42,509 nt of DNA from Spirochaetota bacterium (lineage in GTDB: Bacteria; Spirochaetota; Spirochaetia; Treponematales; UBA12059): positions 1 through 42,509 of the forward strand of contig JAKQKE010000137.1 in assembly GCA_029560805.1 (NCBI GenBank), read 5' to 3'. The notes beneath the pieces are model-generated. The model did no database searches, was not told the origin of the DNA, and was given only the letters and a program-made list of their open reading frames with translations. A program made the translations under genes and the position numbers. Of this stretch, positions 1 through 42,509 are shown piece after piece (position 1 is the first letter of the stretch; every line of letters starts with the position of its first letter).

Positions 1-57
1 GCCGGCGATAACGAGCTGTACCACTACATAGGGCTGGACGCCGGCTGGCGGCTATGA
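1..57 (+). CDS. C-terminal end of an unknown protein (partial)
   Basis: An open frame enters from outside the window and gives 18 residues ending GLDAGWRL before TGA at 55-57. The stop overlaps the start codon of the next gene (ATGA), so the two are probably translationally coupled. The short tail is rich in aromatic and charged residues, as outer-membrane barrel ends can be, but too little is present to assign a family. Confidence 0.5.
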   Translation, partial: AGDNELYHYIGLDAGWRL

Positions 58-1760
58 CGAAGAGGCCCGGAACGAGGGCGGTCGCGCTCGCGCTTACCCT
101 GGCCCTGGCGGCGACCGGCGCGGCGTATGCCCAGCAGAACCGCTTCGACTACGACGAGGACGCCGTGCGCGCCCTGCGCTACGCGGCCTGGGAGGCGGGT
201 ACCCTATTCGGGAGCGCCGCCTCGCCCTACGGCCTGGCGGACCTCGGTCTGACCGCCGCCCGTATCCAAGCGTTCGCCGCCGGCCAGGGCCTGTCCGACG
301 AGGCCCGGGCGGCGCTGGACGCCGTCCTGGGTATCCCGCGGCCGGAGGCCGAGGCCGGTTCCGATGGCTTCCTCGCCAGGCTAGGGGCGGGGGCGGCGCT
401 CGAGGCCTATCCCCGCCTGTACGATAGCGGTGATCCGGGGACGCCCTGGTCGTGGGCGGAGCGCTTACCGTTACTCTCCATACCGATCGAGCTCGGGGCG
501 CGTCGCGCCGAAGGCGCGATCGACCCGGGCGCGCCCGCCCCGACGGGCGCGCTGTACGCACGGATCATCGTCGACCTCAGGGAAGACCACAATGCGCTCG
601 ACGGAACGGTGACGCCGGCCAATGTCTCGAATTGGATCGAGAGCGCCGACTACATCGATTATACCTTCCCGCACGAGGCGTTCATCGCGGGCGAGTACGG
701 GGCGCTGTCCGCTTCCTTCGGGCGCGACCGGCTGCGCTGGGGACCCGGCTCGGCCCTGACGCTGTCGGAGGAGCCCGACTACTACGACTACCTGGACGCG
801 GCGCTGACGACGAGGCGCTTCTCGTACCGCTACGCCTGGATATCGATCGACCCGTCGCTGCGCCCGTCCGAGCTCGACGCCCTGGACGGCGGCGCGTTCG
901 AGTCGGTCAAGAACCTCTTCCTGCACCGGCTGGAGTTCCTGCCCTTCGACCGGGTGGCCGTGGCCATCGTCGAAGGCCTGATGCTCGGCGGCGTGGAGCC
1001 GGATCTGGCCTACGCGAACCCCTTCCTGATCCTGCATAACCGCTTTCCGTGGAACACGACGGCCTACGATGGCATAGGCGGCAACGACTTCGTGCCGGCC
1101 GCGACGGTGGTGTCGCTGGAGCTGCGAGTGAACCCGTGGCGCTACGCGGAGCTGTACGGAACGCTCGCGATGAACCAGCTGCAGTCGAGCTACGAGATTG
1201 AGCGCTATGGGGCCGCCGCTATACCGAACGCCTACGCCTGGCAGGCGGGCTTCGAGGCGGCCTATCCGCTCTTCGGCGGCTGGCTACGGGCCGGCTTCGA
1301 GTACGTATATACGAATCCGTGGATGTACATCCGCGAGAACCGCTTCAACTCCTTTACCTGGCGCCGACGGCTGACCTCGAATATAGGCGGCGCGGACCAG
1401 CTGGCCGACGCGTACCTAGGCTATCGCTACGGGCCGGACGCCATGGCCTGGTCGGGTACCATTGGCTGGGACGCGCCTGGTAGGCTACGCGGGAAAGCGA
1501 GCCTCGAGTACGCGCTCAAGGGCGAGCAGGGCCTGGACACGGCCTACGCCACGGGCCAGGCGGCCGCCGCCCTGAAGACGCCGACCGGTACGCCGGAGCG
1601 CATAGCGGCGATCGGGCTCGAGGCGTACTGGAAGCCCAGGCCCTGGTTGGAGCTCGGTTGCGGCCTCGTTTTGACGAGCGTGGGCGACTACGGGCACGTG
1701 GCCGGCGCTGCGGCCGCCGCGTTGGACGCTCGGGTGTCGATAGCGGTATCGTATCGCTAG
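54..1760 (+). CDS. Wzi-like outer-membrane beta-barrel protein
   Basis: 568 residues. A Sec signal peptide is clear (basic MTKRPGTR, then about 18 hydrophobic residues ending AAYAQQ, cleavage near residue 26). The mature protein is rich in Tyr, Trp and alternating polar/hydrophobic strands, as expected for an outer-membrane barrel. The segment GRDRLRWGPG near residues 223-232 matches the signature of the capsule-assembly Wzi family, whose members anchor or organise surface polysaccharide. Here that role is inference, because no capsule genes are visible nearby. It overlaps the preceding gene by 4 bp, and a lipid glycosyltransferase follows 26 bp downstream, suggesting an envelope operon. The function could instead be a general spirochaete porin-like barrel. 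Confidence 0.7.
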   Translation: MTKRPGTRAVALALTLALAATGAAYAQQNRFDYDEDAVRALRYAAWEAGTLFGSAASPYGLADLGLTAARIQAFAAGQGLSDEARAALDAVLGIPRPEAEAGSDGFLARLGAGAALEAYPRLYDSGDPGTPWSWAERLPLLSIPIELGARRAEGAIDPGAPAPTGALYARIIVDLREDHNALDGTVTPANVSNWIESADYIDYTFPHEAFIAGEYGALSASFGRDRLRWGPGSALTLSEEPDYYDYLDAALTTRRFSYRYAWISIDPSLRPSELDALDGGAFESVKNLFLHRLEFLPFDRVAVAIVEGLMLGGVEPDLAYANPFLILHNRFPWNTTAYDGIGGNDFVPAATVVSLELRVNPWRYAELYGTLAMNQLQSSYEIERYGAAAIPNAYAWQAGFEAAYPLFGGWLRAGFEYVYTNPWMYIRENRFNSFTWRRRLTSNIGGADQLADAYLGYRYGPDAMAWSGTIGWDAPGRLRGKASLEYALKGEQGLDTAYATGQAAAALKTPTGTPERIAAIGLEAYWKPRPWLELGCGLVLTSVGDYGHVAGAAAAALDARVSIAVSYR

Positions 1761-1786
1761 GCGCGGGAGCCGCGCCAAGGAAGACC

Positions 1787-2971
1787 ATGACCAGGATAGA
1801 AGATAGGGAGCGCGTGCTGTTCCTGTACCTGCCCACCGGCGGCGGGCACTTGTCCAACTGCAAGGCGATAAGCCGCCGCGTGGCCGAGCGCTACGGGGCC
1901 GAGACGCTGGCCTACGATCCGGTCTCGGCGCGTTCGCCGCTCGGCAAGCTGTTCCTGGAGGGCGGGTACCGTTTTATGTCCCTGCGCCTGCCCTGGATGT
2001 GGAACCTCTTGTTCGAGCTGAACGATAATCCCTTCATCATGCGGCTGTCGCAGGGCAGCGCCAGGCGCTTCTCGCGCTACGGTCTGCGCTACATCATCGA
2101 CGAGTGGAAGCCGACGCGCATCGTCTGCCTGCACCACCTCCTGTCCCCGGCGGTGGCCGCCGCGCTCGAGGGGCGGGAGCCGATACCGGTGACGGTGGTG
2201 GCCACCGACCCCTTCGTGCCGCCCAAGCTCTGGGCCCACGGCCACGAGTACCCCATCGTCTGCATGTCCGAAGAGGCTCGCGATAGCTTCCTGGCGATGG
2301 GCGTGGACGAGTCGCGTCTGCGGACCTATTCGATCATCATCGGGGAGAAGTTCGAGCGGCGGATGGACGAGGAGGCGCGCGCCGCCTTCAAGCGCTCGGT
2401 AGGGTTGGACCCGGAGCGGCCGCTGGTGCTGATAGCCGGCGGAGGCGACGGCATGCGCGGCGCGGACCGCATCCTGGACGAGCTGTGCTCCTCCAGCCTG
2501 GACTACCAGGTGGCGCTGGTCTGCGGCCGCGACGAGCGTACGCGCAAGCGGGCGGAGGCCAAGGCGCTCGAGTACCGGATCCGGGGCCGCCGGGTCGTGG
2601 TGTTCGGCTTTACCGACCGCATGTACGAGCTCATGGAGTCGGCCGACGCGATCGTGTCGAAGGCCGGCCCCGCGGTGCTCGGCGAGGTGCTGGCTGCGGG
2701 CAAGCCGAACGTCATAGCCTTCTATATACCCGGCCAGGAGAAGCCGAACGTGCGCTGGGTCGAGGAGAAGGGCGTGGGCGTCTACTGCCCGGAGCCGGCC
2801 AGGATGCGAGCCGTGGTGGAGCGCCTCCTGACCGACGACGAGTACCGCGCGGGCATGGAGCGCGCCATCGCGCGGCTCGGCTTCAAGAACGGGCTGTACG
2901 AGATAGCCGAGGCGGTGATGTCCACGGAGGCTCTCGCGCCAGCGGCTCCGGCTGGCCAGGAAGCTTTGTAA
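1787..2971 (+). CDS. GT28-family glycosyltransferase (MGDG synthase / diacylglycerol glucosyltransferase type)
   Basis: 394 residues from ATG 1787, which has an AAGGAAG ribosome site just upstream; an upstream in-frame extension overlaps the previous gene and lacks support. The N-terminal domain opens with LYLPTGGGHLSNCKAI, the glycine-rich loop of the MGDG-synthase N domain. The C-terminal domain carries the GT28 nucleotide-sugar site (SKAGPAVLGEVLAAGKPNV, then GQEKPNVRW). Such enzymes transfer hexose from UDP-sugar to diacylglycerol at the inner face of the cytoplasmic membrane. Spirochaete membranes commonly hold glycosyl-diacylglycerols, so lipid glycosylation is the likely job. The sugar and the acceptor cannot be told from sequence. 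It lies 26 bp after the Wzi-like gene. Confidence 0.8.
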   Translation: MTRIEDRERVLFLYLPTGGGHLSNCKAISRRVAERYGAETLAYDPVSARSPLGKLFLEGGYRFMSLRLPWMWNLLFELNDNPFIMRLSQGSARRFSRYGLRYIIDEWKPTRIVCLHHLLSPAVAAALEGREPIPVTVVATDPFVPPKLWAHGHEYPIVCMSEEARDSFLAMGVDESRLRTYSIIIGEKFERRMDEEARAAFKRSVGLDPERPLVLIAGGGDGMRGADRILDELCSSSLDYQVALVCGRDERTRKRAEAKALEYRIRGRRVVVFGFTDRMYELMESADAIVSKAGPAVLGEVLAAGKPNVIAFYIPGQEKPNVRWVEEKGVGVYCPEPARMRAVVERLLTDDEYRAGMERAIARLGFKNGLYEIAEAVMSTEALAPAAPAGQEAL

Positions 2972-2979
2972 AAAAGCCT

Positions 2980-3008
2980 TTGACAAGGTTTATGTTTTGC
3001 TATATATT
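2980..3008 (+). promoter_or_regulatory. Sigma-70-type promoter for the RRM gene
   Basis: TTGACA at 2980-2985, a 17-bp spacer, and TATATT at 3003-3008 in an A/T-rich patch just after the glycosyltransferase stop. Initiation would be near 3015, about 190 nt before the RRM start codon. Confidence 0.75.
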
Positions 3009-3204
3009 TCGTACTGTTGGAAACGAATCGAGTTTTAGAGGACCGTGAATCTGTTAGATTTTAGCCGAGTTAATAACGTGCCTAGCTCCGCATTTCCCCC
3101 GGCGAATCAAGCTTCCATGCCTAGCTCAATTTCTGGCCTCCTTTCCCGTATCCGTTCCACGACTATCTCAATCCCCGGCAAAGATCCGGGAAAAGGACCT
3201 TCTC
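3009..3204 (+). promoter_or_regulatory. Long 5' leader of the RRM gene
   Basis: The roughly 190 nt between the promoter and the RRM start codon hold no gene. Just before the ribosome site (AAAAGGA, 3191-3197) is a 5-bp hairpin (CCCGG 3174-3178 with CCGGG 3186-3190). Two copies of TGCCTAGCTC lie at about 3079-3088 and 3118-3127. A long leader ahead of a small RNA-binding protein recalls cold-shock or autoregulated mRNAs; that is inference. Confidence 0.45.
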
Positions 3205-3483
3205 ATGGCTAAGAAACTCTACGTCGGCAACCTCAGCTACGGCACCTCCGAGGACGGCCTCCGCGCCGCGTTCTCCCAGTACGGTGAAGTGCAGTCCGTC
3301 AACATCGTCATCGACCGCGATTCCGGCCGCTCCAAGGGCTTCGGTTTCGTCGAGATGACCGCCGAGGACGCCGCCGCCGCCGCCATCAGCGGTATGAACG
3401 GCCGCGAGCTCGATGGCCGCTCCCTCCGCGTCAACGAAGCCAACGAGCGCCCGCCCCGCCGCGACTACGGCAACCGCTGGTAA
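3205..3483 (+). CDS. RNA-binding protein, single RRM domain
   Basis: 92 residues, nearly all one RNA recognition motif: RNP2 is LYVGNL (residues 5-10) and RNP1 is KGFGFVEM (about 44-51). A short Arg/Pro-rich tail ends in NRW. Bacterial RRM proteins of this size bind single-stranded RNA and are often cold-induced or abundant. The gene stands alone with its own promoter, a long leader, and a hairpin terminator immediately downstream. Codons are heavily C-ending, consistent with high expression. The RNA targets are unknown. Confidence 0.9.
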   Translation: MAKKLYVGNLSYGTSEDGLRAAFSQYGEVQSVNIVIDRDSGRSKGFGFVEMTAEDAAAAAISGMNGRELDGRSLRVNEANERPPRRDYGNRW

Positions 3484-3492
3484 TTCGCGCAT

Positions 3493-3557
3493 GGGTCGAT
3501 AACGACCCGCTGTAGTACGGATTATCCACCCCTCCCGGTCTCCGGGAGGGGTTTTTT
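3493..3557 (+). terminator. Rho-independent terminator after the RRM gene
   Basis: A 10-bp stem CCCCTCCCGG (3529-3538) with CCGGGAGGGG (3542-3551), a 3-nt loop, and six T (3552-3557). A smaller hairpin, GGGTCG (3493-3498) with CGACCC (3503-3508), precedes it. Confidence 0.93.
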
Positions 3558-3574
3558 ATGCCCCGAGGGGTTTC

Positions 3575-3604
3575 TTGACAATTGCTTAACCTGCCGCCCA
3601 TACT
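3575..3604 (+). promoter_or_regulatory. Promoter of the TPR gene, possibly leaderless
   Basis: TTGACA 3575-3580, an 18-bp spacer, and CATACT 3599-3604. Only 7 nt separate the -10 from ATG 3612, so initiation should fall on or beside the start codon. Confidence 0.65.
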
Positions 3605-3611
3605 TGGGGCC

Positions 3612-4994
3612 ATGGATCTGTTGCCGGTCGTCATCGTCGTGATCTTCCTCGCCCTGGTCGTCATCGTGGGCGGAGCCGTCCTGTCCAAGGGCAAGGGAGG
3701 CAAGTCCAAGGGTGGCAAAAGGATCAAGGCCAAGGACCACGCGCAGGTCCTGAAAGAGGCGAACCGCAGGCTGGCCCAGAACCCCAAGGACCCGGATGCG
3801 CTACAGGCGCTCGGCGAGGTGTACTACGGCGAGCAGGCCTGGGATAAGGCCTTCAAGGCCTACGAGGTCCTGGTCGAGGTGTCCGCCGGCAATCCCGATC
3901 TGGACGAGTTCGAAATCAACAAGCGCTACGGCCTCTGCGCGATGAAGCTCGGCCGCCTCGACGAGTCCTACAAGGGCCTGGTGCTGGCGCACGCGGTCAA
4001 GGCCGACGACTTCGAGACGAACTACAACCTCGGCTACCTCGAGTTCCAGAAGCGGCAGTACGAGAAGGCGATCTTCCACCTCCGGCTGGCGGGGCGGCAG
4101 AACCCCGAGCACGCGATGACGCTGCGCTACCTGGGGCATTCGCTGTTCAAGGTCAAGAACTTCAAGGAGGCCCTATCCAGCCTGAAGCGCGCGGTGGACC
4201 TGCAGCCGGATGACAAGGAAAGCCTGTTCGCCATGGGCGAGTGCTTCCACGAGATAGGGCAGGAGGAGCAGGCGATCAGGCTTTTCACGCACCTGCGCAC
4301 CGACCCCGCCCTCGGACCGTCGGCGGCGCTGTTCGCCGGCACTATCCACCTGAACCAGCGGCAGTACCAGAAGGCCATCATGGACTTCGAGCTGGGGCTT
4401 CGGCACCCGGACATCAAGGTCGAGGTCCTCGTCGAGATCAAGTACCGCCTGGCGGCCGCCTACCTGAAGGGCCAGGAGATAGCCAAGGCCGTTTCCCTCC
4501 TGAACGAGATCCAGCAGATCTACCCGAACTATAAGGATACGCCGGCCCAGCTCGCGAAGTACAAGGAGCTGAACTCCAACCGGAACCTGCAGGTGTACCT
4601 GCTGTCGGCCACGAGCGACTTCATCACGCTGTGCCGCAAGATAACCCTGACGTTCTTCCCGAAGGCCAAGGTAAAGATCACCGACATCTCGGTGCAGAAG
4701 AACGACTGGGCCGACATCCTGGCCGAGGTCGAGACGAGCCGCTGGTCGGACGTGGTGCTGTTCAGGATGATACGTTCGACCGGTACGATAGGCGAGCTGG
4801 TGCTACGCGACTTCCATGCGAGGATCAAGGACCTGAAGGCCGGTAAGGGCTACTGCATCACCGCCGGCGTCTTCTCCGACGAGTCCAAGAAATTCGTCGA
4901 GGCCAGGCTGATCGACCTCATGGAGAAGGACAAGCTGATGACGCTCCTCAACAACATCGACTCGCAGCAGAAGGGGCTCCTGATAACGGACTGA
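3612..4994 (+). CDS. Membrane-anchored TPR protein with degenerate Mrr-like C-terminal domain
   Basis: 460 residues from ATG 3612; the TTG at 3582 lies inside the promoter and is rejected. Residues 4-24 (LLPVVIVVIFLALVVIVGGAV) form one membrane anchor, followed by a Lys/Gly-rich linker. Residues about 45-320 are tandem tetratricopeptide-type helical hairpins, for example YYGEQAWDKAFKAYEVL and YNLGYLEFQKRQYEKAI. The last ~120 residues resemble the Mrr restriction-endonuclease fold: a beta strand SDVVLFRMI, then a helix, then ITAGVFSDESKKFVEARLIDLMEKDKLMTLL. The last piece parallels the Mrr pattern of an Ser/Thr-rich strand, an FS..A..FA helix and LIDG..L..L. The catalytic QxK position appears to read RMI, so nuclease activity is doubtful. 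The protein is probably a cytoplasm-facing scaffold at the membrane. Confidence 0.7.
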   Translation: MDLLPVVIVVIFLALVVIVGGAVLSKGKGGKSKGGKRIKAKDHAQVLKEANRRLAQNPKDPDALQALGEVYYGEQAWDKAFKAYEVLVEVSAGNPDLDEFEINKRYGLCAMKLGRLDESYKGLVLAHAVKADDFETNYNLGYLEFQKRQYEKAIFHLRLAGRQNPEHAMTLRYLGHSLFKVKNFKEALSSLKRAVDLQPDDKESLFAMGECFHEIGQEEQAIRLFTHLRTDPALGPSAALFAGTIHLNQRQYQKAIMDFELGLRHPDIKVEVLVEIKYRLAAAYLKGQEIAKAVSLLNEIQQIYPNYKDTPAQLAKYKELNSNRNLQVYLLSATSDFITLCRKITLTFFPKAKVKITDISVQKNDWADILAEVETSRWSDVVLFRMIRSTGTIGELVLRDFHARIKDLKAGKGYCITAGVFSDESKKFVEARLIDLMEKDKLMTLLNNIDSQQKGLLITD

Positions 4995-5010
4995 TCGCGA
5001 GGCTCCGTCC

Positions 5011-5066
5011 GTTGACGCGTCGTCGTTGACGCGTCGTCGTTGACGCGGCGTCGTTGACGCGCCGCC
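5011..5066. repeat. Four tandem copies of a 14-bp unit
   Basis: Unit GTTGACGCGTCGTC starts at 5011, 5025, 5039 and 5053. The first two copies are identical and the later ones have a few changes. Each copy contains TTGACG, a -35-like hexamer; the last one is correctly placed for the pepP promoter. Confidence 0.95.
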
Positions 5067-5082
5067 GGACGAGGGGTAGCAT
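5054..5082 (+). promoter_or_regulatory. Putative pepP promoter using the last 14-bp repeat
   Basis: TTGACG 5054-5059, a 17-bp spacer, and TAGCAT 5077-5082 (4 of 6 matches to TATAAT), then 6 nt to ATG 5089. The spacing matches other close-set promoters in this window. GAGGGG at 5071-5076 could alternatively be a distant ribosome site. Confidence 0.45.
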
Positions 5083-5088
5083 GGCTCC

Positions 5089-6498
5089 ATGTTCGAACCA
5101 TCGGTATATTCCGGGCGCAGGCGCGCCCTGGTCGCGGCCCTGGCGTCGCGAGGCGCCCTGGACGGCCTCGTCGCCTTTCCGGGCAATAACGACAGCCCCG
5201 TCAATTATCCCGACAACGCGTACCGCTTCAGGCAGGACTCGTGTTTCCTCTACTATTTCGGCCTGGCCGAGCCTGGCCTGGCCGCGGCGATCGATCTGGG
5301 CACGGGCCGCGCGACGCTGTACGCCGACGCTCTGACGATCGACGACCTGGTCTGGACCGGACCGAGGCCGGGCGTCGACGAGTACCGGGCGCTCTGCGGG
5401 GCCGACGCGGTCAAGCCGAGGTCGGCGTTCGGTACGGACCTGGCGGCCGCGAGAGGTCGATGCCTGTTTACGCCGCCGTATCGGGCGGACGCGGCCATCG
5501 AGCTCGGCGAGGCGCTTGGCATCGCTCCCGGAGCCTTGTCCGCGGCGGCTTCGAACGCCTTGGTAACGTCCGTCGTCGCGCAGCGAGAGATAAAGGAAGA
5601 CCGGGAGCTCGCCGACATCGAGCGGGCGGTCGATGTGACGATAGACATGCATCGGGCGGTGCTAGCGGCCGCCAGGCCGGGCGTTACCGAGGCGGCGATG
5701 ATGGCCGAGGCCTACCGGGTGGCGTACGCCGGGGGCGGCATGCCGGCCTTTCCCGCGATAGCGACGACGAAGGGCTCGGTGCTGCACAACCACGGCTACC
5801 CGGGAACGCTTACGAGCGGCGGCCTATTCCTGCTGGACGCGGGCGCCGAGACCGTAGAAGGCTACGCGGGCGACCTGACGAGCACCTTCCCGATAGGCGG
5901 GCGCTACGACGATAGGCAGCGCGCCGTCTACGACATCGTGCTACGGGCCGGCGAGGCCTGCTCGTCGATGATGGCCCCTGGCGTGCCGTACCGCGACTGC
6001 CACCTGGCCGCGGCCCGGGCCATCGCCGAGGGCCTCTCCGGGCTCGGGGTGATGCGCGGCGATGTGGACGAGGCCGTGGCGGCAGGCGCCCACTCCTGCT
6101 TCTTCCCGCATGGGGTGGGGCACCAGATGGGGCTCGACGTGCACGATATGGAGAACCTCGGCGAGGTGAACGTCGGTTACGACGGCCAGCCTAAGAGCGC
6201 GGAGTTCGGCCTCAAGAGCCTACGCCTGGCCAAGCCGCTCAAGGCTGGCCTGGTCGTGACCGTGGAGCCCGGCGTCTACTTCATCGAGGGGCTGATCGCG
6301 GCCTGGAAGGCGGAGAAGAGGCATGCGTCCTTCATTAACTACGCCGAGGCGGAGCAGTGGCTGCCCGTCGGCGGCATCCGCAACGAGGAGGACTGGGTCG
6401 TCGTCGACGGCAAGGGCGGCGGCGTCGGGAGCGGCGCGCGCAGGCTCGGGAAGCCCTTCGATAAGTCAGCCGCAGCTATGGAGGGCTACCGGGCCTGA
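5089..6498 (+). CDS. pepP: M24B family aminopeptidase P (Xaa-Pro aminopeptidase)
   Basis: 469 residues. The N-terminal domain (about 1-165) has the aminopeptidase P opening, including NYPDNAYRFRQDSCFLYYFGL. The C-terminal pita-bread domain carries the metal site: D250 in FLLDAGAE, D262 in AGDLTSTFP, H345 in HGVGHQMGLDVHD, a Glu in TVEPGVYF, and a final Glu in GGIRNEEDWVVV. H235 (LHNHGY) is the usual substrate-side histidine. The enzyme removes an N-terminal residue preceding proline, in the cytoplasm, using two Mn/Co ions. It runs toward the convergent phosphatase gene with 13 bp between them. Length is normal for the family. Confidence 0.93.
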   Translation: MFEPSVYSGRRRALVAALASRGALDGLVAFPGNNDSPVNYPDNAYRFRQDSCFLYYFGLAEPGLAAAIDLGTGRATLYADALTIDDLVWTGPRPGVDEYRALCGADAVKPRSAFGTDLAAARGRCLFTPPYRADAAIELGEALGIAPGALSAAASNALVTSVVAQREIKEDRELADIERAVDVTIDMHRAVLAAARPGVTEAAMMAEAYRVAYAGGGMPAFPAIATTKGSVLHNHGYPGTLTSGGLFLLDAGAETVEGYAGDLTSTFPIGGRYDDRQRAVYDIVLRAGEACSSMMAPGVPYRDCHLAAARAIAEGLSGLGVMRGDVDEAVAAGAHSCFFPHGVGHQMGLDVHDMENLGEVNVGYDGQPKSAEFGLKSLRLAKPLKAGLVVTVEPGVYFIEGLIAAWKAEKRHASFINYAEAEQWLPVGGIRNEEDWVVVDGKGGGVGSGARRLGKPFDKSAAAMEGYRA

Positions 6499-6511
6499 TC
6501 GGCCGCTCGGG

Positions 6512-7702
6512 CTAGATGAAGCTGACCCGGGTGTCCTTGAGGTGCCTGGACTCGAGAATGGCGGCGATGCGCTTGACTACGTTGCGCCGTATCTCCAGCT
6601 CGAGCGGCATGGTCGGATCCTGGTGAGCCTCGTTGATGCGCGTGCCGACGACGAACTGGATGACGTCCGAGTCGAGCATCAGCTCGAGGAGGCGGGTCGC
6701 GGCGTTGCGCCGGCCCGGCGCCTCCTCCTGGCCCGCCTCGAGCAGGGCCGCCACGCGCGCGAGGGTAAGGATGCCTTCGGTGACCAGGTCGGCGCCCGGC
6801 ATGGTGGAGGATGGCGGTATCTCCGGGTCGAGGTTGGATAGGTCCACCCGGATGGCCAGTCCGGATTCCCGGGCGATGATATTCGCGGTCGTGCCTCCGG
6901 CTATGGCTTTGCGGCCGTCGAACGAGGCGAAGATGCGGGTCATCTCCCGATCGCGGTCCTTGGAGACCGGCGGGCCGGTCAGCACGAGGAGGCGCCTCGG
7001 GTGGCGCCAGTACGCCACGCCGCAGGTTATGTCATCCTTCGGGGCCCAGGCGTCCTTGGCGGTGGCTTCGTGCACGATAGTCCTGGCGAGCTCCCTCGCG
7101 GAGACGCCGTCGGGGGCTTCCGCCACGGCCGCCGTAGCGAAGCGCTTGACCGCCTCGTCGCCCCAGCCCAGGGGGTAACTCCTCGTACCCATGCCCGCCT
7201 GCGTGACGCCGTCGGAGTACAGCACGACGCGGTCTCCCGGCTCGGCGTCGAAGCTGGACAGCTTGAGCACCGCGTCGCCCTTGGCTCCGCCGCGGCCGCG
7301 AGGTAGCCTGAGCTCCGTCTTTTCCGGGAGGAGAGCCTGGCCGCGACGCAGGAGCAGGTACGGCGGATTATCGTACTCCACGACGCGCACCGAGCCGCCG
7401 GGGGCCACATCGACGATGGTGAAGGTCGCGTAGCTGATTCTACGCTCCGAGCAGACCGGTAGCGAGCGCATGACGAACTCGGCGACGCGGCGGAGCGGGA
7501 TGTCGGCGGCGACGCAACGCGCGGCCATCGTCGCCGTCAGCGTGGCGAGCACGCCGGCCTTGATACCGGAGCCCAGGCCGTCGGACAGCACGGAGATGAC
7601 GCGGCCGTCGTCGCACTTGATCGACTGGAACGCGTCGCCCGGCGCGCTCTGCCCGCGCTTGGATACCTGGTGATGCGATAGTTCGAGGAAGGAGTCCTTC
7701 AT
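6512..7702 (-). CDS. SpoIIE/PP2C-type serine phosphatase linked to the hydrogenase homologue
   Basis: 396 residues. The N-terminal ~230 residues form a PPM/SpoIIE phosphatase: VLSDGLGSGIKAG (metal Asp at 41), VVLYSDGVTQAG, and PKDDITCGV for the final acidic pair. The C-terminal ~160 residues (from LLVLTGPPVSKDRDREM) have no catalytic motif I recognise and may be a regulatory or dimer domain. The start lies 6 bp after the PAS-hydrogenase stop, so the genes are cotranscribed. In Thermotoga and Clostridia similar phosphatases neighbour sensory [FeFe]-hydrogenases. A plausible role is dephosphorylating a Ser/Thr target in response to the H-cluster sensor, opposed by the RsbW-like ATPase at 36872; this is inference. 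Confidence 0.85.
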   Translation of the reverse strand: MKDSFLELSHHQVSKRGQSAPGDAFQSIKCDDGRVISVLSDGLGSGIKAGVLATLTATMAARCVAADIPLRRVAEFVMRSLPVCSERRISYATFTIVDVAPGGSVRVVEYDNPPYLLLRRGQALLPEKTELRLPRGRGGAKGDAVLKLSSFDAEPGDRVVLYSDGVTQAGMGTRSYPLGWGDEAVKRFATAAVAEAPDGVSARELARTIVHEATAKDAWAPKDDITCGVAYWRHPRRLLVLTGPPVSKDRDREMTRIFASFDGRKAIAGGTTANIIARESGLAIRVDLSNLDPEIPPSSTMPGADLVTEGILTLARVAALLEAGQEEAPGRRNAATRLLELMLDSDVIQFVVGTRINEAHQDPTMPLELEIRRNVVKRIAAILESRHLKDTRVSFI

Positions 7703-7708
7703 GGCCGG

Positions 7709-9490
7709 CTAGCCGCGCTTCTGGCGGTCGCGGCTCTCGGGGCCGTGGTCGCCGGCGTCGAACGACTCGATGATCGACTGGAGTATGGTCTCGCTCTCGG
7801 CGGCGTTCTCCCCGAGCAGGTAGGCTATCTTCTGCACGGTGGCCACGTTCTTGCGTATCACGGCCTTGGCCTGGGAGACGACCCGATCCCGGCGTATCCA
7901 CGGCACGGTCACGTCCTGGAAGATGCCGCCGACGACGAGCCCCGGCTCGACCGCGAAGATCGAGCCCGACAGCACGCGGCCGTCGAATTTGACGTCGCGA
8001 GGACCCGATTCGCGACGGTTGCCGTTGGCCGGCTCCGATAGCCCGTCGTCGGCGAAGGCCGCCTCGAAGAGCTGCCAGAACGGCACGAGCCTGCGGAGGT
8101 CGGCGCCCTCGAGCCCCGGCTTGGCGTCGAACATGGCCTCGACCTCGGGCCCGAGTAGCCTGGCGAAGGGCCGGTTGCACTCGACGACCCGGAGGTCGGT
8201 ATCGACGAGCACGACCCCGGACGGCATGGCCTTGATCAGCGCGTTGGCCTTCTTCTGCGCAAGCTGGCGCATGTACGACACGCACATCGTGCGCTCGGCC
8301 TTGCCGGAGATCATCGCGGCGGCGAAGGCCCGGCAGCTGTCGTAGCCGCAGGACGAGCAGTTGAGTTCGTGCTCGGGCCGGGTCTTGCCTATCGAGCGGA
8401 GCGCCTCGGACACGGACTCCTCGGAGGGGCTTTCATTGGCTACAGGCTCGGCCACCCTCTCGGCGACGGGGGCAGATTGCGCGTCGCGGCGATCGGCCGA
8501 GGAGCGGGCGTAGTCGAGTACCGCGAGGCGCTTGCGTACCGAGCCGGCGCGGTGCTGGGCCTCGGGCCCGTTGACGCAGCCGCCTTCGCAGGCGAGCAGC
8601 TCGAGGAAGATGGGCGAGCGTCCGTCGTAGGCCTCGAGGCCGTCCAGGGCGCGCTCGATCTGCCCGAGGCCGGAGTACGAGACGCAGTGGGCCGCCAAGC
8701 CGGGCGCGTACTTCTTGACGCCGGCTATCATGCCGCCGTCCACCGGGTAGAGCGAGCCCTTCGCCGCCTTGTCGGGGTAGAAACGCTCGTTTCCGGTTAT
8801 CGGGGCGGCATAGGGGTCGAGGCCCTCCTGCTCGAACCAGGCGCGCAGTTCCTTGAAGGTGACGGCCGCGTCGACCGCGCCGGCGGAACGGTCTGCCTCG
8901 CGCTTCTTGCCGATGCACGGGCCGATGAACACGACGGCGGCGCCGGGGCCGAGCGACGCTTTGAGCTCGGCGGCGTGGGCGACGAGCGGGGAGGCGAGCG
9001 GCGACAGGAAGCCGGTCAGCTCCGGCCTGTAGAGGAGTAAGTAGTCGTTGACGACGGGGCAGGCGCTCGAAAGGATCACGCGGCCGGGGCCGGAGTCCTT
9101 GGCGCCCGAGAGGGTGGCGGCCAGGGAACGCGATACCGAGTCGGCCCCGCGCGCGGTCTCCGACACGAGGGCGAAGCCGAGCGAGGTAAGCGACGAGATC
9201 AGCCTGGCGGGTTCGAGCTCAGGGAATTCCGACGCGAAGGACGGAGCGAGGCTCGCGACCACGGTCGGCTTGATGCCGATCAACGCCTTGGCGCGCTCCA
9301 CGTCCGACCGCACCTTCTTGGCTTCGGCTGGGCAGACCTCGACGCAGTGGCCGCAGAGCACGCACAGCTCGGGCACGACGCTGGCCTTGCCCTCGCAGAC
9401 CCTGATGGCCTTGACCGGACACTCGCGCACGCACTTGTAGCAGTCCTGGCAGGCCGCGCTCTCGGTGCGGATGGGTTCGTAGTTGGGCAT
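7709..9490 (-). CDS. HydS-like sensory [FeFe]-hydrogenase with PAS domain
   Basis: 593 residues from ATG 9490. GGGGAG sits 8 nt upstream of that ATG but only 2 nt from the alternative TTG at 9496, so ATG is chosen. Order of parts: two [4Fe-4S] ferredoxin motifs (C14/17/20/24 and C43/46/49/53); an H-cluster domain with L1 SSACP (C144), L2 PCIGKK (C192) and L3 LACEGGC (C301, C305); a further Fe-S motif CxxCxxxxC (C378, C381, C386) with C403; then a PAS domain (about 415-520) and a helical tail. Cysteines that would hold the [4Fe-4S]H cluster are kept, but the proton-relay cysteine of L1 is Ala. That, together with the PAS, fits the sensory group C type rather than a catalytic enzyme. It lies between a [2Fe-2S] protein and a SpoIIE phosphatase. 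Confidence 0.87.
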   Translation of the reverse strand: MPNYEPIRTESAACQDCYKCVRECPVKAIRVCEGKASVVPELCVLCGHCVEVCPAEAKKVRSDVERAKALIGIKPTVVASLAPSFASEFPELEPARLISSLTSLGFALVSETARGADSVSRSLAATLSGAKDSGPGRVILSSACPVVNDYLLLYRPELTGFLSPLASPLVAHAAELKASLGPGAAVVFIGPCIGKKREADRSAGAVDAAVTFKELRAWFEQEGLDPYAAPITGNERFYPDKAAKGSLYPVDGGMIAGVKKYAPGLAAHCVSYSGLGQIERALDGLEAYDGRSPIFLELLACEGGCVNGPEAQHRAGSVRKRLAVLDYARSSADRRDAQSAPVAERVAEPVANESPSEESVSEALRSIGKTRPEHELNCSSCGYDSCRAFAAAMISGKAERTMCVSYMRQLAQKKANALIKAMPSGVVLVDTDLRVVECNRPFARLLGPEVEAMFDAKPGLEGADLRRLVPFWQLFEAAFADDGLSEPANGNRRESGPRDVKFDGRVLSGSIFAVEPGLVVGGIFQDVTVPWIRRDRVVSQAKAVIRKNVATVQKIAYLLGENAAESETILQSIIESFDAGDHGPESRDRQKRG

Positions 9491-9492
9491 GG

Positions 9493-9747
9493 TCAACGCT
9501 CCCCGAATTCGTGCTCCAGGATGTCTTCCACCGCCACGGGGTCCACCCCGCGGTAGACGCGGTCGCCGATGCGCAGGTTGGGGCCTTCCTTGCAGAGGCC
9601 CTCGCAGAGGGTCCCGTTGAATTCTATTCTAGCGTCGCGGCCCTCGCGCGCCAACCAGGCCTTGATCAGCTCGGCGTTGCGGGCGTTGCCCCTGGCATAG
9701 CACGATGATCCCATACAGATGGCGATGACGACGGGGGCTGCTTGCAT
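9493..9747 (-). CDS. Thioredoxin-like [2Fe-2S] ferredoxin (NuoE/HydC-type)
   Basis: 84 residues. Four cysteines are in the NuoE arrangement: C11 and C16 (CMGSSC), then C48 and C52 (CEGLC) followed by GPNLRIGD. This fold carries a [2Fe-2S] cluster and passes electrons in hydrogenases and complex I-like enzymes. It is the first gene of the minus-strand unit [2Fe-2S]-hydrogenase-phosphatase; its TGA is 3 bp before the hydrogenase ATG on that strand. No ribosome site precedes ATG 9747. A strong promoter ends 6 nt before the ATG, so the message may be leaderless. Confidence 0.9.
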   Translation of the reverse strand: MQAAPVVIAICMGSSCYARGNARNAELIKAWLAREGRDARIEFNGTLCEGLCKEGPNLRIGDRVYRGVDPVAVEDILEHEFGER

Positions 9748-9753
9748 GGACTA

Positions 9754-9782
9754 ATAATATATAAATATATCGATAATGTCAA
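9754..9782 (-). promoter_or_regulatory. Promoter of the hydrogenase-sensor operon, probably leaderless
   Basis: On the minus strand: TTGACA (9782-9777), a 17-bp A/T-rich spacer, and TATTAT (9759-9754), with only 6 nt before ATG 9747. Confidence 0.8.
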
Positions 9783-9817
9783 TCGAAAGACCGGGCGAGC
9801 GCGGCTACGGACGGCTC

Positions 9818-10168
9818 TCAGCCGGCCCGGTAGGATTGCCTGGACAGCTCGAGGTAGACGGCGTCGGCGAGCCCGAAGCCGGCGTTCTTCGACATGTCCT
9901 TGGCGTATTCGTCGTAGAGCATGTCGCTGAAGATCTCCTCGGCCTGGCCGCCGTCGATCAGGCCAGACTTCTCGACGGTCCCTCGCATCTCCTTGAGCAT
10001 CATGTTGACGAAGATGGACTCGAACTCCTGGCACTGCTCGTACAGCTTGCTTGAGCGGTCTATCATCGTTCCGCCCGAGGCGGAGCGGGCGCCGAGGCCC
10101 TGGGCCGGGGCGCGGGGTACCTGAAGCGAGCGGTTCTGGTAGGCCAGCGTGGCGCTATCGATGGTCAC
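9818..10168 (-). CDS. flgJ: Flagellar rod-binding protein, FlgJ N-terminal type
   Basis: 116 residues. The segment LYEQCQEFESIFVNMMLKEMR and the later EIFSDMLYDEYAKDMSK are the FlgJ N-terminal rod-capping domain. The C-terminal muramidase domain of enterobacterial FlgJ is absent, as is usual in spirochaetes. The protein is exported and helps rod assembly through peptidoglycan; a separate hydrolase would be required. It follows flgG by 6 bp on the minus strand and ends the flagellar block. Confidence 0.88.
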   Translation of the reverse strand: MTIDSATLAYQNRSLQVPRAPAQGLGARSASGGTMIDRSSKLYEQCQEFESIFVNMMLKEMRGTVEKSGLIDGGQAEEIFSDMLYDEYAKDMSKNAGFGLADAVYLELSRQSYRAG

Positions 10169-10174
10169 GGAGCG

Positions 10175-10969
10175 TTACCTCTTGAGGCTGGTGGCGGTGC
10201 CGAGCATGTTGTCGCTCGTCTGGATGGCCTTGGAGTTGAACTCGTAGGCGCGCTGGGCGACGATCATGTTGACCATCTCCTTGACCACCGACACGTTCGA
10301 CATTTCCAGGAACTTGTGGACGGTCTTACCCATGCCGTCGAAGCCGGGGCGGCCGGGTATGGGGTCGCCGGTGGCGTTCGACTGCTTGAACAGGTTCTCG
10401 CCGACGGCGGTCAGGCCGACCGGGTTCGGGAAGCGGTACAGCTCGAGGCGGCCGACGTCCACCGGGTCGTCCTGGCCGGGAACCTTGACGGAGATGCGGC
10501 CGTCCTGGCTGATCGACAGGGTCTCGGGTATGAAGTCCCGGGGCAGCACGACCTCGGGCATCATCTTGTAGCCGTTCGAGGTGACGAACTGGCCCTCCGA
10601 GTCGATCTTGAAGGCGCCGTCGCGGGTATAGGCGTAGCTGCCGTCGTACATCATCACGCGGAAGAAGCCGTCGCCCATGATCGCTATGTCCGAGAAGTTC
10701 TCGGTGTTCTGGAGGTTGCCCTGGGCGAACTCACGTTGGGTGGCCGACAGCTTGACGCCGTGGCCCATCTGCACCGGCACCGGCACGACGGTGTCCTCGG
10801 TGGCGGGCGTACCGGCTACGCGGACCGTCTGGTAGATCAGGTCCTCGAAGTCGGCGCGCATCTTCTTATAGCCCGAGGTGTTCACGTTGGCCAGGTTGTT
10901 CGAGATCGTGTCGATATTGGCCTGCTGGCCGATCATGCCGCTGGCGGCCGTCCATAAGCTTCGTACCAT
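10175..10969 (-). CDS. flgG: Flagellar basal-body rod protein FlgG
   Basis: 264 residues, the standard size for FlgG. The N-terminus MVRSLWTAASGMIGQQANIDTI followed by SNNLANVNTSGYKK is the rod/hook/filament family signature. The C-terminus (EMSNVSVVKEMVNMIVAQRAYEFNSKAIQTSDNML) is the matching C-terminal FlgG motif. FlgG forms the distal rod and is exported by the flagellar type III system without a cleaved signal. It follows flgF after 9 bp and precedes flgJ. Confidence 0.95.
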   Translation of the reverse strand: MVRSLWTAASGMIGQQANIDTISNNLANVNTSGYKKMRADFEDLIYQTVRVAGTPATEDTVVPVPVQMGHGVKLSATQREFAQGNLQNTENFSDIAIMGDGFFRVMMYDGSYAYTRDGAFKIDSEGQFVTSNGYKMMPEVVLPRDFIPETLSISQDGRISVKVPGQDDPVDVGRLELYRFPNPVGLTAVGENLFKQSNATGDPIPGRPGFDGMGKTVHKFLEMSNVSVVKEMVNMIVAQRAYEFNSKAIQTSDNMLGTATSLKR

Positions 10970-10978
10970 CGTTTACCC

Positions 10979-11827
10979 CTACACCTTGGCTACTTCGTTG
11001 ATGAGCTTGCCGAGGCTCGCGTCCTCGGTCTGTATGGTCTTCTGGTTGGCCTCGTAGGCGCGGTTGACCTCGATCATCCTGACCATCTCGGTGACCGGGT
11101 TGACGTTGGACGCCTCGGTGAAGCCCTGGATTACCTTCGGCCGGTCAAGCCCCTCGAGGGCGACGGCCTGGCCGGACTCCTCGGTGGAGCGCCAGAGGCT
11201 CGAGCCCTGCTTGGCTATGTAGCGAACCGTCTCGAAGTCGACGAGCTTGAGCGTATCGAGGAGCACCGGCTCCCGCCACTCGTTCTGCTCGCGGCCGACG
11301 AGGTCGAGCGGGTCGTCCTGGTAGTCGGCGTTGACCCAGACGCGGCCGTCCTTGTCTATCTGGAAGTTGTTCTGCTTGACGCGTATGGGGCCAGCCTCGC
11401 CGAGCACCGGGTAGCCTTCCTTGGTCTCGAGGTAGCCTTCCTTGCCGAGTACGAAGGAGCCGTTGCGGGTATAGCGCTCGCCCTGGGGGGTCGAGACGCA
11501 CATGAAGCCCGCGCCGTCGAGCGCCACGTCGTAGTCGCTGTCGGTGCCCTTGAGGGCGCCCTGCTCCAGCTCGGTGAACACCTCGTTGGCCTCGACGCCG
11601 GTGCCGACCTTGCCGATGACCGGGGCCATGTCGCCGGAGCCGAGCGGGTGCAGGTACTGGCCGTCGTCGCCCATGCGCCTGAGGAGGAGCTGCGCGAAGG
11701 CCTTGCTGACCGTCACGTCGCGCTTGTAGCCGTCGGTGTCGATATTGGCGAGGTTGTTGGCTATCGCGTCGAGCCTGACCTGCTGGGCGGCCATGCCGCT
11801 GGCTCCCGTATACCATCCTCTGATCAT
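10979..11827 (-). CDS. flgF: Flagellar basal-body rod protein FlgF
   Basis: 282 residues with the same end motifs as FlgG: MIRGWYTGASGMAAQQVRLD then ANNLANIDTDGYKRD at the N-terminus, and EMVRMIEVNRAYEANQKTIQTEDASLGKLI at the C-terminus. Its divergent middle and its place immediately before flgG identify it as the proximal rod paralogue FlgF (FlhO in some spirochaetes). It lies 58 bp downstream of an unknown gene on the same strand, likely one transcript. In T. pallidum the corresponding flagellar genes are also adjacent, which supports the call. Confidence 0.88.
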   Translation of the reverse strand: MIRGWYTGASGMAAQQVRLDAIANNLANIDTDGYKRDVTVSKAFAQLLLRRMGDDGQYLHPLGSGDMAPVIGKVGTGVEANEVFTELEQGALKGTDSDYDVALDGAGFMCVSTPQGERYTRNGSFVLGKEGYLETKEGYPVLGEAGPIRVKQNNFQIDKDGRVWVNADYQDDPLDLVGREQNEWREPVLLDTLKLVDFETVRYIAKQGSSLWRSTEESGQAVALEGLDRPKVIQGFTEASNVNPVTEMVRMIEVNRAYEANQKTIQTEDASLGKLINEVAKV

Positions 11828-11885
11828 GCGCGTCCCTCCGCCTTCTATTACTATATCGGCGGCGGAGGCGCCCGGGTTTAGGGAC

Positions 11886-12338
11886 TTAGACCGTCACGAG
11901 GCCCCCGGCGTCGACCTCGGTCAGGAAGATGCGCTCGTAGCGCCCCGAATGGTCGAAGCGGATCTTCGGGGCGTAGGTGCTCATGAAGAAGAACATGACG
12001 TCGCTCATGTCGTCCTGCGATTCGACGAGGGCGTAGCGGTAGTATATCTCGCCCTCGTGGTCGACGAGGACCGCTCGCCTGCGCTCGTCCTTCTCGGTCT
12101 CCGGGTCCGTAGCCGCGCGCAGGGTGGCGCGCAGGCCGCCGTAGTACGAGCGCGCGAGCAGGTAGAGGTTGAGCTTGCCGCCGGCGTCCTTGTAGTACAG
12201 CTCCGCGATGCCGCCCATGGCCGGAACCGAGCCTATGATGCGGTACTTGTCGGCCTGTACGATGGGAGACCAGCGGACCGTGTAGAACGCATCGTCGCCC
12301 TTGACGGACTTGCTTACGTCGTATGCCATCGCGGGCAT
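11886..12338 (-). CDS. Unknown protein upstream of the flagellar rod genes
   Basis: 150 residues from ATG 12338 (MPAMAYDVSK); a second in-frame ATG at 12329 would give 147. No family recognised. The sequence alternates strand-like segments (DAFYTVRWSPI, KLNLYLLARSYYGG, GEIYYRYALVE, MSDVMFFFMS) and ends GGLVTV, suggesting a small soluble beta-rich protein with no signal peptide or membrane segment. It is the first gene of the minus-strand unit ending in flgF-flgG-flgJ, so a flagellar role is possible. No clear ribosome site or promoter was found upstream; CATACC lies 8 nt before the ATG but without a convincing -35. Confidence 0.6.
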   Translation of the reverse strand: MPAMAYDVSKSVKGDDAFYTVRWSPIVQADKYRIIGSVPAMGGIAELYYKDAGGKLNLYLLARSYYGGLRATLRAATDPETEKDERRRAVLVDHEGEIYYRYALVESQDDMSDVMFFFMSTYAPKIRFDHSGRYERIFLTEVDAGGLVTV

Positions 12339-12507
12339 GGTAGCACGGTATGGGCGCCCGGTGATACTCCAGGGCGGAATGCCCCCCGCACTGTACATTC
12401 TTTGTAAAAAGGTATAAACTTCTTCAGTATCCGCTCCATGGCCGACCCCACCCGCCGACCTTAGCTGCAGAGGAGCGGCGCTACGTTCTATAAGGAAGTA
12501 TCGGATC
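12339..12507. promoter_or_regulatory. Divergent control region, flagellar unit / V-ATPase operon
   Basis: 169 bp between divergent genes. On the plus strand a weak pair TTGTAA (12402-12407) and CAGTAT (12425-12430) is 17 bp apart, and TATAAA lies at 12413-12418. AAGGAAG (12492-12498) is a good ribosome site for the first ATPase gene. No sigma-28 motif was seen on the minus strand. Confidence 0.35.
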
Positions 12508-12822
12508 ATGCGTGAGATCGTCGAGCGTGTCTTAGGGGCGGAGGACGAGGCCAAGTCCAGGATAGAAGCGGCCAGGAAGCGAGCGTCGGCCGTCAAGGCC
12601 GACGCCGATGAAGCGGCCGCCGCGTTCGTCGCCAAGGCGCGGGAGAAGGCGGTGGCGGACACCAGGGCCAGGCTGGACCAGGCCAGGGCCTCGGCCGAAC
12701 GCCTGATAGTCGCGGCCCGCGAGGCAGCCGACGCCGAGGCCGAGCGGAACGCCGGTACGGTAGCGTCGGAGCGCGAGTCGCTCGTCGCGGAGATCGTCGG
12801 CGTCATCGCCGGGCGGCCGTGA
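12508..12822 (+). CDS. V/A-type ATPase peripheral stalk subunit (G/H type)
   Basis: 104 residues, almost entirely one long Ala/Glu/Arg/Lys coiled coil (about residues 8-85), with no membrane segment. It heads the V/A-ATPase operon, the position held by the stalk subunit G (AtpH/NtpF) in other bacterial V/A operons. With subunit E it would form the peripheral stalk linking the A/B ring to the membrane subunit I. The ATG is preceded at 9 nt by AAGGAAG. The call rests on shape and position, since coiled coils carry little family signal. Confidence 0.78.
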   Translation: MREIVERVLGAEDEAKSRIEAARKRASAVKADADEAAAAFVAKAREKAVADTRARLDQARASAERLIVAAREAADAEAERNAGTVASERESLVAEIVGVIAGRP

Positions 12823-12838
12823 TGGAGGCGTGAGACCC

Positions 12839-13912
12839 GTGCCCTCCGCGATACGGACCTATGGGTTCCTGAGCGCCAAGCTCAAGGCCAGGATAAGTAA
12901 GACGATGCCTCCGGAGACGATGGACCGCCTGATAAAGGCGCGATCGCTCCCGGAGGCCGTTCAGTTTCTAAGGGGTACCGCCTACCAGGCGATCGAGGAA
13001 GCCTATACGGCGACCGGCGACTTGCGGGCCGGCGAGGCCCTGCTCCACGAGCGCGAGCTCCGCCTGTATACCGGCCTGTTCCGGTACCTGGACGAGCCGG
13101 TCCTGTCGTTCGTACGGGCGCTCGCGGCGCGCTACGAGATAGACCAGGTCAAGAACGCCGTCCGCTTATGGTTCGACGCCCACGTCCGGGGACGCGACGT
13201 GGCCGGTAAGTCCGGCTACCTGTTCCGCGGGACCATCGTGAACCGGATGGATGTTGACGCTATCGTACGTGCCGCCGATATCGAGGGCGTCGCCGCGGCG
13301 CTATCGGGCACTCCTTACGCGGCCATAGCGCGCGCCGAGCTACCCGCGGCCCAGGCGTCCCGCTCCGTGTTCTCGTTCGAGCTGGCGCTCGACCGCCGCT
13401 ACTACGACGAAGCCTTCGCGGCGGCGGCCAGCCTGGGCGGCCGCGACCGGGAAGCCGCCGAGCGCGCCCTCGGCGTCGACGTGGACCTACAGAACGTATC
13501 GTGGCTGATACGGTTCAAGGACTTCTACGGCATGGGCGCCGAAGACGCCATGAGCAGGCTGATACCCCGAGGCCGCGCTATCAAGCCGGCGGCCGTGGCG
13601 GCGGTATGGGATAGCGAGCGTGGTTCGCGCGGAGCGGGCGGCATAGGCTTGGACCTACTCGGCCGCTCGTATCCGGGCGTCGGCGCGATGATGGGCGGCG
13701 GCGGTTCGGCGGCCAAGTTGGCCGTGCTCGAGGCCGCCACACGGCGCGTCGCCGACGACGAGGCCGGGAAGAGCCTCTGCGGCTATCCGTTCTCGATAGG
13801 CGTCGTGCTGGCGTACTTCACCAAGAAGCGCGCCGAGATGCGCGCCGTAATGACTGTCCTGAACGCCAAGTACTACGCGCTCGCCGAAGAAAGGATACGG
13901 AGCTCCCTATGA
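12839..13912 (+). CDS. atpC: V/A-type ATPase subunit C (AC39/d family)
   Basis: 357 residues from GTG 12839. GGAGG (12824-12828) is 10 nt before this start but only 1 nt before the alternative GTG at 12830. The N-terminus AIRTYGFLSAKLKARIS and the repeating helical segments around YEIDQVKNAVRLWFDAH and VDLQNVSWLIRFKDFYGM fit the three-lobed vATP-synt_AC39 family. Subunit C is the socket coupling the central shaft (D, F) to the membrane ring K. It overlaps subunit I by 4 bp (ATGA). Confidence 0.9.
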   Translation: MPSAIRTYGFLSAKLKARISKTMPPETMDRLIKARSLPEAVQFLRGTAYQAIEEAYTATGDLRAGEALLHERELRLYTGLFRYLDEPVLSFVRALAARYEIDQVKNAVRLWFDAHVRGRDVAGKSGYLFRGTIVNRMDVDAIVRAADIEGVAAALSGTPYAAIARAELPAAQASRSVFSFELALDRRYYDEAFAAAASLGGRDREAAERALGVDVDLQNVSWLIRFKDFYGMGAEDAMSRLIPRGRAIKPAAVAAVWDSERGSRGAGGIGLDLLGRSYPGVGAMMGGGGSAAKLAVLEAATRRVADDEAGKSLCGYPFSIGVVLAYFTKKRAEMRAVMTVLNAKYYALAEERIRSSL

Positions 13913-15957
13913 TGTTCACCTCTCCGATGAGACTGCTCGCGGCGATGGTCCTGGACGCGGATTCGGACGCCATCGCCAAGGAGCTCCTGCGCCTCGGGGC
14001 GCTCGAGATGGTATCGATCAAGGAACTGCCCGGCGACTGGGCCTCGAGGCTCGGCAAGGCCGAGCCCAAGGTCAACCTGGCCAGGCTCGTCGAGCTGCGC
14101 AAGCGTGTCGAGGGCTTCATGGACATGGCCTCACCCCCGGTGGCCAGGCCGTCGCTCGACGGCTCCGCGGACGGGGAGCCCGCCGACCTCGACGTCGCCG
14201 GCAAGCGCCTGGACGCTATAGCGGCCGACATCAACGGCCTGCGGGAGCGCCAGAAGGACCTGCAGGACCAGATCCTGAAGCTCGGCGAGATACGCAGGCA
14301 GCTCGAGGCCTTCGGCGACCTCAAGGCCGGGGCGGCCGCGTCGTCGGCGTATTCGTTCCTGTCCATACGCGCCGGACTCATGCCGGCGGACGTCGCGGAC
14401 GGCCTCCACGAGGCCCTCGAGGGCATACCGTCGGTGGTGTTACCCTCGTCCGGGCGGGACGCCGCGGCCGCCTCGCAGGCTCGTCGACACGAGGCCGTCG
14501 GCGTCATGCTCGTTACGCTCAAGCGCGACGCGGCGCGGGTGGAGCCCATCCTCGAGCGGCTCGGCTGGGAGGACGCGAGGCTACCCGAGTCGGCCGGACA
14601 GGGCAACGCCGAGGCGCTCGAGACGATAGACCGCAAGATAGACGAGCTCCGGGCCAGGCAGGCGGCCTGCGTAGACGACCTGAACGCCTATTTCGCGTCG
14701 ATAGGCTCCGGCCTCGGCTCGATGTGGGCCGCCCTGAGGACCGAGGAGCTCATCGCGACGGTCCGCTCGGGCTTCGCGCGTACCGACCGTACCGTGCTGT
14801 TCTCGGGCTGGATCCCGGCCGAGAAAGCCGCCGCTGTCGAGGCGGGTATCCGGAAAGCGGCCTCCGGCGCCTGCTCGGTCGAGTGGCTGGAGCCCGGCAA
14901 GGGCGAGGCCGCCAGGCTCGAGGCGCCGGTGGAGATGCGCAACCCGAAACCCCTGAAGCCCTTCGAGGGCCTCGTGCGCAACTATGCGGTGCCCGAGTAC
15001 GGAAGCGTCGACCCGACCCCCTTCGTCGCGGTCGCGTACCTATGCATGTTCGGCCTGATGTTCGGCGACGCTGGGCACGGCCTCGTCGTGCTGCTCGTCG
15101 GCCTCCTCGGACTGGCCTCGGCGAGGCGATCCGGCAAGCCGGGCGACCTGTACCGCGTCATCGCGTACTGCGGCGGCGCGGCCATCGTCGCTGGCGTGTT
15201 GTTCGGCTCGTACTTCGGGATGCAGTGGCTGCCGCCGCTCTGGTTCGACTATCACGGCATCGTCAACGGCCACGAGGCCGCGGGCTCGGTACGCACCCTG
15301 TACGATATCCTGGGTCTCACCATACGCTTCGGCATGGTCGTGCTCGGGCTCGGCTTCGCGATCAACTGGGTCAACTTGTTCAGGAAGCGGGACTGGTTCA
15401 CGTTACTGCTCGACAAGGCGGGCGTCATCGGTGGCTGGATCTACGGCGCCGGCGCCTGGGCCGCGTTCTACTACGTGCGGCACGACTACCGGGAGCTGCC
15501 GCCGGTCGGGATCCTGGCCCTGCTGCTCGGCCTTCCCACTATGATCCTGGCCTTCAAGGCTCCCCTGGAATTTGTCATCCACGGCCGAGCCTCGGGCAAG
15601 CGCTTCAAGCCGGGCCTTATCGTCGACTTTGTCATGGAGTGGATAGTCGAGGTGCTGGAGATCTACTCCGGCTACCTCGCGAACACCCTGTCGTTCATGC
15701 GTGTGGCCGGGCTGGGCATAGCGCACGTGAGCCTGATGACGGCGTTCTTCCAGATAGCCAGGATGATAACGCCCGAGGGGCCGTTCTCGATCCCGGCTAT
15801 CCTGGTGCTCGTGCTCGGCAACGCGCTCGTCATAGCGCTGGAGGGCCTGTCCGCGGGCATCCAGTCGCTCCGCCTCAATTATTACGAGTTCTTCTCGAAG
15901 TATTTCAACGGTACCGGCAAGGCGTACCGTCCAATATCGTTCAAAGCCGCTGAATAG
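13909..15957 (+). CDS. atpI: V/A-type ATPase membrane subunit I
   Basis: 682 residues. The N-terminal ~350 residues are cytoplasmic and contain coiled coil (about 85-125 and 235-265), the arm that binds the peripheral stalks. The C-terminal half from about residue 365 is membrane-spanning with several helices (VAYLCMFGLMFGDAGHG, VLLVGLLGLA, AFYYV, SFMRVAGLGIAHVSLM, LVLGNALVIALEGLSAGIQSLRLNYYEFFSKYF). GDAGHG and the final LSAGIQSLRLNYYEFFSKYFNG are hallmark subunit I motifs. This subunit, with ring K, makes the ion half-channels. It overlaps subunit C by 4 bp. Confidence 0.96.
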   Translation: MMFTSPMRLLAAMVLDADSDAIAKELLRLGALEMVSIKELPGDWASRLGKAEPKVNLARLVELRKRVEGFMDMASPPVARPSLDGSADGEPADLDVAGKRLDAIAADINGLRERQKDLQDQILKLGEIRRQLEAFGDLKAGAAASSAYSFLSIRAGLMPADVADGLHEALEGIPSVVLPSSGRDAAAASQARRHEAVGVMLVTLKRDAARVEPILERLGWEDARLPESAGQGNAEALETIDRKIDELRARQAACVDDLNAYFASIGSGLGSMWAALRTEELIATVRSGFARTDRTVLFSGWIPAEKAAAVEAGIRKAASGACSVEWLEPGKGEAARLEAPVEMRNPKPLKPFEGLVRNYAVPEYGSVDPTPFVAVAYLCMFGLMFGDAGHGLVVLLVGLLGLASARRSGKPGDLYRVIAYCGGAAIVAGVLFGSYFGMQWLPPLWFDYHGIVNGHEAAGSVRTLYDILGLTIRFGMVVLGLGFAINWVNLFRKRDWFTLLLDKAGVIGGWIYGAGAWAAFYYVRHDYRELPPVGILALLLGLPTMILAFKAPLEFVIHGRASGKRFKPGLIVDFVMEWIVEVLEIYSGYLANTLSFMRVAGLGIAHVSLMTAFFQIARMITPEGPFSIPAILVLVLGNALVIALEGLSAGIQSLRLNYYEFFSKYFNGTGKAYRPISFKAAE

Positions 15958-15972
15958 CCAAGGAGAGATGAG

Positions 15973-16332
15973 ATGATCGACGTACGGAAGCGTTTCGGGA
16001 AGAGGATAGGCGCGAGCCTGGTTGTGACGTTGGCGCTGCTATTGGCCTTCGGCGCGGTAGCCGGGGTATCGGCCCAGGAGGCCCGCGGCGCCGTGACGGT
16101 GTCGCCCGAGCAGGCCAAGGTGCAGCAGTTCGGCCTGATGGCCGCGGCCATCGCGTTCGGCCTCGGCGCGATCGGCGCCGGCATAGCCATAGCCAACGTC
16201 GGTGCTGCCGCGATGGGCGCGATCGGGGAGCGGCCCGAGATCGCCAGCCAGGCGCTGATCTTCATAGCGCTGGCCGAGGGCCTCGTGGTGTTCGGCTTCA
16301 TCACCGCGCTGATGATCCTGGGCAAGATCTAA
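15973..16332 (+). CDS. atpK: V/A-type ATPase proteolipid ring subunit K
   Basis: 119 residues. The N-terminus has a hydrophobic stretch (residues 15-34, ending GVSAQE) that looks like a cleavable signal or an extra helix. Two further helices then form one c-type hairpin: GLMAAAIAFGLGAIGAGIAIANVGAAA, loop MGAIGERPE, and ASQALIFIALAEGLVVFGFITALMI. E102 is the ion-binding carboxylate. It is a single-hairpin subunit rather than the doubled V-type form. Obvious polar partners that would mark Na+ binding are not evident, so H+ versus Na+ cannot be decided. AAGGAGAGATG gives a strong ribosome site, fitting the need for many copies. Confidence 0.93.
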   Translation: MIDVRKRFGKRIGASLVVTLALLLAFGAVAGVSAQEARGAVTVSPEQAKVQQFGLMAAAIAFGLGAIGAGIAIANVGAAAMGAIGERPEIASQALIFIALAEGLVVFGFITALMILGKI

Positions 16333-16338
16333 GGGACC

Positions 16339-16647
16339 GTGAAGTACTACGTGATCGGCGACGAGGATACCGTACTCGGCTTCGGCATGGTCGGCGTCGA
16401 CGGCAGGGCCGTCTCCGACGCGGCCGAGGCCGAGGCGGCCTTCGAGGCTGCCACCGCCGACCCCGACGTCGGCATCCTCGTCGTCACGGAGCGCGCCGCC
16501 GAGCTCATACGGCCACGCGTCGATCGTTACCTGTTCTCCGACGAGTTTCCGCTGATCGTGGAGATCCCCGACCGGCGGGGCCGCGTGCCCGGCCGCCCGA
16601 CGACGCGTGAGATGGTGAACAAGGCCATCGGGATCAAGCTGGGCTAG
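16339..16647 (+). CDS. atpF: V/A-type ATPase subunit F
   Basis: 102 residues from GTG 16339, 6 bp after subunit K. MKYYVIGDEDTVLGFGMVGVDG at the start and ILVVTERAAELIRPRVDRY in the middle are the Rossmann-like fold of subunit F, which sits on the central shaft and regulates rotation. Family size is about 100-110 residues. Symbol follows the V/A naming and is not the F-type b subunit. Confidence 0.92.
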   Translation: MKYYVIGDEDTVLGFGMVGVDGRAVSDAAEAEAAFEAATADPDVGILVVTERAAELIRPRVDRYLFSDEFPLIVEIPDRRGRVPGRPTTREMVNKAIGIKLG

Positions 16648-16670
16648 GCGACGGATATAAGGATGAAGAG

Positions 16671-17318
16671 ATGGAACAGAGCTTGAACGACGCGGACGCG
16701 ATCATGGCCGGGATCCTGGCCGACGCCGACGCCGAGGCCGCGCGCCTGCTCGCGGAGGCCGACGAGTACGCCGCTCAGGCCGCCGCGAGGGCTCGCGAGC
16801 AGGCGGCGACGTTAGCCGCCGAGGCAGCGGCCAAGGCCGAGGGTCAGGCGGCGGCCATAGTCGCCGAGGCGGAGGCCAAGGCCGCGATAGAGCGGCGCAA
16901 GCGCTCTCTCCTGTCGCAGGAGCGCCTCGCCGCCGGTATCATCGAGCGGGCCGTAGCCGAGGTCGCCGCGATGGCCGGCGCGCCGGGCTACCGGGACGTG
17001 TTATTGGCTTGGATAACGGAAGCGGCGATAGGGCTGTCGGCCGAGTCGGCGGCGGTCAACGCTTCAAGGGCGGACTTGCCGTTGATAGACGACGCGATGT
17101 TGCGGGTGGCTGAGGGCGCGGCGCTCAAGGCGACCGGCAAGGCGACGAGCCTGCGCAGGGTCGACGGCGACCCTGTCCTGGGCCAGGGCGTCTACCTGAC
17201 GGCCGACGGCGGCCGGCTGGCCTACGATAATCGGGCGGCCACGCGCTTCGAACGCTACCGGGCCGATATTCGCAGGCGTATCTATACGGCGCTCGGCGCC
17301 GGGAAGCCGCGCTCCTAG
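16671..17318 (+). CDS. atpE: V/A-type ATPase subunit E
   Basis: 215 residues. The N-terminal ~95 residues are an Ala/Glu-rich coiled coil, followed by a compact C-terminal domain ending GGRLAYDNRAATRFERYRADIRRRIYTAL, where the family keeps a similar Arg-rich closing helix. With the G/H-type subunit it makes the peripheral stator stalk. The N-terminus is unusually Ala-rich (GC-rich genome). It lies 18 bp before subunit A. Confidence 0.9.
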   Translation: MEQSLNDADAIMAGILADADAEAARLLAEADEYAAQAAARAREQAATLAAEAAAKAEGQAAAIVAEAEAKAAIERRKRSLLSQERLAAGIIERAVAEVAAMAGAPGYRDVLLAWITEAAIGLSAESAAVNASRADLPLIDDAMLRVAEGAALKATGKATSLRRVDGDPVLGQGVYLTADGGRLAYDNRAATRFERYRADIRRRIYTALGAGKPRS

Positions 17319-17336
17319 GGCGGCGACGAGGATGGC

Positions 17337-19106
17337 ATGAACGAACGGATCATAGGACAGGTGCGCAGGGTCAACGGGCCGGTCATCGAGGCCATGGGCA
17401 TCGGCGACGCCCGTATGCTCGAGCTGGTCAAGGTCGGCGAGTCGGGCCTGATAGGCGAGATCATCAAGCTGTCCGGGAACGGGGCGACGATCCAGGTCTA
17501 CGAGGACACCACGGGCGTGGCGCCGCTCGACAACGTGTACGGCACCGGCCGGCCGCTATCGCTTGAGCTCGGTCCGGGCCTGCTCGGGACCATCTACGAT
17601 GGCATCCAGCGGCCGCTTGACGCGCTCCTGGCCCTGTCGGGCCGCTTCATCGAGCGTGGCGTCTCGGCAGAGGCGCTCGACCGTACCAGGCTCTGGGCCT
17701 TCGAGCCGCGCGTAGCGGTCGGCGACGAGGTGTCAGCGGGCGCGGTGCTCGGCGTGGTGCAGGAGACTTCGAGGATAGAGCACCGGGTCTGCGCTCCTCC
17801 CGGCGTTTCCGGGCGGCTCGTATCGGTGGCGCCGGCCGGGGAGTACCGGGTCGACGAGACGATCGCGGTCGTCTCGGGGCCGGATGGCGAGCGTGAGCTG
17901 TCGATGATGCAGCGCTGGCCGATTCGCGAGCCTCGGCCGGTCGCGCAGCGCAAGCCGCTCGACATACCGCTGATCACCGGGCAGCGCGTGATCGACACGC
18001 TGTTCCCGCTGGCCAAGGGCGGCACCGTGGCCATTCCCGGCGGCTTCGGCACCGGCAAGACGATGACCCAGCACGCGATAGCCAAGTGGTGCGACGCCGA
18101 CATCATCGTGTACATCGGCTGCGGCGAGCGCGGCAACGAGATGACCGACGTGCTCAACGAGTTCCCGAAGCTCGTCGACCCGAGGACCGGCAAGAGCCTC
18201 ATGGAGCGCACGATACTCATCGCCAATACCTCGAACATGCCGGTGTCGGCCCGCGAGGCGAGCGTGTACACCGGCGTGACGCTCGCCGAGTACTACCGCG
18301 ACCAGGGCTACCACGTGGCGGTCATGGCCGACTCGACGTCGCGCTGGGCCGAGGCGTTGCGCGAATTGTCGGGTCGCATGGAGGAAATGCCGGCCGAGGA
18401 GGGCTTCCCGGCCTATCTGCCGACGAGGATCGCCGAGTTCTATGAGCGCGCCGGCTACGCGGAGACCTTGTCCGGGGCCGACGGCTCCGTGACGATCATC
18501 GGCGCGGTCAGCCCGCCCGGCGGCGACTTCTCCGAGCCGGTCACCCAGCACACCAAGCGCTTCGTGCGCTGCTTCTGGGGGCTCGACCGCCAACTGGCCA
18601 ATGCGCGCCACTATCCGGCCATATCATGGCTGGACAGCTACTCGGAATACCTCGGCGACGTGCGGCCCTGGTGGGAGGAGCGGGTCGGGCCGGACTGGGC
18701 GACCGCGCGCGAGGAGATCATGGAGCTGCTCCAAAAAGAGGTGCGGCTCCTGCAGGTGGTCAAGCTCGTCGGTCCGGACGCCCTGCCGGACAGTCAGCGC
18801 TTCGTCATCGAGGTCTGCTCGATGTTCAAGAACGCTTTCCTCCAGCAGAGCGCCTTCGACGACGTCGACCGCTACTCCACCGTGGAGAAGCAGCTACGCA
18901 TGCTGCTGGCCATCATGGCGTATTGGCGCCGAGGGCAGGAGGCCATCAAGCGCGGCGTGACGCTCCACAAGCTGAAGCGGGTAAAGGCCGTACAGGACCT
19001 GGTCAAGATGAAATTTACCATACCGAACGAGTCGCCCGAGGAATTCGACCGCCTGATGGCCAGGCTTGAGCGCGGAATCGACCAGCTGGAGGCTATCTAT
19101 GCGTGA
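17337..19106 (+). CDS. atpA: V/A-type ATPase catalytic subunit A
   Basis: 589 residues, normal for the catalytic A subunit. The P-loop is GGFGTGKT (residues 235-242), the catalytic glutamate region is [13 protein letters not shown], and [15 protein letters not shown] holds the Walker B region. The non-homologous insert typical of A subunits (about 115-190, including [14 protein letters not shown]) is present, which distinguishes it from F-type beta. It hydrolyses or makes ATP in the cytoplasmic head. The stop overlaps subunit B by 8 bp. Confidence 0.98.
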
Positions 19107-20511
19107 CGAGGAGAGGCGGGTCCTGATGTCCGGCCGCGAGTACGTCGGAGCGGCCAGGATAGACGGGCCGCTCGTGTTCGTGCGGGGCACCCATCCCGTC
19201 GGCTACCGCGAGCTGGTCGAGTGCGTCGACGCCGACGGGAACGTGAGGCTGGGCATGGTGCTCGACACGAGCGACGACGCCGTCGTCGTACAGGTGTTCG
19301 AGGGCACCGACGGTTTGACGATGCCGGGTACCAGGACGCGGTTCCGCGGCAGGCCGCTGACCGTCGGCGTGTCCGACCGCATGCTCGGCCGCGTCTTCGA
19401 CGGACTCGGCCGCCCCGTCGACGGCGGGCCGGCGCCGCTCGCCGACGACGAGCCGGACGTCAACGGCCGCCCTATCAACCCGACCGCCCGCGAGTACCCG
19501 CGCGACTTCATCCAGACGGGCATCTCGGTGATCGACGGGATGAATACGTTGATCCGCGGCCAGAAGCTGCCGATCTTCTCGGGCAACGGCCTCCCGCACA
19601 ACGAGCTGGCCGCCCAGATAGCCAGACAGGCCAAGCTGCGCGGCGGAGCGACGGACTTCGCGGTGGTGTTCGCCGCGATGGGCGTCAAGCACGACGTGGC
19701 GCGCTTCTTTATGCGCTCGTTCGAGGAGACCGGAGCGCTCGACAACGTGGCGCTGTTCCTGTCGCTCGCGGACGCGCCGTCGATCGAGCGCATCATCACG
19801 CCGCGCACCGCGCTGACCCTGGCCGAGCACCTGGCCTACGACCGCGGCCTCCATGTGCTCGTCGTGATGACCGACATGTCGAACTACTGCGAGTCGCTAC
19901 GCGAGATCTCGACGCTGCGCGGCGAGATACCGTCCCGCAAGGGCTACCCGGGCTACCTGTACTCGGATCTCGCGGAGCTGTACGAGCGCTCCGGTATGAT
20001 ACGCGGCGTCAAGGGCTCGATCACCCAGCTGCCCATCCTGACGATGCCGAACGATGACATCTCCCACCCTATACCGGATCTGTCCGGCTACATCACCGAG
20101 GGACAGATCGTCTTCGAGCGCGAGATGAACGGCCGCGGCATCTACCCGCCGGTCGCCGGCCTGCCGTCCCTGTCGCGCCTGATGAAGGACGGCATCGGTG
20201 GGGGCATGACCCGTGAGGACCACCCGCACCTTGCGAGCCAGCTGTTCGCGGCCTATAGTTACGTCAAGGACGTGCGCAACCTGGCGTCCGTGATCGGCGA
20301 GGAGGAGCTGACGCCGCTCGACCACCAGTACATGGAGTTCGGCGAGTTCTTCGAGAGGCGCTTCGTCAACCAGCGCAGGGACGAGGATCGGACCATCGAG
20401 CAGACGCTCGACCTCGGCTGGGAGGCGCTCAAGCTGCTGCCGGCTGAGGAGCTGCACCGCGTGACCGACGAGGAGCTTGACGCGTACTACCACGGGAATG
20501 GGCAGTCGTGA
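19099..20511 (+). CDS. atpB: V/A-type ATPase regulatory subunit B
   Basis: 470 residues from ATG 19099, preceded by CTGGAGG; another in-frame ATG at 19126 would give 461. The body matches non-catalytic B subunits: [34 protein letters not shown] where catalytic subunits carry the P-loop, then [19 protein letters not shown] and [17 protein letters not shown]. The C-terminus has [12 protein letters not shown]. It alternates with A in the A3B3 head. It overlaps both A and D. Confidence 0.97.
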
Positions 20512-21146
20512 GGAACGTCGCGCCGACCAAGACCAACCTGATACGCCTGAAGGACGAGCTCAAGTTCGCCAGGATGGGCCATGAGCTCCTGGACCAGAAG
20601 CGCAATATCCTGGTGTTGGAGCTGCTGAACCTGGTGGACCAGGCGGTCGAGTATGACGAGAAGGTCGACACGGCGCTGGCCAAGGCCTACGCCGGCCTCG
20701 AGGACTCGGTGCTCGCGATGGGCAGGCTCAAGGTCGGGGCGCTGGCCGGCGCCATCGACGTCAGCTCGACGATTGCGCTCAAGCAGCGCCGCGTGATGGG
20801 CGTAGCGTTGCCGGTCGTCCGGACCGAGTTCGCGGCGGGGGGGCCGTACTACAGCCCGCTCGATACGAGCGCCAGCATCGACAACGCGGTGGCCGCCTTC
20901 CGCGACGCGCTCGCGATGCTCGGCCGGTCCGCCGAGCTGCGCGTCTCTATCGTCAGGCTGGCCAGGGAGGTGCGCAAGACGATACGTAAGGTGAACGCGC
21001 TCGAGAAAATAGCGATACCGGAATTGGACGAAACGCTGCATTATATACAGAACAGGTTGGAAGAGAGTGAGCGCGACATGTTCGTCCTCATGAAGATGGT
21101 CAAGGACAGGCTATCGCGACCGGATTCGGAGGTATCGCAAGGATGA
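20508..21146 (+). CDS. atpD: V/A-type ATPase central shaft subunit D
   Basis: 212 residues from GTG 20508, overlapping subunit B by 4 bp. [32 protein letters not shown] at the start and [41 protein letters not shown] near the end form the long antiparallel coiled coil of the rotor shaft, with the conserved family signature RxxNALE. The final residues are polar. It ends in an ATGA overlap with the stress-protein gene, so transcription continues past the ATPase. Confidence 0.96.
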
Positions 21147-21631
21147 CGAGGCCAATACGCAAGATCATGGTCTATGTGGACGGCTCCGAGCAGTCGATCA
21201 CGGCGGCCCAGTACGCCATCGTGCTGGCCAAGACGCTCGGCGCCGACCTATATGCGCTCTACGTCGTCGATACGAGGGCCCTCGCCGAGCTCGTCAACTC
21301 GCGGATCTTCCTCGAGTCGGAGCAGGAGGAGTACAGGCGCGACCTCGATGGCGACGCCTCGCGCTATCTGAACCACGTGCGAGAACTGGCCAGGCGCAAG
21401 GGCGTGCCGGTGGCGGCGGAGAAGGCCTCGGGCGCGGTGCATGTCGAGATCAAGGCCAAGGTGGCGTCCCTCGGCGTCGACCTGCTCGTGCTCGGCGAGA
21501 TATCCCAGATACGGTCGCGTCGCGACGAACTCTACAACGAGACGGAGCGGGCCATGCGGACCGCTCAATGCCCGGTGCTCGTCGCCAAGGGCGAAGACAA
21601 GATATGGGACCTGTACGAGTCCTTGGAATAG
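21143..21631 (+). CDS. Universal stress protein (UspA family) coupled to the V-ATPase operon
   Basis: 162 residues with the Usp fold: KIMVYVDGSEQSITAAQYAIVLAKTLGADLYALYVV at the start, DLLVLGEI in the middle and CPVLVAK near the end. The usual ATP loop GxxGx9GS is replaced by LGEISQIRSRRDELYNETER, so it is probably a non-ATP-binding form. ATG overlaps the TGA of atpD by 4 bp, which means tight coupling to the ATPase. It may sense energy state or stress for the operon; that is inference. Confidence 0.88.
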   Translation: MTRPIRKIMVYVDGSEQSITAAQYAIVLAKTLGADLYALYVVDTRALAELVNSRIFLESEQEEYRRDLDGDASRYLNHVRELARRKGVPVAAEKASGAVHVEIKAKVASLGVDLLVLGEISQIRSRRDELYNETERAMRTAQCPVLVAKGEDKIWDLYESLE

Positions 21632-21641
21632 GAAGGCTGAC

Positions 21642-22091
21642 ATGGCACTGATCGACTTGATAGAAGAAAGCGTCGTCAGGGTTCCCCTCGCCGCCGTCGG
21701 CAAGGACGCGGCCATCAGGGAATTGGTCGACACGCTCGTCTCGGCCGGCAAGATACTCGATGCCGAGACCGCCTACCGAGCCGTGCTCGATCGCGAGGCC
21801 AAAGGCTCGACCGCGCTCGAGGAGGGCATAGCCGTACCCCACGGCAAGACGCTCGCCGCCCGCGAGCTGACGATAGCCATTGGGATCTCGGCCGCAGGCG
21901 TCGAGTTCGGCTCGATGGACGGTAAGCCGACCAGGCTGTTCTTCCTGCTGCTGGCGCCGCCGGATAAGGCCGGGCCGCACATCGAGGCGCTCGCCGAGAT
22001 AGCCAGGATGTCCAGGTCCAAGGCGTTCTGCGCCTCGCTCGCCGCCTGCCGCACGCCTTCCGAGGTGGTGCGCCTCCTCAAGGACGAGTAG
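21642..22091 (+). CDS. PTS EIIA domain protein (PtsN/fructose type)
   Basis: 149 residues forming one EIIA-2 domain: ALEEGIAVPHGKT places the phosphorylatable histidine at H67, followed by LTIAIGISAAGVEFGSMDGKPTRLFFLLLAP and HIEALAEIARM. No membrane or EIIB part is attached and no sugar permease is near, so a regulatory PtsN-like role is more likely than sugar uptake. AGGAAGG precedes the ATG by 4 nt. It is the last gene of the ATPase unit, 10 bp after the stress protein. Confidence 0.9.
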   Translation: MALIDLIEESVVRVPLAAVGKDAAIRELVDTLVSAGKILDAETAYRAVLDREAKGSTALEEGIAVPHGKTLAARELTIAIGISAAGVEFGSMDGKPTRLFFLLLAPPDKAGPHIEALAEIARMSRSKAFCASLAACRTPSEVVRLLKDE

Positions 22092-22107
22092 TCGCGTACC
22101 TGGGCGC

Positions 22108-22136
22108 TTGACCCTCCGCGGCCGACGGCCGATAAT
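22108..22136 (+). promoter_or_regulatory. Promoter of pyrG, possibly leaderless
   Basis: TTGACC 22108-22113, a 17-bp spacer, and GATAAT 22131-22136, then 8 nt to ATG 22145. There is no ribosome site in those 8 nt. Confidence 0.7.
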
Positions 22137-22144
22137 GGCCTTCC

Positions 22145-23764
22145 ATGAAGAAGCTTATCTTCGTGACGGGCGGCGTATGCTCCTCACTCGGCAAGGGCGT
22201 AACCGCCTCATCGATCGGTAGCCTCCTCGAGGCGCGCGGGCTAGCGGTTCGCATGCTCAAGATCGATCCCTACTTGAACGTGGACGCCGGTACGATGAAC
22301 CCGTATCAGCACGGCGAGGTCTACGTGACCGACGACGGCGCGGAGACCGACCTGGACCTCGGCAACTACGCCAGGTTCACGAACGCGCCCATCTCCAGGG
22401 CCAACTCGATCACGACCGGGCAGATCTACCGAGAGGTGATCAACAAGGAGCGCGAGGGCCGCTTCCTCGGCAAGACGGTGCAGGTCGTACCGCATATCAC
22501 CGACGAGATCAAGGCCCGAGTCGTCGCCGCGGGCAAGGACCCGGAGGCCGACGTGACCATCGTCGAGGTGGGCGGCACCGTCGGCGATATGGAGAGCGTA
22601 CCCTTCCTCGAAGCGGCCCGCCAGCTGATCCACGAGTACGGTAGGCAGAACGCCGTCAGCGTCCACGTGACGCTGGTGCCCGAGGTTACGGGCGGGGAGC
22701 TCAAGACCAAGCCGACCCAGCACTCCGTCAAGGAGCTGCAGGAGGTCGGCATCCAGCCCGACGTCCTCGTCTGCCGTTCCGTCTCCGGCCTTGACGAATC
22801 GCTCAGGCGGAAGCTCGCGGCGTTCACGAACGTCGAGTACGAGGGCGTGATCTCCGCCAAGGACGCCTCGACGATCTACCAGATCCCGCTCGTGTTCCAC
22901 GAGCAGGGCCTGGATCAGTTCCTGCTGGCCAAGATGAACGTGGAGAGCCGCCACGCCGACCTCCGCGCCTGGAAGGAAGTGGTCCGCAAGCTGACCGAGC
23001 CCAGACGGCGCGTGCGCATCGGCGTCGTCGGCAAGTACATGGAGCTGCACGACGCCTACAAGTCCGTCTGGGAGGCCCTGTACCACGGCGGCATAGGCAA
23101 CGACGCGGGCGTCGAGATCGTCAGGATAGACTCGAGCCGCTTCGAGGTCGAGGGCGCCGACCCGGGCGCGATCCTGTCCGACGTGGACGGGCTCCTGGTG
23201 CCGGGCGGCTTCGGCCAGCGCGGCATAGACGGCATGGTGGCCGCGGCCAGGTGGGCCAGGGAACACGGCCTGCCGTACTTCGGACTGTGCCTCGGCATGC
23301 AGATCATGGCCATCGAGTGGGCCAGGGACGTGCTCGGCTGGATCGACGCCAACTCGGCGGAATTCGCGCCCGACGCGGCCAAGGCGGTCGTCAGCCTGCT
23401 CGAGGACCAGGTCGACGTGAAGAACTATGGCGGCACGATGCGTCTCGGCAGCAACGACTCGGTCTTCAAGGACGGCTCCAAGCCAGCGCTGGCCTACGGC
23501 TCGACCAGGGTCTCAGAGCGCCACCGCCATCGCTACGAGTTCTCGAACGCCTTCCGCGGCGACTTCGAGGCGTCGGGCCTCGTGATCGCCGGCACGACTC
23601 CGGACGGCGAGCTGGTCGAGTGCCTCGAGTGGCCCGGCCACCCCTGGGGCGTCGGCGTGCAGTATCATCCGGAGTTCAAGTCGAAGCCGACCGCCCCGCA
23701 CCCGCTATTCACCGCCTTCGTCTCGGCGGCGCTCGAGTATGGCAAGAAGAAGGCGCATGCCTAG
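22145..23764 (+). CDS. pyrG: CTP synthase
   Basis: 539 residues, the usual length. The N-terminal amidoligase domain opens MKKLIFVTGGVCSSLGKGVTAS with KIDPYLNVDAGTMNP and GEVYVTDDGAETDLDLGNYARF. The C-terminal glutamine amidotransferase has GLCLGMQIM (nucleophile C382), and GVQYHPEF with the family His/Glu pair. The enzyme converts UTP to CTP using ATP and glutamine. The stop overlaps lptC by 8 bp, coupling nucleotide synthesis to an envelope-export set. Confidence 0.98.
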   Translation: MKKLIFVTGGVCSSLGKGVTASSIGSLLEARGLAVRMLKIDPYLNVDAGTMNPYQHGEVYVTDDGAETDLDLGNYARFTNAPISRANSITTGQIYREVINKEREGRFLGKTVQVVPHITDEIKARVVAAGKDPEADVTIVEVGGTVGDMESVPFLEAARQLIHEYGRQNAVSVHVTLVPEVTGGELKTKPTQHSVKELQEVGIQPDVLVCRSVSGLDESLRRKLAAFTNVEYEGVISAKDASTIYQIPLVFHEQGLDQFLLAKMNVESRHADLRAWKEVVRKLTEPRRRVRIGVVGKYMELHDAYKSVWEALYHGGIGNDAGVEIVRIDSSRFEVEGADPGAILSDVDGLLVPGGFGQRGIDGMVAAARWAREHGLPYFGLCLGMQIMAIEWARDVLGWIDANSAEFAPDAAKAVVSLLEDQVDVKNYGGTMRLGSNDSVFKDGSKPALAYGSTRVSERHRHRYEFSNAFRGDFEASGLVIAGTTPDGELVECLEWPGHPWGVGVQYHPEFKSKPTAPHPLFTAFVSAALEYGKKKAHA

Positions 23765-24416
23765 GGCCGGCCGCGGAACCGAGCGGCTTTCTTCCCGCGC
23801 GCGCTCGATGGCCGCCGCGTTCGTCGCGGCGCAGGTCGCGCTGGTCGCGCTAGTAGGCTGTAGCCTCGATTACGGCGACGGCTTGGCGAACGACCTGTCG
23901 GAGGATATTCCGGATACGGTCGTCCACGGTTTTTCCCATACCGTCGTCGAGAACGGCCTCCCGAGCTTCCGCATCGAAGCGGACCGGGCCGAGTCGTACC
24001 AGGGCAAGCGCCTGATGGTGCTGTCGGGCGTGCGCTTCCGAGAGTACGGCCGGGACGGCGTCGAGCTGCTTTCGGAGGGCGGGGCCGAGCACGCCTCGTT
24101 CCATACCGATACCGAGAGCGCCGAGCTGTCGGGTTCGGTGCGTTTCTACTATGCCCCCGACGGCTTGACTGTCGAATCGGGCTACCTCGAGTGGGACGGC
24201 GAGGCTAGGCGCCTGTCGAGCCGCGCGGATACCGTCACGACGCTGCGCGACGATGATGGTTCCGGCCTGACAGGTTCCGGCTTCGCGGCGGACGCTGCCA
24301 GCCGGTCCTTCGAGTTCGCTAACCGCGCCGACGGAAGGTTCGTCGCCGTCGATGACGTCGTCGCCGTCGATGACGTCGTCGCCGAGTACGACTCGGGAGA
24401 GGAACCCGACCGATGA
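23757..24416 (+). CDS. lptC: LptC-family periplasmic lipoprotein (LPS-type export)
   Basis: 219 residues from ATG 23757, preceded by AAGAAGAAGG. A basic N-terminus and a hydrophobic stretch end at the lipobox LVGC, so it is a lipoprotein. The mature part has the LptC-like FRIEADRAESYQGKRLMVLSGVRFREY, then repeated strands (EHASFHTDTESAELSGSVRFYY, GYLEWDGEARRLSSRADTV). It would sit on LptB2FG and pass glycolipid to LptA. It is followed by lptA and lptB, each with a 4-bp overlap. The C-terminus holds an 18-bp in-frame repeat. Whether this spirochaete makes LPS or another lipid is unknown. Confidence 0.8.
   Translation: MPRAGRGTERLSSRARSMAAAFVAAQVALVALVGCSLDYGDGLANDLSEDIPDTVVHGFSHTVVENGLPSFRIEADRAESYQGKRLMVLSGVRFREYGRDGVELLSEGGAEHASFHTDTESAELSGSVRFYYAPDGLTVESGYLEWDGEARRLSSRADTVTTLRDDDGSGLTGSGFAADAASRSFEFANRADGRFVAVDDVVAVDDVVAEYDSGEEPDR
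24342..24377 (+). repeat. In-frame 18-bp tandem repeat at the lptC 3' end
   Basis: Two perfect copies (24342-24359, 24360-24377) plus six bases of a third. They encode a repeated VAVDDV near the C-terminus, so copy number changes would keep the frame. Confidence 0.95.
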
Positions 24417-25171
24417 GCCGCCGGCGCTTCTTCGTCGCCGCCCTGGCCTTGGCCCTAGCCGCGGCATCCGTCGCGGCCGACGACTTCTCCTTCTCAGCCG
24501 ACTCGATGTCCGGGGCCATGGCCAAGGGACGCGAGCGGGCGGTGCTCGTCGGCAACGCGGTCGTCGTGTCCGGCGGCATGCGCATAACCGCGGACCGGAT
24601 AGAGCTCTACGGAGACGACTTCAGGTTCGCCGAGTGCTCGGGCAGGGTTTCGGTGGTCGACGACGATAAGGGCCTGCGGCTGACGACCGAGCATCTATTC
24701 TACGATCGGCGCGACAAGCTGTCCCGCCTGACCGGCCCCTCGGTCATGGAGGACAGTCAAAACAAGGTCGTCATCAAGGGCGACTATATCGAGAATGATG
24801 ACCGGCGGAAGATAGCCATCGTGCAGGTGAACGTGCGCATCCTCAAGGAGAGCCTGTCGTGCCGGGCCGATTTCGCTCGCTACGACCGGTCAGCCAAGTC
24901 GCTCGAGCTATCCGGCTGGCCGACGGTGCGTCGCGACGGCGACCTGTATAGCGCCGAGACCATACTCGTCGACCTGGACACCGAGGACATCGTGCTCGTC
25001 GGCTCGGTATCGGGATCGGTGGCGGCCGGCAAGAAAGAGCCCGGCAAGAAGGACGACGCGCCCGCGGTTCCTGAGGCCCTTCCGACCGAAGGTGCGGACG
25101 CTCGGCCGGACGGCGAAGGCGAGGGCGTGGTTCCCGAAGCCCCGCCGGCGGCTCCCGAGGAGGCGCCGTGA
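24413..25171 (+). CDS. lptA: LptA/OstA-family periplasmic export protein
   Basis: 252 residues. Signal peptide MSRRRFFVAALALALAAASVAA with likely cleavage near residue 22. The OstA-like jellyroll follows: FSFSADSMSG, VLVGNAVVVSGGMRITADRIELYG, FAECSGRVSVVDDDKGLRLTTEHLFYD and VVIKGDYIENDDRR. Beyond about residue 205 the tail is Pro/Ala/Glu-rich and probably disordered, an extension not present in E. coli LptA. LptA bridges the periplasm between LptC and the outer-membrane LptD. It overlaps lptC and lptB by 4 bp each. Confidence 0.85.
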   Translation: MSRRRFFVAALALALAAASVAADDFSFSADSMSGAMAKGRERAVLVGNAVVVSGGMRITADRIELYGDDFRFAECSGRVSVVDDDKGLRLTTEHLFYDRRDKLSRLTGPSVMEDSQNKVVIKGDYIENDDRRKIAIVQVNVRILKESLSCRADFARYDRSAKSLELSGWPTVRRDGDLYSAETILVDLDTEDIVLVGSVSGSVAAGKKEPGKKDDAPAVPEALPTEGADARPDGEGEGVVPEAPPAAPEEAP

Positions 25172-25923
25172 GCGACGCGACGCCGATTTCGGCCGACGGC
25201 CACGTGCTCGAGGCTCGAGGCCTGCATAAACGCTTCGGCCGCAAGGTTGCCGTCCGTTCGGTCGACTTTTCGATGCGTACGGGGCAGATAACCGGGCTGC
25301 TCGGGCCGAACGGCGCCGGCAAGACGACCGTCTTCTATATGATAGTCGGCTTCCTCAGGCCGAACGGAGGCACGGTGTCGCTCGACCATCACCTCCTGTC
25401 GGCGTTGCCGATGTACAAGCGGGCCAGGCTCGGCATCGCCTACCTGCCGCAGGAGCCGTCGGTCTTCAGGAAGATGACCGTGGAGCAGAACGTGCGGGCC
25501 ATCCTGGAGACCAGGCCGGACCTGGACGCGCACTCGCGGCGGCAGGCCCTCGACGACCTGCTCGAGGAATTTGGCATATCGTCGCTACGCAGACAATACG
25601 CCTATACCCTCTCGGGCGGCGAACGCCGACGTACCGAGATAGCACGCGCGCTGGCGATACGGCCCAAGTTCCTGCTGCTCGACGAGCCCTTCGCCGGCAT
25701 CGACCCGATTGCCGTGCACGAGATCAAGAGCATCGTCCGTAGGCTGTCGGACAAGGGCATCGGCGTGCTGATAACCGACCACAACGTGCGCGATACCCTG
25801 GAGATAACCCACGAGGCCCATATCATCAACAAGGGTGAGATTCTCGTCTCCGGAGACCGGGACGCGATACTTGAATCGGAGCTGGCTAGGCAGATATACT
25901 TGGGTGAGACGTTCCGAATGTAG
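25168..25923 (+). CDS. lptB: LptB-type ABC transporter ATPase
   Basis: 251 residues from GTG 25168. Walker A is GPNGAGKTT (46-54), the Q-loop region YLPQEPSVFRKMTVEQNV is characteristic of LptB, the signature is LSGGERRR, Walker B is FLLLDEPFAG, and the H-loop is TDHNVRDTLEI. The LptB-specific stretch VFRKMTVEQN is present. It powers lipid extraction with LptF/G, whose genes are not in this window. It is the last gene of the pyrG-lptCAB group. Confidence 0.95.
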   Translation: MSDATPISADGHVLEARGLHKRFGRKVAVRSVDFSMRTGQITGLLGPNGAGKTTVFYMIVGFLRPNGGTVSLDHHLLSALPMYKRARLGIAYLPQEPSVFRKMTVEQNVRAILETRPDLDAHSRRQALDDLLEEFGISSLRRQYAYTLSGGERRRTEIARALAIRPKFLLLDEPFAGIDPIAVHEIKSIVRRLSDKGIGVLITDHNVRDTLEITHEAHIINKGEILVSGDRDAILESELARQIYLGETFRM

Positions 25924-25970
25924 CCTCCTCATGCCGAGGGACGGAGTCCCGGTAGCTTATCGTGCTAAAC

Positions 25971-25999
25971 TTGACGGCACGGTAGGCTCGTGTTACATT
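25971..25999 (+). promoter_or_regulatory. Promoter of tatD
   Basis: TTGACG 25971-25976, a 17-bp spacer and TACATT 25994-25999, leaving a leader of about 43 nt with GGAAG before ATG 26049. Confidence 0.65.
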
Positions 26000-26048
26000 G
26001 AGGTACCCGGTTACGGGCTCCCTCATCACTCAACCCAATGGAAGACAG

Positions 26049-26822
26049 ATGCGATACTTTGACACTCATGCCCACATCGGGCTTATCTTCGATGATCCTA
26101 TCGAGCAGCTGCTCGCCTGCCAGCAGGCCAAGCAGTACGGCGTCCAGCGGATCGTCAGCATATGCAACAGCCTCATGGATTTCTTCCAGGTGTACGATAG
26201 CCTGAAGACGTCGGAGCACGTGTACCACGCCGCCGGCGTGTCGCCGTCCGAGGTCGCCTCGCCCGGCCGCGACTGGCGCGCCAAGCTCGATGAGGCCCTC
26301 AAGCTACCCCGCGTCATCGCCGTGGGCGAGATCGGCCTGGACTACTATCATCGCTACGGCGACAAGGATAGCCAGATCGAGCTGTTCATCGACCAGCTCG
26401 ATATAGCGGCCAAGCACGACCTGCCGGTCATCATTCATAACCGCGAGGCCGGCAAGGACGTGCTCGACGTGCTACGCGACCGCCTGCCCCCGGCTGGAGG
26501 CGTGCTCCACTGTTATTCCGAGAACGCCGAGTACGCGCTACGAGCCCTCGATCTGAACCTGTACTTCTCGTTCGCGGGCAACCTGACCTACCGGAACGCC
26601 AAGAACCTGCACGAGACCGTGCGCGCCCTGCCGCTCGACCGCATCCTGGTCGAGTCCGAGGCGCCGTTCATGGTGCCGGCCAAGTACCGCGGTAAGCGCA
26701 ACAAACCCGAGTACCTGCCCGCCACGGTCGACGACCTGGCCATGCTCCTCGACTTGCCGGTCGAGGATGTGGCCGAGGCGACCTACCAGAACGCCTGCAG
26801 GCTGTTCCGCGTGCCCGAATGA
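26049..26822 (+). CDS. tatD: TatD-family metal-dependent hydrolase / DNase
   Basis: 257 residues from ATG 26049; the open frame begins earlier, but those residues lie in the promoter and leader. The motif DTHAHIG (H7, H9) starts the amidohydrolase TIM barrel. Others are VGEIGLDYYHRYGD (Glu ligand), VIIHNREAGKDVLDVL, VLHCYSENAEYA, and ESEAPFMVP where most members read ETDxP. Members remove 3' nucleotides or repair DNA, and several are general phosphoesterases. A terminator follows. Confidence 0.92.
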   Translation: MRYFDTHAHIGLIFDDPIEQLLACQQAKQYGVQRIVSICNSLMDFFQVYDSLKTSEHVYHAAGVSPSEVASPGRDWRAKLDEALKLPRVIAVGEIGLDYYHRYGDKDSQIELFIDQLDIAAKHDLPVIIHNREAGKDVLDVLRDRLPPAGGVLHCYSENAEYALRALDLNLYFSFAGNLTYRNAKNLHETVRALPLDRILVESEAPFMVPAKYRGKRNKPEYLPATVDDLAMLLDLPVEDVAEATYQNACRLFRVPE

Positions 26823-26863
26823 TACCGTGGGCCGGCCGTACGCGCCGCGCCGCGACGATAGGA

Positions 26864-26892
26864 GGCGCCCCGTGGTACGGGCGCCTTTTTTT
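26864..26892 (+). terminator. Rho-independent terminator after tatD
   Basis: Stem GGCGCCC (26864-26870) with GGGCGCC (26879-26885), an 8-nt loop, and seven T (26886-26892). Confidence 0.93.
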
Positions 26893-26916
26893 AGCTACAT
26901 TCTTCCCGGAGACACC

Positions 26917-27912
26917 ATGAACCTGCACGTACCTGTCCGCGTCGGGTCGTATACGACGAGAGGCAACCTGTTCCTGGCCCCGGTGGCCGGATACTCCGAC
27001 GCGGCGTTCCGTTCGATCTGCGCTGACTTCGGTTGCGACCTGGCCTTTACCGAGATGGTCAGTTCCGAGGCCCTGACCCGCGGCCATCTCAAGACCGAGG
27101 TCCTGCTGGCGAGGGAGGACAACGAACCGGACTACGCCGTCCAGCTGTTCGGCTCGGGGCCTGAGACGATGGCGGCGGCCGCCCTCATCGTCGCCGAACG
27201 CTGGCGCCCGGCCGTGATCGACGTTAACTGCGGCTGCCCGGTGCCTAAGATAGTCAAGACGGGGGCCGGATCGGCCCTGATGCGCGACCCGTCGAGGATA
27301 CGGGCCATCGTCGCCGCGATGACCGGAGCGGTCAAGACGCCCGTGACCGTGAAGATTCGCCTGGGCTGGGACGACGCCAGTGTGAATTACCTCGAGGCGG
27401 CGACCGCGGCGGTCGAGGGCGGCGCGGCCGCTATCACCCTGCACGCGCGCACGAGGGAGCGCGGCTATGCCGGAACCGCCGACCGACAGGCGTTCCTCGC
27501 CCTGGCGGAGGCTCTGCCCGTGCCGGTGTTCGCCTCGGGGGACCTGTTCTCTGCCAAGGCGGCCGTGGACATCCTGTCGGGCGGTAGCGTGGCCGGCGTC
27601 ATGTTCGCCAGGGGAGCGATGGGTGACCCGTTCATTTTCTCGAGGGCCCGGGCAGCCTTGGAGGGCCTACCGGAGCCGATCGAGACGGCCGCCGGGCGCA
27701 TGTCGGTCGCGCGGCGCCACCTGGAGCTGTCTCTCCGCCATTATGGGGAGCGGACGGCCTGTGTCGAGTTCAGGAAACAGGCCTGCGCCTATCTCAAGGG
27801 AGTGCCAGGCGGCGCGGAGTTGCGTCGGCTGGCCGTCGGCTGCTCGACCCTGGCGGAGTACGACGGCTTCTTCGCCGCCTGGGCCGCTACGGCCGCGCGT
27901 GGCGATGCCTAA
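26917..27912 (+). CDS. dus: tRNA-dihydrouridine synthase
   Basis: 331 residues from ATG 26917 with CCGGAGA upstream. FMN-binding TIM barrel with LFLAPVAGYSDAAFRSIC at the start, the active-site VNCGCPVPKIVKTGAGSALM (C107), KIRLGWDD, and LHARTRERGYAG. It reduces uridine to dihydrouridine in tRNA D-loops using NADPH. Which of the DusA/B/C positions it modifies is not clear from sequence. Its end overlaps the opposing lipoprotein gene by 4 bp. TACATT at 26896-26901 could be a -10 element, but the terminator crowds it. Confidence 0.93.
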   Translation: MNLHVPVRVGSYTTRGNLFLAPVAGYSDAAFRSICADFGCDLAFTEMVSSEALTRGHLKTEVLLAREDNEPDYAVQLFGSGPETMAAAALIVAERWRPAVIDVNCGCPVPKIVKTGAGSALMRDPSRIRAIVAAMTGAVKTPVTVKIRLGWDDASVNYLEAATAAVEGGAAAITLHARTRERGYAGTADRQAFLALAEALPVPVFASGDLFSAKAAVDILSGGSVAGVMFARGAMGDPFIFSRARAALEGLPEPIETAAGRMSVARRHLELSLRHYGERTACVEFRKQACAYLKGVPGGAELRRLAVGCSTLAEYDGFFAAWAATAARGDA

Positions 27913-29180
27913 TCGCTCGATCGCCGCTTAAGCCAGGCCTGTAGCTTGGCTTCGAGGGCCTGGTTCCTGTCACCTTGGGGGGGGGTGGGGCCGGTCTGCT
28001 CGAGCAAGAAGGGTAGTACGATAGCCTCTTTCATCGCGGGCCATTGGGCCGGGAGTACGTTCGGCGGCGAAAGGTAGCCGGCGGGGGGCAACTTGCCGAG
28101 TAGCGACGGGTAGTAGAGCGGGAACAGCCTTTCGTTGACCGATCGTATGGCCGAAAAGCCGCCGGCGATGCCGAAGGACGATTCGATCGAACGATAGCGC
28201 TTGGCGTCCTCGAGGATGGTCCGTTGGCTCGCCTCGGAATAGAACCACTTGATGAACGCCTCGGCGGCCTGCCTGCCCTCTCCCTTGCGGCAGATCCCGG
28301 CGTAGACGATGTCTTCCTCGACGGGAATCGAGCTGGAACGCGATAGCCAGCGGATGGCTAGCGAGGCCCTTCGTTCCTCGGAGATCACGAAGAATTCCGA
28401 GGAACTCATCGCGGCGAAGCCAATGCGGCCTTCCTCTACCGATCGGTAGGCCGGCAGGTAGAGGTACTTGAACTGGAATTCGTCTTCCTTGGCGGCGGAT
28501 TCATTGGCCCGCTCCGACCAGGCGCGTATATAGGCGATGCTCGAGTCCAGGGCCGCGTGGTCCCATTTGAGTGGAGCGCCTTCCTTGAAGCCTGCGCCGA
28601 GTAGGCTGATGGCCGAGAAAAGAAAGTCCGGTGACCAACGCGGTCCGAAGCCCATGTTCGTGACGGAAGCCTTGGACGATTTGTTCAACCCCGCGCCGAA
28701 CGTCTCCAGGTCGGCGAGGTCGATGACGAAGCCGTCGGGCATCGTCGGCTCGAGCGCGCGGTCGAATACGATCAGCGGCAGGTTGAACGACACCGGTAGC
28801 AGGATCTGCCGCCCCTCGTAGTTGCCAAGCTCGAGCAGGCCGTCGTAGAAGGAGCTGGGGTTGACTATGAGGTCGGAGAAGAGGTGGTCGAGCGCCTGGA
28901 AGCTGGAGCGGGAACGTGAGCTCTTCAGGTAGCGGCCTATCACCAGGGACGGCTTGTCGGCTCGTTTCTCGAGGGTCTCGGCGACCTGATCGTCGTAGGA
29001 GACGTTGACGCGGAAGCGCTCTTGTTGCGTATTGAAGGCCGCGGCGTAGATGGCCATCTCCGGGACGTCCGTTAGCAGCTCCGCGACCGGGGGCTCCACG
29101 AGCCCGCAGGATGACAGGGCGATGCAGCAGGCGGCCAACAGGGCGCGGAGGGCCGGGTTATCGGTGATCGCTATCGTCAT
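27909..29180 (-). CDS. Extracellular solute-binding lipoprotein (ABC importer type)
   Basis: 423 residues from ATG 29180. The signal peptide ends in a lipobox-like LSSC at residue 25 (spirochaete-relaxed), then GLVEPPVAEL. The mature protein has the family 1 binding-protein layout: EMAIYAAAFNTQQERFRVNV, SVTNMGFGPRWSPDFLFSAISLLGAGF, and a late AEAFIKWFYSEASQRTILED segment typical of sugar-binding proteins. An upstream ATG at 29249 has a good GGAGG, but the 23 codons added have few G/C third bases, so 29180 is preferred. The gene stands alone with no permease nearby. Nine consecutive C lie near its 3' end. Confidence 0.75.
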   Translation of the reverse strand: MTIAITDNPALRALLAACCIALSSCGLVEPPVAELLTDVPEMAIYAAAFNTQQERFRVNVSYDDQVAETLEKRADKPSLVIGRYLKSSRSRSSFQALDHLFSDLIVNPSSFYDGLLELGNYEGRQILLPVSFNLPLIVFDRALEPTMPDGFVIDLADLETFGAGLNKSSKASVTNMGFGPRWSPDFLFSAISLLGAGFKEGAPLKWDHAALDSSIAYIRAWSERANESAAKEDEFQFKYLYLPAYRSVEEGRIGFAAMSSSEFFVISEERRASLAIRWLSRSSSIPVEEDIVYAGICRKGEGRQAAEAFIKWFYSEASQRTILEDAKRYRSIESSFGIAGGFSAIRSVNERLFPLYYPSLLGKLPPAGYLSPPNVLPAQWPAMKEAIVLPFLLEQTGPTPPQGDRNQALEAKLQAWLKRRSSD

Positions 29181-29187
29181 GAGTCGA

Positions 29188-29216
29188 GAGTAACCTGGAC
29201 TACGAGCCTTGCTCAA
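29188..29216 (-). promoter_or_regulatory. Weak promoter of the solute-binding protein gene
   Basis: On the minus strand TTGAGC (29216-29211), a 17-bp spacer, and TTACTC (29193-29188), then 7 nt before ATG 29180. There is no ribosome site in between. Confidence 0.4.
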
Positions 29217-29273
29217 GCGGACTATCTTGACGGAATCGAAGCAACCCATATAGCGCCTCCGGGAGATAAACGG

Positions 29274-29279
29274 TATACT
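29274..29279 (+). promoter_or_regulatory. -10 element TATACT close to an unknown gene
   Basis: TATACT at 29274-29279, then 6 nt to ATG 29286. No good -35 is seen at 17 bp. TTGACG at 29227-29232 with TATAGC at 29249-29254 (16-bp spacer) is an alternative further upstream. Confidence 0.5.
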
Positions 29280-29285
29280 AAGCGC

Positions 29286-29762
29286 ATGCAGATCAAGACG
29301 CCCGAGGTCTACTCGATGATCGAGGCGATAGGGCATCACTACAAGAACAATATCTCGAATCGTTTTACCAGGGGCGCGCTATCGTTGCTGGTACTCGATA
29401 ATGCCACGTGGAACCAGATCGAGGAGCTTACCGAGAAGTCGGATAACTACCGGTATCAGGGCTATCACCTGGACGAGCTATACGGCCTGATACTCGCCAT
29501 GGCCAGGTTCATCGCCGCCGCGAGGAAGCAGGGTACCCAGACGCTCAGGTATGGTAGCGTCGACAAGCTGAACGCCCAGGATAGGGTGCTACGCGACATG
29601 GTCGTCAACAACTTCGCGTCGAACCTGAACATATTGGCCGATTCGGTCAATCGGCTCTACGTCAAGGTCGTCGAGATCGACAAGGAGGCCGCGGCCGGTC
29701 GGCAGCCCGTCTATACCCGTTTCCCGGATCTCGGGGAGCTCGGTAGGTACCTCGTCGGGTGA
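29286..29762 (+). CDS. Unknown helical protein
   Basis: 158 residues, no family recognised. It has no signal peptide or membrane segment. It is mostly predicted helix and includes YGLILAMARFIAAARKQ and RDMVVNNFASNLNILADSVNRLYVKVVEIDKEAA, which suggests a soluble helix bundle. It is divergent from the lipoprotein gene and lies just before the tRNA promoter. No ribosome site precedes the ATG. Coding is supported by strong third-base bias and by length. Confidence 0.65.
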   Translation: MQIKTPEVYSMIEAIGHHYKNNISNRFTRGALSLLVLDNATWNQIEELTEKSDNYRYQGYHLDELYGLILAMARFIAAARKQGTQTLRYGSVDKLNAQDRVLRDMVVNNFASNLNILADSVNRLYVKVVEIDKEAAAGRQPVYTRFPDLGELGRYLVG

Positions 29763-29771
29763 TCGGAGAGT

Positions 29772-29793
29772 GCTCCGCGGCCTGCTGCGGAGC
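29772..29793 (+). terminator. Hairpin between unknown gene and tRNA promoter
   Basis: Perfect 7-bp stem GCTCCGC (29772-29778) with GCGGAGC (29787-29793), 8-nt loop. There is no T-run, so termination would be weak. It abuts the -35 of the tRNA promoter. Confidence 0.4.
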
Positions 29794-29822
29794 TTGACAT
29801 AATCGCGCGGTTTATTTACTAT
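29794..29822 (+). promoter_or_regulatory. Promoter of the serine tRNA cluster
   Basis: TTGACA 29794-29799, a 17-bp spacer, and TACTAT 29817-29822. A G/C-rich stretch follows before the tRNA at 29838, compatible with stringent control. Confidence 0.8.
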
Positions 29823-29837
29823 TCGGTGCCTTGAGTT

Positions 29838-29922
29838 GGAGCGGTGTCCGAGCGGTTTAAGGAGGCGGTCTTGAAAACCGTTGTGCCGTAAGGCACCGGG
29901 GGTTCGAATCCCCCCTGCTCCG
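29838..29922 (+). tRNA. tRNA-Ser (anticodon TGA)
   Basis: Acceptor GGAGCGG pairs with CTGCTCC, T-arm GGGGGTTCGAATCCCCC is perfect, a long variable arm is present and the anticodon loop CTTGAAA reads TGA. G is the discriminator base. CCA is not encoded. Confidence 0.95.
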
Positions 29923-30106
29923 TCGGACGCTAGCGAAGACGATCGCGTTTGAACGGGAACTTTGGTCATGGGGGATTCGAATCGGAGCCCCGCCGACCAG
30001 AGGGAGGAGGAGGCGCCACGATGGCGCCGCAAGGGGCGAAGGCGGGTTGTAACGAGGACACGAAGTCCGAGGAGAAAACCGAATCCCCCCTGCTCCGTCG
30101 GACGCT
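29905..30106 (+). repeat. tRNA-Ser-linked repeat element A
   Basis: Perfect 27-bp direct repeats at 29905-29931 and 30080-30106 (period 175 bp). They begin in the T-loop of tRNA-Ser(TGA) and run past its 3' end into its private flank. Between them is a 38-bp unique spacer and a 110-bp core (29970-30079) related to those of elements B and C. The core opens with GGGGGATTCGAATC, nearly the reverse complement of the tRNA T-arm, contains GGCGCC-ACGAT-GGCGCC, and ends next to the second tRNA 3' end, so the two ends can form a 10-bp closing stem. Confidence 0.9.
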
Positions 30107-30120
30107 TTCGGGCGCTAACT

Positions 30121-30208
30121 GGAGAGGTGCGAGAGTGGCCGAATCGGGCTCCCTGCTAAGGAGTTGTGCCTCTCAAGGGCACCGGGGGTTCGAATCCCCC
30201 CCTCTCCG
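30121..30208 (+). tRNA. tRNA-Ser (anticodon GCT)
   Basis: Acceptor GGAGAGG pairs with CCTCTCC, the anticodon loop CTGCTAA reads GCT, a long variable arm is present, and the T-arm is GGGGGTTCGAATCCCCC. Discriminator G; CCA not encoded. It begins 14 bp after element A. Confidence 0.95.
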
Positions 30209-30403
30209 TTGATGTAAGAAGAGGGCCTTTCTGGTCGCCGATAGTCGTTACGTTGGGGGATTCGAACCGAGTCCTCGCCGAGCGTAGCGAGGGAGAGGCG
30301 CTAGGATGGCGCCGAAAGAGGACGAGGCGGGTCGACGAAGCGCGTAGGATGCGCGCTAGGAGACCGAATCCCCCCCTCTCCGTTGATGTAAGAAGAGGGC
30401 CTT
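30191..30403 (+). repeat. tRNA-Ser-linked repeat element B
   Basis: Perfect 39-bp direct repeats at 30191-30229 and 30365-30403 (period 174 bp), again starting in the T-loop and extending about 21 bp past the tRNA. A 25-bp spacer precedes the 110-bp core (30255-30364). The core opens with GGGGGATTCGAACC, an exact 14-nt reverse complement of the tRNA T-arm. The hairpin GGCGCT-AGGAT-GGCGCC keeps pairing with a G-U change relative to element C. Confidence 0.9.
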
Positions 30404-30425
30404 ATAGGCTATCGGTCTTTAACAT

Positions 30426-30499
30426 GAGGTTATAGCTCAGCTGGATAGAGCGTCAGATTGCGGATCTGAAGGTCGGAGGTTCGAATCCTCTTAGCCTCA
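30426..30499 (+). tRNA. tRNA-Arg (anticodon GCG)
   Basis: Acceptor GAGGTTA pairs with TAGCCTC, anticodon stem TCAGA/TCTGA, loop TTGCGGA reading GCG for CGC codons. D-loop A20 and discriminator A73 are arginine identity elements. CCA not encoded. Most bacteria use ACG here. Confidence 0.9.
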
Positions 30500-30508
30500 C
30501 TAGTTTTT

Positions 30509-30595
30509 GGAGAGATGCGAGAGTGGTTGAATCGGGCGGTCTCGAAAACCGTTAAACCCGCGAGGGTTTCGGGGGTTCGAATCCCCCTCTCTCCG
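30509..30595 (+). tRNA. tRNA-Ser (anticodon CGA)
   Basis: Acceptor GGAGAGA pairs with TCTCTCC, the anticodon loop CTCGAAA reads CGA, and the variable arm is long (AAACCCGCGAGGGTTT). No repeat element follows it; a terminator does. Confidence 0.95.
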
Positions 30596-30599
30596 ATAT

Positions 30600-30624
30600 A
30601 CCGCCCTCGCAGGCGGTTTTTTTT
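30600..30624 (+). terminator. Rho-independent terminator after tRNA-Ser(CGA)
   Basis: Stem ACCGCC (30600-30605) with GGCGGT (30612-30617), 6-nt loop CTCGCA, then T through 30624 (eight T in all from 30617). Confidence 0.92.
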
Positions 30625-30661
30625 GGGCTTTCGTAATTAAGAACGGTTGTATGGTTTCTTT

Positions 30662-30747
30662 GGAGAGATGTCCGAGTGGTTTAAGGTCCACGCTTGGAAA
30701 GCGTGCGTGCTCACAAGGCACCGGGGGTTCGAATCCCCCTCTCTCCG
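30662..30747 (+). tRNA. tRNA-Ser (anticodon GGA)
   Basis: Acceptor GGAGAGA pairs with TCTCTCC, the anticodon loop TTGGAAA reads GGA, and a long variable arm is present. It follows a terminator, so it needs its own promoter; only weak candidates lie in 30625-30661. Confidence 0.95.
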
Positions 30748-30952
30748 TTGTAGATACCGGCCGCCGAGAGCGATTGGCTGCGACTGTTTCCTTTCCGTTG
30801 TGAGAGTGGGATTCGAACCGAGTCCCCGCCGAGCGGAGCGAGGAAAAGGCGCCAGGATGGCGCCGGAAGAGGGACGAGGCGGGTCGACGAAGCGCGTAGG
30901 ACGCGCGCGAGGAGACCGAATCCCCCTCTCTCCGTTGTAGATACCGGCCGCC
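30730..30952 (+). repeat. tRNA-Ser-linked repeat element C
   Basis: Perfect 36-bp direct repeats at 30730-30765 and 30917-30952 (period 187 bp). A 42-bp unique spacer precedes the 109-bp core (30808-30916), which opens GTGGGATTCGAACC (12 nt complementary to the T-arm). Internal pairing includes GGCGCC-AGGAT-GGCGCC and CGCG-TAGGA-CGCG. The CCCGCC near the start of the core can pair with the later GGCGGG. It is followed directly by SRP RNA. Confidence 0.9.
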
Positions 30953-30976
30953 TTGAACGCTAAGAGGCGACCGTCT

Positions 30977-31103
30977 TCGAGCGCTGGTAGCCAGGCCCTA
31001 CGCTATCGGTCGCCGCCTAACTCCGCCAGGTCCGGAAGGAAGCAACGGTAAGCGGTGGGCCGTTGTGCCGTAGTCAGCCTGGCTACGAGCGCTCGAGGTT
31101 TTT
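30977..31103 (+). ncRNA. ffs: Signal recognition particle RNA (small bacterial 4.5S type)
   Basis: The universal SRP core GGTCCGGAAGGAAGCA lies at about 31029-31044 with its GGAA tetraloop. The ends TCGAGCG...GCCAGGC (from 30977) and GCCTGGC...CGCTCGA (to 31096) pair along about 18-20 bp with one mismatch. Five T at 31099-31103 end the transcript. It binds Ffh and targets nascent membrane proteins. The placement before dnaX-ebfC-recR is the common bacterial order. The length of about 120 nt is typical. Confidence 0.95.
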
Positions 31104-31110
31104 AGGCGGC

Positions 31111-31139
31111 TTGCCTCGCGCAACCCTCCGTGCTATCCT
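31111..31139 (+). promoter_or_regulatory. Promoter of dnaX, possibly leaderless
   Basis: TTGCCT 31111-31116, a 17-bp spacer and TATCCT 31134-31139, then 6 nt to ATG 31146. No ribosome site in the 6 nt. Confidence 0.6.
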
Positions 31140-31145
31140 CCGCTC

Positions 31146-32852
31146 ATGCCGTACGAGATAACCGCCACTCGAAAACGACCCCAGACCTTCGACGATCTGG
31201 CCGGCCAGGAATTCGTGTCGACCACGCTCCGGGCTTCCATCGCGAGCGGCCGGATAGCTCACGCGTATCTGTTCTCGGGTCCGAGGGGCTGCGGCAAGAC
31301 GAGCACCGCCAGAATACTGGCCAGATCGCTTAACTGCGAGCGCGGCCCTACCGACAAGCCCTGCGGAGCCTGTGACTCGTGCCTGTCCATCGCCAAGGGC
31401 TCCTCGCTCGACGTGATAGAGATTGACGGAGCATCGAACACCTCGGTGGAGAATGTACGGCAGATCAAGGATGAGGTACTGTTTCCTCCCAATTCGTCGA
31501 AGTACAAGATCTACATCATCGACGAAGTACACATGCTGTCCAATAGCGCCTTTAACGCGCTCCTCAAGACCATAGAGGAGCCGCCGCCCTATATCGTCTT
31601 CATCTTCGCGACTACCGAGCTTCACAAGGTCCCCGCTACGATCAAGAGTCGTTGCCAGCAGTTCGGCTTTAGGCTGTTCTCGCTGGACGTGATCAAAGGG
31701 CTGTTGCGGAGCGCCGCGGACGATATGGGGCTCGAGGCCGATGACGACGCGCTCCTATGGATAGCCCGCGAGGCCACGGGCTCGATGCGCGATGCATATA
31801 CGCTGTTCGACCAGGTAGCCTCGTTCTCCGACGGGCGTATTACCGCCGCCAAGATCCGCGATAAGCTCGGCCTCGTCGGTAGCGAGCGCATGGGCGCCCT
31901 GATGAGCCTATGCGTGTCCGGGGACAGGAAGGGCGCCCTCGAGACCCTCGACGCCATCCTCGACTCGGGCGTGTCGGTGGAGCAGTTCGCTTCCGACGCC
32001 GTCTCCTACATCCGATCCTTGCTGCTCGTCGCGAGTGGGATCGAGCGGGAGAGCCTCCTGGGAGCCCCCAGATCGTCGTTCCCGGCCGCCTTGACCGAGG
32101 CGCTCGACGCGCCGCGCCTGGAGCGAGCGCTGTCCGGCCTGTTCGACCTGTACCGGGATATGCGCTATAGCGTCAACCCGCGCTGGGAGCTCGAGCTGGC
32201 CGTCTCGAGGCTCTGCGCCATTCGCGACTACGTTTCGTCGGCCGAGCTGTCCAGGACCATTCGCGGCATGAAGGCCGCCATCGTGGAGGGCCGGGCGCCC
32301 GGCGCGGCGGCCGTAGGGGCCGCGCTTCGCGAAGCGTCGGCCGTTTCGCCCCGCATCGAGGCCGCGGCGGCGGAGCGACCCGATCCAGCCGCCGCCGGCG
32401 CCGAGCCTCCGGCGGAGAATCCGGGGTCGGCCACGCCGGGTTTGGACGTCGACGGCATCGATACCGTGGCGCTCAGGGCTTCGCTACTGGCGGCCGTCGG
32501 CAAGAACAGGGTGGTCCTGTCTACCTGCCTGGAGCGTTCCGGGGACTGGGTAGTGGACGGAGACAAGCTGGTCATCCATTGCCTGAACGGTTACGACGCC
32601 GGCGCCGTGCTTGCCGACGCCGGCTTGTTGGCCAAAAAGGCGCTGGACATTACCGGTCGGCCCCTGCGTATCGAGCCTCGAGCGGCAGAGCCCGCCCCGG
32701 CGCCGACGCCTCCAGCGAGGTCGGGCGACGACGAAGACTCGGACGACGGAGACGACGGGCCTGTCGATCCGGTAGGCATCGTCGAGAAGGTTTTCCGCGG
32801 CCGGCGCGTCTCGGCGCCGGCGAGCAACGAACGGAGCGAATCATGGACATGA
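31146..32852 (+). CDS. dnaX: DNA polymerase III subunits gamma/tau
   Basis: 568 residues. The AAA+ clamp-loader core has Walker A GPRGCGKT (45-52), the zinc cysteines C64, C73, C76, C79, Walker B YIIDEVHMLS, and sensor 1 IFATTELHKVP with the SRC motif SRCQQF. The region about 360-440 is an Ala/Pro-rich linker, followed by a further domain (VALRASLLAAVGKNRVVLSTCLERSGDWVVDGDKL) and an acidic tail. The protein loads the beta clamp and organises the replisome. It heads dnaX-ebfC-recR with overlaps. A run CCAAAAAGG near 32632 is too weak to claim programmed frameshifting. Confidence 0.96.
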   Translation: MPYEITATRKRPQTFDDLAGQEFVSTTLRASIASGRIAHAYLFSGPRGCGKTSTARILARSLNCERGPTDKPCGACDSCLSIAKGSSLDVIEIDGASNTSVENVRQIKDEVLFPPNSSKYKIYIIDEVHMLSNSAFNALLKTIEEPPPYIVFIFATTELHKVPATIKSRCQQFGFRLFSLDVIKGLLRSAADDMGLEADDDALLWIAREATGSMRDAYTLFDQVASFSDGRITAAKIRDKLGLVGSERMGALMSLCVSGDRKGALETLDAILDSGVSVEQFASDAVSYIRSLLLVASGIERESLLGAPRSSFPAALTEALDAPRLERALSGLFDLYRDMRYSVNPRWELELAVSRLCAIRDYVSSAELSRTIRGMKAAIVEGRAPGAAAVGAALREASAVSPRIEAAAAERPDPAAAGAEPPAENPGSATPGLDVDGIDTVALRASLLAAVGKNRVVLSTCLERSGDWVVDGDKLVIHCLNGYDAGAVLADAGLLAKKALDITGRPLRIEPRAAEPAPAPTPPARSGDDEDSDDGDDGPVDPVGIVEKVFRGRRVSAPASNERSESWT

Positions 32853-33157
32853 GCGATATCATGAAGATGCTGAAGGATCCGCAGGCCCTGCAGCGCCAGG
32901 CCTTGGAGGCCCAGGAACGCATGGCCGCCATCAGCGCAGTCGGTTCGGCTGGGGGCGGGATGGTCCGCGTCACGCTGAGCGGGACCATGGAACTCCTGAA
33001 CGTCGAGATAGCGCCCGAGGCGATAGACCCATCCGACCCGGCTATGCTCCAGGACCTGATCAAGGCAGCCCACAACGACGCGTCCTACAGAGTCAAGGAA
33101 GCGCTACAGGCCGACGTCGCCCGTAACCTCGGCTCGATGCCGGGCCTGGGCCGGTGA
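32843..33157 (+). CDS. ebfC: Nucleoid-associated protein EbfC/YbaB
   Basis: 104 residues from ATG 32843, overlapping dnaX by 10 bp, with ACGGAGCG upstream. Gly-rich GSAGGGMVRVTLSGTMELLNVEI is the family beta core, flanked by N-terminal (MLKDPQALQRQALEAQERMAA) and C-terminal helices. It forms a tweezer-like dimer that binds DNA and compacts the nucleoid; in Borrelia EbfC binds regulatory DNA. The place between dnaX and recR is standard. Confidence 0.95.
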   Translation: MDMSDIMKMLKDPQALQRQALEAQERMAAISAVGSAGGGMVRVTLSGTMELLNVEIAPEAIDPSDPAMLQDLIKAAHNDASYRVKEALQADVARNLGSMPGLGR

Positions 33158-33741
33158 AGGCGCTCGAGGACCTCGTCGGTATCCTGGCCAGGTTGCCGGG
33201 CATAGGTCGGAAGAGCGCCGCCAGGATCGCCTTTCATATACTCAGGTCTGACGACCAGTACGTTGCGCTCCTGGCGGAACGTATCGGTTCGCTTAAGGAA
33301 CGAGTGCGCTTCTGCTCCGTCTGCGGTTCGTACGCCGAGGACGACCCCTGTGAGGTCTGCTCCTCGCCGATGCGCGACCGAAGCCTGATCTGCGTGGTGG
33401 AGCAGGCGCAGGACGTGCTGACCATCGAGGCCTCGCGCGAGTACCGGGGCGTCTACCATGTGCTCGGCGCCCTGATCTCGCCGCTGGACGGCATAGGCCC
33501 CGACGCGCTCAGGCTCGATACGCTGGTCGCCAGGGTGCGCGACCAGGGTGTTGCCGAGGTGGTCATAGCGACCAATCCGACCGTGGAGGGCGATACGACG
33601 GCCCTCTACATAAAGAAGGTGCTCGAGGGCTGCGGGGCGAGGGTGACGCGCCTGGCGACCGGAATCCCGGTCGGCGGCGACTTGGAATATGCCGACAAGC
33701 TGACATTGGCCAGGTCGTTCCGCGGCCGCGTCGCGCTCTAG
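33154..33741 (+). CDS. recR: Recombination mediator RecR
   Basis: 195 residues from GTG 33154, 4-bp overlap with ebfC. The helix-hairpin-helix LARLPGIGRKSAARIAFHIL starts it, the zinc ribbon is CSVCGSYAEDDPCEVC, and the Toprim region follows from LICVVEQAQDVLTIEAS to LGALISPLDGIGPDAL. RecR with RecO/RecF loads RecA at gaps. The stop overlaps that of the opposing unknown gene by 4 bp. Confidence 0.97.
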   Translation: MKALEDLVGILARLPGIGRKSAARIAFHILRSDDQYVALLAERIGSLKERVRFCSVCGSYAEDDPCEVCSSPMRDRSLICVVEQAQDVLTIEASREYRGVYHVLGALISPLDGIGPDALRLDTLVARVRDQGVAEVVIATNPTVEGDTTALYIKKVLEGCGARVTRLATGIPVGGDLEYADKLTLARSFRGRVAL

Positions 33742-35204
33742 GAGCCCAGCCTCCGGTAACAGGCCTCGACGACCTCGTCGAGGCCGTCGAGCGAGAAGCC
33801 GAGCGCTGCGACGCGCTTCCGATGCTCTGACGACTCCCAGTCCATGTACGCGTTGGCGTAGTTCCTGTCCATGAACTCATAGACGAGGTTCTCGGCCTCG
33901 TTCAACGCTTCACGCGATATCCCCGGCTTGGTTCGACGTTTACCGAGTTCCTCGCGTATGCTTACGCGTACCTTGGCGAGGAAAATATCCCGATATACGT
34001 CATAGGCGCGACCAGAAAGCCGCCTGATCCTGTCGCTGATGGAGCCCGTCGGCCTTCGGTCGTCCGGTATGGCTATGGCCTTGGCGGGAGCGGCCGCCGG
34101 CCGAAGTTTCGGCCGCTCGTCGGGCTTCGGTCGGGTCTGGGTGACGAGGGGCGTCGCCGCCTTACGCTCTCGCCTGGGCTTTGCCGACCGCGGCTTACGC
34201 TGGGCGGGCTCTCTCTCGGTGGTTTCTGTTTGCGCCGGCCTACGCGGCGGGACCTGTCCGTACATGGACGCCTTGACGCGACGCCATGCTGACTGCATGT
34301 ACAGGTCGCCTTGAACGGTGTAACTGTAGCGGGTTGCGATGGTCGTGGCGACCATGGTCAGTATATCGTCGTCTTGGTACTTCCGGTGACGGCCGGTCTT
34401 GATGGCTTTGAACACCTCGTAGTGCTTCGTGCCATATTTCTTGGAGTAGAGCCATACGATGCGCTCGAAGGCCGGGTCGTCGACCCTGAGCCAATACTTG
34501 TGGCACCAGGCGAGCACGAGATCCTCGTCGCGTTCGAGGCCGGCCGGGATCTCGATGCGCCGAACGTCCTCTTCGTCGAATTCTATCTTGGATAGGTCGA
34601 AGAAGTTCTTCTCGCTCTCCTCGCGTCGCTCTTTGAGCCTGCGTTCCTCGGTGGCGACGCTCGCGGCTATGAAGTCGGCGCCTTCGTCCTCGGTCGCCTG
34701 GTCGTAGAACTGTCCGAGTAGGTAGGACGCTCGCTCGGCTTCGGCGCGCCGGTAGCCCAGTATCCTCGCGTAGTCGGCGTAGGCCCAGGCCGCCTGCCTG
34801 GCCCGCTCCGGGTCGTCGGGTAGCATCCTGGCCATGCGCTCGACGGCCTTGAGCACCGCGTAGGTTTTGCCCAGCTTGATGCCGGACAGGGGCTCGAGTA
34901 GCGCGTCGATGTTGGCGCGTAGGCGGGCGATGATATCGTCGGCCCGCGCGCGCATGAGGCCGCGTAGATACTCGGGGAAGGCCGGGGACTTGATCCTGTA
35001 CAGCTTGAGGAGGACGACGCGCTGGGCGTCGTCCGGGTAGCGGGGGCGGAGGCGGCTTCGGTAGACGGCGAGCGCGTCAAGCATGCGCCCCGACGCTCGT
35101 AGCTCGAAGTAGCGCTCTATGTCCGGATCCTCGCCGAAGCGTAATTCTGGGAAGACGCGCTCGAGTATATCGTCGCGAATCTCGTCCCGGGCTCTATCTT
35201 CCAT
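33738..35204 (-). CDS. Unknown large helical protein
   Basis: 488 residues, no family recognised. It is helical and highly charged. Residues about 1-270 resemble repeat-type helical hairpins (YFELRASGRMLDALAVYRSRL, ARQAAWAYADYARILGYRRAE). A long linker of about 320-400 is very rich in Arg, Lys, Pro and Ala and probably disordered. A C-terminal helical part (GRAYDVYRDIFLAKVRVSIREELG) follows. No signal peptide. It is convergent with recR, and its only upstream neighbour is flaB on the same strand behind a terminator. The basic linker could contact nucleic acid or polymers; that is speculation. Confidence 0.7.
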   Translation of the reverse strand: MEDRARDEIRDDILERVFPELRFGEDPDIERYFELRASGRMLDALAVYRSRLRPRYPDDAQRVVLLKLYRIKSPAFPEYLRGLMRARADDIIARLRANIDALLEPLSGIKLGKTYAVLKAVERMARMLPDDPERARQAAWAYADYARILGYRRAEAERASYLLGQFYDQATEDEGADFIAASVATEERRLKERREESEKNFFDLSKIEFDEEDVRRIEIPAGLERDEDLVLAWCHKYWLRVDDPAFERIVWLYSKKYGTKHYEVFKAIKTGRHRKYQDDDILTMVATTIATRYSYTVQGDLYMQSAWRRVKASMYGQVPPRRPAQTETTEREPAQRKPRSAKPRRERKAATPLVTQTRPKPDERPKLRPAAAPAKAIAIPDDRRPTGSISDRIRRLSGRAYDVYRDIFLAKVRVSIREELGKRRTKPGISREALNEAENLVYEFMDRNYANAYMDWESSEHRKRVAALGFSLDGLDEVVEACYRRLGS

Positions 35205-35212
35205 CTGGCGGC

Positions 35213-35241
35213 ATTATACGCGGCTCTCGGACGCTCTTCAA
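35213..35241 (-). promoter_or_regulatory. Promoter of the 488-residue unknown gene, possibly leaderless
   Basis: On the minus strand TTGAAG (35241-35236), a 17-bp spacer and consensus TATAAT (35218-35213), then 8 nt to ATG 35204. No ribosome site is present. Confidence 0.75.
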
Positions 35242-35259
35242 GCGAGCGGTGCTGGTCCG

Positions 35260-35291
35260 AAAAAAAAGGGCCGCCCCCGGAAGGGCGGCCC
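35260..35291 (-). terminator. Rho-independent terminator of flaB
   Basis: Read on the minus strand, a perfect 9-bp stem GGGCCGCCC/GGGCGGCCC (35291-35283 with 35276-35268) with a 6-nt loop, followed by eight T (35267-35260). Confidence 0.95.
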
Positions 35292-35315
35292 TCGTCACGT
35301 CCGCGCGGCCACGGC

Positions 35316-36176
35316 CTACTGGAGGAGCTGCAGTACCTGCTGGGTCTTCTGGTTGGCCTGGGCGAGCATCGCGTTGCCGGCCTGCGCGAGGATCTGGTTC
35401 TTGGTGAACTCGACCATCTCGCTGGCCATGTCCGCGTCGCGGATGCGGCTCTCGGCGGCCTGGAGGTTCTCCGCGCCGATGTCGATGCCGCGTACCGCGT
35501 GCTCAAGCCTGTTCTGGTAGGCTCCCAGGTCTGCGCGCTGCTTGTTGACGGTTTTCAGGGCGGAATCGAGTACCCCGATGGACCTGTTGGAGCTGTCCGG
35601 ATCGGACAGCTTCAGGATGGAATCGTCGCCGACGTTCTTGACGCCGAGGCCCTTGGCGGTCATCGTGCCTATGTAGACGCGCTCCCGCTGATCCATGTTG
35701 GCGCCGATGTGGAACCACATCGACCCGGTGACGATGTTCTCTCCCGATTCGCGGGCGAAACGGCCGGTAAGCACGTTCATGCCGTTGAACTGGGCGTGGC
35801 TGGCGATGCGGTCGATCTCGTCGACGAGCTGAGAGACCTCTACCTGGATCTGCATGCGGTCTTCCGAGGTATAGATACCGTTGGAGGCCTGCACGGCGAG
35901 CTCGCGGAGGCGCTGGATTATGTCCTGCGTCTCCTGGAGGTAGCCCTCGGTGCTCTGGATGAACGAGATGCCGTTGGCGGCGTTCTTGGAGGCCATGTTG
36001 AGGCCCCTGATCTGCGAACGCATCTTCTCAGACACGGCGAGTCCCGAAGCGTCGTCGCCGGCGCGGTTTATCCGCATCCCCGACGATAGCTTCTCCATGT
36101 TCTTCTCTACTCCGCTGTTCGTGACCCCTAGAGAGCGATTGGCGAACATCGCACTAAGGTTGTGATTGATGATCAT
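35316..36176 (-). CDS. flaB: Periplasmic flagellar filament core protein FlaB
   Basis: 286 residues, a standard spirochaete FlaB length. [20 protein letters not shown] at the N-terminus, and [33 protein letters not shown] at the C-terminus, are the conserved D0/D1 coiled coils. The short middle region lacks the variable D2/D3 domains of external flagellins, as expected for a sheathed periplasmic filament. It is exported by the flagellar type III system. A sigma-28 promoter lies about 190 nt upstream and a terminator just downstream, so it is a single-gene unit. AAAGGAGA precedes the ATG. Confidence 0.98.
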
Positions 36177-36365
36177 AACCCGATCTCCTTTCCATAGAAG
36201 CGACGGCCTACGGCCGTCTCGGCATCCGTGCCGAAATTTACGTGTCGATTTCTCCGGTACGCTGCTCCGGGCCGCACCCGTGAACGTGAACCGAATAGAG
36301 CCCGCCCGTGGACGGAGCTAGGCGATCGCGCGTTCGCTTCGCTTCCGTCCCGTAGCGGTCCCACA
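36177..36365 (-). promoter_or_regulatory. Structured 5' leader of flaB
   Basis: About 190 nt between the predicted sigma-28 start and the flaB ATG. Two perfect hairpins sit next to the ribosome site: GACGGCC/GGCCGTC (36202-36218) with 3-nt loop, and CGGCA/TGCCG (36220-36233) with 4-nt loop. The second, weaker sigma-28-like pair GCCGAGAC/TAAATTTC (36216-36223, 36233-36240) has non-ideal spacing. A control role is inference. Confidence 0.55.
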
Positions 36366-36372
36366 CTTAAAG

Positions 36373-36399
36373 CTATCGGCGTTTGGCTCGCGGCCTTTA
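36373..36399 (-). promoter_or_regulatory. Sigma-28 (FliA) promoter of flaB
   Basis: On the minus strand TAAAGGCC (36399-36392), an 11-bp spacer, then GCCGATAG (36380-36373), matching the consensus TAAAGTTT-N11-GCCGATAA at 12 of 16 core positions with exact spacing. Confidence 0.9.
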
Positions 36400-36442
36400 G
36401 CCCCGTTCGTAGCCGACTGACGAGAGGTCGCGGGCTCTCGGC

Positions 36443-36471
36443 TTGTCCGGCTTCGCGGCGCGTGTTAGACT
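36443..36471 (+). promoter_or_regulatory. Promoter of the DRTGG-ATPase-hydrogenase operon
   Basis: TTGTCC 36443-36448, a 17-bp spacer and TAGACT 36466-36471, with TGGAGG (36498-36503) giving a normal ribosome site for ATG 36508. Confidence 0.6.
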
Positions 36472-36507
36472 CGTCCAGTCGCCGGACGAACGGGCGCTGG
36501 AGGATTC

Positions 36508-36867
36508 ATGAAGGTTCGGGATATCGTTTCTACCCTCGAGGGAGTCCTCTTGACCGGCGAGGCCCTGCTCGACCTGGACATCCAGGCCGCCTGCGGCGCC
36601 GACCTGATGAGCGACGTGATGGCGTTCGTCAAGGAGAACGTGGTACTGCTGACCGGGTTGGTCAATCCTCAGTCCATCCGCACGGCCGACCTGATGGACA
36701 TCAAGGTGGTCGTGTTCGTCCGCGGCAAGGTGCCACCCAAGGATATGGTGGCAGAGGCCGAGCGCAACGGCATGGCGGTCATCGCGACCAAGTACTCGAT
36801 GTTCCTGGCCTGCGGCCGGCTGTACGAGGCGGGCATCCACGGCGGCGGGACGCGAGATATCCGCTAG
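36508..36867 (+). CDS. DRTGG-domain protein
   Basis: 119 residues forming one DRTGG-type domain: an N-terminal LEGVLLTGEALLDLDIQAACGADLMSDVM, then VVLLTGLVNPQSIRTADLMDIKVVVFVRGK and AERNGMAVIATKYSMFLACGRLYEAGI. Such domains occur near CBS domains, phosphotransacetylase and sensory hydrogenases and may bind a nucleotide-like ligand. In Clostridia and Thermotoga, DRTGG proteins, RsbW-like ATPases and hydrogenase homologues are often neighbours. It is first in this operon, 4 bp before the ATPase gene. Confidence 0.85.
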   Translation: MKVRDIVSTLEGVLLTGEALLDLDIQAACGADLMSDVMAFVKENVVLLTGLVNPQSIRTADLMDIKVVVFVRGKVPPKDMVAEAERNGMAVIATKYSMFLACGRLYEAGIHGGGTRDIR

Positions 36868-36871
36868 GCTC

Positions 36872-37306
36872 ATGAAACTCCGTTACGAGGTGTCCGGTGA
36901 GGACATGTCCCTGGCGGGCAAGGCGAGCGGCGAGGTCAAGCGCGCGCTCGGCCGGCTCGGAGTGAACCCCGCCGCCATCAAGCGTACCGCCGTCTGCATG
37001 TACGAGGCAGAGATGAACATGGTCATCCACGGCGGCGGCGGGGTGGCCGAGGCCGAGCTCAGCCCGGACCGCGTCGTCGTCACCATGCGGGATTCCGGGC
37101 CAGGTATTCCTGACCTCGAGCTGGCGATGCAGGAGGGCTATTCGACGGCTCCAGAGTGGATACGCGAGATGGGCTTCGGCGCCGGCATGGGACTGCCGAA
37201 CATGAAGCGCAATTCCGACGAGCTACGCATCGACTCGGCGCCCGGTAAGGGCACGACCGTGACGATCATGGTTAAATTCGACTCGAGCGAAGGAACCGGG
37301 GCTTGA
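36872..37306 (+). CDS. RsbW-like ATP-binding protein (GHKL serine kinase family)
   Basis: 144 residues. GHKL boxes are complete: N box CMYEAEMNMVIHG, G1 DSGPGIPD, and G2 MGFGAGMGLPNMKRNSDEL, ending GKGTTVTIMV. The family includes anti-sigma factor kinases RsbW and SpoIIAB, which phosphorylate an antagonist on Ser. No anti-sigma antagonist or sigma gene is nearby. With the SpoIIE phosphatase at 6512 this may be the kinase half of one switch; that is inference. The gene is coupled to the next by a TTGA overlap. Confidence 0.9.
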   Translation: MKLRYEVSGEDMSLAGKASGEVKRALGRLGVNPAAIKRTAVCMYEAEMNMVIHGGGGVAEAELSPDRVVVTMRDSGPGIPDLELAMQEGYSTAPEWIREMGFGAGMGLPNMKRNSDELRIDSAPGKGTTVTIMVKFDSSEGTGA

Positions 37307-38592
37307 ACGGGGCCAGCTTCCACTCGGTTACCCTCGACCCGACGAAGTGCAAGGCCTGCACGACCTGTATCCGGTTCTGCCCGACCGAGGCCATCCGCGT
37401 GCGCAAGGGACGGGCCCATATCGCCGACGAGCGCTGCGTCGACTGCGGCGAGTGCATCAGGGTGTGCCCGAACAACGCCAAGAAGGCCGTATCCGACCCC
37501 TTGTCGGCGCTGGAGCCGTTCGCCGTGCGCGTCGCGCTACCGGCGCCCACCCTGTACGGTCAGTTCGACGAGCGTTTTTCCATAGATCGCATCCTCTGCG
37601 GCCTGCTCGAGCTTGGTTTTACCGACGTGTTCGAGGTGGCCGAGGCGGCCGAGCTCGTATCCGACGCGGCGGCGGCTTGGCTGGCCCGGACCGGAGACGG
37701 AGGGCCGTGGCTGTCGTCGGCTTGCCCGGCCGTCGTCAAGCTGCTACAGGTGCGCTTCCCGAGCCTGCTCGACCGGCTCGTACCGATCATGTCTCCGATG
37801 GAGGCCGCCGCGCGCCTCGTCAAGGAGCGGCTCTATCCGGGACGCGACGACGTCGGCGTGTTCTTCATATCGCCGTGCGCCGGCAAGGTAACGGTTTCGC
37901 GCTACCCCCAGGGCCTGTCCGATTCGTCCGTCGACGGGGTGATAGCCATCAAGGACGTTTACCTGCCTCTGCGCGCGGCCCTGCCCGGCGTGACCGAGCG
38001 GCCGCTGCATAGGGCGAGCGCCCGGGGCGTGGCCTGGGCCCATATCGACGGCGAGAGCGATGCGCTCGCGGTGCCCAGGGCGATCAGCGTGAGCGGCATT
38101 GCGGACGTGATTGGCGTCTTCGAGGCGCTCGAGAACGGTAAGATGAAGGACGTGGCCTTCATCGAGGCGCTCGCCTGCCCGGCTGGCTGTGTCGGTGGGC
38201 CGCTGACAGTGGAGAATCCGTATATTGCGAGGGCCAGGATACGCTCGATGGAACATCGAGCTACTGTAGCACTCGAGCCGCGCTTCAGGGCGGGCGAGCT
38301 CGACCTGCGGCTTGAGCGCGAGGTCTCGGCCAGGGCCGGGCTGGCGCTGGCGCCCGACATGCTCAAGGCCATGCTGCTACTCGAGGAGACCGAGCTGATC
38401 GCCGAGTCGCTACCGGGGCTCGACTGTGGCTCGTGCGGCGCGCCGAGCTGCAGGGCCTTCGCCGAGGACGTGGCCAAGGGCGACGCCGTGATCACCGACT
38501 GCGTCTTTAAGCTACGCGAGAACCTCAGGAAGCTCGGCGAGGAGCTGATAGGCATGGAAGGGCCTCAGCCGGAGCCGGGCCGGGGGCGATAA
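37303..38592 (+). CDS. Non-canonical [FeFe]-hydrogenase homologue (group D-like)
   Basis: 429 residues from TTG 37303, with AAGGA 8 nt upstream. Two [4Fe-4S] motifs (C16/19/22/26 and C45/48/51/55) precede an H-cluster-type domain: L1 SSACP (C141), L2 PCAGKVTVSR (C192) and L3 ALACPAGC (C292, C296). As in the PAS protein, the relay cysteine of L1 is Ala. L2 lacks the usual acidic partner at its end. A C-terminal Fe-S motif (DCGSCGAPSCRAFAEDVAKGDAVITDC) follows. No PAS or phosphatase is attached. It is probably a redox-sensing or electron-transfer relative, not an efficient hydrogenase. It converges on the WGR-like gene with a 4-bp gap. Confidence 0.82.
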   Translation: MNGASFHSVTLDPTKCKACTTCIRFCPTEAIRVRKGRAHIADERCVDCGECIRVCPNNAKKAVSDPLSALEPFAVRVALPAPTLYGQFDERFSIDRILCGLLELGFTDVFEVAEAAELVSDAAAAWLARTGDGGPWLSSACPAVVKLLQVRFPSLLDRLVPIMSPMEAAARLVKERLYPGRDDVGVFFISPCAGKVTVSRYPQGLSDSSVDGVIAIKDVYLPLRAALPGVTERPLHRASARGVAWAHIDGESDALAVPRAISVSGIADVIGVFEALENGKMKDVAFIEALACPAGCVGGPLTVENPYIARARIRSMEHRATVALEPRFRAGELDLRLEREVSARAGLALAPDMLKAMLLLEETELIAESLPGLDCGSCGAPSCRAFAEDVAKGDAVITDCVFKLRENLRKLGEELIGMEGPQPEPGRGR

Positions 38593-38596
38593 TGCC

Positions 38597-38899
38597 TTAC
38601 GCGTCTGCTGCGCGGGCGGATTCCGGCACGGCGATCGATTCCGGCGCGGATACGATCTCGCGGATGAAGCTGTAGAGAAGGGAGTAGCCGTCCCTGGTCT
38701 TCCTCGCGAACACCTGCTTGATCTTTTTGTCCTTGTCGGCGAGGGTGTCGAAGCCGTAGACCTTCTCCCGCTCCCGGCCTTCGCCCGTCCTCCAGGCGAT
38801 GGTCAGCGAATAGCGCGCCGTCAGAAGCGGCTGACGGTCATGAATCGTATAATAGCGGATTGGGCCTTCCGCGGACGGCCTGTACAGCGTGATGATCAT
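38597..38899 (-). CDS. Small WGR-like domain protein
   Basis: 100 residues. The pattern IRYYTIHDRQPLLTARYSLTIAWRTGEGRE, then VYGFDTLADKDKKIKQVFARKTRDGYSLL resembles the WGR fold: a strand pair, a W-R-turn with a degenerate W-G-R triplet, then a helix with K.K...GY. WGR domains bind nucleic acid or protein in PARPs and bacterial regulators. A short acidic/Ala tail follows. There is no signal peptide. It is convergent with the hydrogenase homologue. The assignment rests on the pattern alone. Confidence 0.5.
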   Translation of the reverse strand: MIITLYRPSAEGPIRYYTIHDRQPLLTARYSLTIAWRTGEGREREKVYGFDTLADKDKKIKQVFARKTRDGYSLLYSFIREIVSAPESIAVPESARAADA

Positions 38900-38906
38900 C
38901 GACCCG

Positions 38907-38935
38907 ATTATCGACCGGATGGGCTAACTACTCAA
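38907..38935 (-). promoter_or_regulatory. Promoter of the WGR-like gene, probably leaderless
   Basis: On the minus strand TTGAGT (38935-38930), a 17-bp spacer and GATAAT (38912-38907), then 7 nt to ATG 38899. Confidence 0.7.
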
Positions 38936-38998
38936 GCGGGACTCCAGGGAGAAACGGGGCGTTCTCTGTTAAAATCTCAATTATCTTTATAGAATAAT

Positions 38999-39027
38999 TT
39001 GACAAAACTGCGGACCGCGATTATATT
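38999..39027 (+). promoter_or_regulatory. Strong promoter of the glycosidase gene
   Basis: TTGACA 38999-39004, a 17-bp spacer and TATATT 39022-39027. The 30 bp upstream is almost all A/T, resembling an UP element. The leader to the chosen start is about 90 nt. Confidence 0.85.
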
Positions 39028-39121
39028 CTATCACTGCCTATTTGCACCCTTCTCTTGAAAACGCTTGAAATGCTTTGCGTTTAGTGATCAAACGCGCAAA
39101 GGCGATACGGGAGTGTCACCC

Positions 39122-40546
39122 TTGAATAAACGGGATTTTCCGCGGATACATTTCTACGACCAAGACTTCGTCGATATCTACGACCGTACCTGGGCGTGGA
39201 TCGCGGATTATTGGACCGGCTCCGGCCCCGATAGCGGTATAGGCGGCGGAAAATTCTTCTTCTACCCGCCGGAGCGGCGGCTGGATCAGCTCGAGCAATC
39301 GTTCGCGTCGTTCTTCCTCGTCTATTCGAACAGGATCTATGCGGCGTCGAACGGCCTGGACGCACTGTACTCCAAGCAGGAAGAGTCCGGGGCCATACGC
39401 TGGAAGTACGACGTGGACTCGGGGGCCCCGGTGCTCCCGCCGGAGAATCCCGAAGGCGTCAGCCTGCCCCTGTTCGCGTGGGCCGAGTATAACCTCTACC
39501 ATAAAAGCGCCAACAAGAAGCGGGTCAAGGAAGTGATGCCCGTCCTGCAACGGTACTACGCCTGGCTCGAGGCGACGTTCAAGCGTCCGAACGGCCTCTT
39601 CGAGGTGCCGGTCGCCGCTACGGGCATGGCCAATTCGCCTCGCGACGGGGCGGCCTATCTGGTCGACTTCAACGCGGCGATGGCCGTCAACGCGCTGTAC
39701 ATGTCGGCGCTCGGCGACATCCTAAACGACAAGGAAATTAGCTTCCAGTACAAGCGTAACTACTTCTCGCTGAAGACCAGGATCAACAACTTCATGTGGA
39801 ACCTCGACGACGGCTTCTACTACGACGTCGACTCCGCCGAACGACAAGTGCGCACGAAGACGATAGGCGGCTTCTGGCCCCTCCTGGCCGAGATCCCGAA
39901 TGAGGAGCGCGCCGAGGCCATCATCGCGCACCTGACCGACCCGGCCACGTTCGGCACCGAGAATCCCTTCCCGACCGTGGCGGTCGACAGCGAGCACTAC
40001 GACAAGCGCGGCATGGGCTATAGGGGCTCCGTGCTACCGCAGTTTACCTACATGGTCATCAAGGGCCTCGAGAAGTATAATCAGTGGGAGCTGGCGCGGG
40101 ACTGCGCGATCCGCCACTTGTACTTCATGCTCGACTCGGCGCACCAGCACGGCGAGCACCGCCAGACGCTCTGGGAGGCGTACCAGCCTCAGAACGAGGG
40201 CAAGGCCGTCTGGCCGGACCGCGAGGACTGGCCGCGGTCCCAGTACCTGGGCTTCGCCGGCTTGGCGACCGTCGCGATGATGATAGAGAACATCGTCGGC
40301 CTTTCGGTGTCGCTGCCGCGGAAGACCGTGGACTGGATCATCCCGAACCTCGAGATCATGGGTATCGAGAACCTGAGCCTCAAACGCAACATGGTCACGA
40401 TACTGTCCAACAAGAGCGGCCGCGGTTGGGAGATCCACATGGAGTCGGAGAAGCTCTACTACTTCACGATCAACGTGATCGGCAAGAAGAAGAAGACGCT
40501 TCCGATCCCGTCCGGCAAGTGCTCGATGCTGATAGATAAGATCTGA
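39122..40546 (+). CDS. Trehalase/GH63-like glycoside hydrolase (cytoplasmic)
   Basis: 474 residues from TTG 39122, which has GGGAG 8 nt upstream; TTG 39065 and GTG 39113 are alternatives with weaker support. The sequence has the (alpha/alpha)6-barrel pattern of clan GH-G (GH37/GH63/MGH1 type): SLPLFAWAEYNLYHK, EVPVAATGMANSPRDG, NNFMWNLDDGFYYDVD, RGSVLPQFTYMVIKGLEKYN, and WEAYQPQNEGKAVWP with the likely catalytic base. A C-terminal beta region follows. No signal peptide, so it acts on an internal sugar such as trehalose, mannosylglycerate or a glycoside. The strong promoter suggests high demand. Substrate not determinable. Confidence 0.7.
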   Translation: MNKRDFPRIHFYDQDFVDIYDRTWAWIADYWTGSGPDSGIGGGKFFFYPPERRLDQLEQSFASFFLVYSNRIYAASNGLDALYSKQEESGAIRWKYDVDSGAPVLPPENPEGVSLPLFAWAEYNLYHKSANKKRVKEVMPVLQRYYAWLEATFKRPNGLFEVPVAATGMANSPRDGAAYLVDFNAAMAVNALYMSALGDILNDKEISFQYKRNYFSLKTRINNFMWNLDDGFYYDVDSAERQVRTKTIGGFWPLLAEIPNEERAEAIIAHLTDPATFGTENPFPTVAVDSEHYDKRGMGYRGSVLPQFTYMVIKGLEKYNQWELARDCAIRHLYFMLDSAHQHGEHRQTLWEAYQPQNEGKAVWPDREDWPRSQYLGFAGLATVAMMIENIVGLSVSLPRKTVDWIIPNLEIMGIENLSLKRNMVTILSNKSGRGWEIHMESEKLYYFTINVIGKKKKTLPIPSGKCSMLIDKI

Positions 40547-40550
40547 GAGC

Positions 40551-40578
40551 CGCCTTCGGCGGGATCCGGCCGAAGGCG
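40551..40578. terminator. Bidirectional hairpin between convergent genes
   Basis: A perfect 10-bp stem CGCCTTCGGC (40551-40560) with GCCGAAGGCG (40569-40578) and an 8-nt loop, but no T-run. It sits in the 37 bp between two convergent genes. Confidence 0.55.
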
Positions 40579-40583
40579 CGCCC

Positions 40584-41204
40584 CTAGTCCCGGGCCTTGA
40601 CCGTCAATGAGCCCATCATCGCGAAGCCCGACACCTCGACCCAGGTCTCGGCTCCGCGTACCTGCTGGTTGACTTCCTTGCCGGCGTTGCTCTCTCCCAT
40701 GAACGCGAAGGCGTTGAGCTTGACCGGCAGGTCCCTCGGCACGATCACCTGGATCTCGCCCATCAGCGTGAACGCCTCGATCTTGATCGGCCCGGGGGGT
40801 AGCACCGACTCCCGTAGGTCGAGCTTGGTGGAGCCCATCACCGTGAAGGCGGATACGCGGTCGCTCGATAGCCAATCGCCGACCAAGCGACGATCACCCA
40901 TCACGCAGCCGGTGGTAATGGGCGCGGCGCCGACGATAGACGGGTCGAGCGCCTTGCGGGACGAGGAGGCCGGCTTGGACGTCGCCTTGCCCCTGACAGC
41001 CGGCGCGGCCGGCCGTGACGCCGGAAGGTCGGCAGAAAGGGCGCGCAGGTCGTCGGTCCGCTTGGCCGCGTTGGCCGCCTCGGCCCTGCGCTCGTATTCG
41101 TCCATGCCGATCACGTCGGCCGCGAAGGCCTCGGTCAGCCTGTCTATCGTAGCCTGCCGCATCGCCTCGAGACCGTCCGCCCCGTATTCTTTCATGATCA
41201 TCAT
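40584..41204 (-). CDS. DUF1707 / LiaF-like protein
   Basis: 206 residues with GGAGG before ATG 41204. The N-terminal ~55 residues (TIDRLTEAFAADVIGMDEYERRAEAANAAKRTDDLRALSADL) are a DUF1707 (SHOCT-like) helix hairpin. A Pro/Ala/Ser-rich linker leads to a C-terminal beta-solenoid-like part with repeats VSAFTVMGSTKLDLRES, IEAFTLMGEIQVIVP and LNAFAFMGESNAG, matching the LiaF/YvqF C-terminal family. It has no membrane segment, unlike most LiaF proteins. The family is linked to cell-envelope stress response. It is divergent from the ammonia-lyase gene. Confidence 0.8.
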   Translation of the reverse strand: MMIMKEYGADGLEAMRQATIDRLTEAFAADVIGMDEYERRAEAANAAKRTDDLRALSADLPASRPAAPAVRGKATSKPASSSRKALDPSIVGAAPITTGCVMGDRRLVGDWLSSDRVSAFTVMGSTKLDLRESVLPPGPIKIEAFTLMGEIQVIVPRDLPVKLNAFAFMGESNAGKEVNQQVRGAETWVEVSGFAMMGSLTVKARD

Positions 41205-41410
41205 CGTCCGTTCCTCCGTCGCGGGCTTCGAATAGGACCCTTTCGGCGTCCGGACCCTCTACCCGTAAGGCGTAGGGGCGTCGATCCCTGCGAATATAAT
41301 ATCGCAAAATATGGCGGGCTTGGCTATGGCCAAGCCCGGGCCCGTTCGCTTTTCCTTTGCCGCAAACGGGGCTATACTAGATCCCGTCTGCTAAAAGGGA
41401 GGACTCTGGT
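41205..41410. promoter_or_regulatory. Divergent control region with inverted repeat
   Basis: 206 bp between divergent genes. It holds a perfect 10-bp inverted repeat CGGGCTTGGC/GCCAAGCCCG (41315-41324, 41329-41338, 4-nt loop), which could be an operator or an RNA hairpin. A/T-rich TATAAT-like strings near 41295-41310 may be the minus-strand promoter. TATACT at 41373-41378 is a -10 for the plus-strand gene, with a poor -35. AAAAGGGAGGA provides its ribosome site. Confidence 0.5.
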
Positions 41411-41797
41411 ATGGAAAAGGTATTGATCAGGCTCCGGATGGGCGCCCACGACGCGCACTACGGCGGAGAGCTCGTGGATGGGGCGAAGATGCTCCAGCTG
41501 TTCGGGGATGTTGCTACGGAGCTGCTCATCCGCCACGACGGCGACGAGGGACTGTTCGCCGGCTACGAGAAGGTCGAGTTCCTGGCGCCCGTGTTCGCCG
41601 GCGACTATATCGAGGCCACCGGCGAAATCATCCACGTGGGCAACTCGTCGCGCAAGATGACCTTCGAGGCCCGGAAGGTGATAGCCCCGAGGAAGGACCT
41701 CAGCGACTCCGCCGCCGACGTGCTCGCCGAGCCCGTGGTCGTCTGCAGGGCGACGGGTACCTGCGTGGTACCGAAGGATAAGCAGCGCGGGGCATGA
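41411..41797 (+). CDS. kal: 3-aminobutyryl-CoA ammonia-lyase
   Basis: 128 residues, single hotdog domain: [51 protein letters not shown], and [37 protein letters not shown]. This pattern closely matches the Kal family, which removes ammonia from 3-aminobutyryl-CoA to crotonyl-CoA in the lysine fermentation pathway. A crotonase gene follows 104 bp downstream with its own promoter, consistent with acyl-CoA fermentation. The other lysine-pathway genes are not in this window. Confidence 0.88.
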
Positions 41798-41844
41798 GCC
41801 TCTGGCGTCGTCGATATATGTTAAAAAATATCGATACTAAATGC

Positions 41845-41873
41845 TTGACAAAGCCTCGGGTGCGGTCTACATT
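41845..41873 (+). promoter_or_regulatory. Promoter of the crotonase gene
   Basis: TTGACA 41845-41850, a 17-bp spacer and TACATT 41868-41873. AGGAGG (41890-41895) is the ribosome site of ATG 41902. A/T-rich bases upstream suggest an UP element. Confidence 0.8.
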
Positions 41874-41901
41874 TTCTGGTGCCGGCTAAGAGGAGGCTTC
41901 G

Positions 41902-42509
41902 ATGCCGTATAGCTACTTTACCATAGAGACGGCCGATCGCGTCGCCGTCGTAACGATACGTCGGCCGGAAGCGCTGAACGCCTTGTCGACCGCCGTGCTC
42001 CGGGAACTGGATGCCGTGATCGGCGAACTGGAAAGCCTGGCCGAGGCCGACGCGGTGATCTTGACCGGGGAGGGCAAGGCCTTCGTCGCCGGGGCGGACA
42101 TAGCGGAGATGCGCGGCCTATCGGCCGAGCAGGGCCGGGCCTTCGGAGAGTACGGCTCCCGCGTATTCAGGCGCCTCGAGCTGCTCGGCAAACCGGTCAT
42201 AGCGGCCGTCAACGGCTTCGCGCTCGGCGGAGGCTGCGAGCTCGCGATGGCCTGCGATATCCGCGTGGCCAGCGACAAGGCCAGGTTCGGGCAACCCGAG
42301 GTCGGACTCGGCATCACGCCGGGTTTCTCCGGTACCCAACGCCTGCCCCGCCTGGTCGGCGTAGCCAAGGCCAAGGAGCTGATCTTTACGGGAGAAATGA
42401 TCAAGGCCGACGAGGCGTTGGCTATCGGCCTGGTGTCCAGGGTGGTGCCCGCCGAAGATCTTATGGGAACGTGCATGGACCTGGCTCGGCGTATCGTCAA
42501 GAACGCGCC
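41902..42509 (+). CDS. Enoyl-CoA hydratase / crotonase (partial, runs off the end)
   Basis: The first 202 residues are present and the frame remains open at the window end. Crotonase motifs are clear: [27 protein letters not shown] for the first oxyanion hole, and [21 protein letters not shown] for the second. [25 protein letters not shown] contains the catalytic glutamate region. It hydrates crotonyl-CoA or dehydrates 3-hydroxybutyryl-CoA, and its neighbour produces crotonyl-CoA. A butyrate-type crotonase (crt) is likely, but the missing C-terminus prevents a firm symbol. Confidence 0.92.

Follow-up and report, generated by a model that had tools for sequence, protein, structure and literature searches.

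Three of the five tRNA genes clustered in a treponema-like spirochaete are each followed by a short structured element, and the three look like members of a family that has been overlooked so far and that copies its host when it inserts behind a tRNA or tmRNA gene. There is good support for the anatomy, the existence of a family and the copying of the ends from the host; the mode of insertion and a function in binding CsrA are hypotheses. Our best explanation as a whole, which we hold with slightly less than even confidence, is a family of insertions anchored at the T-loop and templated by the host, probably transcribed, with a core that, in spirochaetes, may be a decoy for CsrA.

Nested elements in a serine tRNA cluster

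The window, that is, the whole 42,509-nt stretch of DNA analysed here, is contig JAKQKE010000137.1 (C215) of assembly GCA_029560805.1 from a Spirochaetota bacterium of the order Treponematales (genome G000). ARAGORN places in it the cluster Ser(TGA)-Ser(GCT)-Arg(GCG)-Ser(CGA)-Ser(GGA), as a first-pass annotation had it, followed by the SRP RNA gene and dnaX. Elements A, B and C lie, as that annotation also stated, behind Ser(TGA), Ser(GCT) and Ser(GGA), and share one layout: the host 3′ end (X, or X1), a flank (F), an inverted copy of the host end (x′), a core and a direct copy of the host end (X2), which may include the flank (F2). All features below are on the plus strand unless indicated otherwise.

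Element A follows tRNA-Ser(TGA) (29837–29924). The exact 27-bp direct repeat that bounds it consists of the tRNA 3′ end from C56 onwards and 7–8 nt of flank; its first copy spans 29905–29931 and the second (X2 plus flank) 30080–30106. Between the two, x′, which repeats the host T-arm in inverted orientation (GGGGGATTCG), occupies 29970–29979 and the core 29980–30079, with hairpins H2 (30012–30028, loop ACGAT) and H3 (30056–30068, loop ACGAA), neither loop containing GGA. Element B, behind tRNA-Ser(GCT) (30120–30209), is bounded by an exact repeat of 39 bp (30191–30229 and 30365–30403), with x′ at 30255–30264 (again GGGGGATTCG) and the core at 30265–30364; both its H2 (30297–30313) and its H3 (30340–30356) have the CsrA-type loop AGGAT. 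Element C follows tRNA-Ser(GGA) (30661–30748) and has an exact repeat of 36 bp (30730–30765 and 30917–30952), an x′ that extends into the acceptor strand (30802–30815, GAGAGTGGGATTCG) and a core at 30816–30916, with CsrA-type loops in H2 (30848–30864, AGGAT) and H3 (30892–30908, AGGAC). In all three elements, x′ is as complementary to the real tRNA end as it is to X2.

The first-pass annotation had described repeats of 27, 39 and 36 bp that begin at one and the same T-loop base and enclose a related core of 109–110 bp. The common start, C56, holds, and all three repeats are exact; however, the 36 bp are only the perfect part of a Ser(GGA) repeat that fades out slowly over some 58 bp (84% identity, with similarity extending to about 30787), and the first 10 nt of the supposed core are the inverted copy of the host T-arm and not shared sequence. 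The cores proper can all be aligned, elements B and C are 92% identical over 130 nt, and a core-only model finds A, B and C with E-values from 1e-12 to 1e-16, far above chance. Neither tRNA-Ser(CGA) (30508–30596) nor the tRNA-Arg carries an element in the window, in agreement with the same annotation.

About 2 kb upstream of the cluster lies a gene for the tRNA dihydrouridine synthase DusB (26767–27912). Antisense to the tRNA-Ser genes, there are matches below the cut-off to RF04351 (Plastid-psbl-rps4 3UTR; 30156–30208 on the minus strand, the others being similar), a family that probably contains an antisense tRNA-Ser.

One core behind many tRNA and tmRNA genes

With element B as the query, matches were found in 31 of 59 relatives, many of them within the same five-tRNA cluster, presence and absence differing tRNA by tRNA. 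R1, a covariance model built from 25 cores after removal of the host-derived P1, matches in 117 of the 197 genomes of the order, hence in most treponema-like spirochaetes, and, at a stricter threshold, in 76 of 393 genomes sampled across the phylum. In G000 itself, it detects 10–12 places, i.e., A, B and C plus seven to nine further copies.

A tRNA or tmRNA gene lies upstream, on the same strand, of 183 of the 199 classified R1 matches (inside and outside the window). The hosts comprise 16 amino-acid types (Ser, Met, Glu, Ala, Leu, Asn, Pro, Arg, Gln, Val, Thr, Gly, Asp, Trp, Lys and Cys) and tmRNA, the latter confirmed at four loci. The 16 matches without a recognised host are at contig edges, behind truncated or unrecognised tRNA/tmRNA ends (confirmed for L127), or unresolved; at a few, L110, L121, L279 and L292 among them, a tRNA/tmRNA-like 3′ end is present that no program names. 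The first-pass annotation had proposed such a scan of spirochaete genomes, and had considered that it would be refuted by hits occurring equally away from tRNAs or by repeats that were a plain tandem duplication lacking a shared core. The model of the core alone matches almost only behind tRNA and tmRNA genes, and neither refuting outcome was met. Its proposal of an insertion with duplication aimed at tRNA-Ser 3′ ends is borne out by the core shared behind tRNA/tmRNA genes and by empty sites within the genus, but not in its restriction to serine, since tmRNA and tRNAs for 16 amino acids serve as hosts. A chance origin, as well as an origin from tRNA-Ser only, is excluded by this isotype census.

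The elements measure about 115–175 bp and have no coding capacity. The literature searched by topic, to the exclusion of supplementary tables and subscription papers, yielded no description of the family, and it is not mentioned in those parts of structured-RNA surveys that a key-word check reaches. Rfam searched at a low threshold returned only tRNA-derived or chance matches; no library family fits the elements, consistent with the earlier remark that the core was not a recognised one. Nested insertions of about 55–65 nt were observed inside the H2 loop at L009 (136–291; G002) and in G005 (L026; three loci); those of G005 are related to each other and reside in elements behind different Ser tRNAs.

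The core is structured

An enclosing helix, a small tandem-GA hairpin and the hairpins H2 and H3 make up the core. Among 142 distinct copies, 94.3% of the pair cells are standard, both partners have changed in 21 of the 22 pairs, and covariation scores 0.638, versus 0.147 (sd 0.006) for shuffled and at most 0.117 for slid controls. These figures lean in favour of the model because the alignment was fitted to it; in an unfitted MAFFT alignment, 19 of 22 pairs have double changes. G-U pairs are rare (1.4% overall and 2.6% in the same loci, as compared to 7.9% at variable SRP RNA pairs of these loci), which is odd for an RNA and leaves open folding at the DNA level or the copying of hairpin arms. 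Tandem G-A/A-G mismatches recur inside three helices (the P2, H1 and H3 columns of alignment A4) and are also seen in E. coli RtT.

Both ends are copied from the host

The repeat starts mostly at −18/−19 from the tRNA end (C56), and its far end varies, lying anywhere between the tRNA end and a point over 100 nt past it. With both sides of P1 taken from their own locus, the complementarity score is 9; with the sides swapped between isotypes, it is 3. We compared the tRNA (X1), X2 and the reverse complement of x′ at nine T-arm positions in 132 loci. All three agree in 1110 cases; x′ alone has drifted in 52; in 23 cases X2 has drifted and x′ still matches the tRNA, while x′ matches X2 but not the tRNA in only three, all of them at L129, a locus with a shifted boundary. 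Where there is disagreement, x′ thus follows the tRNA (23 versus 3), which argues that the match to the host was copied in and did not co-evolve: a helix kept by selection would often show an x′ equal to X2 and different from the tRNA, and the scarcity of such cases speaks against it. A looser first version of this comparison, which included misaligned sites, pointed in the same direction. P1 as a co-evolving RNA helix is ruled out by the three-way comparison.

CsrA-type loops and predicted transcription

The high-affinity binding site of RsmE is an ANGGAX hexaloop directly on its stem, AGGAX still being bound (PMC4005645), and the repeats of CsrB read CAGGA(U/A/C)G (PMC7652899). In the elements, GGA occurs in some 91% of H2 and 67% of H3 loops, mainly as A(N)GGAN: most H2 loops read ANGGAN or AGGAN, and H3 reads AGGAN in some two thirds of the copies and ACGAN in roughly a quarter. 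Both loops carry GGA in 125 of 195 copies, including elements B and C. Stem-loop sites of the form A(N)GGAN number 1.22 in spirochaete copies versus 0.007 in shuffled cores, and none was found in the 15 copies from Coriobacteriia, Clostridia and candidate phyla. The elements resemble the CsrA-sequestering RNAs of the CsrB/RsmZ type in having A(N)GGAN loops directly on the stem, more than one site per RNA and a cognate csrA in G000; they differ in having only two sites per unit, in being attached to tRNA genes and in the lack of binding data.

G000 has a csrA gene, and so, in a wider test confined to 80 genomes, do all 13 of the element-bearing genomes outside the order. Elements in family f4 occur in none of 17 csrA-less genomes and in all nine csrA-bearing ones (p = 3e-7), and the association by genus across the order has p = 0.04. 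The association in f4 may reflect a single evolutionary event, and the overall association rests largely on f4. In this family, csrA has apparently been lost as a group in genera g17, g20, g23, g29, g43 and g46. Several genomes carry elements without csrA (G091, G005, G108), a minority of the element-bearing genomes, and GGA loops are rarer in csrA-less genomes (18/28 versus 180/218, p = 0.04). CsrA cannot explain the layout, because this also occurs with unrelated cores devoid of GGA loops (Coriobacteriia, Clostridia, candidate-phylum bacteria (CPR) and E. coli).

A sigma-70-like promoter upstream of the tRNA cluster (29794–29822, TTGACA-17-TACTAT; 10 of 12 matches, 0.3 expected in shuffles) and a predicted intrinsic terminator (30600–30624) enclose elements A and B in one predicted unit, from which we infer that both are probably transcribed together with the tRNAs. 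Transcription is not assured everywhere, because a terminator-like hairpin lies between the tRNA and the element in 36 of 113 first units, where read-through or another promoter would thus be needed. The core of spirochaetes and Desulfobacterota would form a folded RNA with two hairpins, the loops of which match the CsrA site, and, where transcribed with the tRNA, could serve as a CsrA decoy tied to tRNA synthesis. Binding of CsrA is an inference without binding data, and we advance it only tentatively, as rather more likely to fail than to hold. If true, candidate CsrA-sequestering RNAs are physically coupled to tRNA transcription in spirochaetes and Desulfobacterota, and CsrA activity could therefore follow growth rate.

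Empty sites, inferred spread and the proposed route of insertion

Empty sites in related strains, which the first-pass annotation had suggested looking for, exist within the genus: in G003, Ser(TGA) is without an element, and 70 bp at its 3′ end are identical to what follows core A in the window. Occupation is reversed at Ser(CGA), which is occupied in G003 and empty in the window. At Ser(TGA), insertion and exact loss by recombination between the repeats yield the same sequence and, without a tree, the direction is unresolved. Close cores are found on different isotypes in one genome (Ala/Pro, 8.8% apart, in G150; Leu/Met, 13%, in G031; Arg/Thr, 14%, in G037); we therefore infer that cores move from gene to gene, each end being remade to match the new host.

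Several X1-F-x′ stretches fold back into almost perfect hairpins (e.g., L112 and L128), and a core-less version exists behind Ser(GGA) in G018 (L011/L317), which reads X-F-GGGGGATTCGAATCCCCC, x′ being fused directly to X2 in a palindrome. These observations favour template switching at the T-loop. A strand would snap back onto the host 3′ end, making x′, would cross to the donor core at the T-loop sequence common to both, and would then return to the host T-loop to copy X and F again. The host 3′ end would thereby be copied twice, once inverted (x′) and once directly, often with its flank (X2+F2), with a donor core of about 100 nt placed between the copies and the real tRNA left intact. No such event has been seen, and core-less palindromes are not frequent intermediates, only one tRNA-linked case having turned up in 197 genomes; template switching is therefore inferred, and we consider its chances appreciable but short of even. 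If our explanation as a whole is right, tRNA genes carry a short passenger that is re-templated on each host, a mode of spread undescribed among the element types compared here.

The main rival to template switching is recombination of folded DNA as in integrons. In integron attC arrays, the repeat junction lies inside an inverted-repeat site around a structured middle, and cassettes stand in tandem. The elements share these traits, and one could imagine that x′-core-X folds as single-stranded DNA and that a tyrosine recombinase joins an X-F-x′-core circle into the T-loop. The resulting order, X-F-x′-core followed by X-F-x′-core, resembles a cassette array; tandem arrays do occur, the junction is fixed at C56, the stems are Watson-Crick only, and some insertions have a foreign F, the inequality of F and F2 at the G003 Ser(CGA) locus even fitting better than with template switching. 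We nevertheless consider this improbable: x′ and X2 follow each host, so that there is no fixed recombinase site, the integrase-specific boxes RYYYAAC and GTTRRRY are lacking and the flanking boxes follow the host T-arm, while the flank is often duplicated with variable ends. Retro-insertion in the manner of a SINE, by target-primed reverse transcription at the T-loop, is scarcely credible. The fixed 3′ junction and the variable repeat end do resemble target-primed target-site duplications, but only 24 of 99 genomes have a reverse transcriptase (PF00078), and there is none in G000 or in the element-rich G034, G003 and G014. A Y1 transposase is present in 52 of the 99 and absent from the element-carrying G003, G004, G005, G016 and G031; Y1 transposition is rejected, its gene missing from element-rich genomes, and neither enzyme is required. 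Thus, the elements are short, non-coding, palindromic and multicopy like REP/REPIN sequences (RAYT, Y1), but they always lie behind tRNA or tmRNA genes, and many genomes that bear them lack the transposase. Integrative elements and satellites in tRNA genes likewise reconstitute the 3′ end of the tRNA, with a direct repeat left behind; the nested elements differ from these in that about 150 nt leave no room to encode an integrase, in that the repeat often enters the locus-specific flank and in that the host end is also copied in inverted orientation.

Plain tandem duplication by slippage or unequal crossing-over, the core being a pre-existing trailer sequence, would suit tandem units that are nearly identical and repeats that sometimes continue through x′ into the core. 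As an origin it is largely refuted, and we give it very little weight, for it explains neither why homologous cores stand behind tmRNA and 16 types of tRNA nor why x′ is inverted and host-specific; it probably accounts for the growth of arrays only. Alternatively, the elements could be functional RNAs in the first place, inherited vertically and processed from tRNA transcripts as CsrA decoys or RtT-like trailers, the copy of the tRNA 3′ end serving folding or processing and not mobility. Strong covariation in the core, loops conserved over variable stems, an orientation always on the strand of the tRNA and the operon position of elements A and B are what one would expect of such RNAs. Yet P1 shows essentially no compensatory change, G-U pairs are scarce, the same tRNA is occupied in one genome and not in another of its genus, and a terminator precedes about a third of the elements, so that we regard this reading as unlikely, albeit not negligible, beside host-templated insertion.

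The layout is wider than the core

The first-pass annotation had likened the elements to the E. coli tyrT operon, without recognising the core. The core differs: the covariance model of RtT (RF00391, cut-off 45 bits) has no match in the elements, its best score in the genome being 20.6 bits at an unrelated place, and R1 has none in the E. coli tyrT locus. RtT is, however, closer than had been supposed. In tyrT, the 178-bp repeats likewise stand in tandem immediately behind a tRNA and open with a duplicate of its 3′ end; by eye, they too contain an inverted T-arm copy (GGGGAAGGAT pairing with ATCCTTCCCC), as well as a tandem-GA hairpin (CUC-GA-GC..GC-GA-GAG) and a second hairpin. RtT differs in having no A(N)GGAN loop, and the elements of treponema-like spirochaetes occupy many tRNA types and tmRNA. 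By layout the elements belong with RtT; by the Rfam model they are not members of its family.

A DNA pattern scan over one genome per species, asking only for a T-arm and its reverse complement 80–110 nt apart, gave at least about 140 matches, at least 111 of which lie no more than 120 nt downstream of a tRNA or tmRNA gene. Desulfuromonadales, Geobacteraceae, Clostridia, Coriobacteriia and CPR are represented among the matches listed. Among these same listed matches, R1 recognises most cores of Desulfobacterota (E down to 8e-11) and none of those of Clostridia and Coriobacteriia. Since R1 does not detect the latter or RtT, and the layout is common to all, the layout is wider than the core. The elements could then represent a widespread bacterial class without an enzyme of its own, which targets any gene with a T-arm, rewrites both its ends by copying the host T-arm in both orientations and carries structured cargoes that differ from lineage to lineage (CsrA decoys in the case of spirochaetes and Desulfobacterota, hairpins of other kinds in Clostridia and Coriobacteriia), RtT being one isolated member; we put this forward as a conjecture that has a real chance of being right, though the smaller one. 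If it is true, the unexplained tyrT/RtT repeats of E. coli are one case of a broad class and not the curiosity of one operon.

In Coriobacteriia, the order rc(T-arm)-hairpins-T-arm is seen behind tRNAs at L141, L143, L148, L149, L192 and L206, with unrelated cores and no GGA loops; the same layout, likewise with unrelated cores lacking GGA loops, occurs behind tRNAs in Clostridia and further taxa (L161, L166, L180, L212, L218 and others). Unrelated cores of this type include long perfect hairpins, such as GGCACATGCC-AGT-GGCATGTGCC.
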